The position numbers and the translations under genes are program-made. The notes beneath the pieces are model-generated. The model saw nothing but the letters and a program-made list of their open reading frames with translations. It searched no databases and had not been told where the DNA came from. Positions 1 through 47,935 of a stretch of DNA of 47,935 bases are shown one piece after another. Position 1 is the stretch's first letter; each line of letters opens with the position of its first letter. Source of the stretch: Deltaproteobacteria bacterium (GTDB taxonomy: Bacteria > Desulfobacterota > Binatia > UBA9968). The DNA lies in assembly GCA_016193465.1 (NCBI GenBank), contig JACPSE010000038.1, positions 1-47,935 on the forward strand, read 5' to 3'.

Positions 1-55
1 AACACAAAGAAGTTAGCTTGGGTTAATGACGTGTAAATGATAAAGTAAAAAAAAT

Positions 56-682
56 ATGAAACTGATCGGATTGACCGGCGGGATTGCCTCCGGCAAGAGC
101 ACTGTCGCGTCCGTGCTGCAGCGATTGGGCGCGAGGATCATCGATGCCGACGCGCTCGCCCGCGAGATTGTCGAGCCTGGTCAAGAAGCGTGGCAGGAGA
201 TCGCCAAGGCCTTCGGCAGAGACATCCTTCGCCCGGACCAATCCATCGATCGGGCAAAGCTCCGAAGAAAAGTCTTCGAAGATCAACAGGCGCGAAAGCG
301 GCTCGAATCCATCACTCACCCCCGTATCAGAACTCTCGCCCAGCAGAGGATCGAGCAACTCTCCGCCGGAGGGGCTCAGGTCATCGTCTACATGGCTCCC
401 TTGCTCTTCGAGAACCAAGTTCACCTTTGGCTCCGCCCTGTGATCCTGGTGGCCTGTGATTCGGCGACGCAGAAAAGGAGGCTGCGCGATAGGGATGGCC
501 TCACCGAAGAGGGAATCTGCCGGCATCTGAAGGCCCAAATGGGCCTGGCAGAAAAGAGAAAACTGGCCGACTTCGTGATCGAGAACGACGGCGATCTGGA
601 GGAACTAGAAAGGCAAGTCGAAGAAGTGTGGGAAAAAATCACAAAGCAGGCAGAAGGCAATAGGCAGAAAAACAGGCGATAG
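56..682 (+). CDS. coaE: Dephospho-CoA kinase
   Basis: The 208-residue product phosphorylates the 3'-OH of dephospho-CoA, the last step of coenzyme A synthesis, in the cytosol. The P-loop GGIASGKST is at residues 8-16, followed by the family motif DADALAREIV at about 31-40 and the THPRI motif in the CoA-binding region. Length is normal for the family. No strong Shine-Dalgarno sequence precedes the ATG; the upstream stretch is A-rich. The last dozen residues (from about QAEGNRQ to the stop) are encoded by the iterated AGGCAATAGGCA-type repeat that forms the terminator-like hairpin here, so they look like a repeat-derived tail rather than conserved protein. The gene converges on efp. Confidence 0.95.
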   Translation: MKLIGLTGGIASGKSTVASVLQRLGARIIDADALAREIVEPGQEAWQEIAKAFGRDILRPDQSIDRAKLRRKVFEDQQARKRLESITHPRIRTLAQQRIEQLSAGGAQVIVYMAPLLFENQVHLWLRPVILVACDSATQKRRLRDRDGLTEEGICRHLKAQMGLAEKRKLADFVIENDGDLEELERQVEEVWEKITKQAEGNRQKNRR

Positions 683-747
683 GCATAAGGCAGTAGGCAA
701 CAGAAAAAGAGATCCTGCTAGTGCCTAATGCGTTATGCCTATCGCCT
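674..747. terminator. Inverted repeat between coaE and efp, likely bidirectional terminator
   Basis: The arms at 674-698 and 723-747 are complementary at 23 of 25 positions and enclose a 24-nt loop. The left arm overlaps the coaE stop codon. Both arms are built from a heptamer-like word (AGGCATA, AGGCAGT), so the hairpin belongs to the dispersed word-repeat family. Its place between two convergent genes suits transcription termination for both. That role is inferred. Confidence 0.5.
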
Positions 748-751
748 TTAG

Positions 752-1312
752 TCATTTAATTCGCTCCAGATACTTTCCTTCGGACGGATCCACGCGGACT
801 CGGTCTCCCACCTGAACAAAGGGCGGGACCTGGACCGTGATCCCGGTCTCGAGCCTGGCCGGCTTGTACGACGCGCTCGCCGTCGCCCCCTTCAAGCTTG
901 GTTCGGTCTCGACGACCTCAAGGTCCACGGTGGACGGCGGACTAATCCCGACGGGCTTTCCCTCAAAGAACTCGATCTCCACTACCTGGTTGGGAAGAAG
1001 ATAATGCAAGAGATCCCCGATGTCTTCGGCCCCCAAGGAAATCTGTTCGTAGTTCTCCGTATCCATGAAGGTATGGAGATCGCCCTCGCTGTAGAGGTAT
1101 TGCATCACGCGGGTCTCCAGCATTGCCTGCTCCAGCCGGTCTTCCGACCGAAACTTGCGCTCCGTGCCGAATCCCGTTTTGAGATTTTTCATCTTGGTTT
1201 GCATAAACCCGCGCTTGTTGCCAGGCGTCAGGTGGTTCACCGAAGATACCCGGTAGAGGTCGCCCTCGTAGACAATGATCATACCGGGTCTGATTTGTGT
1301 TGCATTGATCAT
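752..1312 (-). CDS. efp: Elongation factor P
   Basis: The 186-residue translation factor binds between the P and E sites of stalled ribosomes and promotes peptide bond formation at polyproline stretches. The N-terminal KOW-like domain starts MINATQIRPG, and the two OB domains end with the usual RVDPSEGKYLERIK-type tail. The tip of loop I, which in E. coli reads PGKG with a modified Lys34, reads PGNKRGF at residues 30-36. Asparagine therefore sits at the modified position with Lys33 and Arg34 after it, and canonical EpmA lysylation or EarP rhamnosylation is not predicted. It lies 106 bp downstream of the dehydrogenase gene on the same strand, and a word-like repeat fills the gap. Confidence 0.95.
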   Translation of the reverse strand: MINATQIRPGMIIVYEGDLYRVSSVNHLTPGNKRGFMQTKMKNLKTGFGTERKFRSEDRLEQAMLETRVMQYLYSEGDLHTFMDTENYEQISLGAEDIGDLLHYLLPNQVVEIEFFEGKPVGISPPSTVDLEVVETEPSLKGATASASYKPARLETGITVQVPPFVQVGDRVRVDPSEGKYLERIK

Positions 1313-1315
1313 AAC

Positions 1316-1418
1316 AGTAAATAGTGAATAGCAAATAGCGAATGGTACTTCAACCCTGTCCCCACCCTTTCACAAACCATTTGCCATTGGCCATTCGCTA
1401 CTCGCCATTGGCTATTGA
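1316..1418. repeat. Word-like inverted repeat upstream of efp
   Basis: The spacer is made of variants of ATTCGCTATT and GCCATTGGCC. The left part (about 1318-1345) is imperfectly complementary to the right part (about 1376-1418). It separates the dehydrogenase stop from the efp start on the minus strand, so it may end or attenuate transcription. No other function is visible. Confidence 0.5.
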
Positions 1419-2678
1419 CTACGCATACAGGCCGCGCCAGAGCATAGCCCTCGCCACCCGATTCACGCCCAGCATTAGGGCGGCCAGCCGCATCCCTACC
1501 TTCTCTCGTTGACTCACCCCAAGAACTTCATGGAAAGCTTTTGTCAATATATCCCTCAGTTTCTTATTTACCTCATCTTCAGTCCAAAAGAAATTCTGCA
1601 AATCCTGCACCCATTCGAAGTAGGAAACAATGACCCCGCCGGCATTTGCCAGGACGTCAGGGACCACAAAGATTTCCTTCTCTTTAATGATTTCATCGGC
1701 CTCCAACGTCGTCGGGCCATTCGCCCCCTCTGCCAAAATCCTACACTTCAATCTCCCCGCATTTTCCTTTGTGATCTGCATCCCCAGCGCGGCCGGCACC
1801 AGGATATCGCATTTCAACTCCAGGAGATCCGCATTGCCGATCGGCTCACCGTAAGGACATCCCCTCAGCTCCGGATTCTTAGCGGCATATTCAAGGAAGC
1901 ATTCGACGGGAAGCCCGTTCGGATCATAAAAGCCGCCGGTCCGATCGGACAACGCAATCACCTTGATGCCGACACTGGCTAGTTGTTTTGCCGCCACAGA
2001 GCCGACATTGCCAAAGCCCTGCACGGCTGCCGTGCACCGGGCGAGATCTATCTTTAGATGTTTGGCTGCCTCGATAATGGTGTAGACGAGACCGCGACCC
2101 GTCGCTTCCCTTCTCCCCAAAGTACCTCCAATTTCGACTGGCTTCCCGGTGACGATCTCCGCCACCGCGTAGCCTTTATGCTGGCTATAGGTATCCATAA
2201 CCCAGGCCATCACCTGTTCGTTGGTCCCCATATCCGGCGCGGGCACGTCCACTTCGGGTCCGATGAAATTGAAGATCTCAGCAGTGTACCGCCGCGTCAT
2301 CCCCTGAAGCTCATTGCGGGAAAGTTCCATAGGATCGCAGGCAACCCCCCCCTTCGCCCCGCCAAAAGGCAACCCGACAAGCGAGCATTTCCAGGTCATC
2401 CACATGGCCAGGGCGGAAACCTCTCCGAGATTGACGTCAGGATGGTAGCGAATTCCCCCTTTGAAAGGACCCAGGACGTCGTTGTGCTGAACCCGGTAGC
2501 CGGTAAAAACGTGCACCCTCCCATCATCCATCCGCGTCGGAACGCTCAAGATCAGAGCGCGATCCGGCCTTTTCAGTCTGGCCGCCACATTGCTGTCGAG
2601 GTTGAGTTTCTCGGCGGCGACTTCGAACTGCTTGACGGCCATCTCACTCGCCGGACTGCGCCATTCAATCGTCGCCAT
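1419..2678 (-). CDS. gdhA: Glu/Leu/Phe/Val family dehydrogenase, probably glutamate dehydrogenase
   Basis: The 419-residue enzyme interconverts 2-oxoglutarate plus ammonia and glutamate, or the related branched-chain pair, with NAD(P)H in the cytosol. The substrate-binding GPFKGGIRYHPDV motif is at 70-82 and the catalytic-lysine motif GLPFGGAKGGV at 102-112 (Lys109). The Rossmann motif GFGNVGS follows in the C-terminal half. Length fits bacterial GDH of about 410-420 residues. Substrate specificity cannot be separated from leucine dehydrogenase with certainty, but the motif set and length favour glutamate. The start ATG is followed by a conserved N-terminal helix. Confidence 0.9.
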   Translation of the reverse strand: MATIEWRSPASEMAVKQFEVAAEKLNLDSNVAARLKRPDRALILSVPTRMDDGRVHVFTGYRVQHNDVLGPFKGGIRYHPDVNLGEVSALAMWMTWKCSLVGLPFGGAKGGVACDPMELSRNELQGMTRRYTAEIFNFIGPEVDVPAPDMGTNEQVMAWVMDTYSQHKGYAVAEIVTGKPVEIGGTLGRREATGRGLVYTIIEAAKHLKIDLARCTAAVQGFGNVGSVAAKQLASVGIKVIALSDRTGGFYDPNGLPVECFLEYAAKNPELRGCPYGEPIGNADLLELKCDILVPAALGMQITKENAGRLKCRILAEGANGPTTLEADEIIKEKEIFVVPDVLANAGGVIVSYFEWVQDLQNFFWTEDEVNKKLRDILTKAFHEVLGVSQREKVGMRLAALMLGVNRVARAMLWRGLYA

Positions 2679-2683
2679 AGGTC

Positions 2684-2862
2684 ACCTCGTGTTCGTTGTT
2701 CGTGTTCGTGCTCGTGGCTCGTTATTCCTGTTGCCTACTGCCTTTTGCCCCTTCAACCCTTCATCGTGTTCGTGCTCGTTGAACCGTTTGGACTGTTTAA
2801 ACCGTTCAAGCCGTTCAAATCGTTCAACGTTTGAACTCTTGAACCCTTGAACTTTTCAACTT
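2684..2862. repeat. Composite word-like repeat upstream of gdhA
   Basis: This spacer mixes three repeated words: TTCGTGCTCGTG, GCCTACTGCCTTTTGCC and many variants of GTTCAA/TTGAAC at a spacing of 8-10 nt. No open reading frame with protein character was found. It separates the HIT gene from the downstream dehydrogenase gene on the minus strand and would lie in their joint transcript. Confidence 0.55.
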
Positions 2863-2866
2863 CTAT

Positions 2867-3211
2867 TTACCCCGGCGGCCAACTAAAAGGCCGGCCACCC
2901 AAGAGATGAAAGTGGATGTGATAAACGCTCTGTCCTGCCCCGGGCCCACAGTTAGCGACCAGGCGGAAGCCGTCCTTTGAGATGCCCTGATCCTTCGCCA
3001 ACTGGGATGCCACACAACAGATCTCCCCGATAAGCCCTTGATCTTCGTCTCTCAAGTCGAGGAGCGTCTCGATGTGTTTACGCGGGACAATCAGGATATG
3101 GACAGGCGCCTTAGGGCTGATGTCCCTGAAGGCCACGACTGAGTTGTCTTGGTAAACGATGTCTCCCTTGATATCGCCTTTGATAATGCTGCAGAAAAGA
3201 CATGGGTCCAT
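2867..3211 (-). CDS. HIT family nucleotide hydrolase
   Basis: The 114-residue protein belongs to the histidine-triad superfamily (HinT type), which hydrolyses phosphoramidates or adenylated small molecules. The signature H-x-H-x-H reads HIHFHLLGG near the C terminus. Cysteines in the N-terminal CLFC motif (residues 4 and 7) are typical of the zinc-binding HinT subgroup. Length is normal. The minus-strand ATG is preceded by a purine-rich GGGAGAGAAG ribosome-binding site. It follows the second Rieske gene by 48 bp and may be co-transcribed with it. Confidence 0.93.
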   Translation of the reverse strand: MDPCLFCSIIKGDIKGDIVYQDNSVVAFRDISPKAPVHILIVPRKHIETLLDLRDEDQGLIGEICCVASQLAKDQGISKDGFRLVANCGPGAGQSVYHIHFHLLGGRPFSWPPG

Positions 3212-3259
3212 GTTATCTTCTCTCCCTTCGGTGTCGGGCGGCTCATTTGTCCATGAATC

Positions 3260-3658
3260 TCAGGGCCTACCTCTTCCTTTGTCTTCTTCATCGGGACAAT
3301 AGGCAAGAATCTTTCCGTCGCTAATCTCCAGGGGCACGCTCTGCAGGGAGGTCCCGAAGCAGGGGCCCCAGATGCATTCTCCGGTTGTGGGCTCGTAGGT
3401 GGCGCCGTGATTGGCACAGATCAGGTAGCGCCTCTCTTCGTTAAAAAACTCGTTATCAACCCAATCCATAGAGATGGGAATATGGCGGCAGCGATTGACA
3501 TAGGCGTAGACACTCCCCTCATAGTTTACCAAGACCGCCTCGATGGCGTTCCCGCGACATTTGAGAAGAAATTTCTTTGTCGTCCCCTGCGCAAGCTCCC
3601 CGGTTCGGGCCACGACTCTCCCCTTCCGCTTTTGTCTGTTCATTCTTTGTTCCACCAT
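3260..3658 (-). CDS. Rieske-type [2Fe-2S] protein, soluble paralogue
   Basis: The product is about 132 residues and carries one Rieske domain. The cluster ligands are CRH in YVNRCRH and CANH about 21 residues later. An extra Cys pair follows in the GECIWGPCFG segment and is shared with the neighbouring paralogue. I chose the start at 3658, 7 bp after the stop of the upstream Rieske gene; an ATG at 3643 is an alternative with a better-placed GGTGG purine run. A longer reading frame to 3865 only overlaps the paralogue. No membrane segment is present. Its role as an electron carrier is inferred from the fold, and no partner oxygenase is nearby. Confidence 0.8.
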   Translation of the reverse strand: MVEQRMNRQKRKGRVVARTGELAQGTTKKFLLKCRGNAIEAVLVNYEGSVYAYVNRCRHIPISMDWVDNEFFNEERRYLICANHGATYEPTTGECIWGPCFGTSLQSVPLEISDGKILAYCPDEEDKGRGRP

Positions 3659-3665
3659 CCGTGAT

Positions 3666-4145
3666 TCACTCGGCCAAAAAGGAAAAATCGCCCGGCGGAC
3701 AGTCCACCAGCACCTGCCCCCGGTCCACCAAGACCGGCAGCCGGTAGAGGGAAAGGCCTTTGCAGGGACCCTCGACGCAGAGCCCCGAAGCGGGCTCGTA
3801 CAGGGCCCCATGCGTGAGGCAGACAAGGCGACTGCCATCTTCGGTAAAAAACTGATAGCGAACAAAATCGAGCGGAGTAGTCATGTGACGGCAGCGATTG
3901 ACATAGGCGTGGAATGTCCCCTGGTAATTGATGAGGAAGGCATCGAGCCGATATTTCTGGCAGATCAACCAAAATTTCTTTACCGATCCCGGCCCCACCT
4001 CCTCCACCCGGGCGATCACCCTTCCGCCCGGTCTGCTCTCCTGCAGCATCCGGGCCTGATCGCGGAAGAAATAGACCCTGCGGATCAACAGGCCCAGCAG
4101 GTAGAGGGAGAGAAAGAAAAGAGAGAGGTAGATGGTCAAATACAT
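3666..4145 (-). CDS. Membrane-anchored Rieske-type [2Fe-2S] protein
   Basis: The 159-residue protein starts with one transmembrane helix (residues about 3-22, LTIYLSLFFLSLYLLGLL) followed by a basic stretch. A Rieske domain carries ligands CRH in YVNRCRH and CLTH 21 residues later. It shares the arrangement, the extra GLCVEGPCKG cysteines and much of its sequence with the adjacent downstream gene, so the pair arose by tandem duplication with loss or gain of the anchor. It is probably an electron-transfer or sensory iron-sulfur protein at the membrane. The partner is unknown. Confidence 0.8.
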   Translation of the reverse strand: MYLTIYLSLFFLSLYLLGLLIRRVYFFRDQARMLQESRPGGRVIARVEEVGPGSVKKFWLICQKYRLDAFLINYQGTFHAYVNRCRHMTTPLDFVRYQFFTEDGSRLVCLTHGALYEPASGLCVEGPCKGLSLYRLPVLVDRGQVLVDCPPGDFSFLAE

Positions 4146-4199
4146 CTCATTCAGCGGTCAGCTTTCAGGAATCAGCCGAAAACTCACCTAGGTTTCTGG

Positions 4200-4523
4200 C
4201 TACTTCGATTCCTTGCCGATCATCCCGCGGATTCGTTTTACCTCCTGCGGCGTCTGGCCCCCTTTGAGCCCCATGACCTTCATGAGCTCGCTTGCCATCT
4301 CGGCGGTCACCTGGTCCTGAATGCTCCCCTTGCCGTCTGGATCTGCCTTAAGAAAACCCATGATCTTTTCCTTGGAGACCCCGGTGCCTGCCAGCCCGTC
4401 GAGGAACTCCCCATATCCCACGCGACCCCTTAGCTCCTGAACCCGCGCCAGAAGCCTCCTGCAGTCCCCGCAAGTTTTAGACCAGAAGCCGCGCTGATCG
4501 CCGCAGTAAACACACCGGCCCAT
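4200..4523 (-). CDS. Small zinc-ribbon protein of unknown function
   Basis: The 107-residue protein opens with two CxxC knuckles (CVYC at 4-7 and CGDC at about 18-21), which should bind one zinc ion. The rest is a charged, probably helical region without a family I recognise. The ATG lies just after a GGTGGCGCGG purine-rich stretch. It follows the CysQ-like gene by 45 bp on the same strand and may share its transcript. The protein is conserved-looking in composition but no function can be assigned. Confidence 0.6.
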   Translation of the reverse strand: MGRCVYCGDQRGFWSKTCGDCRRLLARVQELRGRVGYGEFLDGLAGTGVSKEKIMGFLKADPDGKGSIQDQVTAEMASELMKVMGLKGGQTPQEVKRIRGMIGKESK

Positions 4524-4568
4524 TTTTCCGCGCCACCGGATCCAGCATAGCCAAATCAGGCGAAAATT

Positions 4569-5384
4569 TCACCTTTTCTCGGCTAAAATTTTTGCCACCA
4601 TCCCCTGCAGGTTCCCGGTCAGGACCTCGTTGGAGGCAATGATCCCGTGGTACCGGGGATCTTGCTGATTGAAAACGAGGCCACGGCCGCTGCCATCCAC
4701 CACCACCCCTCCCGCCTCCTCCACGATCAGCACTCCGGCACAGACATCCCACTCGCGGAGCGAACGGAATGTCAGCGTGCCGTCTCCGACTCCTTCGGCA
4801 ACCATCGCCAAGCGATAAGCGATGCTGCCAATGGGCTCCAGCCTACAGATATCAGCAAATGACTGGAACTTCCGGCGTGGCTCCGACCGGCTTACCAGCA
4901 GGGAAGCACCCTTGACCTCTTCGCGCCGAGAGAGGTGAATCGGCTGCTCATTCAAAAACGCCCCGCGCCTTTTCACGGCGCGGTACAGTTTCTCCTCCGG
5001 CGGGTTGTAGACCACTCCCAGAACCGGATGCCCCTCCATCACCAAACCAACGGACACGGCAAACTGCGGCACACCAGCAATAAACTCCTTGGTTCCGTCT
5101 ATGGGATCGACGACCCACACGCGGGACGATCCGAGCCGCCTGAGGTCGTCCTTATCCTCTTCGGAAAGCCAGCCATCCTCAGGATAACGCCCCCGAATGA
5201 TCTCCTGGATCCTGCGATTGGCTTCGAGGTCCGCGGTGGTCACGGGATTGCCTTTGCTTTTCTCCTCTACTCGGTAATCTTTCCCGTAGAGGGCCATGAT
5301 GATCCATCCCGCTTCCCTGACCGCCTTTTCCGCAGTCTCGAGTTCTTCAGCGAATGCATTCTCAGCGTTCAAGACCTCATTCAT
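4569..5384 (-). CDS. cysQ: 3'(2'),5'-bisphosphate nucleotidase, CysQ/inositol monophosphatase family
   Basis: The 271-residue product should hydrolyse 3'-phosphoadenosine 5'-phosphate to AMP, recycling the by-product of sulfate assimilation, although related members act on inositol phosphates. Metal-binding motifs are visible: NPVTTADLEANR, SEEDKDD, DPIDGTKEF (CysQ form) and WDVCAG. I placed the start at 5384 (MNEVLNAENA) because GAGAGAG precedes it at good spacing. An ATG at 5408 is possible, and the extension to 5465 is low-complexity repeat-like sequence. It is divergent from the membrane-protein gene. Confidence 0.88.
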   Translation of the reverse strand: MNEVLNAENAFAEELETAEKAVREAGWIIMALYGKDYRVEEKSKGNPVTTADLEANRRIQEIIRGRYPEDGWLSEEDKDDLRRLGSSRVWVVDPIDGTKEFIAGVPQFAVSVGLVMEGHPVLGVVYNPPEEKLYRAVKRRGAFLNEQPIHLSRREEVKGASLLVSRSEPRRKFQSFADICRLEPIGSIAYRLAMVAEGVGDGTLTFRSLREWDVCAGVLIVEEAGGVVVDGSGRGLVFNQQDPRYHGIIASNEVLTGNLQGMVAKILAEKR

Positions 5385-5455
5385 TTTCTCTCTCGCTCTT
5401 ATGGACATTAAACAACAGAAGTCGGACAATAGACAAGAGCCTAACAGAAATCCAG

Positions 5456-6262
5456 ATGCGCTCACTCGGCCTCTTGGGACTCACCTTAGTTCTTTTAGGA
5501 GAGGGACTCACTTTCATCCATGTCCTTCCCTGGTCACAGTATGTATTTCCCCTCTTTTGGTACGGCTACATTCTAGTTCTCGATTCCTTAAACTTCCGCC
5601 GCCATGGCCGTTCGTTGATCACTCACCGGCCCCGGGAGTTTCTCCTCATGCTGCCGATTTCCGCCCTCTACTGGTATCTCTTCGAATGGTACAACGCGGT
5701 CATTCAGAACTGGCTCTACATCAATACCCCGCCGGAAAAATGGATCGAAATCCCTATGAAAATAGTTTCTTTCGCCACCGTCATCCCGGCGCTGTATGAG
5801 ACGGCGGAGCTGCTCGGCTCCCTGCCATGGGCAGCAAGAGGACTCAGAACCCGCCCCCTGATCCCTGAAAAATGGCGTAACTCTTCTCTCCGCCTTTTTA
5901 TTTCGGGCATCTTTCTTTCCCTCCTGCCCTTCATTTTCCCTAAACTCTTTTTCTGGTCCGTATGGCTCGGCCTCTTTTTTCTGCTCGATCCGATCAACGA
6001 CCGGGCGGGCCACCCTTCACTGCTCCGCGACTGGCAAAAAGGAGATCTCGGAAGAACAACTGTGTTTCTAGTCGCCGGCTACGTGTGCGGCTTTTTCTGG
6101 GAATTCTGGAACTATTGGGCCTATACGAAGTGGATCTATACTGTCCCTATTCCGCAAATGGCGCAAATTTTTGAGATGCCTGTGCTGGGATTCCTGGGCT
6201 TCGGCCCCTTTGCTCTTGAGACCTTCGCCTTCTGGACCTTGGTATGGGGAGAAAGAAAATGA
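5456..6262 (+). CDS. Polytopic membrane protein of unknown function
   Basis: The 268-residue protein (start at the ATG opening MRSLGLLGL) has about six to seven hydrophobic segments rich in Trp, Tyr and Phe. The C-terminal part carries the striking string of residues GFFWEFWNYWAYTKW, then PIPQMAQIFEMPVLGF and GFGPFALETFAFW. These conserved-looking Glu, Trp and Pro positions within or next to membrane segments suggest an enzyme or a transporter rather than a passive anchor. I do not recognise a named family. An earlier ATG at 5354 would overlap the divergent cysQ gene and adds only low-complexity sequence. No strong Shine-Dalgarno is visible. Confidence 0.75.
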   Translation: MRSLGLLGLTLVLLGEGLTFIHVLPWSQYVFPLFWYGYILVLDSLNFRRHGRSLITHRPREFLLMLPISALYWYLFEWYNAVIQNWLYINTPPEKWIEIPMKIVSFATVIPALYETAELLGSLPWAARGLRTRPLIPEKWRNSSLRLFISGIFLSLLPFIFPKLFFWSVWLGLFFLLDPINDRAGHPSLLRDWQKGDLGRTTVFLVAGYVCGFFWEFWNYWAYTKWIYTVPIPQMAQIFEMPVLGFLGFGPFALETFAFWTLVWGERK

Positions 6263-6291
6263 CGGGGCGGTTTTTATGAGGACGTCCCGGA

Positions 6292-6882
6292 TTACGCAGG
6301 GATTTGCTCCCGGCCGCTGCTCTTGTCAGCTCCGGCCCGTATCATCTCCGCGATGGCTCGTTCGCCATCGCCGGGCTGGAGATCAACGGCCCTAATAGCG
6401 TCTTCGAGTAATACCACCTGAAATTCCTCTTTGAGCCCGTCCAGGACCGTATGTTTGACGCAGTAATCGGTCGCCAATCCGCCCACGAAGAGGCGCTTCG
6501 CGCCGCACTGCCGCAATAGATCAGCCAATGGCACCCCGCTACCGTCTGTCCCCTGAAATCCCGAGTAGCTATCCTCATCGCAACCCATGCCCTTGGAGAC
6601 AACCACGATGTCATCGGGGAGCGCCAGATGCGGATGAAACTCAGCTCCCCTGGTCCCCTGGACGCAATGAGGGGGCCACACGCCGCCACAAGTATTGAAA
6701 TGGCTGGTGCTTTCAGGATGCCAGTCGCGCGTGGCAAATATCGGCAGATGGGCGGCCTTGAAGTTCTCAATATAGCGGTTCAGCGCCGCGACCACCGTAT
6801 CTCCCGCGGCCACCGGAAGCGCTCCGCCGGGGCAGAAATCGTTCTGGACATCGACAATCACGAGAGCATCTTCGCCTTGCAT
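6292..6882 (-). CDS. pncA: Nicotinamidase
   Basis: The 196-residue cytosolic hydrolase converts nicotinamide to nicotinate in the NAD salvage pathway. The triad is visible: Asp11 in DVQNDFCPGG, Lys97 in VSKGMG and Cys141 in GLATDYCVKHT. The metal-binding segment TRDWHP (Asp53, His55) is intact. Length fits PncA. It is divergent from the HAD hydrolase gene, and the shared intergenic region holds an inverted word-repeat. The C-terminal residues after about 185 (KSSGREQIPA) look less conserved. Confidence 0.93.
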   Translation of the reverse strand: MQGEDALVIVDVQNDFCPGGALPVAAGDTVVAALNRYIENFKAAHLPIFATRDWHPESTSHFNTCGGVWPPHCVQGTRGAEFHPHLALPDDIVVVSKGMGCDEDSYSGFQGTDGSGVPLADLLRQCGAKRLFVGGLATDYCVKHTVLDGLKEEFQVVLLEDAIRAVDLQPGDGERAIAEMIRAGADKSSGREQIPA

Positions 6883-6921
6883 CGTGATTCATTATAATGG
6901 AAGATGGAACAGTTTCAACAA

Positions 6922-7008
6922 AGGCATTAGGCAACAGGCAATAGTTAAGAGAAAGAAAACCTTTTTTCTCTCATGCATGTTTTTACTATTGCCTAATGCC
7001 TATTGCCT
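6922..7008. repeat. Inverted word-repeat between pncA and the HAD gene
   Basis: The arms 6922-6945 and 6985-7008 match as inverse complements at 21 of 24 positions and are made of the AGGCAATAGGCA word also seen at 674-747. The spacer contains AT-rich sequence. The hairpin ends 7 nt before the HAD start codon, so if transcribed it would lie in that leader and could affect ribosome access. Confidence 0.6.
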
Positions 7009-7015
7009 GAATTTT

Positions 7016-7732
7016 ATGACTATCAAAGCTGTTTTTTTCGACGCTGCCGGCACGCTCATCCGGCCCGTCAGACGCGTTGGCGAGAGCTATGCCTTAACGG
7101 CCAGAAAGTATGGAATGGAGGCTCCTGCCGAGGAGATCGGCCAACGGTTCCGTAGCTGCTTCTCCTCTGCTCCTCCCCTCGCTTTCCCCGGGGCCCAGGC
7201 CCGGGAGCTGAAAGGCCTAGAGCGCCAGTGGTGGGAAGAGTTGGTGAGAAGGGTCTTCGAGCCGTACGGCCCTTTCCCTCGCTTCGAGGATTACTTTTCA
7301 GAGCTTTTTTCCTATTTCGGCAGGCCCGACTCGTGGTCTCTCTATCCCGAGACCGTGGAGACGCTGGCGGCTCTTAAGGAGCGCGGGTTGATTCTCGATG
7401 TGCTCTCGAACTTTGATTCCCGCCTCATCGGTATCCTCGACGGTCTCGGCATCGCCTCGTGCTTTGATTCCGTGCTCCTATCGAGTCACGTCGGTTATGC
7501 CAAGCCGGCGCCAGAGATATTCCAGGCGGCCCTGGGACTGCACCAACTGAATGCCGAGGAAGCGCTGCATGTAGGAGACAGCCTCGATAAAGATGCGGCT
7601 GGGGCAAACAGCGCTGGAATGATGGGGGTGTTGCTGGATCGCAATAACAGAAGCGGGCTTAATTCTTTCCGGCGGGTGCAAAGCCTCAAGGAGATCCTCT
7701 CCTTCTTAGCTAGCACCCCAGTACAGTCTTAG
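7016..7732 (+). CDS. HAD-IA family hydrolase (REG-2-like)
   Basis: The 238-residue phosphatase-like protein starts MTIKAVFFDAAGTL. The nucleophile Asp is present in motif I, and the second Asp of DxD is replaced by Ala, as in the REG-2/HDHD3-like subgroup. Motif II is LSNFDSR, the motif III lysine is in GYAKPAPEIF, and motif IV is VGDSLDKDAAGA. The substrate is unknown. The start at 7016 was chosen because the protein begins with the core strand there; the reading frame further upstream only covers the inverted repeat. The stop overlaps the stop of the convergent dienelactone hydrolase gene by 4 bp. Confidence 0.9.
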   Translation: MTIKAVFFDAAGTLIRPVRRVGESYALTARKYGMEAPAEEIGQRFRSCFSSAPPLAFPGAQARELKGLERQWWEELVRRVFEPYGPFPRFEDYFSELFSYFGRPDSWSLYPETVETLAALKERGLILDVLSNFDSRLIGILDGLGIASCFDSVLLSSHVGYAKPAPEIFQAALGLHQLNAEEALHVGDSLDKDAAGANSAGMMGVLLDRNNRSGLNSFRRVQSLKEILSFLASTPVQS

Positions 7733-8427
7733 GAGAACAGCTTTCTCAGCCACTTGCCGGTTTTGGCCACAGACTCCGCCGCCGCCTTGCGGTTCGCCTC
7801 GTTCTTTCCGGAAGGATTGTTCAGAAAGGCATGTCCTGCCCCTTCGTACATGTGGATCTCGTATTTCTTGCCGTAGCGGTCCAAGGCCTCTTGAAACAGC
7901 TCGATCTCCTTTTTTGTGGTGTTGTGATCTTCAGTCCCGTAGTGGCACTGCACGGGGACCTTGATTCCGCGCAGATCCTCCGGGTCCGGGAAAAGACTCT
8001 GATAGTAAATGACTCCCGCGGCAAAGCCCCTCGACTTTGCCAGGGCATAGAGCGCCAAGCCACCGCCCATACAAAAACCAAGCACGGCAACCTTCCTCTT
8101 CCCCACGTAAGGGAGCCTGCGGAGATAGGCAATGCTGTCACAGACCTTCTCAACGGCGCGGGGAATATCCAGGGAGGTCTTCGCCAAGGCGCAAGTCTCG
8201 GGGGTGTTATAGATCCTGCCATGAAAAAGATCCGGCGAAAGGGCGACGAAGCCCTCCTTGGCGAACCTGCGCGTCACTGCCCTGTGACTGTCATCGAGAC
8301 CCCTATAGCCATGAATCAAAACTATCGCGTCCCGCGCTTCGCTCACGTTAGGACGGGCCAGAAAACCATCCACGATCTCCTTTCCGCTTTTGTATGCCGC
8401 GTGCATGGAAACTATTCTTTCTGCCAT
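7729..8427 (-). CDS. Dienelactone hydrolase family protein
   Basis: The 232-residue alpha/beta-hydrolase has the DLH features: IHGYRGL near the oxyanion strand, nucleophile Cys in GFCMGGG, an acid residue in YGTEDHNT and the histidine in EGAGHAFLN. It could hydrolyse dienelactones in chlorocatechol-type degradation, but the family is broad and the neighbours do not define a substrate. The ATG is preceded by an excellent AGGAGG at the right distance. Length is typical. Confidence 0.9.
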   Translation of the reverse strand: MAERIVSMHAAYKSGKEIVDGFLARPNVSEARDAIVLIHGYRGLDDSHRAVTRRFAKEGFVALSPDLFHGRIYNTPETCALAKTSLDIPRAVEKVCDSIAYLRRLPYVGKRKVAVLGFCMGGGLALYALAKSRGFAAGVIYYQSLFPDPEDLRGIKVPVQCHYGTEDHNTTKKEIELFQEALDRYGKKYEIHMYEGAGHAFLNNPSGKNEANRKAAAESVAKTGKWLRKLFS

Positions 8428-8479
8428 ATCTGTGACTCCTCCTAGTTTTTCCCCGCGAATCGGATCCGATCGGCCATCT

Positions 8480-8649
8480 TCAACTTATCCCCTTCTTCCG
8501 CCCCACGTACGGTCCGCTAAGCGTCTCCCGCTCGATGGCGAAGCCGAGCAGCCCTTGCGCGCGTGAGGATCGATATCCATCGCTAGCAGAACGCCCGTGG
8601 TTCCTGCGTAACCTTTCGCAACGACGCCGTTTACAGGATCAGAAGGCAC
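8480..8649 (-). pseudogene. Frameshifted 5' remnant of a protein with the AGTTGVLLAMDID motif
   Basis: A GTG at 8649 on the minus strand is preceded by GGAGG and opens VPSDPVNGVVAKGYAGTTG, continuing VLLAMDIDPHARKG. About one base appears to be missing near 8565, because the adjacent frame continues with coherent protein sequence (GLLGFAIERETLSGPYVGRKKG) and then stops near 8480. From memory, this N-terminal pattern is that of phospholipase-D-like proteins whose first domain contains AGTTGVLLA and LLGFAIER. Only the first 50 or so codons remain, so this is a decayed fragment at the edge of the accessory island. Confidence 0.6.
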
Positions 8650-8737
8650 TCGTATAGGACACCTCCTCGGCCAATGAGGAAGGAGATTATACCCCCGGCT
8701 GGAGCTATGGCAAGAAGATTTATCTGACTGGGCAGGC

Positions 8738-9058
8738 TCAGTCCTTTTCCTCAAGGATAGAGCTGTCGAGTAGGCGAGCGCCGTGGATGACGCGCAATAC
8801 ATAGACCCTCTTTCCACTAACCCGGAATATTGTCCGGTACTCGCCGAAAAGAAGATGCCGGTAACGGGTCCCTAGGAGTTCATTTTCGGGAATTAAGGGG
8901 CATCTTTCCGGGAAGCGTTCAAGGGTGTGAACTTGTTTTTCTAAGTGGAGAACAAATTTTATGGCCTCGGACGGGCTGTCAGCAGCAATATAACTCTTTA
9001 TCTCCTCGATATCAGTCTCCGCAGACTTTGTGACCCTAACCTCAAACCTTGCCGGCAT
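8738..9058 (-). CDS. RelE/ParE family toxin
   Basis: The 106-residue protein fits the RelE/ParE fold: an N-terminal strand followed by helices (ETDIEEIKSYIA), then the C-terminal strands with RYRHLLFGEYRTIFRV and YVLRVIHGARLLD. Such toxins cut ribosome-bound mRNA or block gyrase; the ParE-like sequence leaves the target open. Its start overlaps the 3' end of the upstream antitoxin gene by 17 bp, typical of a co-translated type II module. Confidence 0.88.
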   Translation of the reverse strand: MPARFEVRVTKSAETDIEEIKSYIAADSPSEAIKFVLHLEKQVHTLERFPERCPLIPENELLGTRYRHLLFGEYRTIFRVSGKRVYVLRVIHGARLLDSSILEEKD

Positions 9059-9320
9059 GTTTGAGCTCTTTGAGGAATGAGCGCATAGGTCTGGTACGCT
9101 TCATGGCGACATCTCCCTCCGCCACAGCAAGGAGTCTAGACAAATTTGCGGCCTTAAGGTGCTTCTCATAAGTTTTCGCATCCACAAGGACAGCATCCGC
9201 TTTACCGTTCACCGTAAGCACCACTGGGCGCCTGGATTGATGAACCTGCCGAAGGACCTGTCGCGTATGACGCTTTAGTTCCGTGACCGAGCAGATATCT
9301 TCGGTAATGTTAATGGACAT
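9042..9320 (-). CDS. Phd/YefM family antitoxin
   Basis: The 92-residue protein begins with the DNA-binding Phd/YefM region (DICSVTELKRHTRQVLRQV, then PVVLTVNGKADAVLVDAKTYEKHL) and ends in a charged toxin-binding tail. It should neutralise the ParE-like toxin encoded downstream and repress the operon. The ATG is preceded by AAAAGGAGCC. A palindromic operator lies 33 bp upstream. Confidence 0.88.
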   Translation of the reverse strand: MSINITEDICSVTELKRHTRQVLRQVHQSRRPVVLTVNGKADAVLVDAKTYEKHLKAANLSRLLAVAEGDVAMKRTRPMRSFLKELKHAGKV

Positions 9321-9353
9321 AACAAAAAGGCTCCTTTTCTAATGTCTTATTAT

Positions 9354-9389
9354 GTGCTGAATTTAGCACTATTTTCAGATCCTTATCAA
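9354..9389 (-). promoter_or_regulatory. Putative promoter and operator of the Phd/ParE module
   Basis: On the minus strand TTGATA (9384-9389) is followed after 17 nt by CTAAAT (9361-9366). The -10 element overlaps a palindrome with perfect 5-bp arms, GTGCT and AGCAC, at 9354-9369. An operator over the -10 element is what autorepression by a Phd-type antitoxin needs. The -10 match is only 3 of 6. Confidence 0.45.
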
Positions 9390-9518
9390 GACCCCACCAT
9401 AAAATTACGCAAGCCATCCGCCTCGCAGCGACGGATCTCCACAGAGATGGGCTAATTTTTTTTATCTCTCAACGCCCTCCACACCCGCGCCCGTGGGCAA
9501 TTTGACATTCGGCATATC

Positions 9519-9749
9519 TCACCCCCGTCTACCGAAATATTGCTCGAAAAGAGCCCTTGACCTGGCCAGTCCTTCCTCCGTTAGCACAACAGACTTGGTC
9601 CTATTTTTGGGATCACAGATGAGACCTTTCTCGCACAGGCGATCCAACACCGCAAAGTCAAAACCTTTCCACGCCCGGACCCCATTGTGGAGGGTAAGAT
9701 ACATCAGAGCCAAAACAACCTCGTCGATCTTGTCCTCGTCATAGTTCAT
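9519..9749 (-). CDS. DUF6429 family protein
   Basis: The 76-residue product (start at MNYDEDKIDE, preceded by GGGTGAGG) matches my memory of the DUF6429 family: KIDEVVLALMYLTLHNG, RAWKGFDFAVLDRLCEKG, then DPKNRTKSVVLTEEG. The C-terminal half resembles a winged-helix dimerisation unit. The function is unknown; these small genes are often found near mobile DNA. A longer form from 9782 would add 11 residues without family match. Confidence 0.75.
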   Translation of the reverse strand: MNYDEDKIDEVVLALMYLTLHNGVRAWKGFDFAVLDRLCEKGLICDPKNRTKSVVLTEEGLARSRALFEQYFGRRG

Positions 9750-9812
9750 AGCCAACCTCACCCTTTGCGTCCAGGTATTCAACCCTGAGTCCGCTCCGCC
9801 CCTTGTCTAACC

Positions 9813-11099
9813 TCACGACACCACCCGTGAAAGGGCTCTATCAACTTCGAACATCAGCACCAGGGTCTGAAAAACGACACGCCGTGCGTCTTCCCAGATC
9901 AAAGACTCCTTTCCTTTTTGCATCCCGTGTATCTGGCGCTGAACAAGATTATTCACGCTTTCCCAATAATCCAGCAAGGTTCGCAGGAAGTCTCCCTCCG
10001 TGTTGCTCAGCTTACCGGCGTGAAATTCGAGAACTGACCTTAAACGGTTTTTGGTATGAGCCTTATCTGAATCAACATTCGGCGGGCAGTAACGCTGGAC
10101 CAAAACATCAGCGAATTCCTGGAGAGCCTCCCGGCAATGATGCCCTATTGTGGTTAGGTGACGTTCTGATTCTTCGCTCCACAGCAGGTCCTCAGCGGCG
10201 CTCCACTTCCGGTAGGCCTCCGCGTACGCCGATCGAAATCGGTGTGAACCAATGTGGTGTTTCATCTCGGCTTCGATCCTCTGCGTCGGTTTTCCCATCT
10301 GTCGCTTGAGATACCCGTAGTAAGAGAACCCCTTAGGGACGATATCGATCAGCCAAACAGCCGACGAAGATGTTTGCTTAAGGTCAATGAGACGTTCGCC
10401 CGCAAGCACTTTTAGATCGCCAAGATATGCCTGAGGCTCTCGGCCTCTGAAGCCCGGGTGGAATAAATAACCTTGTGAACGATCTTCGGTAAATCTAGCC
10501 GGTTCTCGTTGATCCTGAGGAACGTTTCTCGCGGCCTCGGCAAGCATGACAAGAAGGTTCTTTTGTTCTTCTTCTAGAGAAATGTCGGCCCATCTGGCAA
10601 GTGCCGCGAGTTTTTTTGCAGCCTCGATATGGTCGTCCAGGAGGCTGGTCATTGCCTCGATTTTATCGTCCACCGGTCGCCGCTGAACGCTGTTCGGGTA
10701 ACCTTTCCCACGCAACCTCTGGTCAATCTCGGCCAGGTGCTCGTAAGCCTTCTGCACAAACTCGCGCAAGAGATCAGCAGTCTCATCTAACACAGTGTCT
10801 ACTAATTCTGGGTACGCCTCGCAGTCCTTGGCGGTCTGGTCTATCTGCTCGGTAATCACTTTTCTAAAATCCGGTTCAAAGAAACCACCCCAAAATATCT
10901 CCCGTGGACTTCCCTCGAACTCCACGTTAGAGTACCTGAGAGCCCTGCCCTCGCAGTTCGTCACCTTCAGCGGCTTCCCTGAATTAAAGAAGACCCAAGG
11001 CGTTATGAGCTCTCGGTCAATCCGGGTATAGGCGTTTCCAACCGCCAGCTTACGCTTTGGGTAGAAAGGGGTTTGATTAGGCACGATTTCGGACTCCAC
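9813..11099 (-). CDS. Uncharacterised 428-residue protein in the defence-like island
   Basis: No family is recognised. The reading frame opens at a GTG (11099), so the true start could be further in. The N-terminal part (residues 1-75) has mixed strands, and residues 75-190 look helical and charged. A middle segment around 195-260 has strands with GYLFHPGFRGREPQAYLGDL, and a helical C-terminal part (from about 310) contains GHHCREALQEFADVLVQRYC. The last block looks like a compact helical bundle. The protein lies 106 bp downstream of the AbiGi-like gene on the same strand and is probably transcribed with it. It may be a second component of an abortive-infection system; that is only inference from position. 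Confidence 0.6.
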   Translation of the reverse strand: MESEIVPNQTPFYPKRKLAVGNAYTRIDRELITPWVFFNSGKPLKVTNCEGRALRYSNVEFEGSPREIFWGGFFEPDFRKVITEQIDQTAKDCEAYPELVDTVLDETADLLREFVQKAYEHLAEIDQRLRGKGYPNSVQRRPVDDKIEAMTSLLDDHIEAAKKLAALARWADISLEEEQKNLLVMLAEAARNVPQDQREPARFTEDRSQGYLFHPGFRGREPQAYLGDLKVLAGERLIDLKQTSSSAVWLIDIVPKGFSYYGYLKRQMGKPTQRIEAEMKHHIGSHRFRSAYAEAYRKWSAAEDLLWSEESERHLTTIGHHCREALQEFADVLVQRYCPPNVDSDKAHTKNRLRSVLEFHAGKLSNTEGDFLRTLLDYWESVNNLVQRQIHGMQKGKESLIWEDARRVVFQTLVLMFEVDRALSRVVS

Positions 11100-11205
11100 G
11101 CCTCATCTGCTTAACTTTTTCAACAACCATCTGACTGGAGACCACTAAGATATGGGAAACCTCGCATGCCTCTTTAAGACTCCCGACCCTTTTTTCTCCC
11201 GAATA

Positions 11206-11952
11206 TCACAAGCGGTATACCATGCTGAAGGGAAGAATGGGGGTGTCTTCATCAATTCTCAGATCTCCACGCTTTCTGTCTTTTCTGAAATCATCCAACG
11301 TTTCGTCGGGCATAATTAGTATAGCTACGTCGTCCTTCTGGAAGTCCCAATTGTAGATAGATCGCCATTCTCTTTCGTAGTAAAAATTATTTAGTTGCAT
11401 TTCGTCCAACATAAGGGCAGCCACCGGATTAGCCTTGAGGTCGCCCGATTTTGTCACCGAGCCAAGGAGGAGAAGCAATTCTTGAAATTTTCCGGCGATA
11501 TCGCTGTTCGTACGTTCCAAATATCCTTCGACTTCATTGCGTCTTAGTATAAAATGGTGAAACACTGATGAGTACTGGTTGATATACAGAACCGGGTTAA
11601 AATTACTACTGATAGCGCTTTCCTTATGAAACCCAATGGCAAACCGTCCATACCGTTCGGCATGGATGTGAAGGTCCTTTAGGGGTATATCCGCTAAACA
11701 GCAGACGGGATATCCCCACAACGTCTGGATCTCGTTCGTTGCTGGGTCAACAAATTTAAATTCATTTTTTTCTCCCACCTTAAGGCCAGTCCTTAGTATA
11801 GATAGGAGTATCTGGTAGCTTTCATGATCCGATTTGCCTCTGCCAACAAAATGCCATAATACTTCTGACGCAAATCTCTGTTTTAGTTGGGCAAGGAGTC
11901 TGTTACTTATGTCCTTTCTTATGCCTTCGTTTGCGGCCTGATTCTTTGACAT
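11206..11952 (-). CDS. AbiGi-like putative abortive-infection protein
   Basis: The 248-residue protein resembles the AbiGi (antitoxin of abortive infection) family: an N-terminal 'house-keeping' block LWHFVGRG and LLSILRTGLK, then CCLADIPLKDLHIHAERYG, FAIGFHKE, NPVLYINQY and the late FYYEREWRSIYN motif. The match is from memory of family motifs. The ATG has GAGGAG upstream. The gene is visibly more A+T-rich than the backbone, which suggests recent transfer. In the classical AbiG system AbiGi is paired with AbiGii; no recognisable AbiGii is adjacent, but the downstream 428-residue protein occupies that position. Confidence 0.65.
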   Translation of the reverse strand: MSKNQAANEGIRKDISNRLLAQLKQRFASEVLWHFVGRGKSDHESYQILLSILRTGLKVGEKNEFKFVDPATNEIQTLWGYPVCCLADIPLKDLHIHAERYGRFAIGFHKESAISSNFNPVLYINQYSSVFHHFILRRNEVEGYLERTNSDIAGKFQELLLLLGSVTKSGDLKANPVAALMLDEMQLNNFYYEREWRSIYNWDFQKDDVAILIMPDETLDDFRKDRKRGDLRIDEDTPILPFSMVYRL

Positions 11953-12067
11953 TGCTAAATCTCCTCGCGAGTGTAGTTTTTCTTTTAAGGGTATTTCGCC
12001 TGTTCGTGCTCGGGTCAGACACGCCCGATCAACCTATTAGGGAACCCACGCCGTAAAATGTTGGATA

Positions 12068-14284
12068 TCATTTTTCCTCCGGCAAGCTAGCAAGCAAACG
12101 CTCGATTTTCTGCGCCTCATGGGGAATACCAATCTTAGAGTAGAGTTCGCGTGCCTTGGACCAGAGTTCCCTCGCGGTCTCGAAATGACCCCGATCTTTG
12201 GCAATCAAACCAAGGTTGACGTAGTTGGTTGCCATGCCTTCCAGAAGGCCAAGCTTTTCATTGATCGCCAGCGACTTCTTGTACATCTCCTCGGCCCGGT
12301 CTAGATCGCCTCGCTCCTTGTAAACTCCGCCGAGGCTATCATATTGGTTGGCCACGCCCTCCTGGCGGCCAAGCCTTTCATTGATCGCCAGCGACTTCTT
12401 GTACATTTGTTCGGCCCTTTCCAGATCACCCCGCTGCTGGTAGACCCCGCCGAGGTTACCATAGCCACTGGCCGTGTCTTCTTGGTCCCCAAGCTTTTCG
12501 GTGATGGCCAGGGATTTCGTGTACATTTCTTCGGCTCTCTCCAGATCACCCCGCTGTTGGTAGATCCGGCCGAGGTTACCATAGCTCTTGGCAATGCCTT
12601 CCTGATGACCGAGTCTCTCATAAATCGCCAATGACTGCCTGAGCATTACTTGGGCTCGGTCTAGGTCGCTCCGCGTCTCATAGATCAGGCTCAGATTGCC
12701 ATATTGGTGGGCCATACCTTCCGGATATCCTAGCTTTTCATAGATCATCAGGGCTTTCTTGTGCATCTCTTCCGCACGCTGCAGATCGCCTCGCGTCCTG
12801 TAGATTAGGCCAAGATTGGCGTATTGACCGGCCGTGCCTTGCTGATGTCCAAGCTTTTCATAGATCGCCAGTGCTTTTTTGTGCATCTCTTCCGCACGCC
12901 GCAGATCGCCTCGCGTCTTGTAGATCAGTCCAAAATTAGTGTATTGGCTGGCCTTGCCTTCCTGATGGCCGAGGTTTTCATAGATACTCAATGCCTTCTT
13001 GAACATCTCCTCCGCGTGATCCAGATTGCCTCGCGTTCTATAGATAAGGCCAAGATTGCCATAGCCACTGGCCGTGTCTTCTTGGTCCCCAAGCTTCTCG
13101 GTGATGGCCAGGGATTTCGTGTACATTTCTTCGGCCCTTTCCAAATCGCCACGCATGCTGTAGATCACACCGAGGTTGCCGTAGCCGGTAGCCATGTCCC
13201 GCTGACTGCCCAGCTTTTCATATATAGTGATTGCCTTCTTGAACATGTTCTCGGCTCGGTCCAGATTGCCCAACCTCTCGGATATCAGGCCGAGGTTACC
13301 GAGTGCAGCCGCAGTATCGCCGTTATCGACATCCCGACCACTAATCGCCAACCAACGCTCAAGCATCTCCTCTGCCGCGTTTAGCTCTCCTGTTCGCATG
13401 TAAAAATCGTAGGCTAGATAAAGCACCCGCAATCTTGTAGTGCCGATGTGGGCCTTGGCGAACAGTTGTCGTGCTTCCTCGACCCGACCGTCGAGAGCAG
13501 CTTTAGCTGCTTGTTCCGCAAGGACAAGGGCTAGTTCTTCGGCCCGAGCGAGGGCTAGTTTCGCCGCAGCCTCGTTCTGATTTTGTCGTTGCTCTGGGGC
13601 TTTCCTTTTGCGTCGCGGCTTTCTGCGTGCTTTGAGTCGCTTTAATGCCGCGTCGGCGAGCTTGCGGTGCCGCTCGGCTTCCTCCCTCGCTTTTGTTACT
13701 TCGTCAATATATTCGAGCGGCAAAATCACGACGTTGCGCTTATCGTCCACGGGCAGAATCTCACCCTTGGCGTAGGCACGCAGATGCTTGTCGATCTCGT
13801 TGCCAAACTCCTTCTCGTCTCCAAAGAAGTGGTGGAGCACCTTCCGGGATTCTTCGAGCGACTTGCGGAACGCCAGTACTTTTTTGAGCTGCGGACCAGG
13901 ATCGCCCATGGATGCGGCATCGACGCGTTTGAAGAAGACGAAAATTTCGGGTGCGCCGGTTTTCTTCCATCGGTCCAGTGCCCTGTGAAATTCCTCTTCA
14001 GTGTACGACGTGTATGGCTTGGCGTCTGGGGCCTCCTGACCCCACCGCCGATTCAAGGCAAGAACAAACACGTCGCAACGGTCGATCTCCTTGTTGATCA
14101 CGCTCTGCGACCGCCGCCCGGTCGTCGCCAACGTATCCTCCCAGCCGAGCGGCACAAACTTCACGCCTGCTCCGTCCCCGAAGCCGGAGTTTAATTCGTC
14201 AATGATGTCCTTGAACTTACGCCGCTCCACCGCGAGGTCTCCGGGTGAGGCGATAAATACGTGGATAGTCCGAACGTCAGGCAT
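12068..14284 (-). CDS. DUF4062 domain protein with ten TPR repeats
   Basis: The 738-residue protein has an N-terminal DUF4062-like domain (residues about 5-165), with HVFIASPGDLAVERR at 8-22 and CDVFVLALNRRWG further on. DUF4062 is regarded as TIR/STIR-like and is frequent in multidomain signalling and defence proteins. A basic, helical linker (about 200-265) follows. Ten consecutive 40-residue tetratricopeptide repeats of the kinesin-light-chain type fill about 315-715, each close to YGNLGLIY-RGDLERAEEM-KKSLAIYEKLG. Repeats 2 and 7 are almost identical. The TPR array probably senses a ligand or partner and the N-terminal domain acts as effector. That mechanism is inferred. No strong Shine-Dalgarno precedes the ATG. 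Confidence 0.8.
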   Translation of the reverse strand: MPDVRTIHVFIASPGDLAVERRKFKDIIDELNSGFGDGAGVKFVPLGWEDTLATTGRRSQSVINKEIDRCDVFVLALNRRWGQEAPDAKPYTSYTEEEFHRALDRWKKTGAPEIFVFFKRVDAASMGDPGPQLKKVLAFRKSLEESRKVLHHFFGDEKEFGNEIDKHLRAYAKGEILPVDDKRNVVILPLEYIDEVTKAREEAERHRKLADAALKRLKARRKPRRKRKAPEQRQNQNEAAAKLALARAEELALVLAEQAAKAALDGRVEEARQLFAKAHIGTTRLRVLYLAYDFYMRTGELNAAEEMLERWLAISGRDVDNGDTAAALGNLGLISERLGNLDRAENMFKKAITIYEKLGSQRDMATGYGNLGVIYSMRGDLERAEEMYTKSLAITEKLGDQEDTASGYGNLGLIYRTRGNLDHAEEMFKKALSIYENLGHQEGKASQYTNFGLIYKTRGDLRRAEEMHKKALAIYEKLGHQQGTAGQYANLGLIYRTRGDLQRAEEMHKKALMIYEKLGYPEGMAHQYGNLSLIYETRSDLDRAQVMLRQSLAIYERLGHQEGIAKSYGNLGRIYQQRGDLERAEEMYTKSLAITEKLGDQEDTASGYGNLGGVYQQRGDLERAEQMYKKSLAINERLGRQEGVANQYDSLGGVYKERGDLDRAEEMYKKSLAINEKLGLLEGMATNYVNLGLIAKDRGHFETARELWSKARELYSKIGIPHEAQKIERLLASLPEEK
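12120..13320 (-). repeat. 120-bp tandem repeats encoding the TPR array
   Basis: Ten in-frame 120-bp units are recognisable from the regular recurrence of the segments for RAEEM-KK and AI-EKLG. A block near 12460-12540 recurs near 13060-13140, displaced by exactly 600 bp (five units), with only a few base differences. This indicates recent duplication or gene conversion within the array. Confidence 0.8.
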
Positions 14285-14383
14285 AAGGGAAACACTACTC
14301 TTTGAGACTAGATGTTGGGGATTATACGCCAGCCGTTGGGGCTGGCAAGAAAATTTTCGGGGATGAAAAAAGAAATCCGCTGA

Positions 14384-14533
14384 TTAGGTGCCGGCCGAGA
14401 GCACTTCCTGCGCAGCCTTCGGGACCTCTATTGGAAGAAAATAATCTCCTGGGTAGAGGTAATCTTCTCCTCTCTTACCGACCCCATGCGCCTCGTACCA
14501 GCGTAATTCCGCTCTACAGACCGTGCCAGAGGT
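14384..14533 (-). pseudogene. 3' remnant of an unidentified small protein downstream of vapC
   Basis: Directly after the vapC stop codon, and in the same frame, the minus strand reads about 49 coherent codons (TSGTVCRAELRWYEAHGVG, then EDYLYPGDYFLPIEVPKAAQ and a stop at 14384). There is no start codon in front of it other than vapC itself. The ending CRAELRWYEAHGVG looks like the tail of a known small-protein family I cannot name. The fragment could be a decayed gene left by recombination. Confidence 0.4.
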
Positions 14534-14923
14534 CTAGGCGGGCCGATAAAGCTCAACCAATTTCAGACGGGCCATTCGAGCAAAGTCATCGTCTAGTGAC
14601 CAAACGGCCACACCTTGTTCCGCCGCTATGGCCGCAATGAGAAGGTCCCCCACTCCAAACCAGTCACCCCCCACACTTATTGTATCAAGCCAGCCCTCAA
14701 TACGAGCCCATGTATCTCCGGAAGGATAATAGACTGGAAGTGCAGAAAGGGTCCGTCGCAATCTGGGACGATCTCGCCGAGATGCACCCGATAAAATCTC
14801 TACGCGAACCGGTGCAGCCAGGGCTACCTCATCACCGTCTAACAGCGTGTGCAGATGGCGCGCTTCCCTGCCTTTATCGTCGCGGAACGCCGCTATCCAC
14901 ACCGAAGTATCGACGACGATCAT
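14534..14923 (-). CDS. vapC: PIN-domain ribonuclease toxin VapC
   Basis: The 129-residue PIN protein opens [14 protein letters not shown] with the first metal-binding Asp. Further acidic residues lie in [19 protein letters not shown] and [12 protein letters not shown]. VapC toxins cleave tRNA or rRNA at specific sites using Mg2+. The ATG overlaps the vapB stop by 4 bp, the hallmark of translational coupling. Length is normal for the family. Confidence 0.9.
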
Positions 14924-15126
14924 GCGCTGCGCCGGCGTCTGCGGCGGGAAGTCGCGATGTCGAGCTCAAGCTTGACCGAGCCTAATAACCTTTTAAGTTC
15001 TTCAATGCGCCGGCGACGGATTAATTCCTGAAGGGAGAGAACAATGGTATCGGTTTTCGACTTGAAGCCTAATAGACGCTGAGCCTCTTCAACCAGTTCC
15101 TTGGGAATATCAAGAGTCGTCCGCAT
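14920..15126 (-). CDS. vapB: VapB-type antitoxin
   Basis: The 68-residue protein has the ribbon-helix-helix-like start [20 protein letters not shown] and the type II VapB motif [17 protein letters not shown]. An Arg-rich tail ends it (SRRRRRRSA), which is unusual and may help bind the toxin or operator. It is co-translated with vapC. Confidence 0.85.
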
Positions 15127-15139
15127 ATCAAACAGCCTA

Positions 15140-15160
15140 ATCTATATGCTTTTAGATGTC
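15140..15160 (-). promoter_or_regulatory. Putative vapBC operator
   Basis: An inverted repeat with 5-bp arms (ATCTA, TAGAT) and an 8-nt spacer lies 14 bp upstream of the vapB ATG, immediately after a TTGACA on the minus strand. It is positioned as an autoregulatory site. The -10 box is poor, so the promoter call is weak. Confidence 0.3.
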
Positions 15161-15224
15161 AAATTATCCCACAAGAGTGCATCACGATGCATAAGCTTTC
15201 AAATGGAAAGAGTTCAAAGGGAAG

Positions 15225-17438
15225 TTATTTTCTCTTCGCCCTCTCCTTAAGGGCTCTCCACACCCGCTCGGGGGTGAGCGGCAAATCTTTGACGCGGATG
15301 CCGTAGCCGCGGGCCAGCGCATTGGTGATCGCCGGGGCGACGGAGACAAGCCCTCCCTCACCCATGCCGCGTGCACCGTAGGGTCCGGGGCCGTCTTTGT
15401 TCTCGACGAGAACGGTGTGAAACTCTCTGGGAACATCTTTAAAGCCAGGAACACGGTAATCAACGAGATTGGAATTGACGAGCTGGCCTCCCTCATAGAC
15501 CATCTGCTCGAACATGGTGTGGCCAATCCCCATCATGGCTGCGCCCTCTTCCTGGCCGACGCAGCCTTCAGGATGGATCGCCTTTCCCACGTCCGCCACC
15601 GAAACATAGCGCTTAATGGTGACCACTCCAGTCTCTTCGTCCACATCCAGCTCGGCGGTCCCCATGCCGATCTCCCAGATTACCGGCAAGGTGCCGGTGA
15701 TTTCCGGCCCGACATCACCGTTGCCGATCAGCTCACCGCCGGAGCCACCGAAACGGCGCTGCAAGGCCTCACGAAAGGTCAACCTCATCTCGCCGCAGAT
15801 CAGGGTGCCGTCAACCAGCCGAATCTGACTCGGTTTGGCGTGGAAAGCCTCGGCGCCGATTTTGAGAAGCTGATTCTTGAGATCGCGCGCCGCCCGCAGC
15901 ACCGCGGTGCCCATGAGCGTCGTCGAGCGGCTTGATCCGGTAGAAGCGTCGTAAGGCGTGACTTTAGTGTCCGCCCCGCCGATGTGAATGGCTTCCAGCG
16001 GCAGGCTAAGCTCGTCGGCGATGATCTGGGAAAGGACCGTTCTTACCCCCTGCCCCATCTCCGTGCTGCCGGCAAAAACTATCAGCGAGCCGTCCGGCTG
16101 GAGACGGACCATCGCCACGGAAATCGGCGTGCCGCCGGCGTTGGTCGCGCCGCAGGCAAGCCCCATGGCAGCCCCTTTTTTCTTGGAGCGCCTCTTCCAC
16201 TGGCTAGCCGAGACGAGCCTTTTGAGATTTGACGCGAGGTCCGCGTCCATCCCGCGCAGCTTGGGACGAAGCTCCTCTCCCTTCTTAAGAAAATTCTTGA
16301 GTCTCAGCTCGGCCGGATCGATACCTAGCCTGGAGGCGATGGTATCCATCTGCGACTCCGAGGCAAAGATCGTCTGCGGTGCGCCGATGGCGCGGAACGA
16401 ACCGGCCGAGCCGGAATTCGTGTAGACCCCGTAAGCGTCACTGCGGATGTGGGGAATCCTGTAAGGCCCCAAGACCCTGGTGGCGGCGCGGATCGTGACT
16501 GCGGGACCGTTGTCCGCATAACCACCCGTATCGAGGTAGATCTCAGCCTCACGCGCCATTAAAGTGCCGTCTCTTTTGACTCCGGTCTTCAATCTCACTC
16601 TGGCCCCATGCCGCCGGACAGTAAGCATGGATTCGGTAACGGAGTTGCAGATCCGCACCGGCCTTCTCGCCTTGCGCGCGAGAGCGACCACCAGCGGCTC
16701 AAATTTCGTGTAGGACTTGCTGCCGAAGCCGCCGCCCAGGAAAGGAATAACCATTCTTACCTTGGTCGGATGCAAGCCGAAAATTCTTGCGAGATCACCC
16801 CGAACCTGGAAAGGATGCTGGGCCGAGGACCACACCGTGATCCCCTCATCGTTGAAATCGGCGATCACCGAGTGCGGCTCCATGGCATAGTGGTAGACCA
16901 TGGGAAAGGTGGAGATATCTTCGAAGATCTCGTCGGACTCGGCAAAGCCCTGTTCAATGTCGCCTTTTTCCACATGCTCGTGGCTGCAGATGTTGTCGCT
17001 TAAGTTCTCATGGATCAGGGGCGCGCCCTCTCCTAGGGCCGCGTCCAGACCGACGGCCGCGGGAAGCTCTTCGTAGTTGACCGTGATAAGGGATAGCCCC
17101 TCCTCGGCAGTCTCCTGATCTTCGGCCGCGACGGCTGCCACAGGCTCCCCTGCGTAGCGGACTTTGTTGATGGCGACAACTGGACGGCCGTTGTAATAGG
17201 GATTGATACCACCGATGTCGGCTGCGGTGAGCACCGCGGCCACGCCGGGCAGCGCCTCTGCCGCAGAACTATCAATGCCAACGATGCGGGCGTGCGGATA
17301 GGGACTTCGGAGGATTTTGCCGTAGAGCATCCCGGGGATCACAAGATCCCCGGTGAATTTTGCTTTTCCTGTTACCTTTTCAACCCCGTCTACCCTGAGA
17401 ACATTTTGGCCAACAAACTTAAATTGTCTCCTTGGCAT
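15225..17438 (-). CDS. Molybdenum hydroxylase large (molybdopterin-binding) subunit, orphan
   Basis: The 737-residue protein belongs to the xanthine dehydrogenase / CO dehydrogenase large-subunit family. The N-terminal hammerhead domain (VEKVTGKAKFTGDLVIPGMLYGK) is followed by molybdopterin-binding segments GGGFGSKSY, GSFRAIGAPQ, TEMGQGVRT and the C-terminal glutamate motif GMGEGGLVS. These enzymes hydroxylate N-heterocycles or aldehydes with water as oxygen donor. No FAD or [2Fe-2S] subunit gene lies beside it, so it must borrow partners, perhaps from the cluster at 25.9-27.4 kb. A GAGGG precedes the ATG. The closing residues LPLTPERVWRALKE are typical of the family. Confidence 0.9.
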   Translation of the reverse strand: MPRRQFKFVGQNVLRVDGVEKVTGKAKFTGDLVIPGMLYGKILRSPYPHARIVGIDSSAAEALPGVAAVLTAADIGGINPYYNGRPVVAINKVRYAGEPVAAVAAEDQETAEEGLSLITVNYEELPAAVGLDAALGEGAPLIHENLSDNICSHEHVEKGDIEQGFAESDEIFEDISTFPMVYHYAMEPHSVIADFNDEGITVWSSAQHPFQVRGDLARIFGLHPTKVRMVIPFLGGGFGSKSYTKFEPLVVALARKARRPVRICNSVTESMLTVRRHGARVRLKTGVKRDGTLMAREAEIYLDTGGYADNGPAVTIRAATRVLGPYRIPHIRSDAYGVYTNSGSAGSFRAIGAPQTIFASESQMDTIASRLGIDPAELRLKNFLKKGEELRPKLRGMDADLASNLKRLVSASQWKRRSKKKGAAMGLACGATNAGGTPISVAMVRLQPDGSLIVFAGSTEMGQGVRTVLSQIIADELSLPLEAIHIGGADTKVTPYDASTGSSRSTTLMGTAVLRAARDLKNQLLKIGAEAFHAKPSQIRLVDGTLICGEMRLTFREALQRRFGGSGGELIGNGDVGPEITGTLPVIWEIGMGTAELDVDEETGVVTIKRYVSVADVGKAIHPEGCVGQEEGAAMMGIGHTMFEQMVYEGGQLVNSNLVDYRVPGFKDVPREFHTVLVENKDGPGPYGARGMGEGGLVSVAPAITNALARGYGIRVKDLPLTPERVWRALKERAKRK

Positions 17439-17650
17439 ATGCCCTCTGCGCGAAAAAACTCATCTCAACTTAACAAAGCGAGAGCCGATGTGCAATTGGA
17501 ACGTGAACCCTCCGAAAGTCCGGTTGCCACAGCTCCTGGAATGGCTGGCGGCTTTGGATTGAAAACGGAACGGATCGAGTGTGTGATAGTTCCCTTTGCA
17601 GGTCTCGTGCGGATTCGATAAAAGTAGCAGCACGGTAGAAAGGAGGCTTT

Positions 17651-18091
17651 ATGAAGAAGGTTGAAAAAATCCTGGCACCGACCGACCTTTCAGAACTGTC
17701 TCGTCTTGGAGTGCGCTACGCTTTGGATTTGGCCAGGGGATGGGGCGCGGCAGTCACCGTGTTCCACGCTGCTGATGTCAGCGAGCTCGCGAGCTACAAG
17801 GCCCATTCGACCCCGGATCTTCTAGAGAAACACCGAAAAGCCCTTTCTCAGTTTTTGAGTGAGAATTTCGCTGAGCTGCTCCCGTTGGTCGAGGTCCGCG
17901 AGAAAGTAGAGATCGGGTCGCCGGCGGCAAAGATCTTAGCCGAGGCCGAAAGCGAAGGGAGCGATCTGATAGTGATGTCCACCCACGGAAGAACCGGCCT
18001 TGCCCACATGCTGCTGGGCAGCGTGACTGAAGAGGTCGTGCGCAACGCCGTTTGCCCGGTGTTCTCCGTTCACCCGCCGCGCCCCCGGTAA
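17651..18091 (+). CDS. Universal stress protein, UspA family
   Basis: The 146-residue single Usp domain begins KKVEKILAPTDLSELSRLGV and contains the ATP-binding pattern G-x2-G-x9-G-S in STHGRTGLAHMLLGSVTEE, ending CPVFSVHPP. It probably binds ATP and has a stress-resistance role. The ATG is preceded by a strong AAAGGAGGC. It is divergent from the molybdenum hydroxylase gene and converges on the UbiD gene. The 212-bp upstream region holds no recognised gene. Confidence 0.93.
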   Translation: MKKVEKILAPTDLSELSRLGVRYALDLARGWGAAVTVFHAADVSELASYKAHSTPDLLEKHRKALSQFLSENFAELLPLVEVREKVEIGSPAAKILAEAESEGSDLIVMSTHGRTGLAHMLLGSVTEEVVRNAVCPVFSVHPPRPR

Positions 18092-18152
18092 GAGACAGCG
18101 GGAAGGTCGGTAGGGGAAAAACTTGATGCAACAGGAACAATGGAGATTGGGC

Positions 18153-19640
18153 TTACCCCTCGATCACCTTCTTCCACTTCGCCTTGACTTTCTCTTTGAG
18201 CTCGGGGCTGGACTCAGCCACAGGCGGGAAGTCCTTCATCCACTCGAATGGACGGCAGGCGTCAATGATCGCGCGGGAGTTAAAACCCTTTTTTCCCGAC
18301 TGAATTCTCGGGTCCAGCGGGCCGCTCCAGCAGCGGCGCAGGATCTCGATCGATTCGACCGGATCGGAGCGCGTAGCCACGGCCCACAGGACATCGAAAG
18401 TATTGGTCGGATCGATGTCCTCGTCCACCACGATCACGTAGCGGCCCAAATAGGCGCCGGCATGGACCTGCGAGGCCACCAGCATCGCCTGGCGCGCGTG
18501 CCCGGGGTAGCGCTGCTTGATGGAGATGATGTTGAGCAGTCTGCCCCCTCCGGCCTCGTGGCACCAGACCCCTTTTACGTCCGGCACTCCGGCCCTCTCG
18601 ACCTGATCCCAGATAAGAGCGGACTTTACGAAACACTTCGCCAAAGAATAGTCCGAGGGAGGCCTTCCAGGCCGGGCACAGCAGAGGATGGGGTTGTTGC
18701 GGTGGTAGATACGTTCGACCCGCACAACCGGCTCCGGCCGACTCGAGCTCGCATAGTAGCCGGTCCATTCGCCAAAGGGTCCCTCCGTCTGAACGTCGCT
18801 CGGTTGCATGAAGCCCTCAATGACAATTTCTGCGCGCGCGGGAAAGGGAAGCCCGGTAGCATGACCCTCGATGACTTCAACCGGAGCGCCCTTTAGTCCG
18901 CCCGCGTAATCAAACTCGGAGATGCCGTAGTCAATTTCGTTGCCAGAGACCATAAACAGGACAGGATCCTGACCCACCGAGATAACGACCGGACAGGGTT
19001 TCCCCTGATCAAAATATTTTTGGCGTTGGATGCGACCATGTTTGCCTGGGGAGATGTAGAGCCCCATACTGTTTTCATTATGGACCATCCCCCGGTAAGC
19101 GCCGAAGTTGACCCAACCCTCTTCGGGATCTTTCGTTATGACCAGGCAGGCCGTGCCGATGAAGCGCCCACCGTCCAGCTCGTGCATGAAAGGAACCGGA
19201 AACTTAAGCAGATTGATATCTTTTCCTGAAAGGACGTTCTCCAGAATGGGACCGTTCTTCACGACCTTGTGAGGGATCGGTTTGTGCCCCGCAAGCTTCT
19301 GGCGAAAGGCGCGGACCAAGTCCGGGCCCGAAAGCTCCAAGGGCAATCCCAGGTTCAGCGCCATTCTCTTGAAAGAGGCGTTTTGGGCAAAGAGAGCGCG
19401 GTAGCCCTTGGGATAGTCCTTAATATTGTCGAAGAGAACGGCCGGCACGGAACCCTTACTCTCGCGCGCGACCAGCTCAGCCAGGGTCCCCATCTCCAGG
19501 TTCCAATCCACGCCGTCGATCTTCTTGAGTTCCCCCAGACCGTCGACAACCTCAAGCCAGTCTCTGAGATCTTCGTAAGTAGGGGTCTTCCCGGTCTTGA
19601 TCTCCTTTTCGGCAAATTTTTTCGCTTCTAACGCAGTCAT
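18153..19640 (-). CDS. UbiD family (prenylated-FMN-dependent) decarboxylase
   Basis: The 495-residue enzyme belongs to the reversible UbiD decarboxylases, which act on aromatic or unsaturated carboxylic acids with prenylated FMN. Visible features are GTACLVITKDPEEGWVNFG, QRQKYF, EGPFGEWTGYY with the catalytic acid region and CCARPGRPPSDYS. Length is normal for UbiD. No UbiX (flavin prenyltransferase) gene is adjacent, so the cofactor must come from elsewhere. The substrate is not set by context, but ABC transporter and amidohydrolase genes nearby suggest catabolism. Confidence 0.9.
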   Translation of the reverse strand: MTALEAKKFAEKEIKTGKTPTYEDLRDWLEVVDGLGELKKIDGVDWNLEMGTLAELVARESKGSVPAVLFDNIKDYPKGYRALFAQNASFKRMALNLGLPLELSGPDLVRAFRQKLAGHKPIPHKVVKNGPILENVLSGKDINLLKFPVPFMHELDGGRFIGTACLVITKDPEEGWVNFGAYRGMVHNENSMGLYISPGKHGRIQRQKYFDQGKPCPVVISVGQDPVLFMVSGNEIDYGISEFDYAGGLKGAPVEVIEGHATGLPFPARAEIVIEGFMQPSDVQTEGPFGEWTGYYASSSRPEPVVRVERIYHRNNPILCCARPGRPPSDYSLAKCFVKSALIWDQVERAGVPDVKGVWCHEAGGGRLLNIISIKQRYPGHARQAMLVASQVHAGAYLGRYVIVVDEDIDPTNTFDVLWAVATRSDPVESIEILRRCWSGPLDPRIQSGKKGFNSRAIIDACRPFEWMKDFPPVAESSPELKEKVKAKWKKVIEG

Positions 19641-19657
19641 GAAAAATCTCCTTCCTA

Positions 19658-19745
19658 ATATCCGTGCTCGTTATTCGTGAACGTGCTCGGTTAAGAGTTC
19701 TTTGACGAACACGAGCACGAGCCACGAACACGAATTTGAGCACGA
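19658..19745. repeat. CGTGCTCGTG-type inverted word-repeat
   Basis: The left half carries GTGCTCGTTATTCGTGAACG and the right half carries its rough inverse complement (GAACACGAGCACGAGCCACG). It lies between the UbiD gene and the ABC ATPase gene on the minus strand and can form an imperfect hairpin. Confidence 0.6.
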
Positions 19746-20903
19746 TTACGCTCCCAACATCGACTCATCCATTCCCTCAACATCTTCAGCCGGAAGACCA
19801 TTGCAGCTCTGCGGGTCTAGATGGAGGTAAACCTTTTCGCCCGGGCTCATGCTGAGAAAAGGATGGGTGTGAACCCGCAACAATAGGTCTCCAACAGCGA
19901 TCTGGCAGTGATAGGCATCCCCCATGAAGACCGCTTCCTTAACCGTGCCCTCCACTACGTTCTCAAGCCCTTGGGGCTGTTGTTTGTGCACCTGGATGTG
20001 CTCTGGACGGATCGACAGCACCGCAGTCTCGCCTTTCGTGAGACCGGTAGCTGGGACGAAAGAGAAGATTCCCTTCTTGGTCTCCATCTGTCCGGGCCTG
20101 GAGTCGCCTCCCAGTTCCACCACTTTTCCCTCGATGAGGTTCGTGAGGCCCAAGAATGTCGCCGTAAACTTTCGTTTCGGGCGCGAGTAGAGTTGATGAG
20201 CGGTGCCGACTTCGATCAGTTTTCCCGCATGCATCACGGCGATCTGATCGGAAATGGCGAGCGCCTCGGCCTGGTCATGGGTGACGTAAATCGTTGTGAT
20301 ATTGACCCTCCTCTGCAGCGCCTTGATCTCAAAGCGCATCTGCTCTCTGAGCTTGGCGTCCAGGTTGCTCAAGGGCTCGTCCAGGAGCATGACCTTGGGC
20401 TCGTTCACAAGCGCGCGTGCAAAAGCGACCCGCTGCTGCTGTCCGCCGGAGAGTTTTGGCGCCGGCCGGTCCTCCAAGCCGTGCAGCCCGACGACCTTCA
20501 GCACCTCTTCCACCTTCTGTCTGATCTCGCTTTTGGAACGGCGGGGACGGCGCTGGATGGTCAGCGGATATGCCACGTTTTCGAAAACGGTCATGTGCGG
20601 CCAGATCGCGTAAGACTGAAAGACCATCCCGATGGGCCGCTTGTTCGTCGGGATGTAAACCCTCTCTCCCGAGGCAAAGACCGGCCTACCATCAATGCTG
20701 ATTTTTCCCCCTTCAGGCCTTTCGAGCCCCGCCACGCACCTCAGCGTCGTGGTCTTTCCACATCCGCTTGGCCCCAAAAAAGTGTAGAGCGAGCCTTCCG
20801 GGATATCGAGCGAGATGCCCTTCAGAACGTGGACCCTGTCCTTGTCCTCCCCAAAGTATTTCTCCAGGAACTCTATTTGAACCATAAATCTCTTTTCTGC
20901 CAT
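19746..20903 (-). CDS. ABC transporter ATP-binding protein, FbpC/PotA type
   Basis: The 385-residue ATPase has Walker A GPSGCGKTT at 44-52, the signature LSGGQQQR, Walker B VMLLDEPLSNLD and a C-terminal TOBE region (from about 245), as in iron(III), spermidine or sugar importers. A strong AAGGAGGC precedes the ATG. It lies 70 bp downstream of the fused permease gene, which is its likely partner. No substrate-binding protein is encoded nearby, so the substrate is unknown; ferric iron or polyamine is likeliest from the family. Confidence 0.9.
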   Translation of the reverse strand: MAEKRFMVQIEFLEKYFGEDKDRVHVLKGISLDIPEGSLYTFLGPSGCGKTTTLRCVAGLERPEGGKISIDGRPVFASGERVYIPTNKRPIGMVFQSYAIWPHMTVFENVAYPLTIQRRPRRSKSEIRQKVEEVLKVVGLHGLEDRPAPKLSGGQQQRVAFARALVNEPKVMLLDEPLSNLDAKLREQMRFEIKALQRRVNITTIYVTHDQAEALAISDQIAVMHAGKLIEVGTAHQLYSRPKRKFTATFLGLTNLIEGKVVELGGDSRPGQMETKKGIFSFVPATGLTKGETAVLSIRPEHIQVHKQQPQGLENVVEGTVKEAVFMGDAYHCQIAVGDLLLRVHTHPFLSMSPGEKVYLHLDPQSCNGLPAEDVEGMDESMLGA

Positions 20904-20917
20904 GACGCCTCCTTATT

Positions 20918-20973
20918 TTTCGTGCTCGTGTTCTTTCTTCACGGGCAACGAGCACGAGCCACGATCACGAATT
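20918..20973. repeat. CGTGCTCGTG-type inverted word-repeat
   Basis: Perfect 10-bp arms TCGTGCTCGT (20920-20929) and ACGAGCACGA (20948-20957) lie between the permease and ATPase genes. They use the same word as the repeat at 19658-19745 on the other side of the ATPase gene. Confidence 0.55.
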
Positions 20974-22668
20974 TCATTCTGCGATCCCTATTCTAGCTCC
21001 AAGTTTCCGCGCTACGAAAGCCATAGCAACCAACAAAAGAACCATCAAGACCCCGAGGGCGCATACGTAAGTATATTGGCCCCCCTCCCACAGGTCAAAG
21101 GCCATAATGGATAGCACGGTGCTGTTGTAGGAGTAAAGCAAAATCGAGGTAGAGAGCTCGCGCAGGGAGATGATGCTGACGTAAATCCAACCCGCCACAA
21201 AGCCCGGCATGAGCAGCGGAAGGATAACTTTCCAGAAGGTCTGGAACCAGGTCCCGCCGCTCGCCAGTGAGGCCTCTTCAAGCTCCTTATTGATCTGGAT
21301 CATTGACGCAGAGGCGGCGCGGATACCGTAAGGCATAAATTTCGTGATGTAGGCAAGCAGCAAGACCCAGATTGTTCCATAAATCGGAATCGGCAGCGTG
21401 AGGTACACCCAGATCAGGCTTACGCCCAGAACGATCCCCGGCATGGCAATAGGGATGAAGGTCACGTTGTCGAGAAAGACCCTGCCCGGCAGCTTGCTCT
21501 TTACCGTGATCCAGGCGATGACCGAGGTCAGCAGCATCACCAGGGTAGCCGAACCGACGGAGAGATAGAAGCTGTTCTTAAACGCGGTCAGGGCCAACGG
21601 ATAGTTCATAATATACGTGTAGTTCGCTATCGTCATCTTGCCCACAAGCTCGGCCGACGGAACCCCGTAATAAGGAATAAAGGAGGACCACAGCAGTATG
21701 AAAACAGGAAAAACAACGGCCAGAGCAAAGATGACGAAAGCGCTGGCGCAGGTTAAATACTTCCAGGGTCCCAGGTCGATCACCCTCGGACGATATCCCT
21801 TCCCTGTCACTGTGGCGTAGCGTTCCTCTCGCCTGGTAATCCTGCCATATATGAGAACGCCCGTCGTGCTGATGGCCAGGAGCGTGACCGCATAAGAGCC
21901 GGCAAGCCCAAAATCGGAAGGGAATTGGTGGATGGCAAGAAAGATTTTGGTGGTAAAAACCGAAATCTTTGCGGGAACCCCAATTAAGGCCGGGACCTCA
22001 AAGGCTTCCATCCCCCGCACGAACATGATGAGCAGCACGCTGAACATGGCCGGACGCATCAGCGGCAGGGTAATCCGCCTGAAGGTCACAAAGGTGCTGG
22101 AGCCAGCGCTCAGAGACGCCTCCTCAAGGGAAGTATCCATGTTGCGGAATGCCGCCGACATCAGGAGAAAAACCAGCGGATAGAGGTGAATCGCCTCAGC
22201 CCAGATCATTCCCCCCATGGAGTAAACGTTGAAAGGGGCAGCCTCCAAACGCAAAAGTCCCTTCACCACCAAATTGATCAGTCCAATTTTTGGGCTGAGC
22301 AGAAGGATCCAGGCGATGGTGCTGAGGATCCCGGGGATGATGAAAGGTATGAGGGCCATCACGAGGAAAAGCTTCTTGAAAGGGGTATTGGTCCGCTCGC
22401 TGATCCAGGCCAGATAGGTCCCGATGAGAAAAGAGACGATGCAGTTCCCAACGGCAAACTTGAGAGAGTTCCAGAAGAGGAGATAAAACTCCCTGTCGAA
22501 ATAGGCCTTGATGTAGTTCTGAATCGTGTAGGTGGCCCCCGGCTCTCCTATAGGCGCGCTGCGAACGCTGCCATAAAGGAGCATGACCAGAGGAACTCCC
22601 GCGAGATAAAAGACAAAGAGAGAGCAGCCAATGAGGATCAGGATCTGGGAGTTAAAGAACCGGCTCAT
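20974..22668 (-). CDS. ABC transporter permease, FbpB type (two fused units)
   Basis: The 564-residue protein has about 12 membrane segments. It contains two copies of the EAA loop that contacts the ATPase, EEASLSAGSSTFVTFRRI and EEASLASGGTWFQTFWKV, so it is a head-to-tail fusion of two permease halves as in FbpB. The ATG follows GTAGGAGCAA. The ATPase gene follows in the same direction. This pair should form the core of an importer for iron(III) or a comparable small solute. Confidence 0.9.
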   Translation of the reverse strand: MSRFFNSQILILIGCSLFVFYLAGVPLVMLLYGSVRSAPIGEPGATYTIQNYIKAYFDREFYLLFWNSLKFAVGNCIVSFLIGTYLAWISERTNTPFKKLFLVMALIPFIIPGILSTIAWILLLSPKIGLINLVVKGLLRLEAAPFNVYSMGGMIWAEAIHLYPLVFLLMSAAFRNMDTSLEEASLSAGSSTFVTFRRITLPLMRPAMFSVLLIMFVRGMEAFEVPALIGVPAKISVFTTKIFLAIHQFPSDFGLAGSYAVTLLAISTTGVLIYGRITRREERYATVTGKGYRPRVIDLGPWKYLTCASAFVIFALAVVFPVFILLWSSFIPYYGVPSAELVGKMTIANYTYIMNYPLALTAFKNSFYLSVGSATLVMLLTSVIAWITVKSKLPGRVFLDNVTFIPIAMPGIVLGVSLIWVYLTLPIPIYGTIWVLLLAYITKFMPYGIRAASASMIQINKELEEASLASGGTWFQTFWKVILPLLMPGFVAGWIYVSIISLRELSTSILLYSYNSTVLSIMAFDLWEGGQYTYVCALGVLMVLLLVAMAFVARKLGARIGIAE

Positions 22669-22692
22669 TTTCTTTGCTCCTACTTCCGTTTC

Positions 22693-23508
22693 CTAAGCAT
22701 CGATATTGTGGACCACCTGGTCCGCAACCATGGTCTTCTTGACTTCCTCTTCGATCTGGTTCCACAGGTAGTCTTCGTATTCCAGGAACTGCTTTTCCCG
22801 CTTCACCGAAAGATTGCGCGGTCTGGGAATATCTATTTTCAGGACATCTTTCACCCTTCCCGGCCGGGCGGCAAAAATGATGATGCGATCCGCTAGGTAA
22901 ATCGCTTCGTTGATCTGGTGAGTGATGAAGAGAACCGTCTTCTTGGCCTCGTTCCAGATCCTGAGCAACTCCAACTGCATAATCTCCCTGGTCTGGGCAT
23001 CCAGCGCGGCAAACGGCTCATCCATAATCAGGATCTCCGGATCCACGGTGAGGGCCCTGGCCAGGTTACAGCGCTGCTGCATTCCGCCAGATAGCTCATG
23101 CGGATAATGGTCCTCGAAACCAGAGAGCCCTACGAGTTTAATAAACTTGAGCGCCCTTTCCTTCTCCGCCTGACCGTCGCGTCCTTGACATTCCATGCCA
23201 AAAAGAACGTTTTTCAAGACCGTCCTCCAGGGCAGCAGACACGGGTCCTGGAACACCATCGCCCTGTCCGTCCCGGGCCCTTTGACCTCCTTGCCGTCGA
23301 GTATGACCTTGCCGCCGGTCGGAGTGAGCAACCCGTCCGCAATATTAATAAAGGTGGTCTTGCCGCAACCGCTGGGACCGACGATAGTGACGAACTCCCC
23401 TTCCTCTACCGACAGGTTGACGTTGTCCAGGGCCAGGAGCCTTCCACCGGTTCGGGGCTGGTAGTACTCCATGCGTAGCCCGACTGCCTGTAATTTGGTT
23501 TTCGCCAT
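22693..23508 (-). CDS. ABC transporter ATP-binding protein, TauB/SsuB type
   Basis: The 271-residue ATPase has Walker A GPSGCGKTTF, signature LSGGMQQR, Walker B ILIMDEPFAALD and the H-loop FITHQINEA. It is closest to nitrate/sulfonate/taurine transporter ATPases. The usual TauA-like binding protein and TauC permease are absent beside it; it precedes the FbpB-like permease by 24 bp on the minus strand. It may work with a permease encoded elsewhere, or the three genes may form an unusual mixed operon. The ATG follows TTGAGGAGGA. Confidence 0.9.
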   Translation of the reverse strand: MAKTKLQAVGLRMEYYQPRTGGRLLALDNVNLSVEEGEFVTIVGPSGCGKTTFINIADGLLTPTGGKVILDGKEVKGPGTDRAMVFQDPCLLPWRTVLKNVLFGMECQGRDGQAEKERALKFIKLVGLSGFEDHYPHELSGGMQQRCNLARALTVDPEILIMDEPFAALDAQTREIMQLELLRIWNEAKKTVLFITHQINEAIYLADRIIIFAARPGRVKDVLKIDIPRPRNLSVKREKQFLEYEDYLWNQIEEEVKKTMVADQVVHNIDA

Positions 23509-23660
23509 CGATTCCTCCTCAACAAAAACAGATAGCGCGTTCTTTTTCTAGGGCCTTGGTAGACTCTCTTGGCAGGCTACGCTCTCATAAAACGACTTCC
23601 CTTTGCAAGCTCGATCAACCTTTCTTGACAAGCAGGGGAGGATCGGATAGGTTCGCCGAT

Positions 23661-23680
23661 AAAATATTGTATAAAATTTT
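23661..23680 (+). promoter_or_regulatory. Possible autoregulatory site upstream of the GntR gene
   Basis: The AT-rich segment AAAATATTGTATAAAATTTT lies 20 bp before the regulator start codon. It contains a half-match to TTGTATACAA-type sites of FCD-subfamily GntR regulators. The palindrome is imperfect, so the assignment is tentative. Confidence 0.25.
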
Positions 23681-23700
23681 TCATAACAATTTCCAATCCG

Positions 23701-24408
23701 ATGGCATACCCCCTTAAAAAGGCGAAGACGAAAGGGATAGAAAATCTTTCCGCACGAGTCTACCACGAAATCAAAGGTTTCATCCTGCGCAACGAAATCA
23801 TGCCGGGTCAGAAGCTGCAGCACCAAGAGCTCAGCGAGCGTCTCGGCGTCAGCAGAACTCCCGTCCGTGAGGCATTGACTCGTCTCGTCCAGGAGGGCTA
23901 CGTGCGCCTCCTTCCGAATCGCGGTTTTATCTGTAAAGAGATAAGAATGCAAGAGGCGGAGGAGCTTTACGACCTCAGGGAGGGTCTGGAAGCTTTTGCG
24001 GTGGAAAAGGCCATCGAAAATCTGAACAACGAGGCCCTCGAGGGACTATGGCAGAAAGTGGATCGCTACGGACGCGACATCCAAAAAAGCTTCACCCGGG
24101 AAAGGCTTATCTACGATCAAGAGCTCCATCTGGAAATCGCCGCGATCGCCGGCAACGAGACCCTAAAAAGGACCTTGCGGCAGGTGTTCGAGCGCATCAT
24201 CCTCAAAAGAAAGACGGACGGTCTCTATGACCTCGCCCGCGGGGTCAGTGCCCATCAGGAGCATCTGAAGCTCCTGGAGGCAATACGAAAGCGCAACGTC
24301 CACGAAGCGGTCAAGATCATTCGATCTCATATCCAGGAAGGCAAGAGAAATGTCCTGGCTGATCTGAAGCAGAGAAAAGAGATCCGCGATTTCCACGTCA
24401 TCGAATAA
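23701..24408 (+). CDS. GntR family (FadR/FCD) transcriptional regulator
   Basis: The 235-residue regulator has an N-terminal winged helix (YHEIKGFILRNEIMPGQKL, ELSERLGVSRTPVREALTRL) and a helical FCD ligand-binding domain with metal-binding His residues (DQELHLEIAAIAGN, AHQEHLKLLEAI). It stands upstream of the amidohydrolase and molybdenum hydroxylase genes on the same strand and divergent from the TauB-like gene. It probably controls one or both in response to a carboxylate or heterocycle. Confidence 0.93.
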   Translation: MAYPLKKAKTKGIENLSARVYHEIKGFILRNEIMPGQKLQHQELSERLGVSRTPVREALTRLVQEGYVRLLPNRGFICKEIRMQEAEELYDLREGLEAFAVEKAIENLNNEALEGLWQKVDRYGRDIQKSFTRERLIYDQELHLEIAAIAGNETLKRTLRQVFERIILKRKTDGLYDLARGVSAHQEHLKLLEAIRKRNVHEAVKIIRSHIQEGKRNVLADLKQRKEIRDFHVIE

Positions 24409-24450
24409 GAGAGCTGACCCCCAGATCACAATCGCTTATAAGGAGGAAGA

Positions 24451-25821
24451 ATGAACGCAGATCTAGTCGTTAAGAAGGGATGGGTAGTAACGCCCGAAGA
24501 AACCTTTAAGGGCGGAGTCGCTATCAAGGATGAAAAATTCGTCGCTATCGGGACCGACGACAGCCTGCCCCAGGGCAAGGAAGAGATCGATGCTAAAGGC
24601 AAGCATATCCTGCCTGGGATCATTGACGGCCATGTCCATTTTAGAGAGCCCGGAATCAGCCATAAAGAAGACTTTACGACCGGCTCGACGGCTGCGGTGT
24701 GTGGCGGAGTCACCATGGTCATGGACATGCCCAACGTGGTGCCGCCTACGGCCGACGCTGAAAAGGTGCGGGAGAAAATCAAAATCGCCCAGGGAAAATT
24801 CCTGACCGACTATGCCTTTTTCGGCGTGGTGGTTCAGACCAACACCGACCAGATCCTCTCCATGGCGGAGGCCGGCGTCATCGGCTACAAGATCTTCTTC
24901 GGAGAGACCATTGGAAATCTCCCCTTCCCCGACGACGGGATGTGCCTCGAGGCCTTCAGCCTGATCTCTCAATCGAAGTTGCCTCTCGGCATCCACGCAG
25001 AAAACCGCCAGATCATGAGCTATTACACGAACAAACTGAAGGCCGAGGGCAAAAACGATCCGGTCTATTGGGAGGCCTCGCGCCCGGATATCTGTGAGGC
25101 GGAGTCGGTAGCACACGCATTGTTTTTCGCCGAGAACTTCAAGACCAAGCTCCACGTCTACCATACGAGCTCGAAGCAGGCGGCCTGGATGGTGCGCGAC
25201 GCCAAGGCCAAAGGTCTGAGGGTAACCGCTGAAACCGGACCGCATTATCTCCTGCGCGAACCCAAAGATATGGAAAAGGTGGGACCGCTCCTCAAGATGA
25301 ATCCACCGGTGCGCAGCCGAGATCATGGGGAAGTCCTCTGGGACGGCCTCCTCAAAGGTTACGTCGATATGATCGCGACCGATCACTCTCCCCATACCCT
25401 GGAGGAAAAAGGATCGGATCTCTATGGCAAAATGACCAAGCCGGCGATCTGGGACTGCATCTCCGGCTTCTGCGGGGTGGAGACGGCGGTTCCGGTAATC
25501 CTGACCGAGGTCAACAAGGGACGCATGACTCTTAACCACTACGTCAAGGTCACATCGGAAAACCCCGCCAGGGTCTGGCAGATCTATCCGCAAAAGGGCG
25601 CGATCCGTCTCGGCTCAGACGGGGATGTCACGATCGTGGACATGGATAAGGAAGGCGTCGTTGACGTTAATAAACTCCACAGCAAGAACAAGCCCAGCCC
25701 GTGGCACGGTTGGAAAGTGAAGGGGATGCCCGTATGCACGATCGTGCGCGGCCATGTCCAGATGCGCGACGGCGAAGTGGTAGGGAAGCCTGTCGGCAAA
25801 CACGTGCGACCAAAGGTATGA
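24451..25821 (+). CDS. Dihydroorotase-like cyclic amidohydrolase (allantoinase/hydantoinase group)
   Basis: The 456-residue enzyme opens a cyclic amide ring. The metal ligands His61 and His63 are in GHVHFREPG, the carbamylated Lys is in GYKIFFGE (about residue 156), and the late Asp is in IATDHSPHT. The product is longer than a typical dihydroorotase and close to allantoinase or dihydropyrimidinase. An ideal AAGGAGGAAG precedes the ATG, 43 bp after the GntR gene. With the molybdenum hydroxylase downstream, an N-heterocycle degradation route is plausible. Confidence 0.9.
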   Translation: MNADLVVKKGWVVTPEETFKGGVAIKDEKFVAIGTDDSLPQGKEEIDAKGKHILPGIIDGHVHFREPGISHKEDFTTGSTAAVCGGVTMVMDMPNVVPPTADAEKVREKIKIAQGKFLTDYAFFGVVVQTNTDQILSMAEAGVIGYKIFFGETIGNLPFPDDGMCLEAFSLISQSKLPLGIHAENRQIMSYYTNKLKAEGKNDPVYWEASRPDICEAESVAHALFFAENFKTKLHVYHTSSKQAAWMVRDAKAKGLRVTAETGPHYLLREPKDMEKVGPLLKMNPPVRSRDHGEVLWDGLLKGYVDMIATDHSPHTLEEKGSDLYGKMTKPAIWDCISGFCGVETAVPVILTEVNKGRMTLNHYVKVTSENPARVWQIYPQKGAIRLGSDGDVTIVDMDKEGVVDVNKLHSKNKPSPWHGWKVKGMPVCTIVRGHVQMRDGEVVGKPVGKHVRPKV

Positions 25822-25900
25822 AGACGTTACTCGTATACTCGTTACTCGTGTACTGGTTAACAGGAGAACTAATAGCCAATAACTAATAACCAGTAATAAT
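25822..25900. repeat. ACTCGT/AATAACTAATA word-repeat
   Basis: The 82-bp spacer is built from ACTCGTATACTCGTTACTCG and AATAACTAATAACC words, with a short inverted pair (TACTGGTTA / TAACCAGTA). No gene is present. It separates the amidohydrolase gene from the FAD-subunit gene and leaves the latter with no clear ribosome-binding site. Confidence 0.5.
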
Positions 25901-25903
25901 GCC

Positions 25904-26821
25904 ATGAAGCGCCCTGAACCCCTGGAGATCTTCCAGCCAGCTTCAGTTGAAGAAGCCAGTGCTATCGTAAAGGAAAAAGGTCCTGGCGGCCGTTTCCTGG
26001 CGGGAGGAACGGATCTCATCATCGCGATTAAGGAAAAAGGACTGGCGCCCAAATATGTGGTCGATCTCAAAAGGGTGCCGAACCTCTCAGGCATACGTGA
26101 GGAAGCGGACGGGAGTTTAACCATTCGTGCCTTGACCACGATGCGCGAGGTGGAAATTTCGCCTTTGATCCGAAAGCGCTTTCCCTTCCTGGCCCAGAGC
26201 GCGGCTGAGGTCGGCTCCATACAGATCAGAAACCGGGCCACCGTCGGCGGCAATATGGCTAACGCTACCCCGTCGGCAGACGTAGCGCCAAGCCTCCTAG
26301 TGCTGGAAGCCAGGGCGAAAATCGCCAGCGCCGGCGGCGAGCGCGTCCTGAGTCTGGAGGAGTTTTTTCACGGTCCAGGACAGACCGCGATGCTCCCGGA
26401 AGAGATCCTTACGGCGATCGTTATTCCGCCCACGCATCCGAAGCTCGTTGGCGAATACATTAAATTCTCTCCGCGCGAGATGATGGATCTCGCCTACGTT
26501 GGGGTGGCTATCGCCCTGGTTTTAAACGGCAAGGAAAAAAGGTGTGAGTCCGTTCGGATCGCCCTTGGGGCTGTCTCCCCTACTCCCATGAGGGCGCGGA
26601 AAGCGGAAGCCGTAATCGAGAAGCAGATCTTCACAGAAGAGCTGGCGGAAAAAGCCGGCGAAGAGGCCGCCAAGGAGTGCAAGCCCATCAGCGATGTCCG
26701 CTCCTCCGCCGAATACCGCAGGGCGATGGTCGGGACTATGACCAAACGGGCTTTGCTGAACGCCGCGGCCCAGCGGCCCGGCCCGGTCCCGTGGGTGGAA
26801 CGGCGGGAGAGAAGATACTAA
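25904..26821 (+). CDS. Molybdenum hydroxylase FAD-binding (medium) subunit
   Basis: The 305-residue protein has the FAD-binding motifs FLAGGTDLI at about 31-39 and the second block IRNRATVGGNMANATPSAD at 108-126, then the C-terminal CO-dehydrogenase flavoprotein domain. It passes electrons from the [2Fe-2S] subunit to an acceptor. It is the first of three genes for a CO-dehydrogenase/xanthine-dehydrogenase type complex (FAD, Fe-S, Mo). The Shine-Dalgarno is poor. Confidence 0.92.
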   Translation: MKRPEPLEIFQPASVEEASAIVKEKGPGGRFLAGGTDLIIAIKEKGLAPKYVVDLKRVPNLSGIREEADGSLTIRALTTMREVEISPLIRKRFPFLAQSAAEVGSIQIRNRATVGGNMANATPSADVAPSLLVLEARAKIASAGGERVLSLEEFFHGPGQTAMLPEEILTAIVIPPTHPKLVGEYIKFSPREMMDLAYVGVAIALVLNGKEKRCESVRIALGAVSPTPMRARKAEAVIEKQIFTEELAEKAGEEAAKECKPISDVRSSAEYRRAMVGTMTKRALLNAAAQRPGPVPWVERRERRY

Positions 26822-26854
26822 CCGCCAAGGCAAAAGGCAAAGTTCAAATTTAAA

Positions 26855-26924
26855 AATGCAAAATGAACGGAAAGAAGCAATCAGTGATTTTGACTTTTAC
26901 ATTTTGCAATTTTCATTTTGCATT
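26855..26924. repeat. TGCAAAATGAA inverted repeat between hydroxylase subunit genes
   Basis: A perfect 13-bp inverted repeat (26855-26867 with 26912-26924) is embedded in AT-rich words resembling TTTTGCATTTT. It would fold in the polycistronic transcript between the FAD and Fe-S genes and may modulate their ratio. A directly repeated CATTTTGCA sits beside the right arm. Confidence 0.6.
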
Positions 26925-26950
26925 GTGCCGAGATGCAGTAAGGGGAACAC

Positions 26951-27436
26951 ATGATGATGAAGATCCGAATCACCTTGAATGGCAAAAGCATAAGCCTAGA
27001 GGTCCCCGCGCACCGTCTCCTCCTGGACCTGCTGCGCGACGAGATCGGCCTAACAGGGACGAAGGAGGGCTGCGGCACCGGCGACTGCGGCGCCTGCACT
27101 GTTTTCCTCAACGGCAAGCCGGTAAATTCCTGCCTGATTCTTTCTGGCGAGCTTGACGGCGCCGAGATCGTCACCATCGAGGGGTTAAAGATCGGCCCCG
27201 AACTCCACCCCATTCAAAAGGCCTTTATCCAGGACGGCGGCGTGCAGTGCGGCTACTGCACCTCAGGAATGCTCATGATGTCAAAGGCGCTCCTCGACGA
27301 AAACTTAAATCCCACGGAGGAGGAGATCCGTTTTGCCCTGTCCGGGAATCTGTGTCGCTGCACCGGGTACGCCAAGATCGTCCAGGCGGTGCAGGACGCG
27401 GCGGCGGAATTAAGAAGGATGAGAGCGGAAGGATAA
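26951..27436 (+). CDS. Molybdenum hydroxylase [2Fe-2S] (small) subunit
   Basis: The 161-residue protein has both clusters. The plant-ferredoxin-type ligands are Cys41, 46, 49 and 61 (EGCGTGDCGACTVFLNGK and SCL). The second cluster is bound by Cys100, 103, 135 and 137 (QCGYCTSGM and SGNLCRCTGY). Electrons pass from Mo to FAD. The ATG at 26951 is followed by two more in-frame ATG codons; AAGGGG lies upstream. The next gene begins 255 bp later, beyond palindromic elements. Confidence 0.95.
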   Translation: MMMKIRITLNGKSISLEVPAHRLLLDLLRDEIGLTGTKEGCGTGDCGACTVFLNGKPVNSCLILSGELDGAEIVTIEGLKIGPELHPIQKAFIQDGGVQCGYCTSGMLMMSKALLDENLNPTEEEIRFALSGNLCRCTGYAKIVQAVQDAAAELRRMRAEG

Positions 27437-27446
27437 AAGTTCGTTC

Positions 27447-27535
27447 GGGGACTCGCCTCGCGCGGCTAAAGCAATAGTTCGGTGGGCTCTTTGAACCTGC
27501 ACGACCGGTGCTTTAGCTTTGCTCAGCGAGCCCCC
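27447..27535 (-). repeat. 89-nt palindromic element, copy A1
   Basis: An inner stem of 9 perfect base pairs (27465-27473 with 27509-27517) and an outer stem (27447-27456 with 27526-27535, 9 of 10) enclose a 35-nt interior. Read on the minus strand, the interior holds CACCGGTCGTGCAGGTTCAA and CTATTGC. The 53-nt core is 43/53 identical to the copy at 32300-32352, and stem bases that differ do so in compensating pairs. Confidence 0.8.
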
Positions 27536-27550
27536 TCGCTCTTGGAGTTA

Positions 27551-27663
27551 ACCGCCGGAGGTGGATCGAAAGATCGATGCACCAGACGTGAAGTTTCAAG
27601 CGTATCAACGGTACAGCGTACCACAACACTATTGCATCGATCTTGAGAGCCGCCTTCGGCGGT
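27551..27663 (+). repeat. Diverged copy of the palindromic element, A2
   Basis: The inner stem is 12 perfect base pairs (27570-27581 with 27633-27644) and the outer stem pairs 27551-27561 with 27653-27663 at 10 of 11. The interior keeps GCACCAGACGTGAAGTTTCA and CCACAACACTATTGC, but is about 20 nt longer than in the other copies. It is oriented opposite to copy A1, 15 bp away, and ends 28 bp before the molybdenum subunit start codon. Confidence 0.65.
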
Positions 27664-27691
27664 GAGCGCCGCTCTAGGATAGGAGTACAAA

Positions 27692-30064
27692 ATGGAACAG
27701 CTAACAATTGTCGGTAAGCCAGTTACGCGAGTTGACGCCGAGGAGAAAGTAACTGGAGAGGCGGTTTACGGCTACGATCTGGTCCTCCCCGATATGCTCT
27801 ATGGAAAGGCGCTTTTCAGTCCCAAGCCCCACGCCAGGATCAAGCGCATCAACACCGAGGAGGCCAAGCAGTATCCGGGGGTGGTGGCCGTGATCACAGG
27901 GAAAGATGCGCCGTGGACCCACGGCGAGTCCATCAAGGACAAGCCTTTTCTCGCCCAAGACAAGGTCCGCTATATCGGCGAGCCGGTAGCGGCAGTCGCT
28001 GCTATGGACGAGGACACTGCCCAGGCCGCGGTCCGTCTGATCGAAGTGGAGTACGAAGACCTGCCGGCATATTTCTCCCCTGAAGAGGCGTGCAAGCCCG
28101 GCGCGATCCCCATCCACGAGAACTTCGCCAGCTACCGCAAGTTCGACTTCATCGTCCCCGGCTCCATGCCCAACGTCTGCGAACACTTCAAGCTGCGCAC
28201 GGGAGATGTGGAGAAAGGTTTTAGAGAGGCGGATCTGGTATTGGAAGAGCGGTATTACGTTCCCGTGATCCAACACGCCGCCATTGAGCCCCACTCGTCC
28301 CATGCCCAGGTGGATCCGGAAAGCGGGCGGGTCACCATCTGGGTTGCTAACGATGCCCCCTTCCGGGCGCTCCACGAAATCTCCGAGGCGCTGGGGCTCT
28401 CCCAGGAGAAGATTCGCTTCATCAATCCGCTCCAGGGGGGCGGCTTCGGCTCCAAAGGGGGACTCAAGGTCGAGACCATAGCAGTCGCCCTGGCCTATCA
28501 CACCAAGGGCAAGCCGGTGCGAGTGAAGTTCAACCGCGAGGAGACCTTTATCTCGACGCTCACGCGCCATGAAGCCGTGATCCATATCAAGAGCGGCGTC
28601 AAGCAAGACGGCACGCTCGCGGCTCGGCAGATGACACTCTATTGGGGAGCGGGGGCTTACGCGGAAAAGAGTCCGACGGTTTGCATCCGAGGCAGCCTGC
28701 CCGCTCCCGGACCCTACCGCATCCCCCATGTAAGAGTAGATGGATACGCGGCCTATACGAATAAGCCGGTAGCCGGCTCCTTCCGCGGCTATGGCATTCC
28801 CCAGGGCGCCTGGGCGTGCGAACAACACATGGACGAGATCGCCAAGAAGCTGCGGATGGACCCGGTCGAATTACGCCTGAAAAATATCTTTGTTGACGGC
28901 GATCTTGCGTATTGGGGCGAGCAGCTCCACAGCGTCGGATTAAAAGAGACTCTGATCAAAGCGACGCAAGCAATCGAATGGGGAAAGCCTCCCGGCTTCC
29001 CAGCCTCCCAGCTAGGAGGCGAGGAGGCTAGAAGGCTGAAACCCAACATCAAGATTGGTAAAGGGTTTGCGTGCATCTCCAAGCCCACCCGGACTCCAAC
29101 CACCTCTAAAGCCGGCGTCCTGGTCAACAGCAAAGGGGAGATCACGGTCTTGGCCGGAACCGTAGAGATCGGCCAGGGATGTAGCACCATCCTTTCCCAG
29201 GTGGCCGCCGAGGAGCTGAAGGTGCCGCTCGATAAGGTCCGCATGGCGCCACTGGATACGGACATGATCCCGTTCGACGCCTCTACGACGTCGAGCCGGA
29301 GCACCTATCACATGGGCAATGCCGTTCGCCGGGCAGCCATCGATGCCCGGGAAAAACTCATGGAGATGGCGCGACCGATGCTGGAAGCAAAAAACGAGGA
29401 GCTGGCCTGCTCAAACGGCAAAGTCTATCTCAAAGACCAGCCGCAGATGGCTCTACCTATCGGCGACGTGGTGCGGAGAAAGCTCGGCAACGACGGGATC
29501 GTGCGCGGTGACGCCTCCTACACCTACGAGATAGGAAAAGATCTGGATTTAGAAACCGGTCACAGTGATCATGCCTCCGCCTTTTACATGTACGCCACTC
29601 AGGCCGCGGAGGTGGCGGTCGATGAGGAGACCGGAAGGGTTCGCATTCTGCGCATGTCGGCGGCTCACGACGTAGGAAAAGCGATCAATCCGCTAAACTG
29701 CGCAGCCCAGATCGAGGGCGGCCTAGCCATGGGGATCGGGTCGGCGCTGCATGAGGAAATGGTCATTGATAGTCAGGGCAAGGTTCGCAATCCTTCTTTT
29801 TTAGACTACCACCTGGTCACCTCTCTGGATCTCCCCGAGATGATTCCCATCATCGTCGAGTGTCCGGAGCCAGAGGGACCCTACGGCGCCAAAGGCTTAG
29901 GAGAGCCAGGGTTGGCGCCTACGCCTGCGGCCATCGGCAATGCTGTCGCTGACGCCATTGGGGTGAGGATCTGTGACCTGCCGCTTAATCCGGAACGGGT
30001 TTACTGGGCGATCCAGCAAAAGAGGGCCAAGGGGTCAAGTCGCTGGTTGACGGAAGTTGCCTAA
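27692..30064 (+). CDS. Molybdenum hydroxylase large subunit
   Basis: The 790-residue protein has the aldehyde-oxidase hammerhead domain (EEKVTGEAVYGYDLVLPDMLYGK) and the molybdopterin domain, including GGGFGSKGG, GSFRGYGIPQ, VEIGQGCST and the catalytic-Glu loop GLGEPGLAPTPAAIGNA. It is longer than the orphan subunit at 15.2-17.4 kb. The ATG follows AGGATAGGAG. Its last 11 codons (from residue 780) lie in the RAYT element end and were supplied by that insertion; natural homologues should end near QQKRA. The substrate is unknown; an N-heterocycle or CO-type substrate is possible, but no CO-dehydrogenase signature is claimed. Confidence 0.93.
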   Translation: MEQLTIVGKPVTRVDAEEKVTGEAVYGYDLVLPDMLYGKALFSPKPHARIKRINTEEAKQYPGVVAVITGKDAPWTHGESIKDKPFLAQDKVRYIGEPVAAVAAMDEDTAQAAVRLIEVEYEDLPAYFSPEEACKPGAIPIHENFASYRKFDFIVPGSMPNVCEHFKLRTGDVEKGFREADLVLEERYYVPVIQHAAIEPHSSHAQVDPESGRVTIWVANDAPFRALHEISEALGLSQEKIRFINPLQGGGFGSKGGLKVETIAVALAYHTKGKPVRVKFNREETFISTLTRHEAVIHIKSGVKQDGTLAARQMTLYWGAGAYAEKSPTVCIRGSLPAPGPYRIPHVRVDGYAAYTNKPVAGSFRGYGIPQGAWACEQHMDEIAKKLRMDPVELRLKNIFVDGDLAYWGEQLHSVGLKETLIKATQAIEWGKPPGFPASQLGGEEARRLKPNIKIGKGFACISKPTRTPTTSKAGVLVNSKGEITVLAGTVEIGQGCSTILSQVAAEELKVPLDKVRMAPLDTDMIPFDASTTSSRSTYHMGNAVRRAAIDAREKLMEMARPMLEAKNEELACSNGKVYLKDQPQMALPIGDVVRRKLGNDGIVRGDASYTYEIGKDLDLETGHSDHASAFYMYATQAAEVAVDEETGRVRILRMSAAHDVGKAINPLNCAAQIEGGLAMGIGSALHEEMVIDSQGKVRNPSFLDYHLVTSLDLPEMIPIIVECPEPEGPYGAKGLGEPGLAPTPAAIGNAVADAIGVRICDLPLNPERVYWAIQQKRAKGSSRWLTEVA

Positions 30065-31062
30065 CAAGATAGAAAGCCTGCATGTCCCGTCCCCTCCGCA
30101 TCGAATTTCCCGGCGCATATTATCACGTGATGAACCGGGGTCTCGCCAAGGAAGTGATCTTTAAAACCGATATTGATCGGCAAGCCTTTCTGGATTTGCT
30201 GGGCGATGTGCACGCCCGGTGGGAACTCAGGATCTACAGCTACTGCTTGATGAGCAATCACTACCATCTATGCGTCCAAACCGCTGCCGTTGCGCTGGCC
30301 CGAATTATGCGGCACGTGGATGGTGTCTACACGCAGCAATTCAACCGCAAATACCACCGCGATGGTCCACTCTTCCGCGGACGGTACAAAGCAATTCTTG
30401 TTGAGCGGGACCGCTATCTATTGGCTGTCGCCCGCTACATCCATCAAAACCCGGCAGAGGCCCATATAGTCTCACAGCCAGAGCAGTACCACTGGAGTAG
30501 TCTTCGACATTACGTCACTCATCGCGGAAGGCCACCGTGGCTAGATACAGAAACTCTGCTCGCCTATTTTGGCGGTGAGGACAGGTCATTTTTAGAATTC
30601 ATGCACAGCAAACCAGACCGGGACATCGAGGAGTTTTACCGGTCTTCCCGCACAGGGCCTATTCTGGGATCTGAGGGGTTCAAGGAGTGGATCAAATCGC
30701 AGGCGGGCGTAGGGCAGATTGATCGCGAGGTCCCAGAGCGCCGCCATCTCGCTGTCAAGCTCGATACTTGTGTACAGGCCGTAGCACGGGCTTGCAAGGT
30801 CGAAGAGGACATCGTTACACGGCAGCGCCGCGGAGTCGGCAACATGGCCAGACAGATTGCTATGTATATCTGCCGCGAAATAGGCGGTTATAATCACCGA
30901 GAAATCGCAAAGAGGTTAAATGTCGGAAGCTACTCTACGGTAAGCTCGGCGTGCGCGCTGATGAAGAAAAGATTGGAGCAGGATCAAGCCCTGCGTGAAC
31001 AAGTCGCGAAGATCCGTAGGCAGCTGTCCACCCACTATGGACATCCAGCGACTTGACCCCTT
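30029..31062 (+). mobile_element. RAYT element with 18-bp terminal inverted repeats
   Basis: A perfect 18-bp inverted repeat (30029-30046 and 31045-31062; left end AAGGGGTCAAGTCGCTGG) brackets a single transposase gene. The left end lies in the reading frame of the molybdenum subunit, and the right end overlaps the transposase stop codon. No target-site duplication is visible, as expected for HUH-type transposition. The GGGGTC-type end resembles REP-like ends found next to RAYT genes in other genomes. Confidence 0.8.
30082..31056 (+). CDS. REP-associated tyrosine transposase (RAYT), Y1_Tnp with C-terminal DnaA-like domain
   Basis: The 324-residue protein has the HUH metal site NHYHLCVQT (His60 and His62) and the nucleophile Tyr119 in VARYIHQNP. 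The family start FPGAYYHVMNRG and the GPLFRGRYKAILVE segment are also present. The C-terminal 80 residues (MARQIAMYICREIGGYNHREI, then YSTVSSACALMKKRL) resemble the DnaA DNA-binding helix-turn-helix. Such proteins cut and rejoin single-stranded DNA at hairpins. The gene looks intact, so the element may be active. Confidence 0.93.
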   Translation: MSRPLRIEFPGAYYHVMNRGLAKEVIFKTDIDRQAFLDLLGDVHARWELRIYSYCLMSNHYHLCVQTAAVALARIMRHVDGVYTQQFNRKYHRDGPLFRGRYKAILVERDRYLLAVARYIHQNPAEAHIVSQPEQYHWSSLRHYVTHRGRPPWLDTETLLAYFGGEDRSFLEFMHSKPDRDIEEFYRSSRTGPILGSEGFKEWIKSQAGVGQIDREVPERRHLAVKLDTCVQAVARACKVEEDIVTRQRRGVGNMARQIAMYICREIGGYNHREIAKRLNVGSYSTVSSACALMKKRLEQDQALREQVAKIRRQLSTHYGHPAT

Positions 31063-31080
31063 ATTCTCGTTCTGAGAAGG

Positions 31081-31115
31081 CGATTATCGTCGATGAGCAA
31101 TAATCGGATTTTCTT
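31081..31115 (+). terminator. Possible hairpin terminator downstream of the RAYT gene
   Basis: A 7-bp stem (CGATTAT at 31081-31087 with ATAATCG at 31100-31106) is followed by GATTTTCTT. The 12-nt loop makes it modest in strength. Confidence 0.35.
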
Positions 31116-31396
31116 CATGGCCGCGGTCGTGAAAGGGGGTCGCGTCTTGTTTCTTGTATTCAACACCGGTTTAGTCGGCTGCGGAGATCTGGTCCGCGCG
31201 ATGATGCGGAATCAAAGATGCGACTGGATCGAGGAACCCTGCCGAAGCTATTTTCGCGTAAAATAAGGCAAATTTAGGGGGAAGGCAACAAGAAAAAAGG
31301 GCAGAAGGCAAAGGGGCTAGTAGTGGCTCGTATTCGTCGACGGGCACGAAATCCGAGCACGAAGCGCAACGAAGCAGATGGGCCTTTTTCAGCGGC
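31116..31396. other. Non-coding stretch between the RAYT element and pyrE
   Basis: The section holds no gene I can support. GAAAGGGGGTCGCGTCTTG at 31131-31149 resembles a second REP-like end. The part from about 31280 carries weak GGCAACAAG, AGAAGGCAAAGG and GGGCACGAAA word-repeats close to the pyrE stop. Reading frames across it are composed of repeat-derived sequence. Confidence 0.5.
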
Positions 31397-32077
31397 CTAG
31401 GCAAAGCCCATTTTCCGGCCCCAGTTTTCGGGCTCCTTCAAAAAATCCAAAATCTGCCTGCTCGCCTCATCGCTGAAGTATTTCTTGCTGAGGCCCGTGC
31501 TGAGCACGTCGTCCCAATCCACCAGGGTGTGGAGCTGGATCTCGTGCTTGGCGAGAGTTTCTCTGCCCTCGTGCAGCCCAAGCCGCCCCGAGCTGTACTC
31601 GAAGACACAGAGACAATGAGTGATCTTGGCTCCCTCGGCGCGTATGCCGATGTTAAATCGCACTTTGCTCAATCCGTCCGTGATCAGATCCTCGACCAGC
31701 AATACTCGCTGCCCCGGCTTTAGCACGCCTTCGATCTGCTTCGTCCGGCCATAACCTTTGGGGCTCTTGCGCACGTAGATCATCGGCTTGTGAATTTTTT
31801 GCGCAACAAAGGCGGCATAGGGAATCCCTGCGGTCTCGCCGCCCGCCACCACGTCAATCACATCCAGCCCGATTGCCTCTTCGACGACCTTCGCCAGTTG
31901 GGCGACAATCGCTTCCCTGACATCGGGGAAAGAGAGCAACCTGCGGCAGTCAATGTAGACCGGGGAGATTCTGCCGGAGACAAAAACAAAGGGCCGCTCC
32001 TGATAAACCTGGATTGATTCCGTCTGTAACAGCATCTCAGCAATGGCGAGTTTCCATGCTTCAGGCGTATTGCTCAT
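31397..32077 (-). CDS. pyrE: Orotate phosphoribosyltransferase
   Basis: The 226-residue enzyme transfers phosphoribose from PRPP to orotate in pyrimidine synthesis. The PRPP-binding signature VLLVEDLITDGLS is clear, as are VSGRISPVYIDCRRLLSFPD and YVRKSPKGYGRTKQIEG. It is slightly longer than E. coli PyrE. No other pyrimidine gene is beside it. The start opens MSNTPEAWKLAIAEMLL, with GGAGGCCGCCGG just upstream on the minus strand. Confidence 0.9.
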   Translation of the reverse strand: MSNTPEAWKLAIAEMLLQTESIQVYQERPFVFVSGRISPVYIDCRRLLSFPDVREAIVAQLAKVVEEAIGLDVIDVVAGGETAGIPYAAFVAQKIHKPMIYVRKSPKGYGRTKQIEGVLKPGQRVLLVEDLITDGLSKVRFNIGIRAEGAKITHCLCVFEYSSGRLGLHEGRETLAKHEIQLHTLVDWDDVLSTGLSKKYFSDEASRQILDFLKEPENWGRKMGFA

Positions 32078-32281
32078 CCGGCGGCCTCCGCTGATGAAGT
32101 AGGAGATGCTATAACACAGCCCCTTTTCTTTGCCAACTGACCTGCCGCAACGTAGTCAATGGTACAGCTCCCTCAGGGAACGCGCTCTCGGCTGCGGCCG
32201 ATGGTGCAGTACTTTAACCGGACCTTGCCAGTCGGACGTCCGCAGCCTCGCTCGCGCTCCCCTCGGTCGCTTCGTGAGTGA
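32078..32281. other. Non-coding part of the pyrE to prpF spacer
   Basis: This section between the pyrE start and the palindromic element contains short GC-rich inverted bits (for example CTCGCTCGCGCTCCC) but no gene, and it does not match the other repeat words. The pyrE promoter should lie here, but no convincing -35/-10 pair was found. Confidence 0.35.
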
Positions 32282-32370
32282 GGGAGCTTGCCGAGCAAGC
32301 CGAAAGCACCAGTCGTGCAGGTTCAAAGAAACCACCATTCTATTGCTTTCGGCGAGCAAGGCGAGTTCCC
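32282..32370 (+). repeat. 89-nt palindromic element, copy B
   Basis: The inner stem pairs 32300-32308 with 32344-32352 without mismatch. The outer stem pairs 32282-32292 with 32360-32370 at 9 of 11. The interior reads CACCAGTCGTGCAGGTTCAA and then CTATTGC, with a possible small hairpin GGTT/AACC. It is the same length as copy A1 and lies on the opposite strand, on the far side of the RAYT element. Confidence 0.8.
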
Positions 32371-32439
32371 GAACGAATTCCCGCCGACGAGATGCTGTGG
32401 GCCTGGGAACCCTTGAGGCATCAAGAAACCGACCAAATG

Positions 32440-32468
32440 TTGCTTGAGTCCGCAATTAGCGGTATAAA
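32440..32468 (+). promoter_or_regulatory. Putative promoter of the PrpF-like gene
   Basis: TTGCTT (32440-32445) and TATAAA (32463-32468) are 17 nt apart. The ATG of the next gene begins 9 nt after the -10 box, so the transcript would start at or within a few bases of the start codon and have little or no leader. No Shine-Dalgarno is seen, which agrees with leaderless translation. Confidence 0.45.
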
Positions 32469-32477
32469 ATACGCAGC

Positions 32478-33611
32478 ATGAAGATCCCCTGTGCAATCTA
32501 TCGGGGAGGAACCAGCAAGCCGATATTTTTTCTCGAAAAGGATCTGCCTCGCGATCCCAAGATGAGGGACAGAGTGGTCCTGGCCGCCTTCGGCAGTCCG
32601 GACCTGCGCCAGATCGACGGCCTGGGCGGCGCCGACCCCCTGACCAGCAAGGTCGCCTACATCGGCCCTCACACGGTTCCCAACACGGACATCAACTATA
32701 CCTTCGGCTATGTTGGGATTGCTCAGCCCGTGATCGATTACACCGGGAACTGCGGCAACACCTCCGCCGCTGTCGGCCCCTTCGCCCTGCTGCGCGGTTT
32801 GATCAAGCCGAAGGAGCCGATCACAAAAGTCCGCATCTACAACACCAACACCAGGAAGGTCATCGCGGCGGAATTTCCCGTGCAGGACGGAGAATTCGTA
32901 AGCGAGGGGAATTTTCGCATTGATGGCGTACCTGGAAGCGGCTCCAAGATTCTTTTAGACTTCATCGACTCAGGCGGCGCCGTGACCGGCAAGCTCCTAC
33001 CGACGGGAAAGGTTAAGGAAGAGATCAAATTTCCAACCGTCGGCACCCTCGTCGTTTCTATGGTGGACGCGGCAAACCCATTTGTCTTTGTACGGGGCTC
33101 GGATTTAGGCGTTCAAGGGAACGAACCCATGGAAGAAATCGCCGGCGACAGCGAGCTGTTAAGGAAATGCGAGGAGATTCGCTCGGTCGTGGCCGAGATC
33201 ATGGGAATCGCCAGGAAAGAGGATGCGACGCAGAAGAGCCCCGGCGTGCCGAAAATTGCTTTGGTCTCGCCGCCGATTGCCTATCAAACACCGAAGGGCA
33301 AGGTGGAGACCTCAGAGGTGGATATCATTGCCAGGATGACCGCGCTGCAGAAGCTGCACAAAGCTTATGCCGTAACCGGCGCGGTCTGTCTCGGCGCCGC
33401 GGCAAAGATCGAAGGGAGCATCGTGAACGAGATTTTTCGCCAGTTCCAGCCCGCCAACCCACCTGCGGTACGCATCGGCCATCCCTCCGGCACGATCCAG
33501 GTGGAGATGGAAGTCGAGAAGAGAAACGGCGATCTCCGGCTCACCAAGTCAGCCCTGGCCCGCACCGCCCGGCTCCTGATGGATGGGCACGTTTACGTCC
33601 CGGACCGGTAA
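32478..33611 (+). CDS. PrpF family isomerase (aconitate/oxalomesaconate type)
   Basis: The 377-residue protein belongs to the PrpF family with a diaminopimelate-epimerase-like fold, which isomerises unsaturated tricarboxylates (2-methyl-trans-aconitate, 4-oxalomesaconate). Visible are the N-terminal IYRGGTSKPIFF, LGGADPLTSKVAYIG and DYTGNCGNTSAAVGPFA, and a second half with IALVSPPIAY and SGTIQVEMEVE. No methylcitrate-cycle genes are adjacent, so the substrate is open. Confidence 0.9.
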   Translation: MKIPCAIYRGGTSKPIFFLEKDLPRDPKMRDRVVLAAFGSPDLRQIDGLGGADPLTSKVAYIGPHTVPNTDINYTFGYVGIAQPVIDYTGNCGNTSAAVGPFALLRGLIKPKEPITKVRIYNTNTRKVIAAEFPVQDGEFVSEGNFRIDGVPGSGSKILLDFIDSGGAVTGKLLPTGKVKEEIKFPTVGTLVVSMVDAANPFVFVRGSDLGVQGNEPMEEIAGDSELLRKCEEIRSVVAEIMGIARKEDATQKSPGVPKIALVSPPIAYQTPKGKVETSEVDIIARMTALQKLHKAYAVTGAVCLGAAAKIEGSIVNEIFRQFQPANPPAVRIGHPSGTIQVEMEVEKRNGDLRLTKSALARTARLLMDGHVYVPDR

Positions 33612-33715
33612 GTAACGGGCGATGACCAACGAGGGCTGAGAGGGGATAGAAATGGCATACGCCGTTACAGCTATGATAGGCAAGTTCTTGCCCCAGTCTG
33701 TCTGCCGTGAGGATA

Positions 33716-34825
33716 CTAATTTTTATGATCAGAGATGGCGATCCTGTGCGGCGCCGGTCGTTGAGGGATGCTCAAAAGAACATGAGTCCCGATATTGGGT
33801 TGGCTCCTTATCTCCAGGGTCCCGCCGAGAAAATCGGTCAGGCGACGGGCTATGGTCAATCCCAGCCCCATACCGGAAAACTGGCGCCGGAATGAGCCGT
33901 CCATCTGCCGAAATGGCTGAAACATACCCTCAATCTGGTCTCGAGGAATCCCCATTCCTGTATCTATGATCTCCAAATCCACGACTCCCCTGGTGACGGA
34001 CCGATGCAACTTCACGGCAATCTGCCCTCTTAGGGTAAACTTGACGGCATTGTGCAAGAGATTCTGGAAGATCCGGGCGACCTTAGCTGGGTCGCTAACC
34101 GCGCGCATACCTGGTGGCGATTGAATGGATAGTTCGATCCCCTTCTCCTCTACCAGCCTGGAGTATCGCTCGGCGGTTTGCTTGACCATCAACCCGAAAT
34201 CGAACTCTTTCTCGTCCAGACAGAGGTCCCCGGCGTTTAGAGAAGTCAAACAGAGCACATTATCGATGAGTTCGAGAAGTTCCTCGGAATTCTTATAGAC
34301 CCTCTCCAGGGCCCTCTGTTGCTCCTCCGTAAGCTTGCCGATAAGTTGATCCAGGAGAATAGAAACAAACCCGACCACGACGCTCAGGGGAGTCCGCAAC
34401 TCGTGCGAGACATTGGCCAGGAACTCCGACTTGATCTGTTTGAGTTTTAATCTGGCATTTCTCCGTTCGAGCGCGCACCGCACCAGAGTGAGAATATGGT
34501 CCACGTCGAAGGGCTTTGACACATAATCAAATGCCCCCAATCGCAATCCTTCAATGGCTGTATCCATCGAGCCATAGCCGGTGATTATAATCGCCTCAAT
34601 ATCGGGGTCGCGCTGTTTGACCTTTTCCAGCACCTTGGTGCCAGTAAGGCCGGGCATTTTTAGATCCAGAGTAACCAGGTCGATGGGAATCTGATTGAGG
34701 ATTTCAATCGCCTGCCCGCCCCTCTCTGCCGTGAACACATTGAAATAAGGCTTGAGGATCATCTTCAACGATTCTCTGGGTCCCATCTCATCATCAACAA
34801 TAAGTATATTTGCCCTATCCACCAT
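33716..34825 (-). CDS. Hybrid response regulator-histidine kinase
   Basis: The product is about 369 residues when started at the ATG at 34825 (MVDRANILIVDDE), which has AGGA at good spacing. A GTG at 34858 would add 11 residues. A receiver domain (phospho-acceptor Asp53 in LDLKMPG, Lys in SKPFD) is followed by a HisKA domain (His140 in VSHELRTPLS) and a HATPase_c domain with NLLHNAVKF, DTGMGIP and GMGLGL. No membrane segment is present, so it is a cytosolic relay. It is the last gene of the minus-strand signalling cluster, 238 bp after the NtrC-type gene. Confidence 0.92.
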   Translation of the reverse strand: MVDRANILIVDDEMGPRESLKMILKPYFNVFTAERGGQAIEILNQIPIDLVTLDLKMPGLTGTKVLEKVKQRDPDIEAIIITGYGSMDTAIEGLRLGAFDYVSKPFDVDHILTLVRCALERRNARLKLKQIKSEFLANVSHELRTPLSVVVGFVSILLDQLIGKLTEEQQRALERVYKNSEELLELIDNVLCLTSLNAGDLCLDEKEFDFGLMVKQTAERYSRLVEEKGIELSIQSPPGMRAVSDPAKVARIFQNLLHNAVKFTLRGQIAVKLHRSVTRGVVDLEIIDTGMGIPRDQIEGMFQPFRQMDGSFRRQFSGMGLGLTIARRLTDFLGGTLEIRSQPNIGTHVLLSIPQRPAPHRIAISDHKN

Positions 34826-34929
34826 AAGATCCTGCAGATTCTTAAAATGAATTTGCACGCAGATAGAGCAATTCGTATGCCAGTGGTCCGAGCGCGCTAA
34901 CTTTCGGAATTTTAAAAGATTATTAGATT

Positions 34930-35012
34930 TGCGGGGGAGGAGCTATGAAAGCGGTTGACAACCGCAAAACCGGAGGTAAACCCTACCTGTAGGGGCAAGC
35001 GGTCTTTTCTAT
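34930..35012 (+). other. Candidate small RNA or 15-codon ORF with strong ribosome-binding site
   Basis: On the plus strand GGGGGAGGAG is followed 2 nt later by ATG (34945) and a 15-codon frame MKAVDNRKTGGKPYL ending at 34992. The sequence can form GCGGTT/AACCGC, or the AACCGC can pair with GCGGT at about 34999, just before CTTTTCT. These pairings exclude each other, like an attenuator or terminator. No plus-strand gene follows. It could be a peptide, a small RNA, or a spurious frame. Confidence 0.3.
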
Positions 35013-35063
35013 ACTAGACATTGTGATTTTTCGCGCCGGAAGGGCAGAGAGCAAATTTGACCA

Positions 35064-36473
35064 CTACCCGGACAGTTTTGTCTGGTCCGAGTCAAGTTCG
35101 CTCTCTGTAATCTGAAGCTTTTCCATCCGATACCGCAACACCCGGCGGCTGGTCCCTAACACAAATGCTGCCTTGGTTTGGTTGAACCCGGTCTGCTGCA
35201 GGGCTTTCAAAATCATCTCCCGCTCGAACTGGTCCACTGCTTCGCTCAATGGACGTGAGCCCTGAAGCGCTTTCTTCTTTAAGGAAGCAGTCTGATCCTG
35301 AGAGCGCATGCCTTCAGGCAGGTCCGCCGGCATCACAGTCTCACGAGGAGAGAGGATGGTGAGTCTCTCGATAAGGTTTTCCAGCTCTCTAACATTCCCG
35401 GGCCATGGGTAAGACATCATGCGATCAATCACTTCCGGGGAAAGGGTCTTGGGTGTCAAAGAGTTTTCTTCGGCCTTGAGCTTAAGGAAGTAATCCAGCA
35501 GCAGGGGGATATCCTCCCTCCTTTCTGCCAGTGGCGGGAGGCGCAAAGAGACCACGTTGAGCCGGTAGAAGAGATCGCGGCGGAAGTCGCCAGCGGCGGC
35601 AAGTTTCTCCACGTCTCGGTTGCTGGCCGCGATCACGCGGACGTCAACTTTGATTTCCTGGGTGCCGCCAAGGCGATGAAACGTTTCTGTTTCAATGGCC
35701 CTCAGAAACTTAGCCTGCGTTCCCAACCCAAGCTCCCCTATCTCATCGAGGAAAAGAGTTCCACCATGCGCTATTTCAAAATGACCGGCCTTGCGCTGGT
35801 GGGCGTTGGTAAACGCCCCTTTTTCATAACCGAACAGCTCGCTCTCGGTCAGCGCGTCCGGCAGGGCAGCGCAGTTAACCACGATAAACGGCTTAGCGCA
35901 CCGGTCGCTGTTATAATGGATGGCGCGGGCAATCAGCTCTTTGCCGGTCCCGCTCTCGCCAGTAATGAGGACCGTGCTCTTTTTTCCCGCCACCATACTC
36001 ACAACCTTATAGATCTCCAGCATGGGCCTGGATTTTCCCACAATGTTCTCGATGCCGTATTTCCGTCCCACCTCCTCCTTGAGGCGCTCCAGCTCGCTGG
36101 CTAGCTGGATTTTCTCGAGAGCGCGGCTCACTCTCAGGCGGAGCTCGTCTACGTCAAAGGGTTTGGTGACGTAATCAAAGGCGCCCGATTCCTTCGCGGC
36201 AAATGCCGTACGGGCGGTGTTTAAGGCCGTCAACATAATCACTTGTCCCGCCGGGTGGATTGCCTTGATCCGCTTGAGAGTATCGAGACCGTTGCACCCG
36301 GGCATCAAGATGTCCAGGAGAATAATCTCGGGCTTTCCCTCACCGACTCTACGGATAGCCTCTTCGCTGGATCTGGCCTCGCAGAGCCGGAAGTCCTTCC
36401 CGAAGATAAGGCGGATGGACTCTCTCACACCGGCTTCATCATCGACAATCAGTAGTGATGGTTGACTCATCAT
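35064..36473 (-). CDS. NtrC-family sigma-54 dependent response regulator
   Basis: The 469-residue activator has a receiver domain (Asp54 in LLDILMPG), an AAA+ domain and a Fis-type helix-turn-helix. Walker A is GESGTGKE, Walker B is GGTLFLDEIGEL, and the arginine-finger region RLNVVSLRLPPLAERREDIP is present. The C-terminal HTH is at FNQTKAAFVLGTSRRVLRY. The sigma-54 contact loop reads GAFTNA instead of GAFTGA. It probably activates sigma-54 promoters after phosphorylation by the neighbouring kinases. It lies 19 bp downstream of the pseudo-domain protein gene. Confidence 0.93.
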   Translation of the reverse strand: MMSQPSLLIVDDEAGVRESIRLIFGKDFRLCEARSSEEAIRRVGEGKPEIILLDILMPGCNGLDTLKRIKAIHPAGQVIMLTALNTARTAFAAKESGAFDYVTKPFDVDELRLRVSRALEKIQLASELERLKEEVGRKYGIENIVGKSRPMLEIYKVVSMVAGKKSTVLITGESGTGKELIARAIHYNSDRCAKPFIVVNCAALPDALTESELFGYEKGAFTNAHQRKAGHFEIAHGGTLFLDEIGELGLGTQAKFLRAIETETFHRLGGTQEIKVDVRVIAASNRDVEKLAAAGDFRRDLFYRLNVVSLRLPPLAERREDIPLLLDYFLKLKAEENSLTPKTLSPEVIDRMMSYPWPGNVRELENLIERLTILSPRETVMPADLPEGMRSQDQTASLKKKALQGSRPLSEAVDQFEREMILKALQQTGFNQTKAAFVLGTSRRVLRYRMEKLQITESELDSDQTKLSG

Positions 36474-36492
36474 ATCTGGCGCAAGACCTCTC

Positions 36493-38370
36493 TCAGGCAG
36501 CCGGGAGCTCCGCCCGGATCAGCACCTTTCCCCCATCGAGTTGGTTGATTTTGATCCCTCCCCCGTTCCTTTCAACCAGGATCTTGGCAAGAAGAATCCG
36601 GAGCGGAAAGCCCTGATCTTCTACATCCGAGGAAGGGCTATCGAGATACTGTGTTAACGCGCTCATCCGTCCACCCTCGGGGAGATAGGAGACAGCCACT
36701 CTTCCCTCCCCTTCCACATCAATCTGGATTTCGCCCTGCGGCTTCACCTGAGCCAGCACGCTTTGAAGGACGTTCTTAAACGCGTAGCGGAACTGCGCCT
36801 CGTCCACAAACACCTCCCCGCCTTCCGCTTTTTTCCCCCAACGGATAGTTGCCCCTCTCTTGAGGCACTCCGGGACGATTTCTTCCAGGACCCGACGCAG
36901 TTGTTCGTAGAGCGAAATCCTCTCAGCGACAGGATGGGTAAAGCGCGAAAAATCGAGCATGGCCTCCAACACGTCATCCATGCGCTCTATGTCGCCGCCT
37001 ACCGTCTCCTGGAACCGGACACGGAAGGCAGCATCATCAAATCGATCGCCCAAGAGTTGAGCAAAAGTCTTGATCGTCACCATGGGATTTTTTAATTCAT
37101 GGGCAAGCTCGTTCATGAGAACTCTGATATCAAGCGAGTCGCCATTCTTCGGCCGGGAAATGGCCTGGTGCCCATTTCCTGCCGGAAGAGAAATGCCGGG
37201 ATGCTGTTTTTCTGGCTTCTCCTCAACCACCGGCCTCTCCTCAGTAACCGGCTTCTGCGGAGCCGCGGCCGGTACTGCGACGGCTCCTTCCTCCATACCC
37301 AGGACCAATTCCGACGCTTCAATGATTCCTTTTCTGTGGATGGCCAGGGTCCTGGCGATCACCGCCTCCAGTTCATTCAAGTTGCCAAACCAAAGATAGT
37401 TGCAAAGCCGCTCCATTGCCTCCGGAGTAAAGCTGACCTTTCCCAGATTGAGCCTTTCCCCGTACCCCTGAGCCAGCGCCGCAGCAAGAGAGGGCAGCTC
37501 CGCCTGTCTCTCCCTGAGAGGCGGCAACCGGAGCGTCAGTGTCGCCAGACGATAATAGAGGGGACTCAAGAACTCCCCCCGATAAACTTTCTCTAAGAGG
37601 TCCTCCTGCGAGCTTGATAGAATCCAAAATTGACTCCCCTTTTCCTCCTCGTCCTCCAGAAACCTTAGCAGAGAGAGCTGGGCCAAAGCGTGCAGCGTCT
37701 CCAGGTTACCGAGAAAAAGGGTAAACCTCTGTCCCATTCCATCCGCGCCAGCGGCCAACTGATCGATCTGCCCAAGAAGGCAGTCCCTGGTTATCTCTGG
37801 GGGGTAGGCAGAGATCCAGGGCCCGGCTTTGTCATTTAAAGAGCGAATGGCTCGAGCCACCCTCTCTTGGCCGCAGCCTGCCTCTCCTATGATAAGAATC
37901 GGAAACGGCGTCAGGGCATACCTCTCGGCCAGGGCAGAAGTCGCCTCTGGTAGATAAGGAAACTCCAAATAATGTCCGAGGCGGCTCTTTGCTGGCGAGG
38001 TTAGGGTCGGAGCTTCTGGGGGGATAGAGGATTGGGCCAAAAGCCGCTCCACCTTTTCCTTAAGCTCGTAAGGATTGAAGGGCTTTACCAGGCAATCGGC
38101 TCTGCCGAGTCCTTTCCAGAGGTTCGCCGCGGATCTTGAGTTAACAAGCACGAGAACCGGGTAGGAAACCTGCGCGGCGACTTTGCTGATAATAAAAGGC
38201 TCTCTCTCCACTGCAGGAGGAACACCCAGGATCAAAAGATCCGCTTCCGTATCCGCGAGACTATCATCGGCGAGGGGCAGACGTTGGACGACGGTAAAAT
38301 CGCGCTGCAGGATGATGGCGAGCGTTTCCCGAACTGCCGGAGACTCGTCAACTACTAGAATCCTTTTCAT
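36493..38370 (-). CDS. Degenerate receiver / AAA+ / histidine-kinase fusion
   Basis: The 625-residue protein combines three modules, all apparently changed at catalytic sites. The receiver (1-115) has ILVVDE and VKPFNP, but the phospho-acceptor position reads LILGVP (Gly instead of Asp). The AAA+ region (about 140-350) has the P-loop GEAGCGQE with Gln instead of Lys, no GAFTGA loop, and LFLGNL in place of LFLDE, although RLATLTLRLPPLRERQAEL is well kept. The C-terminal part has a kinase DHp helix with His in LAHELKNPMVTIKTF, but the ATPase lid motif D-x-G-x-G is missing. It overlaps the upstream kinase gene by 23 bp. I infer a scaffold or pseudo-kinase that tunes the neighbours. Confidence 0.85.
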   Translation of the reverse strand: MKRILVVDESPAVRETLAIILQRDFTVVQRLPLADDSLADTEADLLILGVPPAVEREPFIISKVAAQVSYPVLVLVNSRSAANLWKGLGRADCLVKPFNPYELKEKVERLLAQSSIPPEAPTLTSPAKSRLGHYLEFPYLPEATSALAERYALTPFPILIIGEAGCGQERVARAIRSLNDKAGPWISAYPPEITRDCLLGQIDQLAAGADGMGQRFTLFLGNLETLHALAQLSLLRFLEDEEEKGSQFWILSSSQEDLLEKVYRGEFLSPLYYRLATLTLRLPPLRERQAELPSLAAALAQGYGERLNLGKVSFTPEAMERLCNYLWFGNLNELEAVIARTLAIHRKGIIEASELVLGMEEGAVAVPAAAPQKPVTEERPVVEEKPEKQHPGISLPAGNGHQAISRPKNGDSLDIRVLMNELAHELKNPMVTIKTFAQLLGDRFDDAAFRVRFQETVGGDIERMDDVLEAMLDFSRFTHPVAERISLYEQLRRVLEEIVPECLKRGATIRWGKKAEGGEVFVDEAQFRYAFKNVLQSVLAQVKPQGEIQIDVEGEGRVAVSYLPEGGRMSALTQYLDSPSSDVEDQGFPLRILLAKILVERNGGGIKINQLDGGKVLIRAELPAA

Positions 38371-39844
38371 GAACTTGAGGGTAAGCCTTCGCTTGGTGGT
38401 TCGGCGGCCTCACTGGTAAATTGATGAAAAAACTCGTTCCTTTGCCAACCCGACTCTCGACGATGATATGGCCTCCGTGCTCCTGCACGATCTGATTGGA
38501 GATGGAAAGGCCGAGCCCGCTCCCGTCCTTTTTGGTGGTAAAGAAAGGATTGAAGACATCCTCCAGATCCTTCTCTGGAATTCCCACGCCGGAATCTCGA
38601 ACTTCGACCTGGACATATTGCGCGGAACCGTTCTTGGTGAAGAGCCGGGTGGATACCTCAACCACTCCCCCACCCTCAATTGATTGGAACGCATTCAGGA
38701 TGATGTTCATGGATACCTGTTTTATCTGTTCCTTGTCAATAAAAATCTTCGGCAGATTCGTTGCCAGACGGCGATAAATCTGGATCTCCTTCTCCTTGGC
38801 CTCGCTCTCCAAGATCCGAACGGTGCTCTCGACAATCTGACTGACGTCCTCAGCCGAAACATTGGGGGCCGAGGGACGGGCGAAGCTCAGAAGGTCGTTG
38901 ATTAATCCGCAGATGCGGTCCACCTCCTTGAGAGCGAGCCCCTGAAAATTGTTGCGAAATTCCGGATCCTGGTAGCGCTCGGGCAGAAGCTGCGTAAAGG
39001 TTCGGATAGCCACCAGGGGGTTGCGAATCTCATGGGCCAGGCCGGCAGTCAACATGCCCAAAGAGGAGAGACGGTCAGCCCGTCGGATGATGCTCTGGGA
39101 TTGCTTGAGCTCCTTTTCCCTATGCATGAGCCGCTCGGCCATCTGATCAAAGGCCGTGGCGAGGCTTCCGATTTCGTCGCTCCTTTGCAACGAAACCCGG
39201 TACTGGAGATCGCCCGCCTCAATGTGTTTTGCAGCCTGAGTTAATTTCCCTATAGGCTTGGTCATCCTCATCACGATGCCGAAGATAATCAGCAACCCGA
39301 CTAAAAATATGCCTGTGGAAATTCCTAGCGCCCTGAAGGTAGCCGTGTTCATCTCGTCGAGAATAGGATTGAGGTTAAACCCTAGCCGGATCCCCCCGAG
39401 CTTTTCGTGGCCCAAGATCACCGGCTTGGAAACATCCAAAATCCCTTTTTTGTAGTCGATCTCTGTAAGGGTTTCGTTGGATCTTATAATCCTTTGGCTC
39501 AGTTCGCCGGTGAAGATGGAAAAGAGCAGTCGTCTATCTTCGTGAAAATCTCCCACAATTCTGCCTTCGGCATCATAGATGTAGGCATACTCTACGTTGG
39601 GCAGGGCTTTTGCCTCCCGGGTAACTGTATTGAGCTGAGTAATATCCAACTTATAGAGATGGGCAGCGACACTTAACTCCATTAGGCTAATCCCTGCCTT
39701 AGCTCTTTCACCCATCTGCTTTAAGAGCAGGTTTCTTTGGGATCGTATTGTCAGATAGGTCAGGGCGCCTAAAGCAGCTAAATAGAAGATCGCGACGGAG
39801 AAAAATATCCTTAGCTTAAGGCTAATTTTAATCTTTGGGATCAC
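38348..39844 (-). CDS. Membrane-bound sensor histidine kinase
   Basis: The 498-residue kinase has TM1 (about 11-32), an extracytoplasmic sensor region (about 35-168) and TM2 (about 172-194). HAMP (about 195-247) and HisKA with His271 in LAHEIRNPLVAIRTF follow, then HATPase_c with NIILNAFQS, DSGVGIP, FFTTK and GSGLGLS. All catalytic boxes are intact, unlike the next gene. It is preceded by the PhnD-like binding protein gene by 9 bp, so a bound periplasmic protein may present its ligand to the sensor. The cognate regulator is probably the NtrC-type activator. Confidence 0.93.
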   Translation of the reverse strand: MIPKIKISLKLRIFFSVAIFYLAALGALTYLTIRSQRNLLLKQMGERAKAGISLMELSVAAHLYKLDITQLNTVTREAKALPNVEYAYIYDAEGRIVGDFHEDRRLLFSIFTGELSQRIIRSNETLTEIDYKKGILDVSKPVILGHEKLGGIRLGFNLNPILDEMNTATFRALGISTGIFLVGLLIIFGIVMRMTKPIGKLTQAAKHIEAGDLQYRVSLQRSDEIGSLATAFDQMAERLMHREKELKQSQSIIRRADRLSSLGMLTAGLAHEIRNPLVAIRTFTQLLPERYQDPEFRNNFQGLALKEVDRICGLINDLLSFARPSAPNVSAEDVSQIVESTVRILESEAKEKEIQIYRRLATNLPKIFIDKEQIKQVSMNIILNAFQSIEGGGVVEVSTRLFTKNGSAQYVQVEVRDSGVGIPEKDLEDVFNPFFTTKKDGSGLGLSISNQIVQEHGGHIIVESRVGKGTSFFINLPVRPPNHQAKAYPQVHEKDSSS

Positions 39845-39853
39845 GGGTTGCCG

Positions 39854-40771
39854 CTACCACGAATCGACTTGTTTCCCCAGTGACGAAAAAACGAACCTCT
39901 CTATATCTCTTAGCTGCTCCAGTGATCCTGGGGGGACCTCGTCGATCTTAGTTGTACTCTGCTGTCCCTTCAGTGCCGCTTGACCTTCTGGATCTTTATC
40001 CATATTGATTGATATCTCTCTAAGGGCTGCAACTATCTTAGGGTCGAAATCCTTGCGTACCGAGATGAGCAGGCGCGGTACGGATCTTGTGCTGGCGATA
40101 ACCCTGAGTCCATCTTGAATCTCTGGCCTCAACCCTTTAAGTTCCCTGTAGGAGGTGGCAGCGGCATCGACTCTGCCGGTAACCAACAGATGGAGTGACT
40201 CTCCATCGTGGTTATGAACAAAGCCCACCATATTGGGCTTAGTTCCACCAGGGGAGATGACCTGAACCAGTTTGAGCTTCTTCTCAGCCAAAAGCATTCG
40301 GGGAAGAATGTGAGCAGAGGTCGAGTGAGGCTCATCAAAGGCAATGACTTTGCCCTTCAAATCAGTTAGAGTATCGATGCCGCTATTCTTCCTGACCAGG
40401 ATGACGCCATAATATTCAGCCTCCCCGTACTTCCACTGCCTTAATATAGGGACAGAGCCCGACCACTTTGAGAGCACCATCGTTGGCACAACACTGTCAT
40501 GGAAGAGATCGACTTTGCCCTCTTTAATGGCTCGAGCAAGCAAGTGCATTTTCTCTACCACTAATATTCTCCCTCCGGTAATACCCAGAGGGGCTAGTTT
40601 CTTAGCTATATAGTCGACAAATCCCTGTCGATGTTTTATCGCTGCAACCGGATCATCGTGCACTCTTCCAAAGACGAGAAACCTTTCTTCCGCCGCGAGA
40701 GCATGCCCGAAAGCGAGTAGGAGAAATAAAGCAAGAGGACTAAGGATAGAGAGTCGCTTGTAACAGTACAT
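39854..40771 (-). CDS. PhnD-like periplasmic substrate-binding protein
   Basis: The 305-residue protein has a signal peptide (LALFLLLAFGHALAA) and the PhnD/phosphonate-binding fold. Recognisable segments are DLFHDSVVPTMVLSKW, YYGVILVRKNSGIDTLTDL, KGKVIAFDEPHSTSAHILP and GRVDAAATSYRELKG. PhnD-type proteins bind phosphonates, phosphite or related anions. No matching ABC permease or ATPase is nearby, and the gene sits 9 bp from a membrane kinase gene, so a sensory role is likely. Confidence 0.85.
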   Translation of the reverse strand: MYCYKRLSILSPLALFLLLAFGHALAAEERFLVFGRVHDDPVAAIKHRQGFVDYIAKKLAPLGITGGRILVVEKMHLLARAIKEGKVDLFHDSVVPTMVLSKWSGSVPILRQWKYGEAEYYGVILVRKNSGIDTLTDLKGKVIAFDEPHSTSAHILPRMLLAEKKLKLVQVISPGGTKPNMVGFVHNHDGESLHLLVTGRVDAAATSYRELKGLRPEIQDGLRVIASTRSVPRLLISVRKDFDPKIVAALREISINMDKDPEGQAALKGQQSTTKIDEVPPGSLEQLRDIERFVFSSLGKQVDSW

Positions 40772-40819
40772 AAAACGAACCTCCCGTCTTGACCTGTGGT
40801 GCTATGGTTGACTTCACAG

Positions 40820-42022
40820 CTATTTCTTCAGGGCTGCCAGTTCGCCCCCGTAAGACCTCCCCCTCACAGCGGCTACCTGGGGCGCCGCTTTCGGAAGAGC
40901 AACGCAGGTCAAAGCTGAAAAAAGTATCAGGAGGGAAGCGAAGTAAAAGACCCAACTAAACCCCATCGTATCAGCCAGGATCCCCGCAACAAAAACGGCA
41001 ATAGGCTTAAACACGTTGGAGAGAGTCTTGAACGCGGCGAGATCGATAGAGGTTTGGTCCTTCGTAGCAAACTCTAATTTCAGATGATTCTGATACACCG
41101 CGCAGGCACTGTTGAGAAGCTGATACAAACATATCAAAAGCAAAAAAAAGTAAACGGACGTGGGGAGCGACAAGCTGAGGCACACCGGCAGAAGCAATAA
41201 ACCGCTTGTCACCAAAGCCTTACGAGGATCCCGGCCGGTGATAAGCCGTCTGGACAAAAAGCCGACGTTGACCCCGTAAAAGATAAGCCCGGCCATCATC
41301 ACAGCCCCTACCAGAGTCGGGGATAGCCCGAATACAACCGTCAGATAAACGGGGAGAATGGCGCTTGCCCAAGCGTCCTCTGCGCCTTGAAGAAACCCGC
41401 GTGAGAGTCCCAACGTCTTGATTTTAGCGTCAACACCTCCCCAGATCTTGAGTATAGGCGTCCTCGCCTCCTCTCTAAGATCCGGGAGATAAAGTAAGGC
41501 CATTCCGGCGGCCACAGTGGTTAACAGACCAAAAACTACAATGGAATACTTAAAGGGGAGAAAAGCTATGAGGGCGCCGCCGACAAACATACCTATCCCC
41601 TTTGCGACGTCCCGAAGGCCGAGGATCATATTAATATGGTGCGGTTGGCTCTCTTTAGGGGAAAAATGCTTGACATAGACTTCGCTCATGAGCGGCATGT
41701 TAATGAGCCCGCGCACAAACCTCTCCAAGTAGATCAGGACGAAAGCGGGGTCGAAGATATACAGGAAGGAAATCAGGCTATGAAGGCCGAGGCTGCCCAA
41801 CAGGCACCGTCTATATCCCAAGCGGTTAATCGCCAGCCCTACTACTATAGGGGCAAGAATTTGAGCCAGGGTATTGAAGAAAAAGAGAAAGGCGATCTTG
41901 GATATGGAGACTCCCACCGAGACAAAGTAGACCGGTAGAATAACCCGCAATGCGCCTATTGTTAACGACGCGCTCCAGAGGCCTAGGGCGACGACCGCTA
42001 TGGTCCGCTTATGTCTCTCCAT
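40820..42022 (-). CDS. Major facilitator superfamily transporter
   Basis: The 400-residue protein has about 12 hydrophobic segments with the MFS loop pattern (GLAINRLGYRRCLLG between TM2 and TM3, and NVGFLSRRLITGRDPRKAL at the equivalent second-half position). The substrate is unknown; it is not clearly in a known drug or sugar subfamily. It is positioned between the PhnD-like gene (48 bp) and the VTC gene (30 bp), so a transport role tied to the same stimulus is inferred. Confidence 0.85.
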   Translation of the reverse strand: MERHKRTIAVVALGLWSASLTIGALRVILPVYFVSVGVSISKIAFLFFFNTLAQILAPIVVGLAINRLGYRRCLLGSLGLHSLISFLYIFDPAFVLIYLERFVRGLINMPLMSEVYVKHFSPKESQPHHINMILGLRDVAKGIGMFVGGALIAFLPFKYSIVVFGLLTTVAAGMALLYLPDLREEARTPILKIWGGVDAKIKTLGLSRGFLQGAEDAWASAILPVYLTVVFGLSPTLVGAVMMAGLIFYGVNVGFLSRRLITGRDPRKALVTSGLLLLPVCLSLSLPTSVYFFLLLICLYQLLNSACAVYQNHLKLEFATKDQTSIDLAAFKTLSNVFKPIAVFVAGILADTMGFSWVFYFASLLILFSALTCVALPKAAPQVAAVRGRSYGGELAALKK

Positions 42023-42052
42023 CGAGTTGAGCCCTCCTCATGCTAACGCGCT

Positions 42053-42898
42053 CTACCCCAGCGGTTGGCTCTCGGGCCTGTAAGCCTCGATCTTCCGGAG
42101 GAAAGAATTTGCTTCTTTATGATGTTTGAGAGGTCCCTGAAACAAAAATCCCATTCCTTCCACAAACTTCGAGAAATTGCTTTTCCAAATGGGATACCTT
42201 TTCTCTAAATCAGCGGTCCAAGCCGGAGGACTACCCCGCGGGTACTTCAACTCCAGAATGGTCTTGTCCGATTTCCCTGCTGGTTCTTCGACGGGATACT
42301 TCCACGAATCATAAGAATAGACATCAGCGCCTACGTGGTAGGACTGGATGTCCCAATCGAGGCAAACTCGCTCGATTTCATTTTGAAAGGCTATTCTTTT
42401 ATATGTCAGCAAGAGGACAGGCTTGAGACCGTTTGTCAGGACTGTTTCCTGAGTCTCCCGATACAAGTTGCGAATGACATCGGGATCGGCGCCATTCTGG
42501 TTATAATCCAATACGCTTTGTCCTGGGTCCCTACCCTCCAAGAACTCTGGAAGGTCCGCCCTATACAATCCGAATCTCTTTTTTCTCCATCGCTCCTTCT
42601 CTCTGATCTTTACCTCCACCCAGTAGTCTGATATCGGCTTTGGAGACTCGCCATAGTTTTCATAGGTCCTGAGTCGCACAAGAATAAGACGACCACCGTT
42701 TACGATGCTATAACACGTTAAGTCATAGTCTCGGTTGTCGAAATAGACGCTACCCACGCAGGTGATCCCGTATATGGGATGGAGCCCGTATTTGGGCAGG
42801 TATTCGCTCAACTCACGCCATAGGCCCGCCACGCCGTCCTGACTGACGCCTACCTCATAATTTCTTTCAATGCGATCTTGGTAGATGGGACCTTTCAT
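42053..42898 (-). CDS. VTC-domain protein (polyphosphate polymerase-like)
   Basis: The 281-residue protein resembles the VTC catalytic core of polyphosphate polymerases, a tunnel-fold domain. The matching pattern is GSVYFDNRDYDLT, an RLR strand (LILVRLRTYENYG), YWVEVKIREKERWRKKRF, then ERVCLDWDIQS and TILELKYPRG. In the tunnel, basic residues bind phosphate chains and Glu binds the metal. No SPX domain is fused. Bacterial VTC proteins are usually tied to polyphosphate synthesis or unknown roles. This one sits in a sensor/transport cluster. Confidence 0.8.
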   Translation of the reverse strand: MKGPIYQDRIERNYEVGVSQDGVAGLWRELSEYLPKYGLHPIYGITCVGSVYFDNRDYDLTCYSIVNGGRLILVRLRTYENYGESPKPISDYWVEVKIREKERWRKKRFGLYRADLPEFLEGRDPGQSVLDYNQNGADPDVIRNLYRETQETVLTNGLKPVLLLTYKRIAFQNEIERVCLDWDIQSYHVGADVYSYDSWKYPVEEPAGKSDKTILELKYPRGSPPAWTADLEKRYPIWKSNFSKFVEGMGFLFQGPLKHHKEANSFLRKIEAYRPESQPLG

Positions 42899-42919
42899 CC
42901 ATATCTCCCCGATGGCACC

Positions 42920-43111
42920 TCAGTGGAACCCCTTTCTTTTGACATTCAAATTCTTCAGCAGCCAGGCTTCGATCATCTCCTGCTTGAAGCGCCATTGATT
43001 GCCGACACGAAAGGCGGGGATCTTCTTCTGGGCTACTAAACGATAGACGGTGAACTTGTCAACCTTGAGGTAGTGCGCCACCTGCGCAGTGGTTAATAGG
43101 GATTCCGCCAT
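42920..43111 (-). CDS. Small HTH (excisionase/MerR-like) DNA-binding protein
   Basis: The 63-residue protein is one helix-turn-helix domain of the HTH_17/excisionase type: LLTTAQVAHYLKVDKFTVYRL, then KIPAFRVGNQWRFKQEMI. It may regulate its own cluster. The gene is first in the minus-strand cluster, 21 bp before the VTC gene, and divergent from the FadL-like gene. Confidence 0.88.
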   Translation of the reverse strand: MAESLLTTAQVAHYLKVDKFTVYRLVAQKKIPAFRVGNQWRFKQEMIEAWLLKNLNVKRKGFH

Positions 43112-43122
43112 AATTGTTCTTT

Positions 43123-43139
43123 TTAGCAGTAATTAGCAG
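43123..43139. promoter_or_regulatory. Direct repeat TTAGCAG upstream of the HTH gene
   Basis: TTAGCAG occurs at 43123-43129 and again at 43133-43139, ten base pairs apart, so both copies face the same side of the helix. They lie 11-28 bp from the HTH start and 70-90 bp before the FadL-like start. This is a plausible site for the HTH protein to control both directions. Confidence 0.35.
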
Positions 43140-43210
43140 AGTTTGCTATCCATATACAGCATTTTTTCCTTGTAGTCAACTTAACTTTGGACTAAAAGGG
43201 GCCTACTCCA

Positions 43211-44461
43211 ATGGCCAGGCTCCCCCTATTAGCGGGCGCGCCTCTCGTATGTCTCACGCTGCTGCTCCAAGAGGCCTCAGGCGGCGGTTATGCCCTCCCC
43301 TATCAGAGCGCCAAAGCTGTAGGCCAAGGCAATGCCATGACGGCAGGTGTCAACGACCCATCGGCCGTCTACGCCAACCCGGCGGCCCTCTCTGAGGTTG
43401 AAGGGAACCAGATCCAGGGCGGCCTGCAGTACATCAATGTCGTTAGCGGCGTCACGAACAGCGGCAGGAAGTCGCGCAATCAGCACGACGATAATTTCAT
43501 CCCCACTCTCTTCGCCAACTATCAAGTACCGGGGACCGACTTAGTGATGGGAATCGGTCTCTACACGCCTTTCGGCCTCGCGACAAGCTACGGTGAAAGG
43601 AGCTTCACGCGCTTTGGCGCCGTTCGCTCGGAGTTGAGGACCTTTTACCTCACTCCCGCTATTGCCTGGCGGGTCAACCCTTCTCTTTCGGTTGGGGGAG
43701 GGTTGAGTTTCGTCCACTCCTCGGCGCTTTTTTCTCGCGCTCTATTCTTGGGCGGAGGGGCAGAGGGGAAAATCCGTCTCACGGACACGGACAACGGATA
43801 CACCTTCAACCTGGGAATGCTTCTTAAGCCAGATGAGAGATGGAAGGTCGGCATCACGTACAGGGGCCGGGTAGACTTGAACTACGACACCGCTGATGTG
43901 AAGGTTGCCGATGCCGCGGGTGTCGTGGAAACCGGCAAATCCAAAGGGACCCAGATCCCCTTACCCCCGGTCATCAGCTTTGGGCTTCATTGGCAAATGA
44001 CGCGCGAGTGGGGAGTGGAGTTCGCCTACGACTACACCCACTGGAACGAGTTCCGCCATCTAAAGGCGCGCTTCAATCGCGCCTTTTTAGGCGGCGCGCT
44101 GCGCGGGTTATTCATCCAAGAAAGATGGAAAGACACCCACACCTTGCGCCTGGGAAGCAACTATCAACTCAGCCCGGCTTGGGTGGCGAGGGCAGGGATA
44201 GTCCTCGACGAGAGCCCTATTCCCGCGAGCACCCTGGGGCCATCCATACCTGGAGCAGACACCTTAACCGTCAATGCCGGCTTGGGTTACCGGTGGGATC
44301 ACTGGAGTCTAGATGTAGGTTACGCGGCTATCTTCTACAAAAATAGAAGTGTCCTGAACAATGTCCTGGAGGCCAGCAGCTCCAGCACGCTTACCCCAGG
44401 CCGAGACCGCTACCGGACCTTTGATAATTTTGTTTCACTCACCCTGGGGTACAAGTTTTGA
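43211..44461 (+). CDS. FadL/OMPP1 family outer-membrane transport protein
   Basis: The 416-residue protein has a signal peptide and the family start GGGYALPYQSAKAVGQGNAMT, followed by NDPSAVYANPAALS. The C terminus ends with an aromatic residue (SLTLGYKF), typical of beta-barrel insertion. FadL channels take up hydrophobic compounds such as fatty acids or aromatics. The ATG follows AAAAGGGG. It is divergent from the HTH gene and converges on glnS, with stop codons 2 bp apart. Confidence 0.9.
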   Translation: MARLPLLAGAPLVCLTLLLQEASGGGYALPYQSAKAVGQGNAMTAGVNDPSAVYANPAALSEVEGNQIQGGLQYINVVSGVTNSGRKSRNQHDDNFIPTLFANYQVPGTDLVMGIGLYTPFGLATSYGERSFTRFGAVRSELRTFYLTPAIAWRVNPSLSVGGGLSFVHSSALFSRALFLGGGAEGKIRLTDTDNGYTFNLGMLLKPDERWKVGITYRGRVDLNYDTADVKVADAAGVVETGKSKGTQIPLPPVISFGLHWQMTREWGVEFAYDYTHWNEFRHLKARFNRAFLGGALRGLFIQERWKDTHTLRLGSNYQLSPAWVARAGIVLDESPIPASTLGPSIPGADTLTVNAGLGYRWDHWSLDVGYAAIFYKNRSVLNNVLEASSSSTLTPGRDRYRTFDNFVSLTLGYKF

Positions 44462-44462
44462 C

Positions 44463-46190
44463 CTACCGCTTCCTCTGTGCCTTCTCGACCTTGGCCCAAG
44501 TGTCGCGCAATGTAACCGTCCGATTGAATACCGGCGCTGCCGAGGAAGAATCGACAGGATCAACGAAGAAATAGCCCAGCCTCTCAAACTGGTAACGACT
44601 GCCTGGCGCTGCTGCGGCAAGACTAGGCTCCACACGGCACGAGGTCAATCTGACGAGCGAGTTCGGATTTAAGTTACTCCTCCAATCGGCTCCTCCCTCG
44701 ACATCGTCCGGGTTTGGCTTTAAAAAGAGGTGATCGTACAAGCGCACTTCGGCTTCGATAGCGTGGGCCGCCGAAACCCAGTGCAACGTCGCCTTGACCT
44801 TGCGTCCGCTCTGGGCCGAGCCGCTCTTGGTGGCGGGATCGTAGGTGCAGTGAAGCTCGGTCACCTCCCCGCTCTTAAGATCTTTGACGACGTCGACGCA
44901 CTTGATAATGTAGCCGTAGCGCAGCCGCACCTCGCGCCCGGGCGAGAGGCGGAAAAAACCCTTTGGCGGGTCCTCACGAAAATCCTCTGTTTCGATATAC
45001 AGCGCGCGCGAGAACGGAACCTTACGGGTACCCATGCTCGGATCCTCAGGGCTGTTCACTGCCTCCAACTCCTCCACCTTCCCATCGGGATAGTTGTCGA
45101 TGACCACCCGAAGCGGACGCAGCACGGCCATCACGCGCGGGGCGCGCTTGTTCAGGTCTTCACGCAGGCAATGTTCAAGCATCGCTATATCCACGGTGCT
45201 GTTCCGCTTGGCCACGCCGATCCGCTCACAAAAAGTTCGGATGGACTCCGGCGTATAGCCACGCCGCCTGATGCCCGCCAGGGTCGGCATTCGCGGATCG
45301 TCCCACCCGGTGACATGCCCCCGTTCAACCAAGTCCAGCAGCCTTCGCTTGCTCAACACAGCGTAAGTGAGGTTGAGGCGGGCGAACTCAATCTGCTGCG
45401 GATGGTGAATCTTCAACGCGTCCAGAAACCAGTCATATAACGGGCGATGATCCTCAAACTCCAGCGTGCAAATGGAATGGGTAATCCCCTCGATGGAATC
45501 CGACTGGCCGTGGGCAAAATCATAGGTGGGATAGATGCACCATCTGTCGCCCGTGCGGTGATGGGTGGCCCGCAAAATGCGATACATAACCGGATCCCGC
45601 ATATTCAGATTCGGAGATGCCATGTCGATCTTTGCGCGCAGGGTACGGGAGCCATCCGGAAATTCGCCCGCCCTCATGCGCTCAAACAGGTCCAGGTTCT
45701 CTTCCACCGAACGCGCGCGATACGGGCTGTCCTTGCCCGGCTCGGTCAAAGTTCCGCGGTATTCCCGGATTTCGTCCGCGCTCAAGTCGCAAACATACGC
45801 CATGCCTGCCTTGATCAATTGCACCGCGTATTGGTAGAGCTGCTCGAAGTAGTCGGAGGCGTAGTACTCTCGATCTCCCCAGTCAAACCCCAACCAGCGC
45901 ACGTCCGCTTTGATGCAGTCGACATACTCGACCTCTTCCTTGCTGGGATTGGTATCATCAAAGCGCAAGTTGCAGAGCCCGCCGTATTCGGCCGCAAGGC
46001 CGAAATTAAGGCAGATAGCCTTGGCGTGTCCGATATGGAGATAGCCGTTCGGCTCCGGCGGGAATCGCGTGTGGACACGGCCATCGTTCTTATTGACGTT
46101 TATGTCCTCCGTAATGATATTTCGGATAAAGTTCGAGGGAAGAGCATCGGGCACGGCTATATTTGTGGCACTTTTCTCGGTATCTTTCAT
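44463..46190 (-). CDS. glnS: Glutaminyl-tRNA synthetase
   Basis: The 575-residue class I synthetase carries the HIGH-region sequence [16 protein letters not shown] near the N terminus and the KMSKS-equivalent [11 protein letters not shown]. The GlnRS anticodon-binding beta-barrels follow ([20 protein letters not shown]-like). It attaches glutamine to tRNA-Gln directly, so this organism may not need the GatCAB route for Gln. The minus-strand ATG follows CGGAGAGATG. It is divergent from gltX with 118 bp between. Confidence 0.95.
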
Positions 46191-46308
46191 GGCATCTCTC
46201 CGGGTTGTCCATCATGTCGGTAAATCCATTGTCACAATATACACTCTTAACGCGTCTTCATAAACCGCGCCGTTGACTTTTTCTGCCGCTCCTGGTTACC
46301 GTTAATCC

Positions 46309-47712
46309 ATGTCATCTGTCCGTACCCGTTTTGCCCCGAGCCCCACCGGATATCTCCACATCGGCGGAGCTCGCACCGCTCTCTTTAATTATCTCTTTGC
46401 GCGCCACCATGGCGGCGTGTTTATTCTCCGTATCGAGGATACCGACCGGGAGCGATCCACGCCGGAGGCGATCGAGGCAATCATCCAGAGCCTCAAGTGG
46501 CTCGATCTCAAATGCGACGAGGGACCTTATTTCCAAACCCAGAGATTTTCGCTCTATAAAGAAAAAGTGCAAGAACTCTTGAGTGAGGGAAAGGCCTATC
46601 GTTGCATCTGTACTCCCGAGGAGCTGGAAGCCAAACGACAGGCCGCCCAGCGACAAAAGAAAAAACCTGCTTATGACGGCACTTGCCGCCTAAAGCCTCC
46701 GGTTATACGCGTTGGTCAACCTTACACCGTTCGCTTCCGCTCTCCGCGCGAAGGCACGACCGTCGTGGATGATACTGTCAAAGGAGAGGTTGCTTTTGAC
46801 AATGGAGAGCTTGATGACCTCATCATTGCCAGGTCCGATGGCACTCCGACCTACAACTTCTGCGTGGTCGTGGACGATGTCGATATGCGGATCACCCACG
46901 TCATTCGGGGAGACGATCACCTGGCGAACACGCCGCGCCAGGTCCTCCTTTACCAGGCCCTAGGCTACCCCACGCCTCAGTTCGCCCACGTCCCGCTCAT
47001 TCTCGGCACCGACAAGGCGCGGTTGAGCAAGCGCCATGGGGCCACGTCGGTTACAGCTTACAAAGAAATGGGTTATTTCCCGGAGGCCCTGGTCAACTAT
47101 CTCGTCCGCCTCGGCTGGTCGCACGGCGATCAGGAGATCTTCTCCCGCGACGAGCTGATTGAAAAGTTTAGCCTCGACGAGGTGGGAAAATCGGCTGGAG
47201 TGTTCAATCCGGAAAAGCTTCTCTGGGTGAACTTCCACTACATGAAAACTCTTCCGCTAAGCCGGCTCGCTGAGGACGTTGTTCCCTTCATTGCCGTCAA
47301 GGGCTATCCCGCGCCGGTAGATCATGCGTGGCTGGAGAAGATGATCCGGACGCTGCAGGAGCGGGCCAGCACGCTGGCGGAGCTGGTGGACCTGGGCCGC
47401 TTCTACTTATCCGATGAGATCTCGATCGACGAGAAGGCGGCAAAAAAATTTCTCGCCCGAGAAGTTTCCGAGCCCCTTGAGGAGTTAATTCAACGGCTGG
47501 CATCTCTGCCCAATTTTAGTGAGCAACAAATCGAGCAAGCGTTTACAGAGACACTGAAAAGAAAAGGGCTTCCTTTGGGGAAACTGGCCCAACCGGTCCG
47601 AGTGGCGCTTACAGGCTCGACCGCAAGCCCCGGCATCTACGAAGTCATCGCCGTGCTGGGACAGGAACGGACCTTGAAACGGCTTAAGAAGGCACTCGAA
47701 CACATCCACTAG
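46309..47712 (+). CDS. gltX: Glutamyl-tRNA synthetase
   Basis: The 467-residue class I synthetase has the HIGH motif in [21 protein letters not shown] and the KMSKS motif in [16 protein letters not shown]-terminal anticodon-binding helical domain ([21 protein letters not shown]) follows. It charges tRNA-Glu with glutamate. The start is set by the conserved [11 protein letters not shown] opening, with no strong Shine-Dalgarno. T-rich sequence (CCCTTTTTTTCTG) about 15 bp after the stop may end transcription. Confidence 0.95.
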
Positions 47713-47799
47713 ACCGCCTCCCTTTTTTTCTGCTTGCTAACGCCCGAATCCGTAGTAAAATTGGCTAGTTTTCCGCCTTGGCCGGCACAGCGTTGAGGC

Positions 47800-47930
47800 T
47801 TTGCCATTTGCAACTTCATCTTAAAGCGGGGCCACGGCTTTGCCGACTATATGCTCTATGTAGATGGTAGGGCCGCCGGAGTCGTTGAAGCTAAAAAAGA
47901 AGGCGTTACAATTACTCGCGATGAGACATA
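47800..47930 (+). pseudogene. Fragment of type I restriction enzyme HsdR N-terminal region
   Basis: One frame between an in-frame TGA and a TAG at 47928 reads FAICNFILKRGHGFADYMLY and continues VDGRAAGVVEAKKEGVTI. The pattern GFADYLLYVDG-AVGVVEAKKEG is characteristic of the nuclease-domain start of HsdR. No start codon with a ribosome-binding site is present. The gene appears decayed, although anything beyond the window edge cannot be seen. Confidence 0.55.
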
Positions 47931-47935
47931 GTCGG

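Follow-up and report, generated by a model that had tools for sequence, protein, structure and literature searches.

What can a signalling protein do when many of its catalytic motifs are missing? The window, by which we mean the whole 47,935-nt stretch of DNA analysed here, encodes at 36493-38370 (minus strand) a 625-aa protein that we call PSEUDO. An earlier note, made from the letters alone, had seen in it an inactive receiver, an inactive AAA+ domain and a degenerate kinase, and had suggested a scaffold modelled on the neighbouring signalling proteins. We asked which parts of PSEUDO are dead, for how long they have been so, and what the remainder could be doing.

Domains and fold of PSEUDO

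36493-38370, minus strand: PSEUDO, ATG start, 625 aa, consisting of pseudo-receiver, pseudo-AAA+, DHp and pseudo-CA
38026-38370, minus strand: pseudo-receiver, aa 1-115; Gly49 replaces the phospho-Asp, and the Lys of KPF is kept
37291-37983, minus strand: pseudo-AAA+ of NtrC type, aa 130-360; P-loop glycines present, Lys changed to Gln168, no Walker B, GAFTGA loop deleted
36931-37143, minus strand: DHp hairpin, aa 410-480; H-box intact (His424/Asn428), under the strongest purifying selection within PSEUDO
36493-36930, minus strand: pseudo-CA (Bergerat fold), aa 481-625 and the stop codon; without N, G1, F and G2 boxes

Pfam recognised NtrC-type and kinase parts in PSEUDO (Sigma54_activ_2, 7e-13; Sigma54_activat, 8e-11; AAA_lid_14, 4e-13; HisKA, 2e-9) and gave a sub-threshold Response_reg match (0.024); it found neither HATPase_c nor an HTH or other DNA-binding domain, and there was no family match beyond the component domains. 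Alignment to the live neighbours confirmed the motif losses that the earlier note had read from the sequence. The phospho-Asp of the receiver is Gly49, which makes this domain a pseudo-receiver, and around it the second acid has changed from D to E and T/S to V, with the Lys of KPF retained. Walker A reads GEAGCGQ, with Gln168 for the Lys, the acidic DE pair of Walker B is Gly221 Asn222, the GAFTGA loop is deleted and the sensor II Arg is Asn. The ATP-lid motif of the kinase is indeed absent, and with it the N-box Asn, G1 Asp, F-box and G2 glycines. The DHp helix does keep its His, in an intact H-box, LAHELKNPMVTIKTF (His424, Asn428). Judged by its motifs, with the H-box alone of five boxes, PSEUDO is not an active HisKA histidine kinase, and its front half is a worn NtrC-like receiver-AAA+ unit without the parts for phosphorylation or sigma-54 contact.

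An AlphaFold2 model of the full-length protein, with an alignment of 64 full-length family members as input, showed the expected folds (mean pLDDT 85), including a (beta-alpha)5-like receiver, and a disordered linker at residues 367-411; the DHp-CA part modelled alone reached a pLDDT of 85.5. NtrC1 and NtrX headed the fold matches of the front half, with VpsR also among them, and those of the DHp-CA part were HisKA kinases and DivL. PSEUDO is apparently cytoplasmic. Rfam and tRNA scans of the whole window gave no match.

An old family with shared losses

A search for the same architecture, as the earlier note had advised, recovered about 75 PSEUDO homologues with the same losses, spread over the host class and other classes of the phylum. 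At a strict cut-off they occur in 45 of 148 genomes of the host class and, once NtrC-only rows are removed, in about 29 of 395 from the other classes; the rows left out (G340, G167, G203) cover residues ~2-373 only and are probably ordinary NtrC proteins. Divergent forms are also present below the cut-off, in families f7 and f10. Identity to PSEUDO is ~65-68% among genus-mates and falls to ~22-25% at the edge of the family. In the search beyond the phylum, our one scan of genome contigs for close relatives returned one congener and otherwise unrelated weak matches, the plasmid search returned ordinary NtrC only, and we found no paper on this architecture in the open-access literature.

Some motifs are missing throughout. 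Virtually no member retains an N, G1, F or G2 box (G1 Asp retained in 0 of 67, the central Gly of G2 in 2 of 67), and the GAFTGA loop is deleted in every one; loss of sigma-54 contact and of the kinase ATP site thus dates to the root of the family. The receiver Asp persists in 7 of 56 aligned members. The Walker A Lys survives in 27 of 66, mostly in lineages other than the window's, and the acidic Walker B pair in 18, again mainly in other lineages, so the AAA+ domain decayed gradually. Nearly all members keep the W, N and E residues of the lid and sensor II together with an LR.R motif, and most keep the P-loop glycines. The receiver has been lost in families f24, f7 and f10 and the P-loop also in f7 and f10 (L238, L239, L241 and L242 in f7; L234 and L235 in f10), with the H-box and the position upstream of NtrC retained in all three. 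Some of these reduced f7/f10 proteins have HQ or HR in the H-box instead of HE, three f7 members having HQ. Because the losses are ancient and shared by orthologues, recent decay in this genome only, the outcome that the earlier note had set against its own reading, is excluded.

Selection on the H-box and hairpin

The His and the Asn at H+4 are present in 68 of the 68 members that cover the site and in six divergent ones from f7/f10 (74 in total), and Pro is conserved like them. Between congeners, dN is 0.031-0.056 in the DHp hairpin, the most constrained domain of PSEUDO, against 0.25-0.30 in the receiver and 0.17-0.21 in the AAA domain. For the whole gene dN/dS against congeners is 0.16-0.18, and for the DHp about 0.02-0.03, ratios that are approximate because synonymous sites are near saturation. 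The missing catalytic motifs might be taken as marks of a decaying pseudogene or an annotation artefact. We give that explanation practically no credence, and reject a pseudogene, on the dN/dS values and on a reading frame that is open in about 75 genomes; gene order, too, is conserved phylum-wide. Nor is the motif pattern due to chance, given the Pfam E-values, the whole-gene dN/dS and orthologues with the same losses.

Most members keep an E/DxxN motif beside the His (H-E-x-K/R-N). In f24, L129 and f7 the acidic residue at H+1 has become Arg, Lys or Gln, a change that makes autophosphorylation unlikely and may still permit phospho-acceptance. By its sequence, the phospho-accepting hairpin does not look inactive. 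No other part of the protein is as well conserved, and the hairpin outlasts both the receiver and the P-loop; here the proposal of a scaffold made of three inactive domains is not supported.

A four-gene module

38348-39844, minus strand: HK1, live sensor kinase (HAMP-HisKA-HATPase_c) with Cache-like sensor matches below cut-off; paralogue of the PSEUDO DHp-CA
35064-36473, minus strand: live NtrC-type sigma-54 activator with receiver Asp, Walker A/B, GAFTNA and Fis-type HTH
33716-34858, minus strand: fourth gene (RecHK), live receiver followed by HisKA-HATPase_c; the receiver is conserved phylum-wide, the output domain varies
39854-40771, minus strand: PhnD-type periplasmic binding protein, adjoining HK1; part of the window's variant of the module

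PSEUDO extends 23 nt into the upstream HK1 gene and lies 19 nt from the NtrC gene, in keeping with the overlap and abutment first described, and the order HK1, PSEUDO, NtrC, fourth gene recurs throughout the phylum. Nearly all homologues adjoin an NtrC-type gene, their usual place being between a sensor kinase and a receiver-effector gene, and in most loci the HK1 and PSEUDO genes overlap or abut. Catalytic motifs are intact in all aligned partners (53 NtrC and 38 HK1 proteins). NtrC is the most constant neighbour of PSEUDO, even where HK1 is unlinked: HK1 is not adjacent in some families of the host class, and an HK1-like kinase lies elsewhere in 11 of 17 such genomes and was not clearly found in the other 6.

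The receiver of the fourth protein is strongly conserved (VDDE.GPRESL.MIL; for example in the window at 33716-34858, L120:3408-4541 and L110:1549-2745), with a HisKA-HATPase output in the window and, by its HD...HDxGK...HHE..DGTGYP motifs, an HD-GYP output in f24. Several loci have no fourth gene beside PSEUDO, and contigs often end there. In G017 (L236) and G139 (L237) a fourth-gene receiver occurs without PSEUDO beside it; f10 and f7 genomes were rejected as further such cases, divergent PSEUDO being present in them below the cut-off. On sequence, the module thus has the parts list of a His-Asp-His-Asp relay: a single live kinase, a His domain that lacks its ATP site, and two receivers that are live.

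The surroundings of the module vary. The commonest HK1 is a HisKA_7TM-GAF kinase of ~720 aa and PrsK type; the window and six relatives have an HK1 with a different, Cache-like sensor beside PhnD-type binding protein, MFS and VTC genes. The Cache-like sensor (sub-threshold matches) with HAMP replaces the ancestral HisKA_7TM-GAF, a swap seen in about seven relatives. Many genomes have, after the fourth gene, a Cys-containing protein of ~235-255 aa with RC..C near its N-terminus (L110:614-1375, L120:2630-3388, L054:11457-12161, L115:2198-2926), without a Pfam or NCBIfam match in the examples tested. A FadL-type outer membrane transporter lies near the module in several genomes (window 43211-44461, plus strand; L054:1925-3331; L115; L052), and other genomes have a FabF-type ketoacyl synthase on the upstream side of HK1, a possible link of the module to lipid or hydrophobic substrate uptake. 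Elsewhere in the window, the N-terminal sequence encoded at 30082-31056 (plus strand) resembles REP-associated (IS200-like) transposases.

Origin of the two halves

A tree that included 29 further kinases from the genome placed PSEUDO in a single clade (support 1.0), sister to HK1 (0.985). The sister node had a support of 0.673 in a DHp-only tree and 0.198 when more kinases were added, a sampling in which the clade of PSEUDO with HK1-like kinases reached 0.897. HisKA kinases and HK1 are the nearest sequence relatives of the kinase half, and the DHp hairpins of PSEUDO and HK1 are alike along their whole length. These relationships point to an ancestry shared between the DHp-CA half and HK1, with loss of the ATP site at the base of the family. 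Derivation of PSEUDO from its neighbours, as first proposed, thus holds for the kinase part. The adjacent NtrC is no nearer to the NtrC half than other NtrC proteins of the genome, which score equally, and a duplication of that gene is unsupported.

We take positions H+7, +8, +11 and +12 to be those at which HisKA proteins contact receivers and set specificity. PSEUDO has V, T/S/A, T and F there and HK1 has V, A/S, T and F, residues that differ in RecHK and the other kinases of the genome. Because PSEUDO matches HK1 at these positions, the comparison suggests that both dock on one receiver, that of NtrC.

A sigma-54 promoter before the fourth gene

34867-34882, minus strand: sigma-54-type -24/-12 promoter TGGCATACGAATTGCT, upstream of the fourth gene
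35049-35062, minus strand: palindromic upstream site GGTCAAATTTGCTC, directly past the NtrC stop codon; family consensus GNACAAATTTGTNC

Of 39 loci, 27 have a promoter of the form TGGCAY-N5-TTGCW, with at most one mismatch to the consensus, a short distance before the fourth gene, where chance would give 0.004 per 320-nt stretch; in three further loci such a promoter falls barely inside over-extended fourth-gene ORFs. Many loci also have a palindrome near GNACAAATTTGTNC a short way past the NtrC stop codon; in 24 of 53 it reaches shuffle p <= 0.05. Among 20 sigma-54-type sites fetched from the host genome, the module's own is the only one with a clear upstream palindrome, and the other 19 gave no sign of a wider regulon. 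The promoter and upstream palindrome, conserved through the phylum, with the palindrome not clearly seen at the other sites fetched from the genome, make it most likely, as a strong inference, that NtrC activates the fourth gene, probably as a direct target. This promoter with its palindromic upstream site is new here.

What PSEUDO may do

A lost ATP site, an invariant His and Asn, contact residues like those of HK1 and one constant receiver neighbour are best explained by a phosphotransfer or phosphatase device. Our best reading is that PSEUDO would be a kinase-derived protein of this kind acting on NtrC, and it is probably a relay or an off-switch for the adjacent gene regulator, not a dead scaffold. 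More specifically, and with somewhat less than even confidence, we propose that PSEUDO is a conserved histidine phosphotransfer protein, dead as a kinase, within a sigma-54 signalling module of four parts. The DHp hairpin would dimerise and be phosphorylated on its His, the donor being either one of the module's receivers (the fourth-gene receiver is the simplest candidate) or HK1 as its partner in a heterodimer. The hairpin would hand the phosphoryl group to the adjacent NtrC receiver, or strip it from there. The pseudo receiver-AAA+ half, where present, probably docks on NtrC, and is dispensable in some lineages. Once active, NtrC would use the palindromic site to switch on the sigma-54 promoter that precedes the fourth gene. 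PSEUDO would function like ChpT, Spo0B or PhyT, having arrived there independently and fused to a pseudo-NtrC. A wider proposal, which we hold more loosely, is that of an undescribed, phylum-wide phosphotransfer family that descends from the kinase of this very module, with an origin separate from those of Spo0B, ChpT and PhyT, and that acquired a receiver-AAA+ copy by fusion, the pseudo-NtrC half bringing the relay His to the real NtrC and so setting a sigma-54 switch over the module's own second receiver gene.

Phosphotransfer has points against it. No ChpT- or Spo0B-specific relation in sequence or fold was seen, neither protein being among the sequence matches or the top-50 fold matches of PSEUDO. 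Several loci have beside PSEUDO no fourth gene, which would most easily supply the second receiver, and selection could instead have retained the His for a phosphatase activity. In that case PSEUDO would serve NtrC~P as a dedicated phosphatase or as a sink for its phosphate: the hairpin would bind the NtrC receiver and hydrolyse or back-accept the phosphate, with HK1 as kinase and PSEUDO as off-switch. Such a device needs no second receiver and agrees with the E/DxxN motif, with the HK1-like receiver contacts and with the constancy of NtrC even when HK1 is unlinked; PhyP/PhyT, with its degenerate ATPase domain, has itself been proposed as a PhyR phosphatase (PMC5898713). However, several lineages have Arg, Lys or Gln in place of the motif's acid, and the His, which cannot be bypassed for phosphotransfer, is reported to contribute to HisKA phosphatase activity without being essential for it (PMC12632262), yet is invariant in PSEUDO. 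We regard this alternative as possible but rather unlikely.

Partnership with HK1 seems improbable to us. Here PSEUDO would resemble DivL, RetS or ChrS: its DHp would pair with the HK1 DHp and tune HK1, perhaps being phosphorylated in trans by the HK1 CA domain. The paralogous hairpins and the overlapping or abutting genes fit, pseudokinase-kinase heterodimers are known from ChrS/HrrS (PMC9491836), and DivL is among the better fold matches; but in many members of the class PSEUDO lies beside NtrC with no adjacent HK1, the six genomes in which an HK1-like kinase was not clearly found included, and pure allostery needs no invariant His, DivL having a Tyr there. Less probable still is a scaffold or decoy whose pseudo receiver-AAA+ half joins the NtrC ring and either poisons or organises it, the kinase part being only a docking piece. 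The retained lid, sensor-II, LR.R and P-loop residues and the receiver-AAA+ fold of the front half would suit such a role, and VpsR is generally known as a receiver-AAA+ protein that works another way. Against it, the H-box persists where the receiver (f24, f7, f10) and the P-loop (f7, f10) are gone, and the strongest constraint falls on the DHp, not the AAA domain.

Comparison with known systems

ChpT, PhyT and Spo0B are precedents for the phosphotransfer that we propose. VpsR, a degenerate NtrC-type regulator whose action departs from the usual sigma-54 mechanism, shares the receiver-AAA+ architecture with PSEUDO but keeps a DNA-binding domain, of which PSEUDO has none. In the sigma-54 activators NtrC, AtoC and PrsR, the receiver and AAA+ domains are arranged and folded as in PSEUDO; unlike them, PSEUDO lacks phospho-Asp, Walker B, GAFTGA and HTH, and carries a DHp-CA at its C-terminus instead. 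The ancestral HK1, with its HisKA_7TM-GAF-HisKA-HATPase arrangement, is like PrsK of the XrtA/PEP-CTERM PrsK-PrsR system, and the module's NtrC resembles PrsR/AtoC, but HK1 and NtrC score far below the PrsK/PrsR cut-offs. We know of no pseudokinase in that system, and our literature search found none there.

As in ChpT and Spo0B, a conserved phospho-acceptor His in a DHp hairpin is joined in PSEUDO to a degenerate ATP-binding domain. ChpT of Caulobacter, a kinase-derived histidine phosphotransferase, has a phospho-His DHp hairpin followed by a Bergerat-like domain unable to use ATP, and is proposed to act between receivers (PMC3433190). It has no receiver-AAA+ half, and it serves the hybrid kinase CckA, whereas HK1 is not hybrid. 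PhyT/PhyP and Spo0B are likewise phosphotransferases regarded as degenerate histidine kinases, and PhyT also counteracts its regulator (PMC5898713). However, PhyT is a membrane protein of HWE/HisKA_2 type and Spo0B a small protein of its own type; PSEUDO is of HisKA type and fused to a pseudo-NtrC. With pseudo-histidine kinases such as DivL and the ChrS variant, PSEUDO shares a kinase module without autokinase activity, but DivL has Tyr550 in place of the phospho-His, and PAS sensors, whereas the His of PSEUDO is invariant.

Implications

Pseudo-receivers and pseudo-histidine kinases are common yet mechanistically unexplained (PMC12632262), and PSEUDO combines both with a pseudo-AAA+ domain in a single protein. 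The conserved promoter and its upstream site provide a ready reporter. About 75 natural variants set the parts that can be lost (receiver, P-loop, acidic H+1) against those that cannot (His, H+4 Asn), and because they separate the two, the role of a kinase-dead kinase becomes directly testable. With PSEUDO, kinase-derived phosphotransferases would have one more independent origin.
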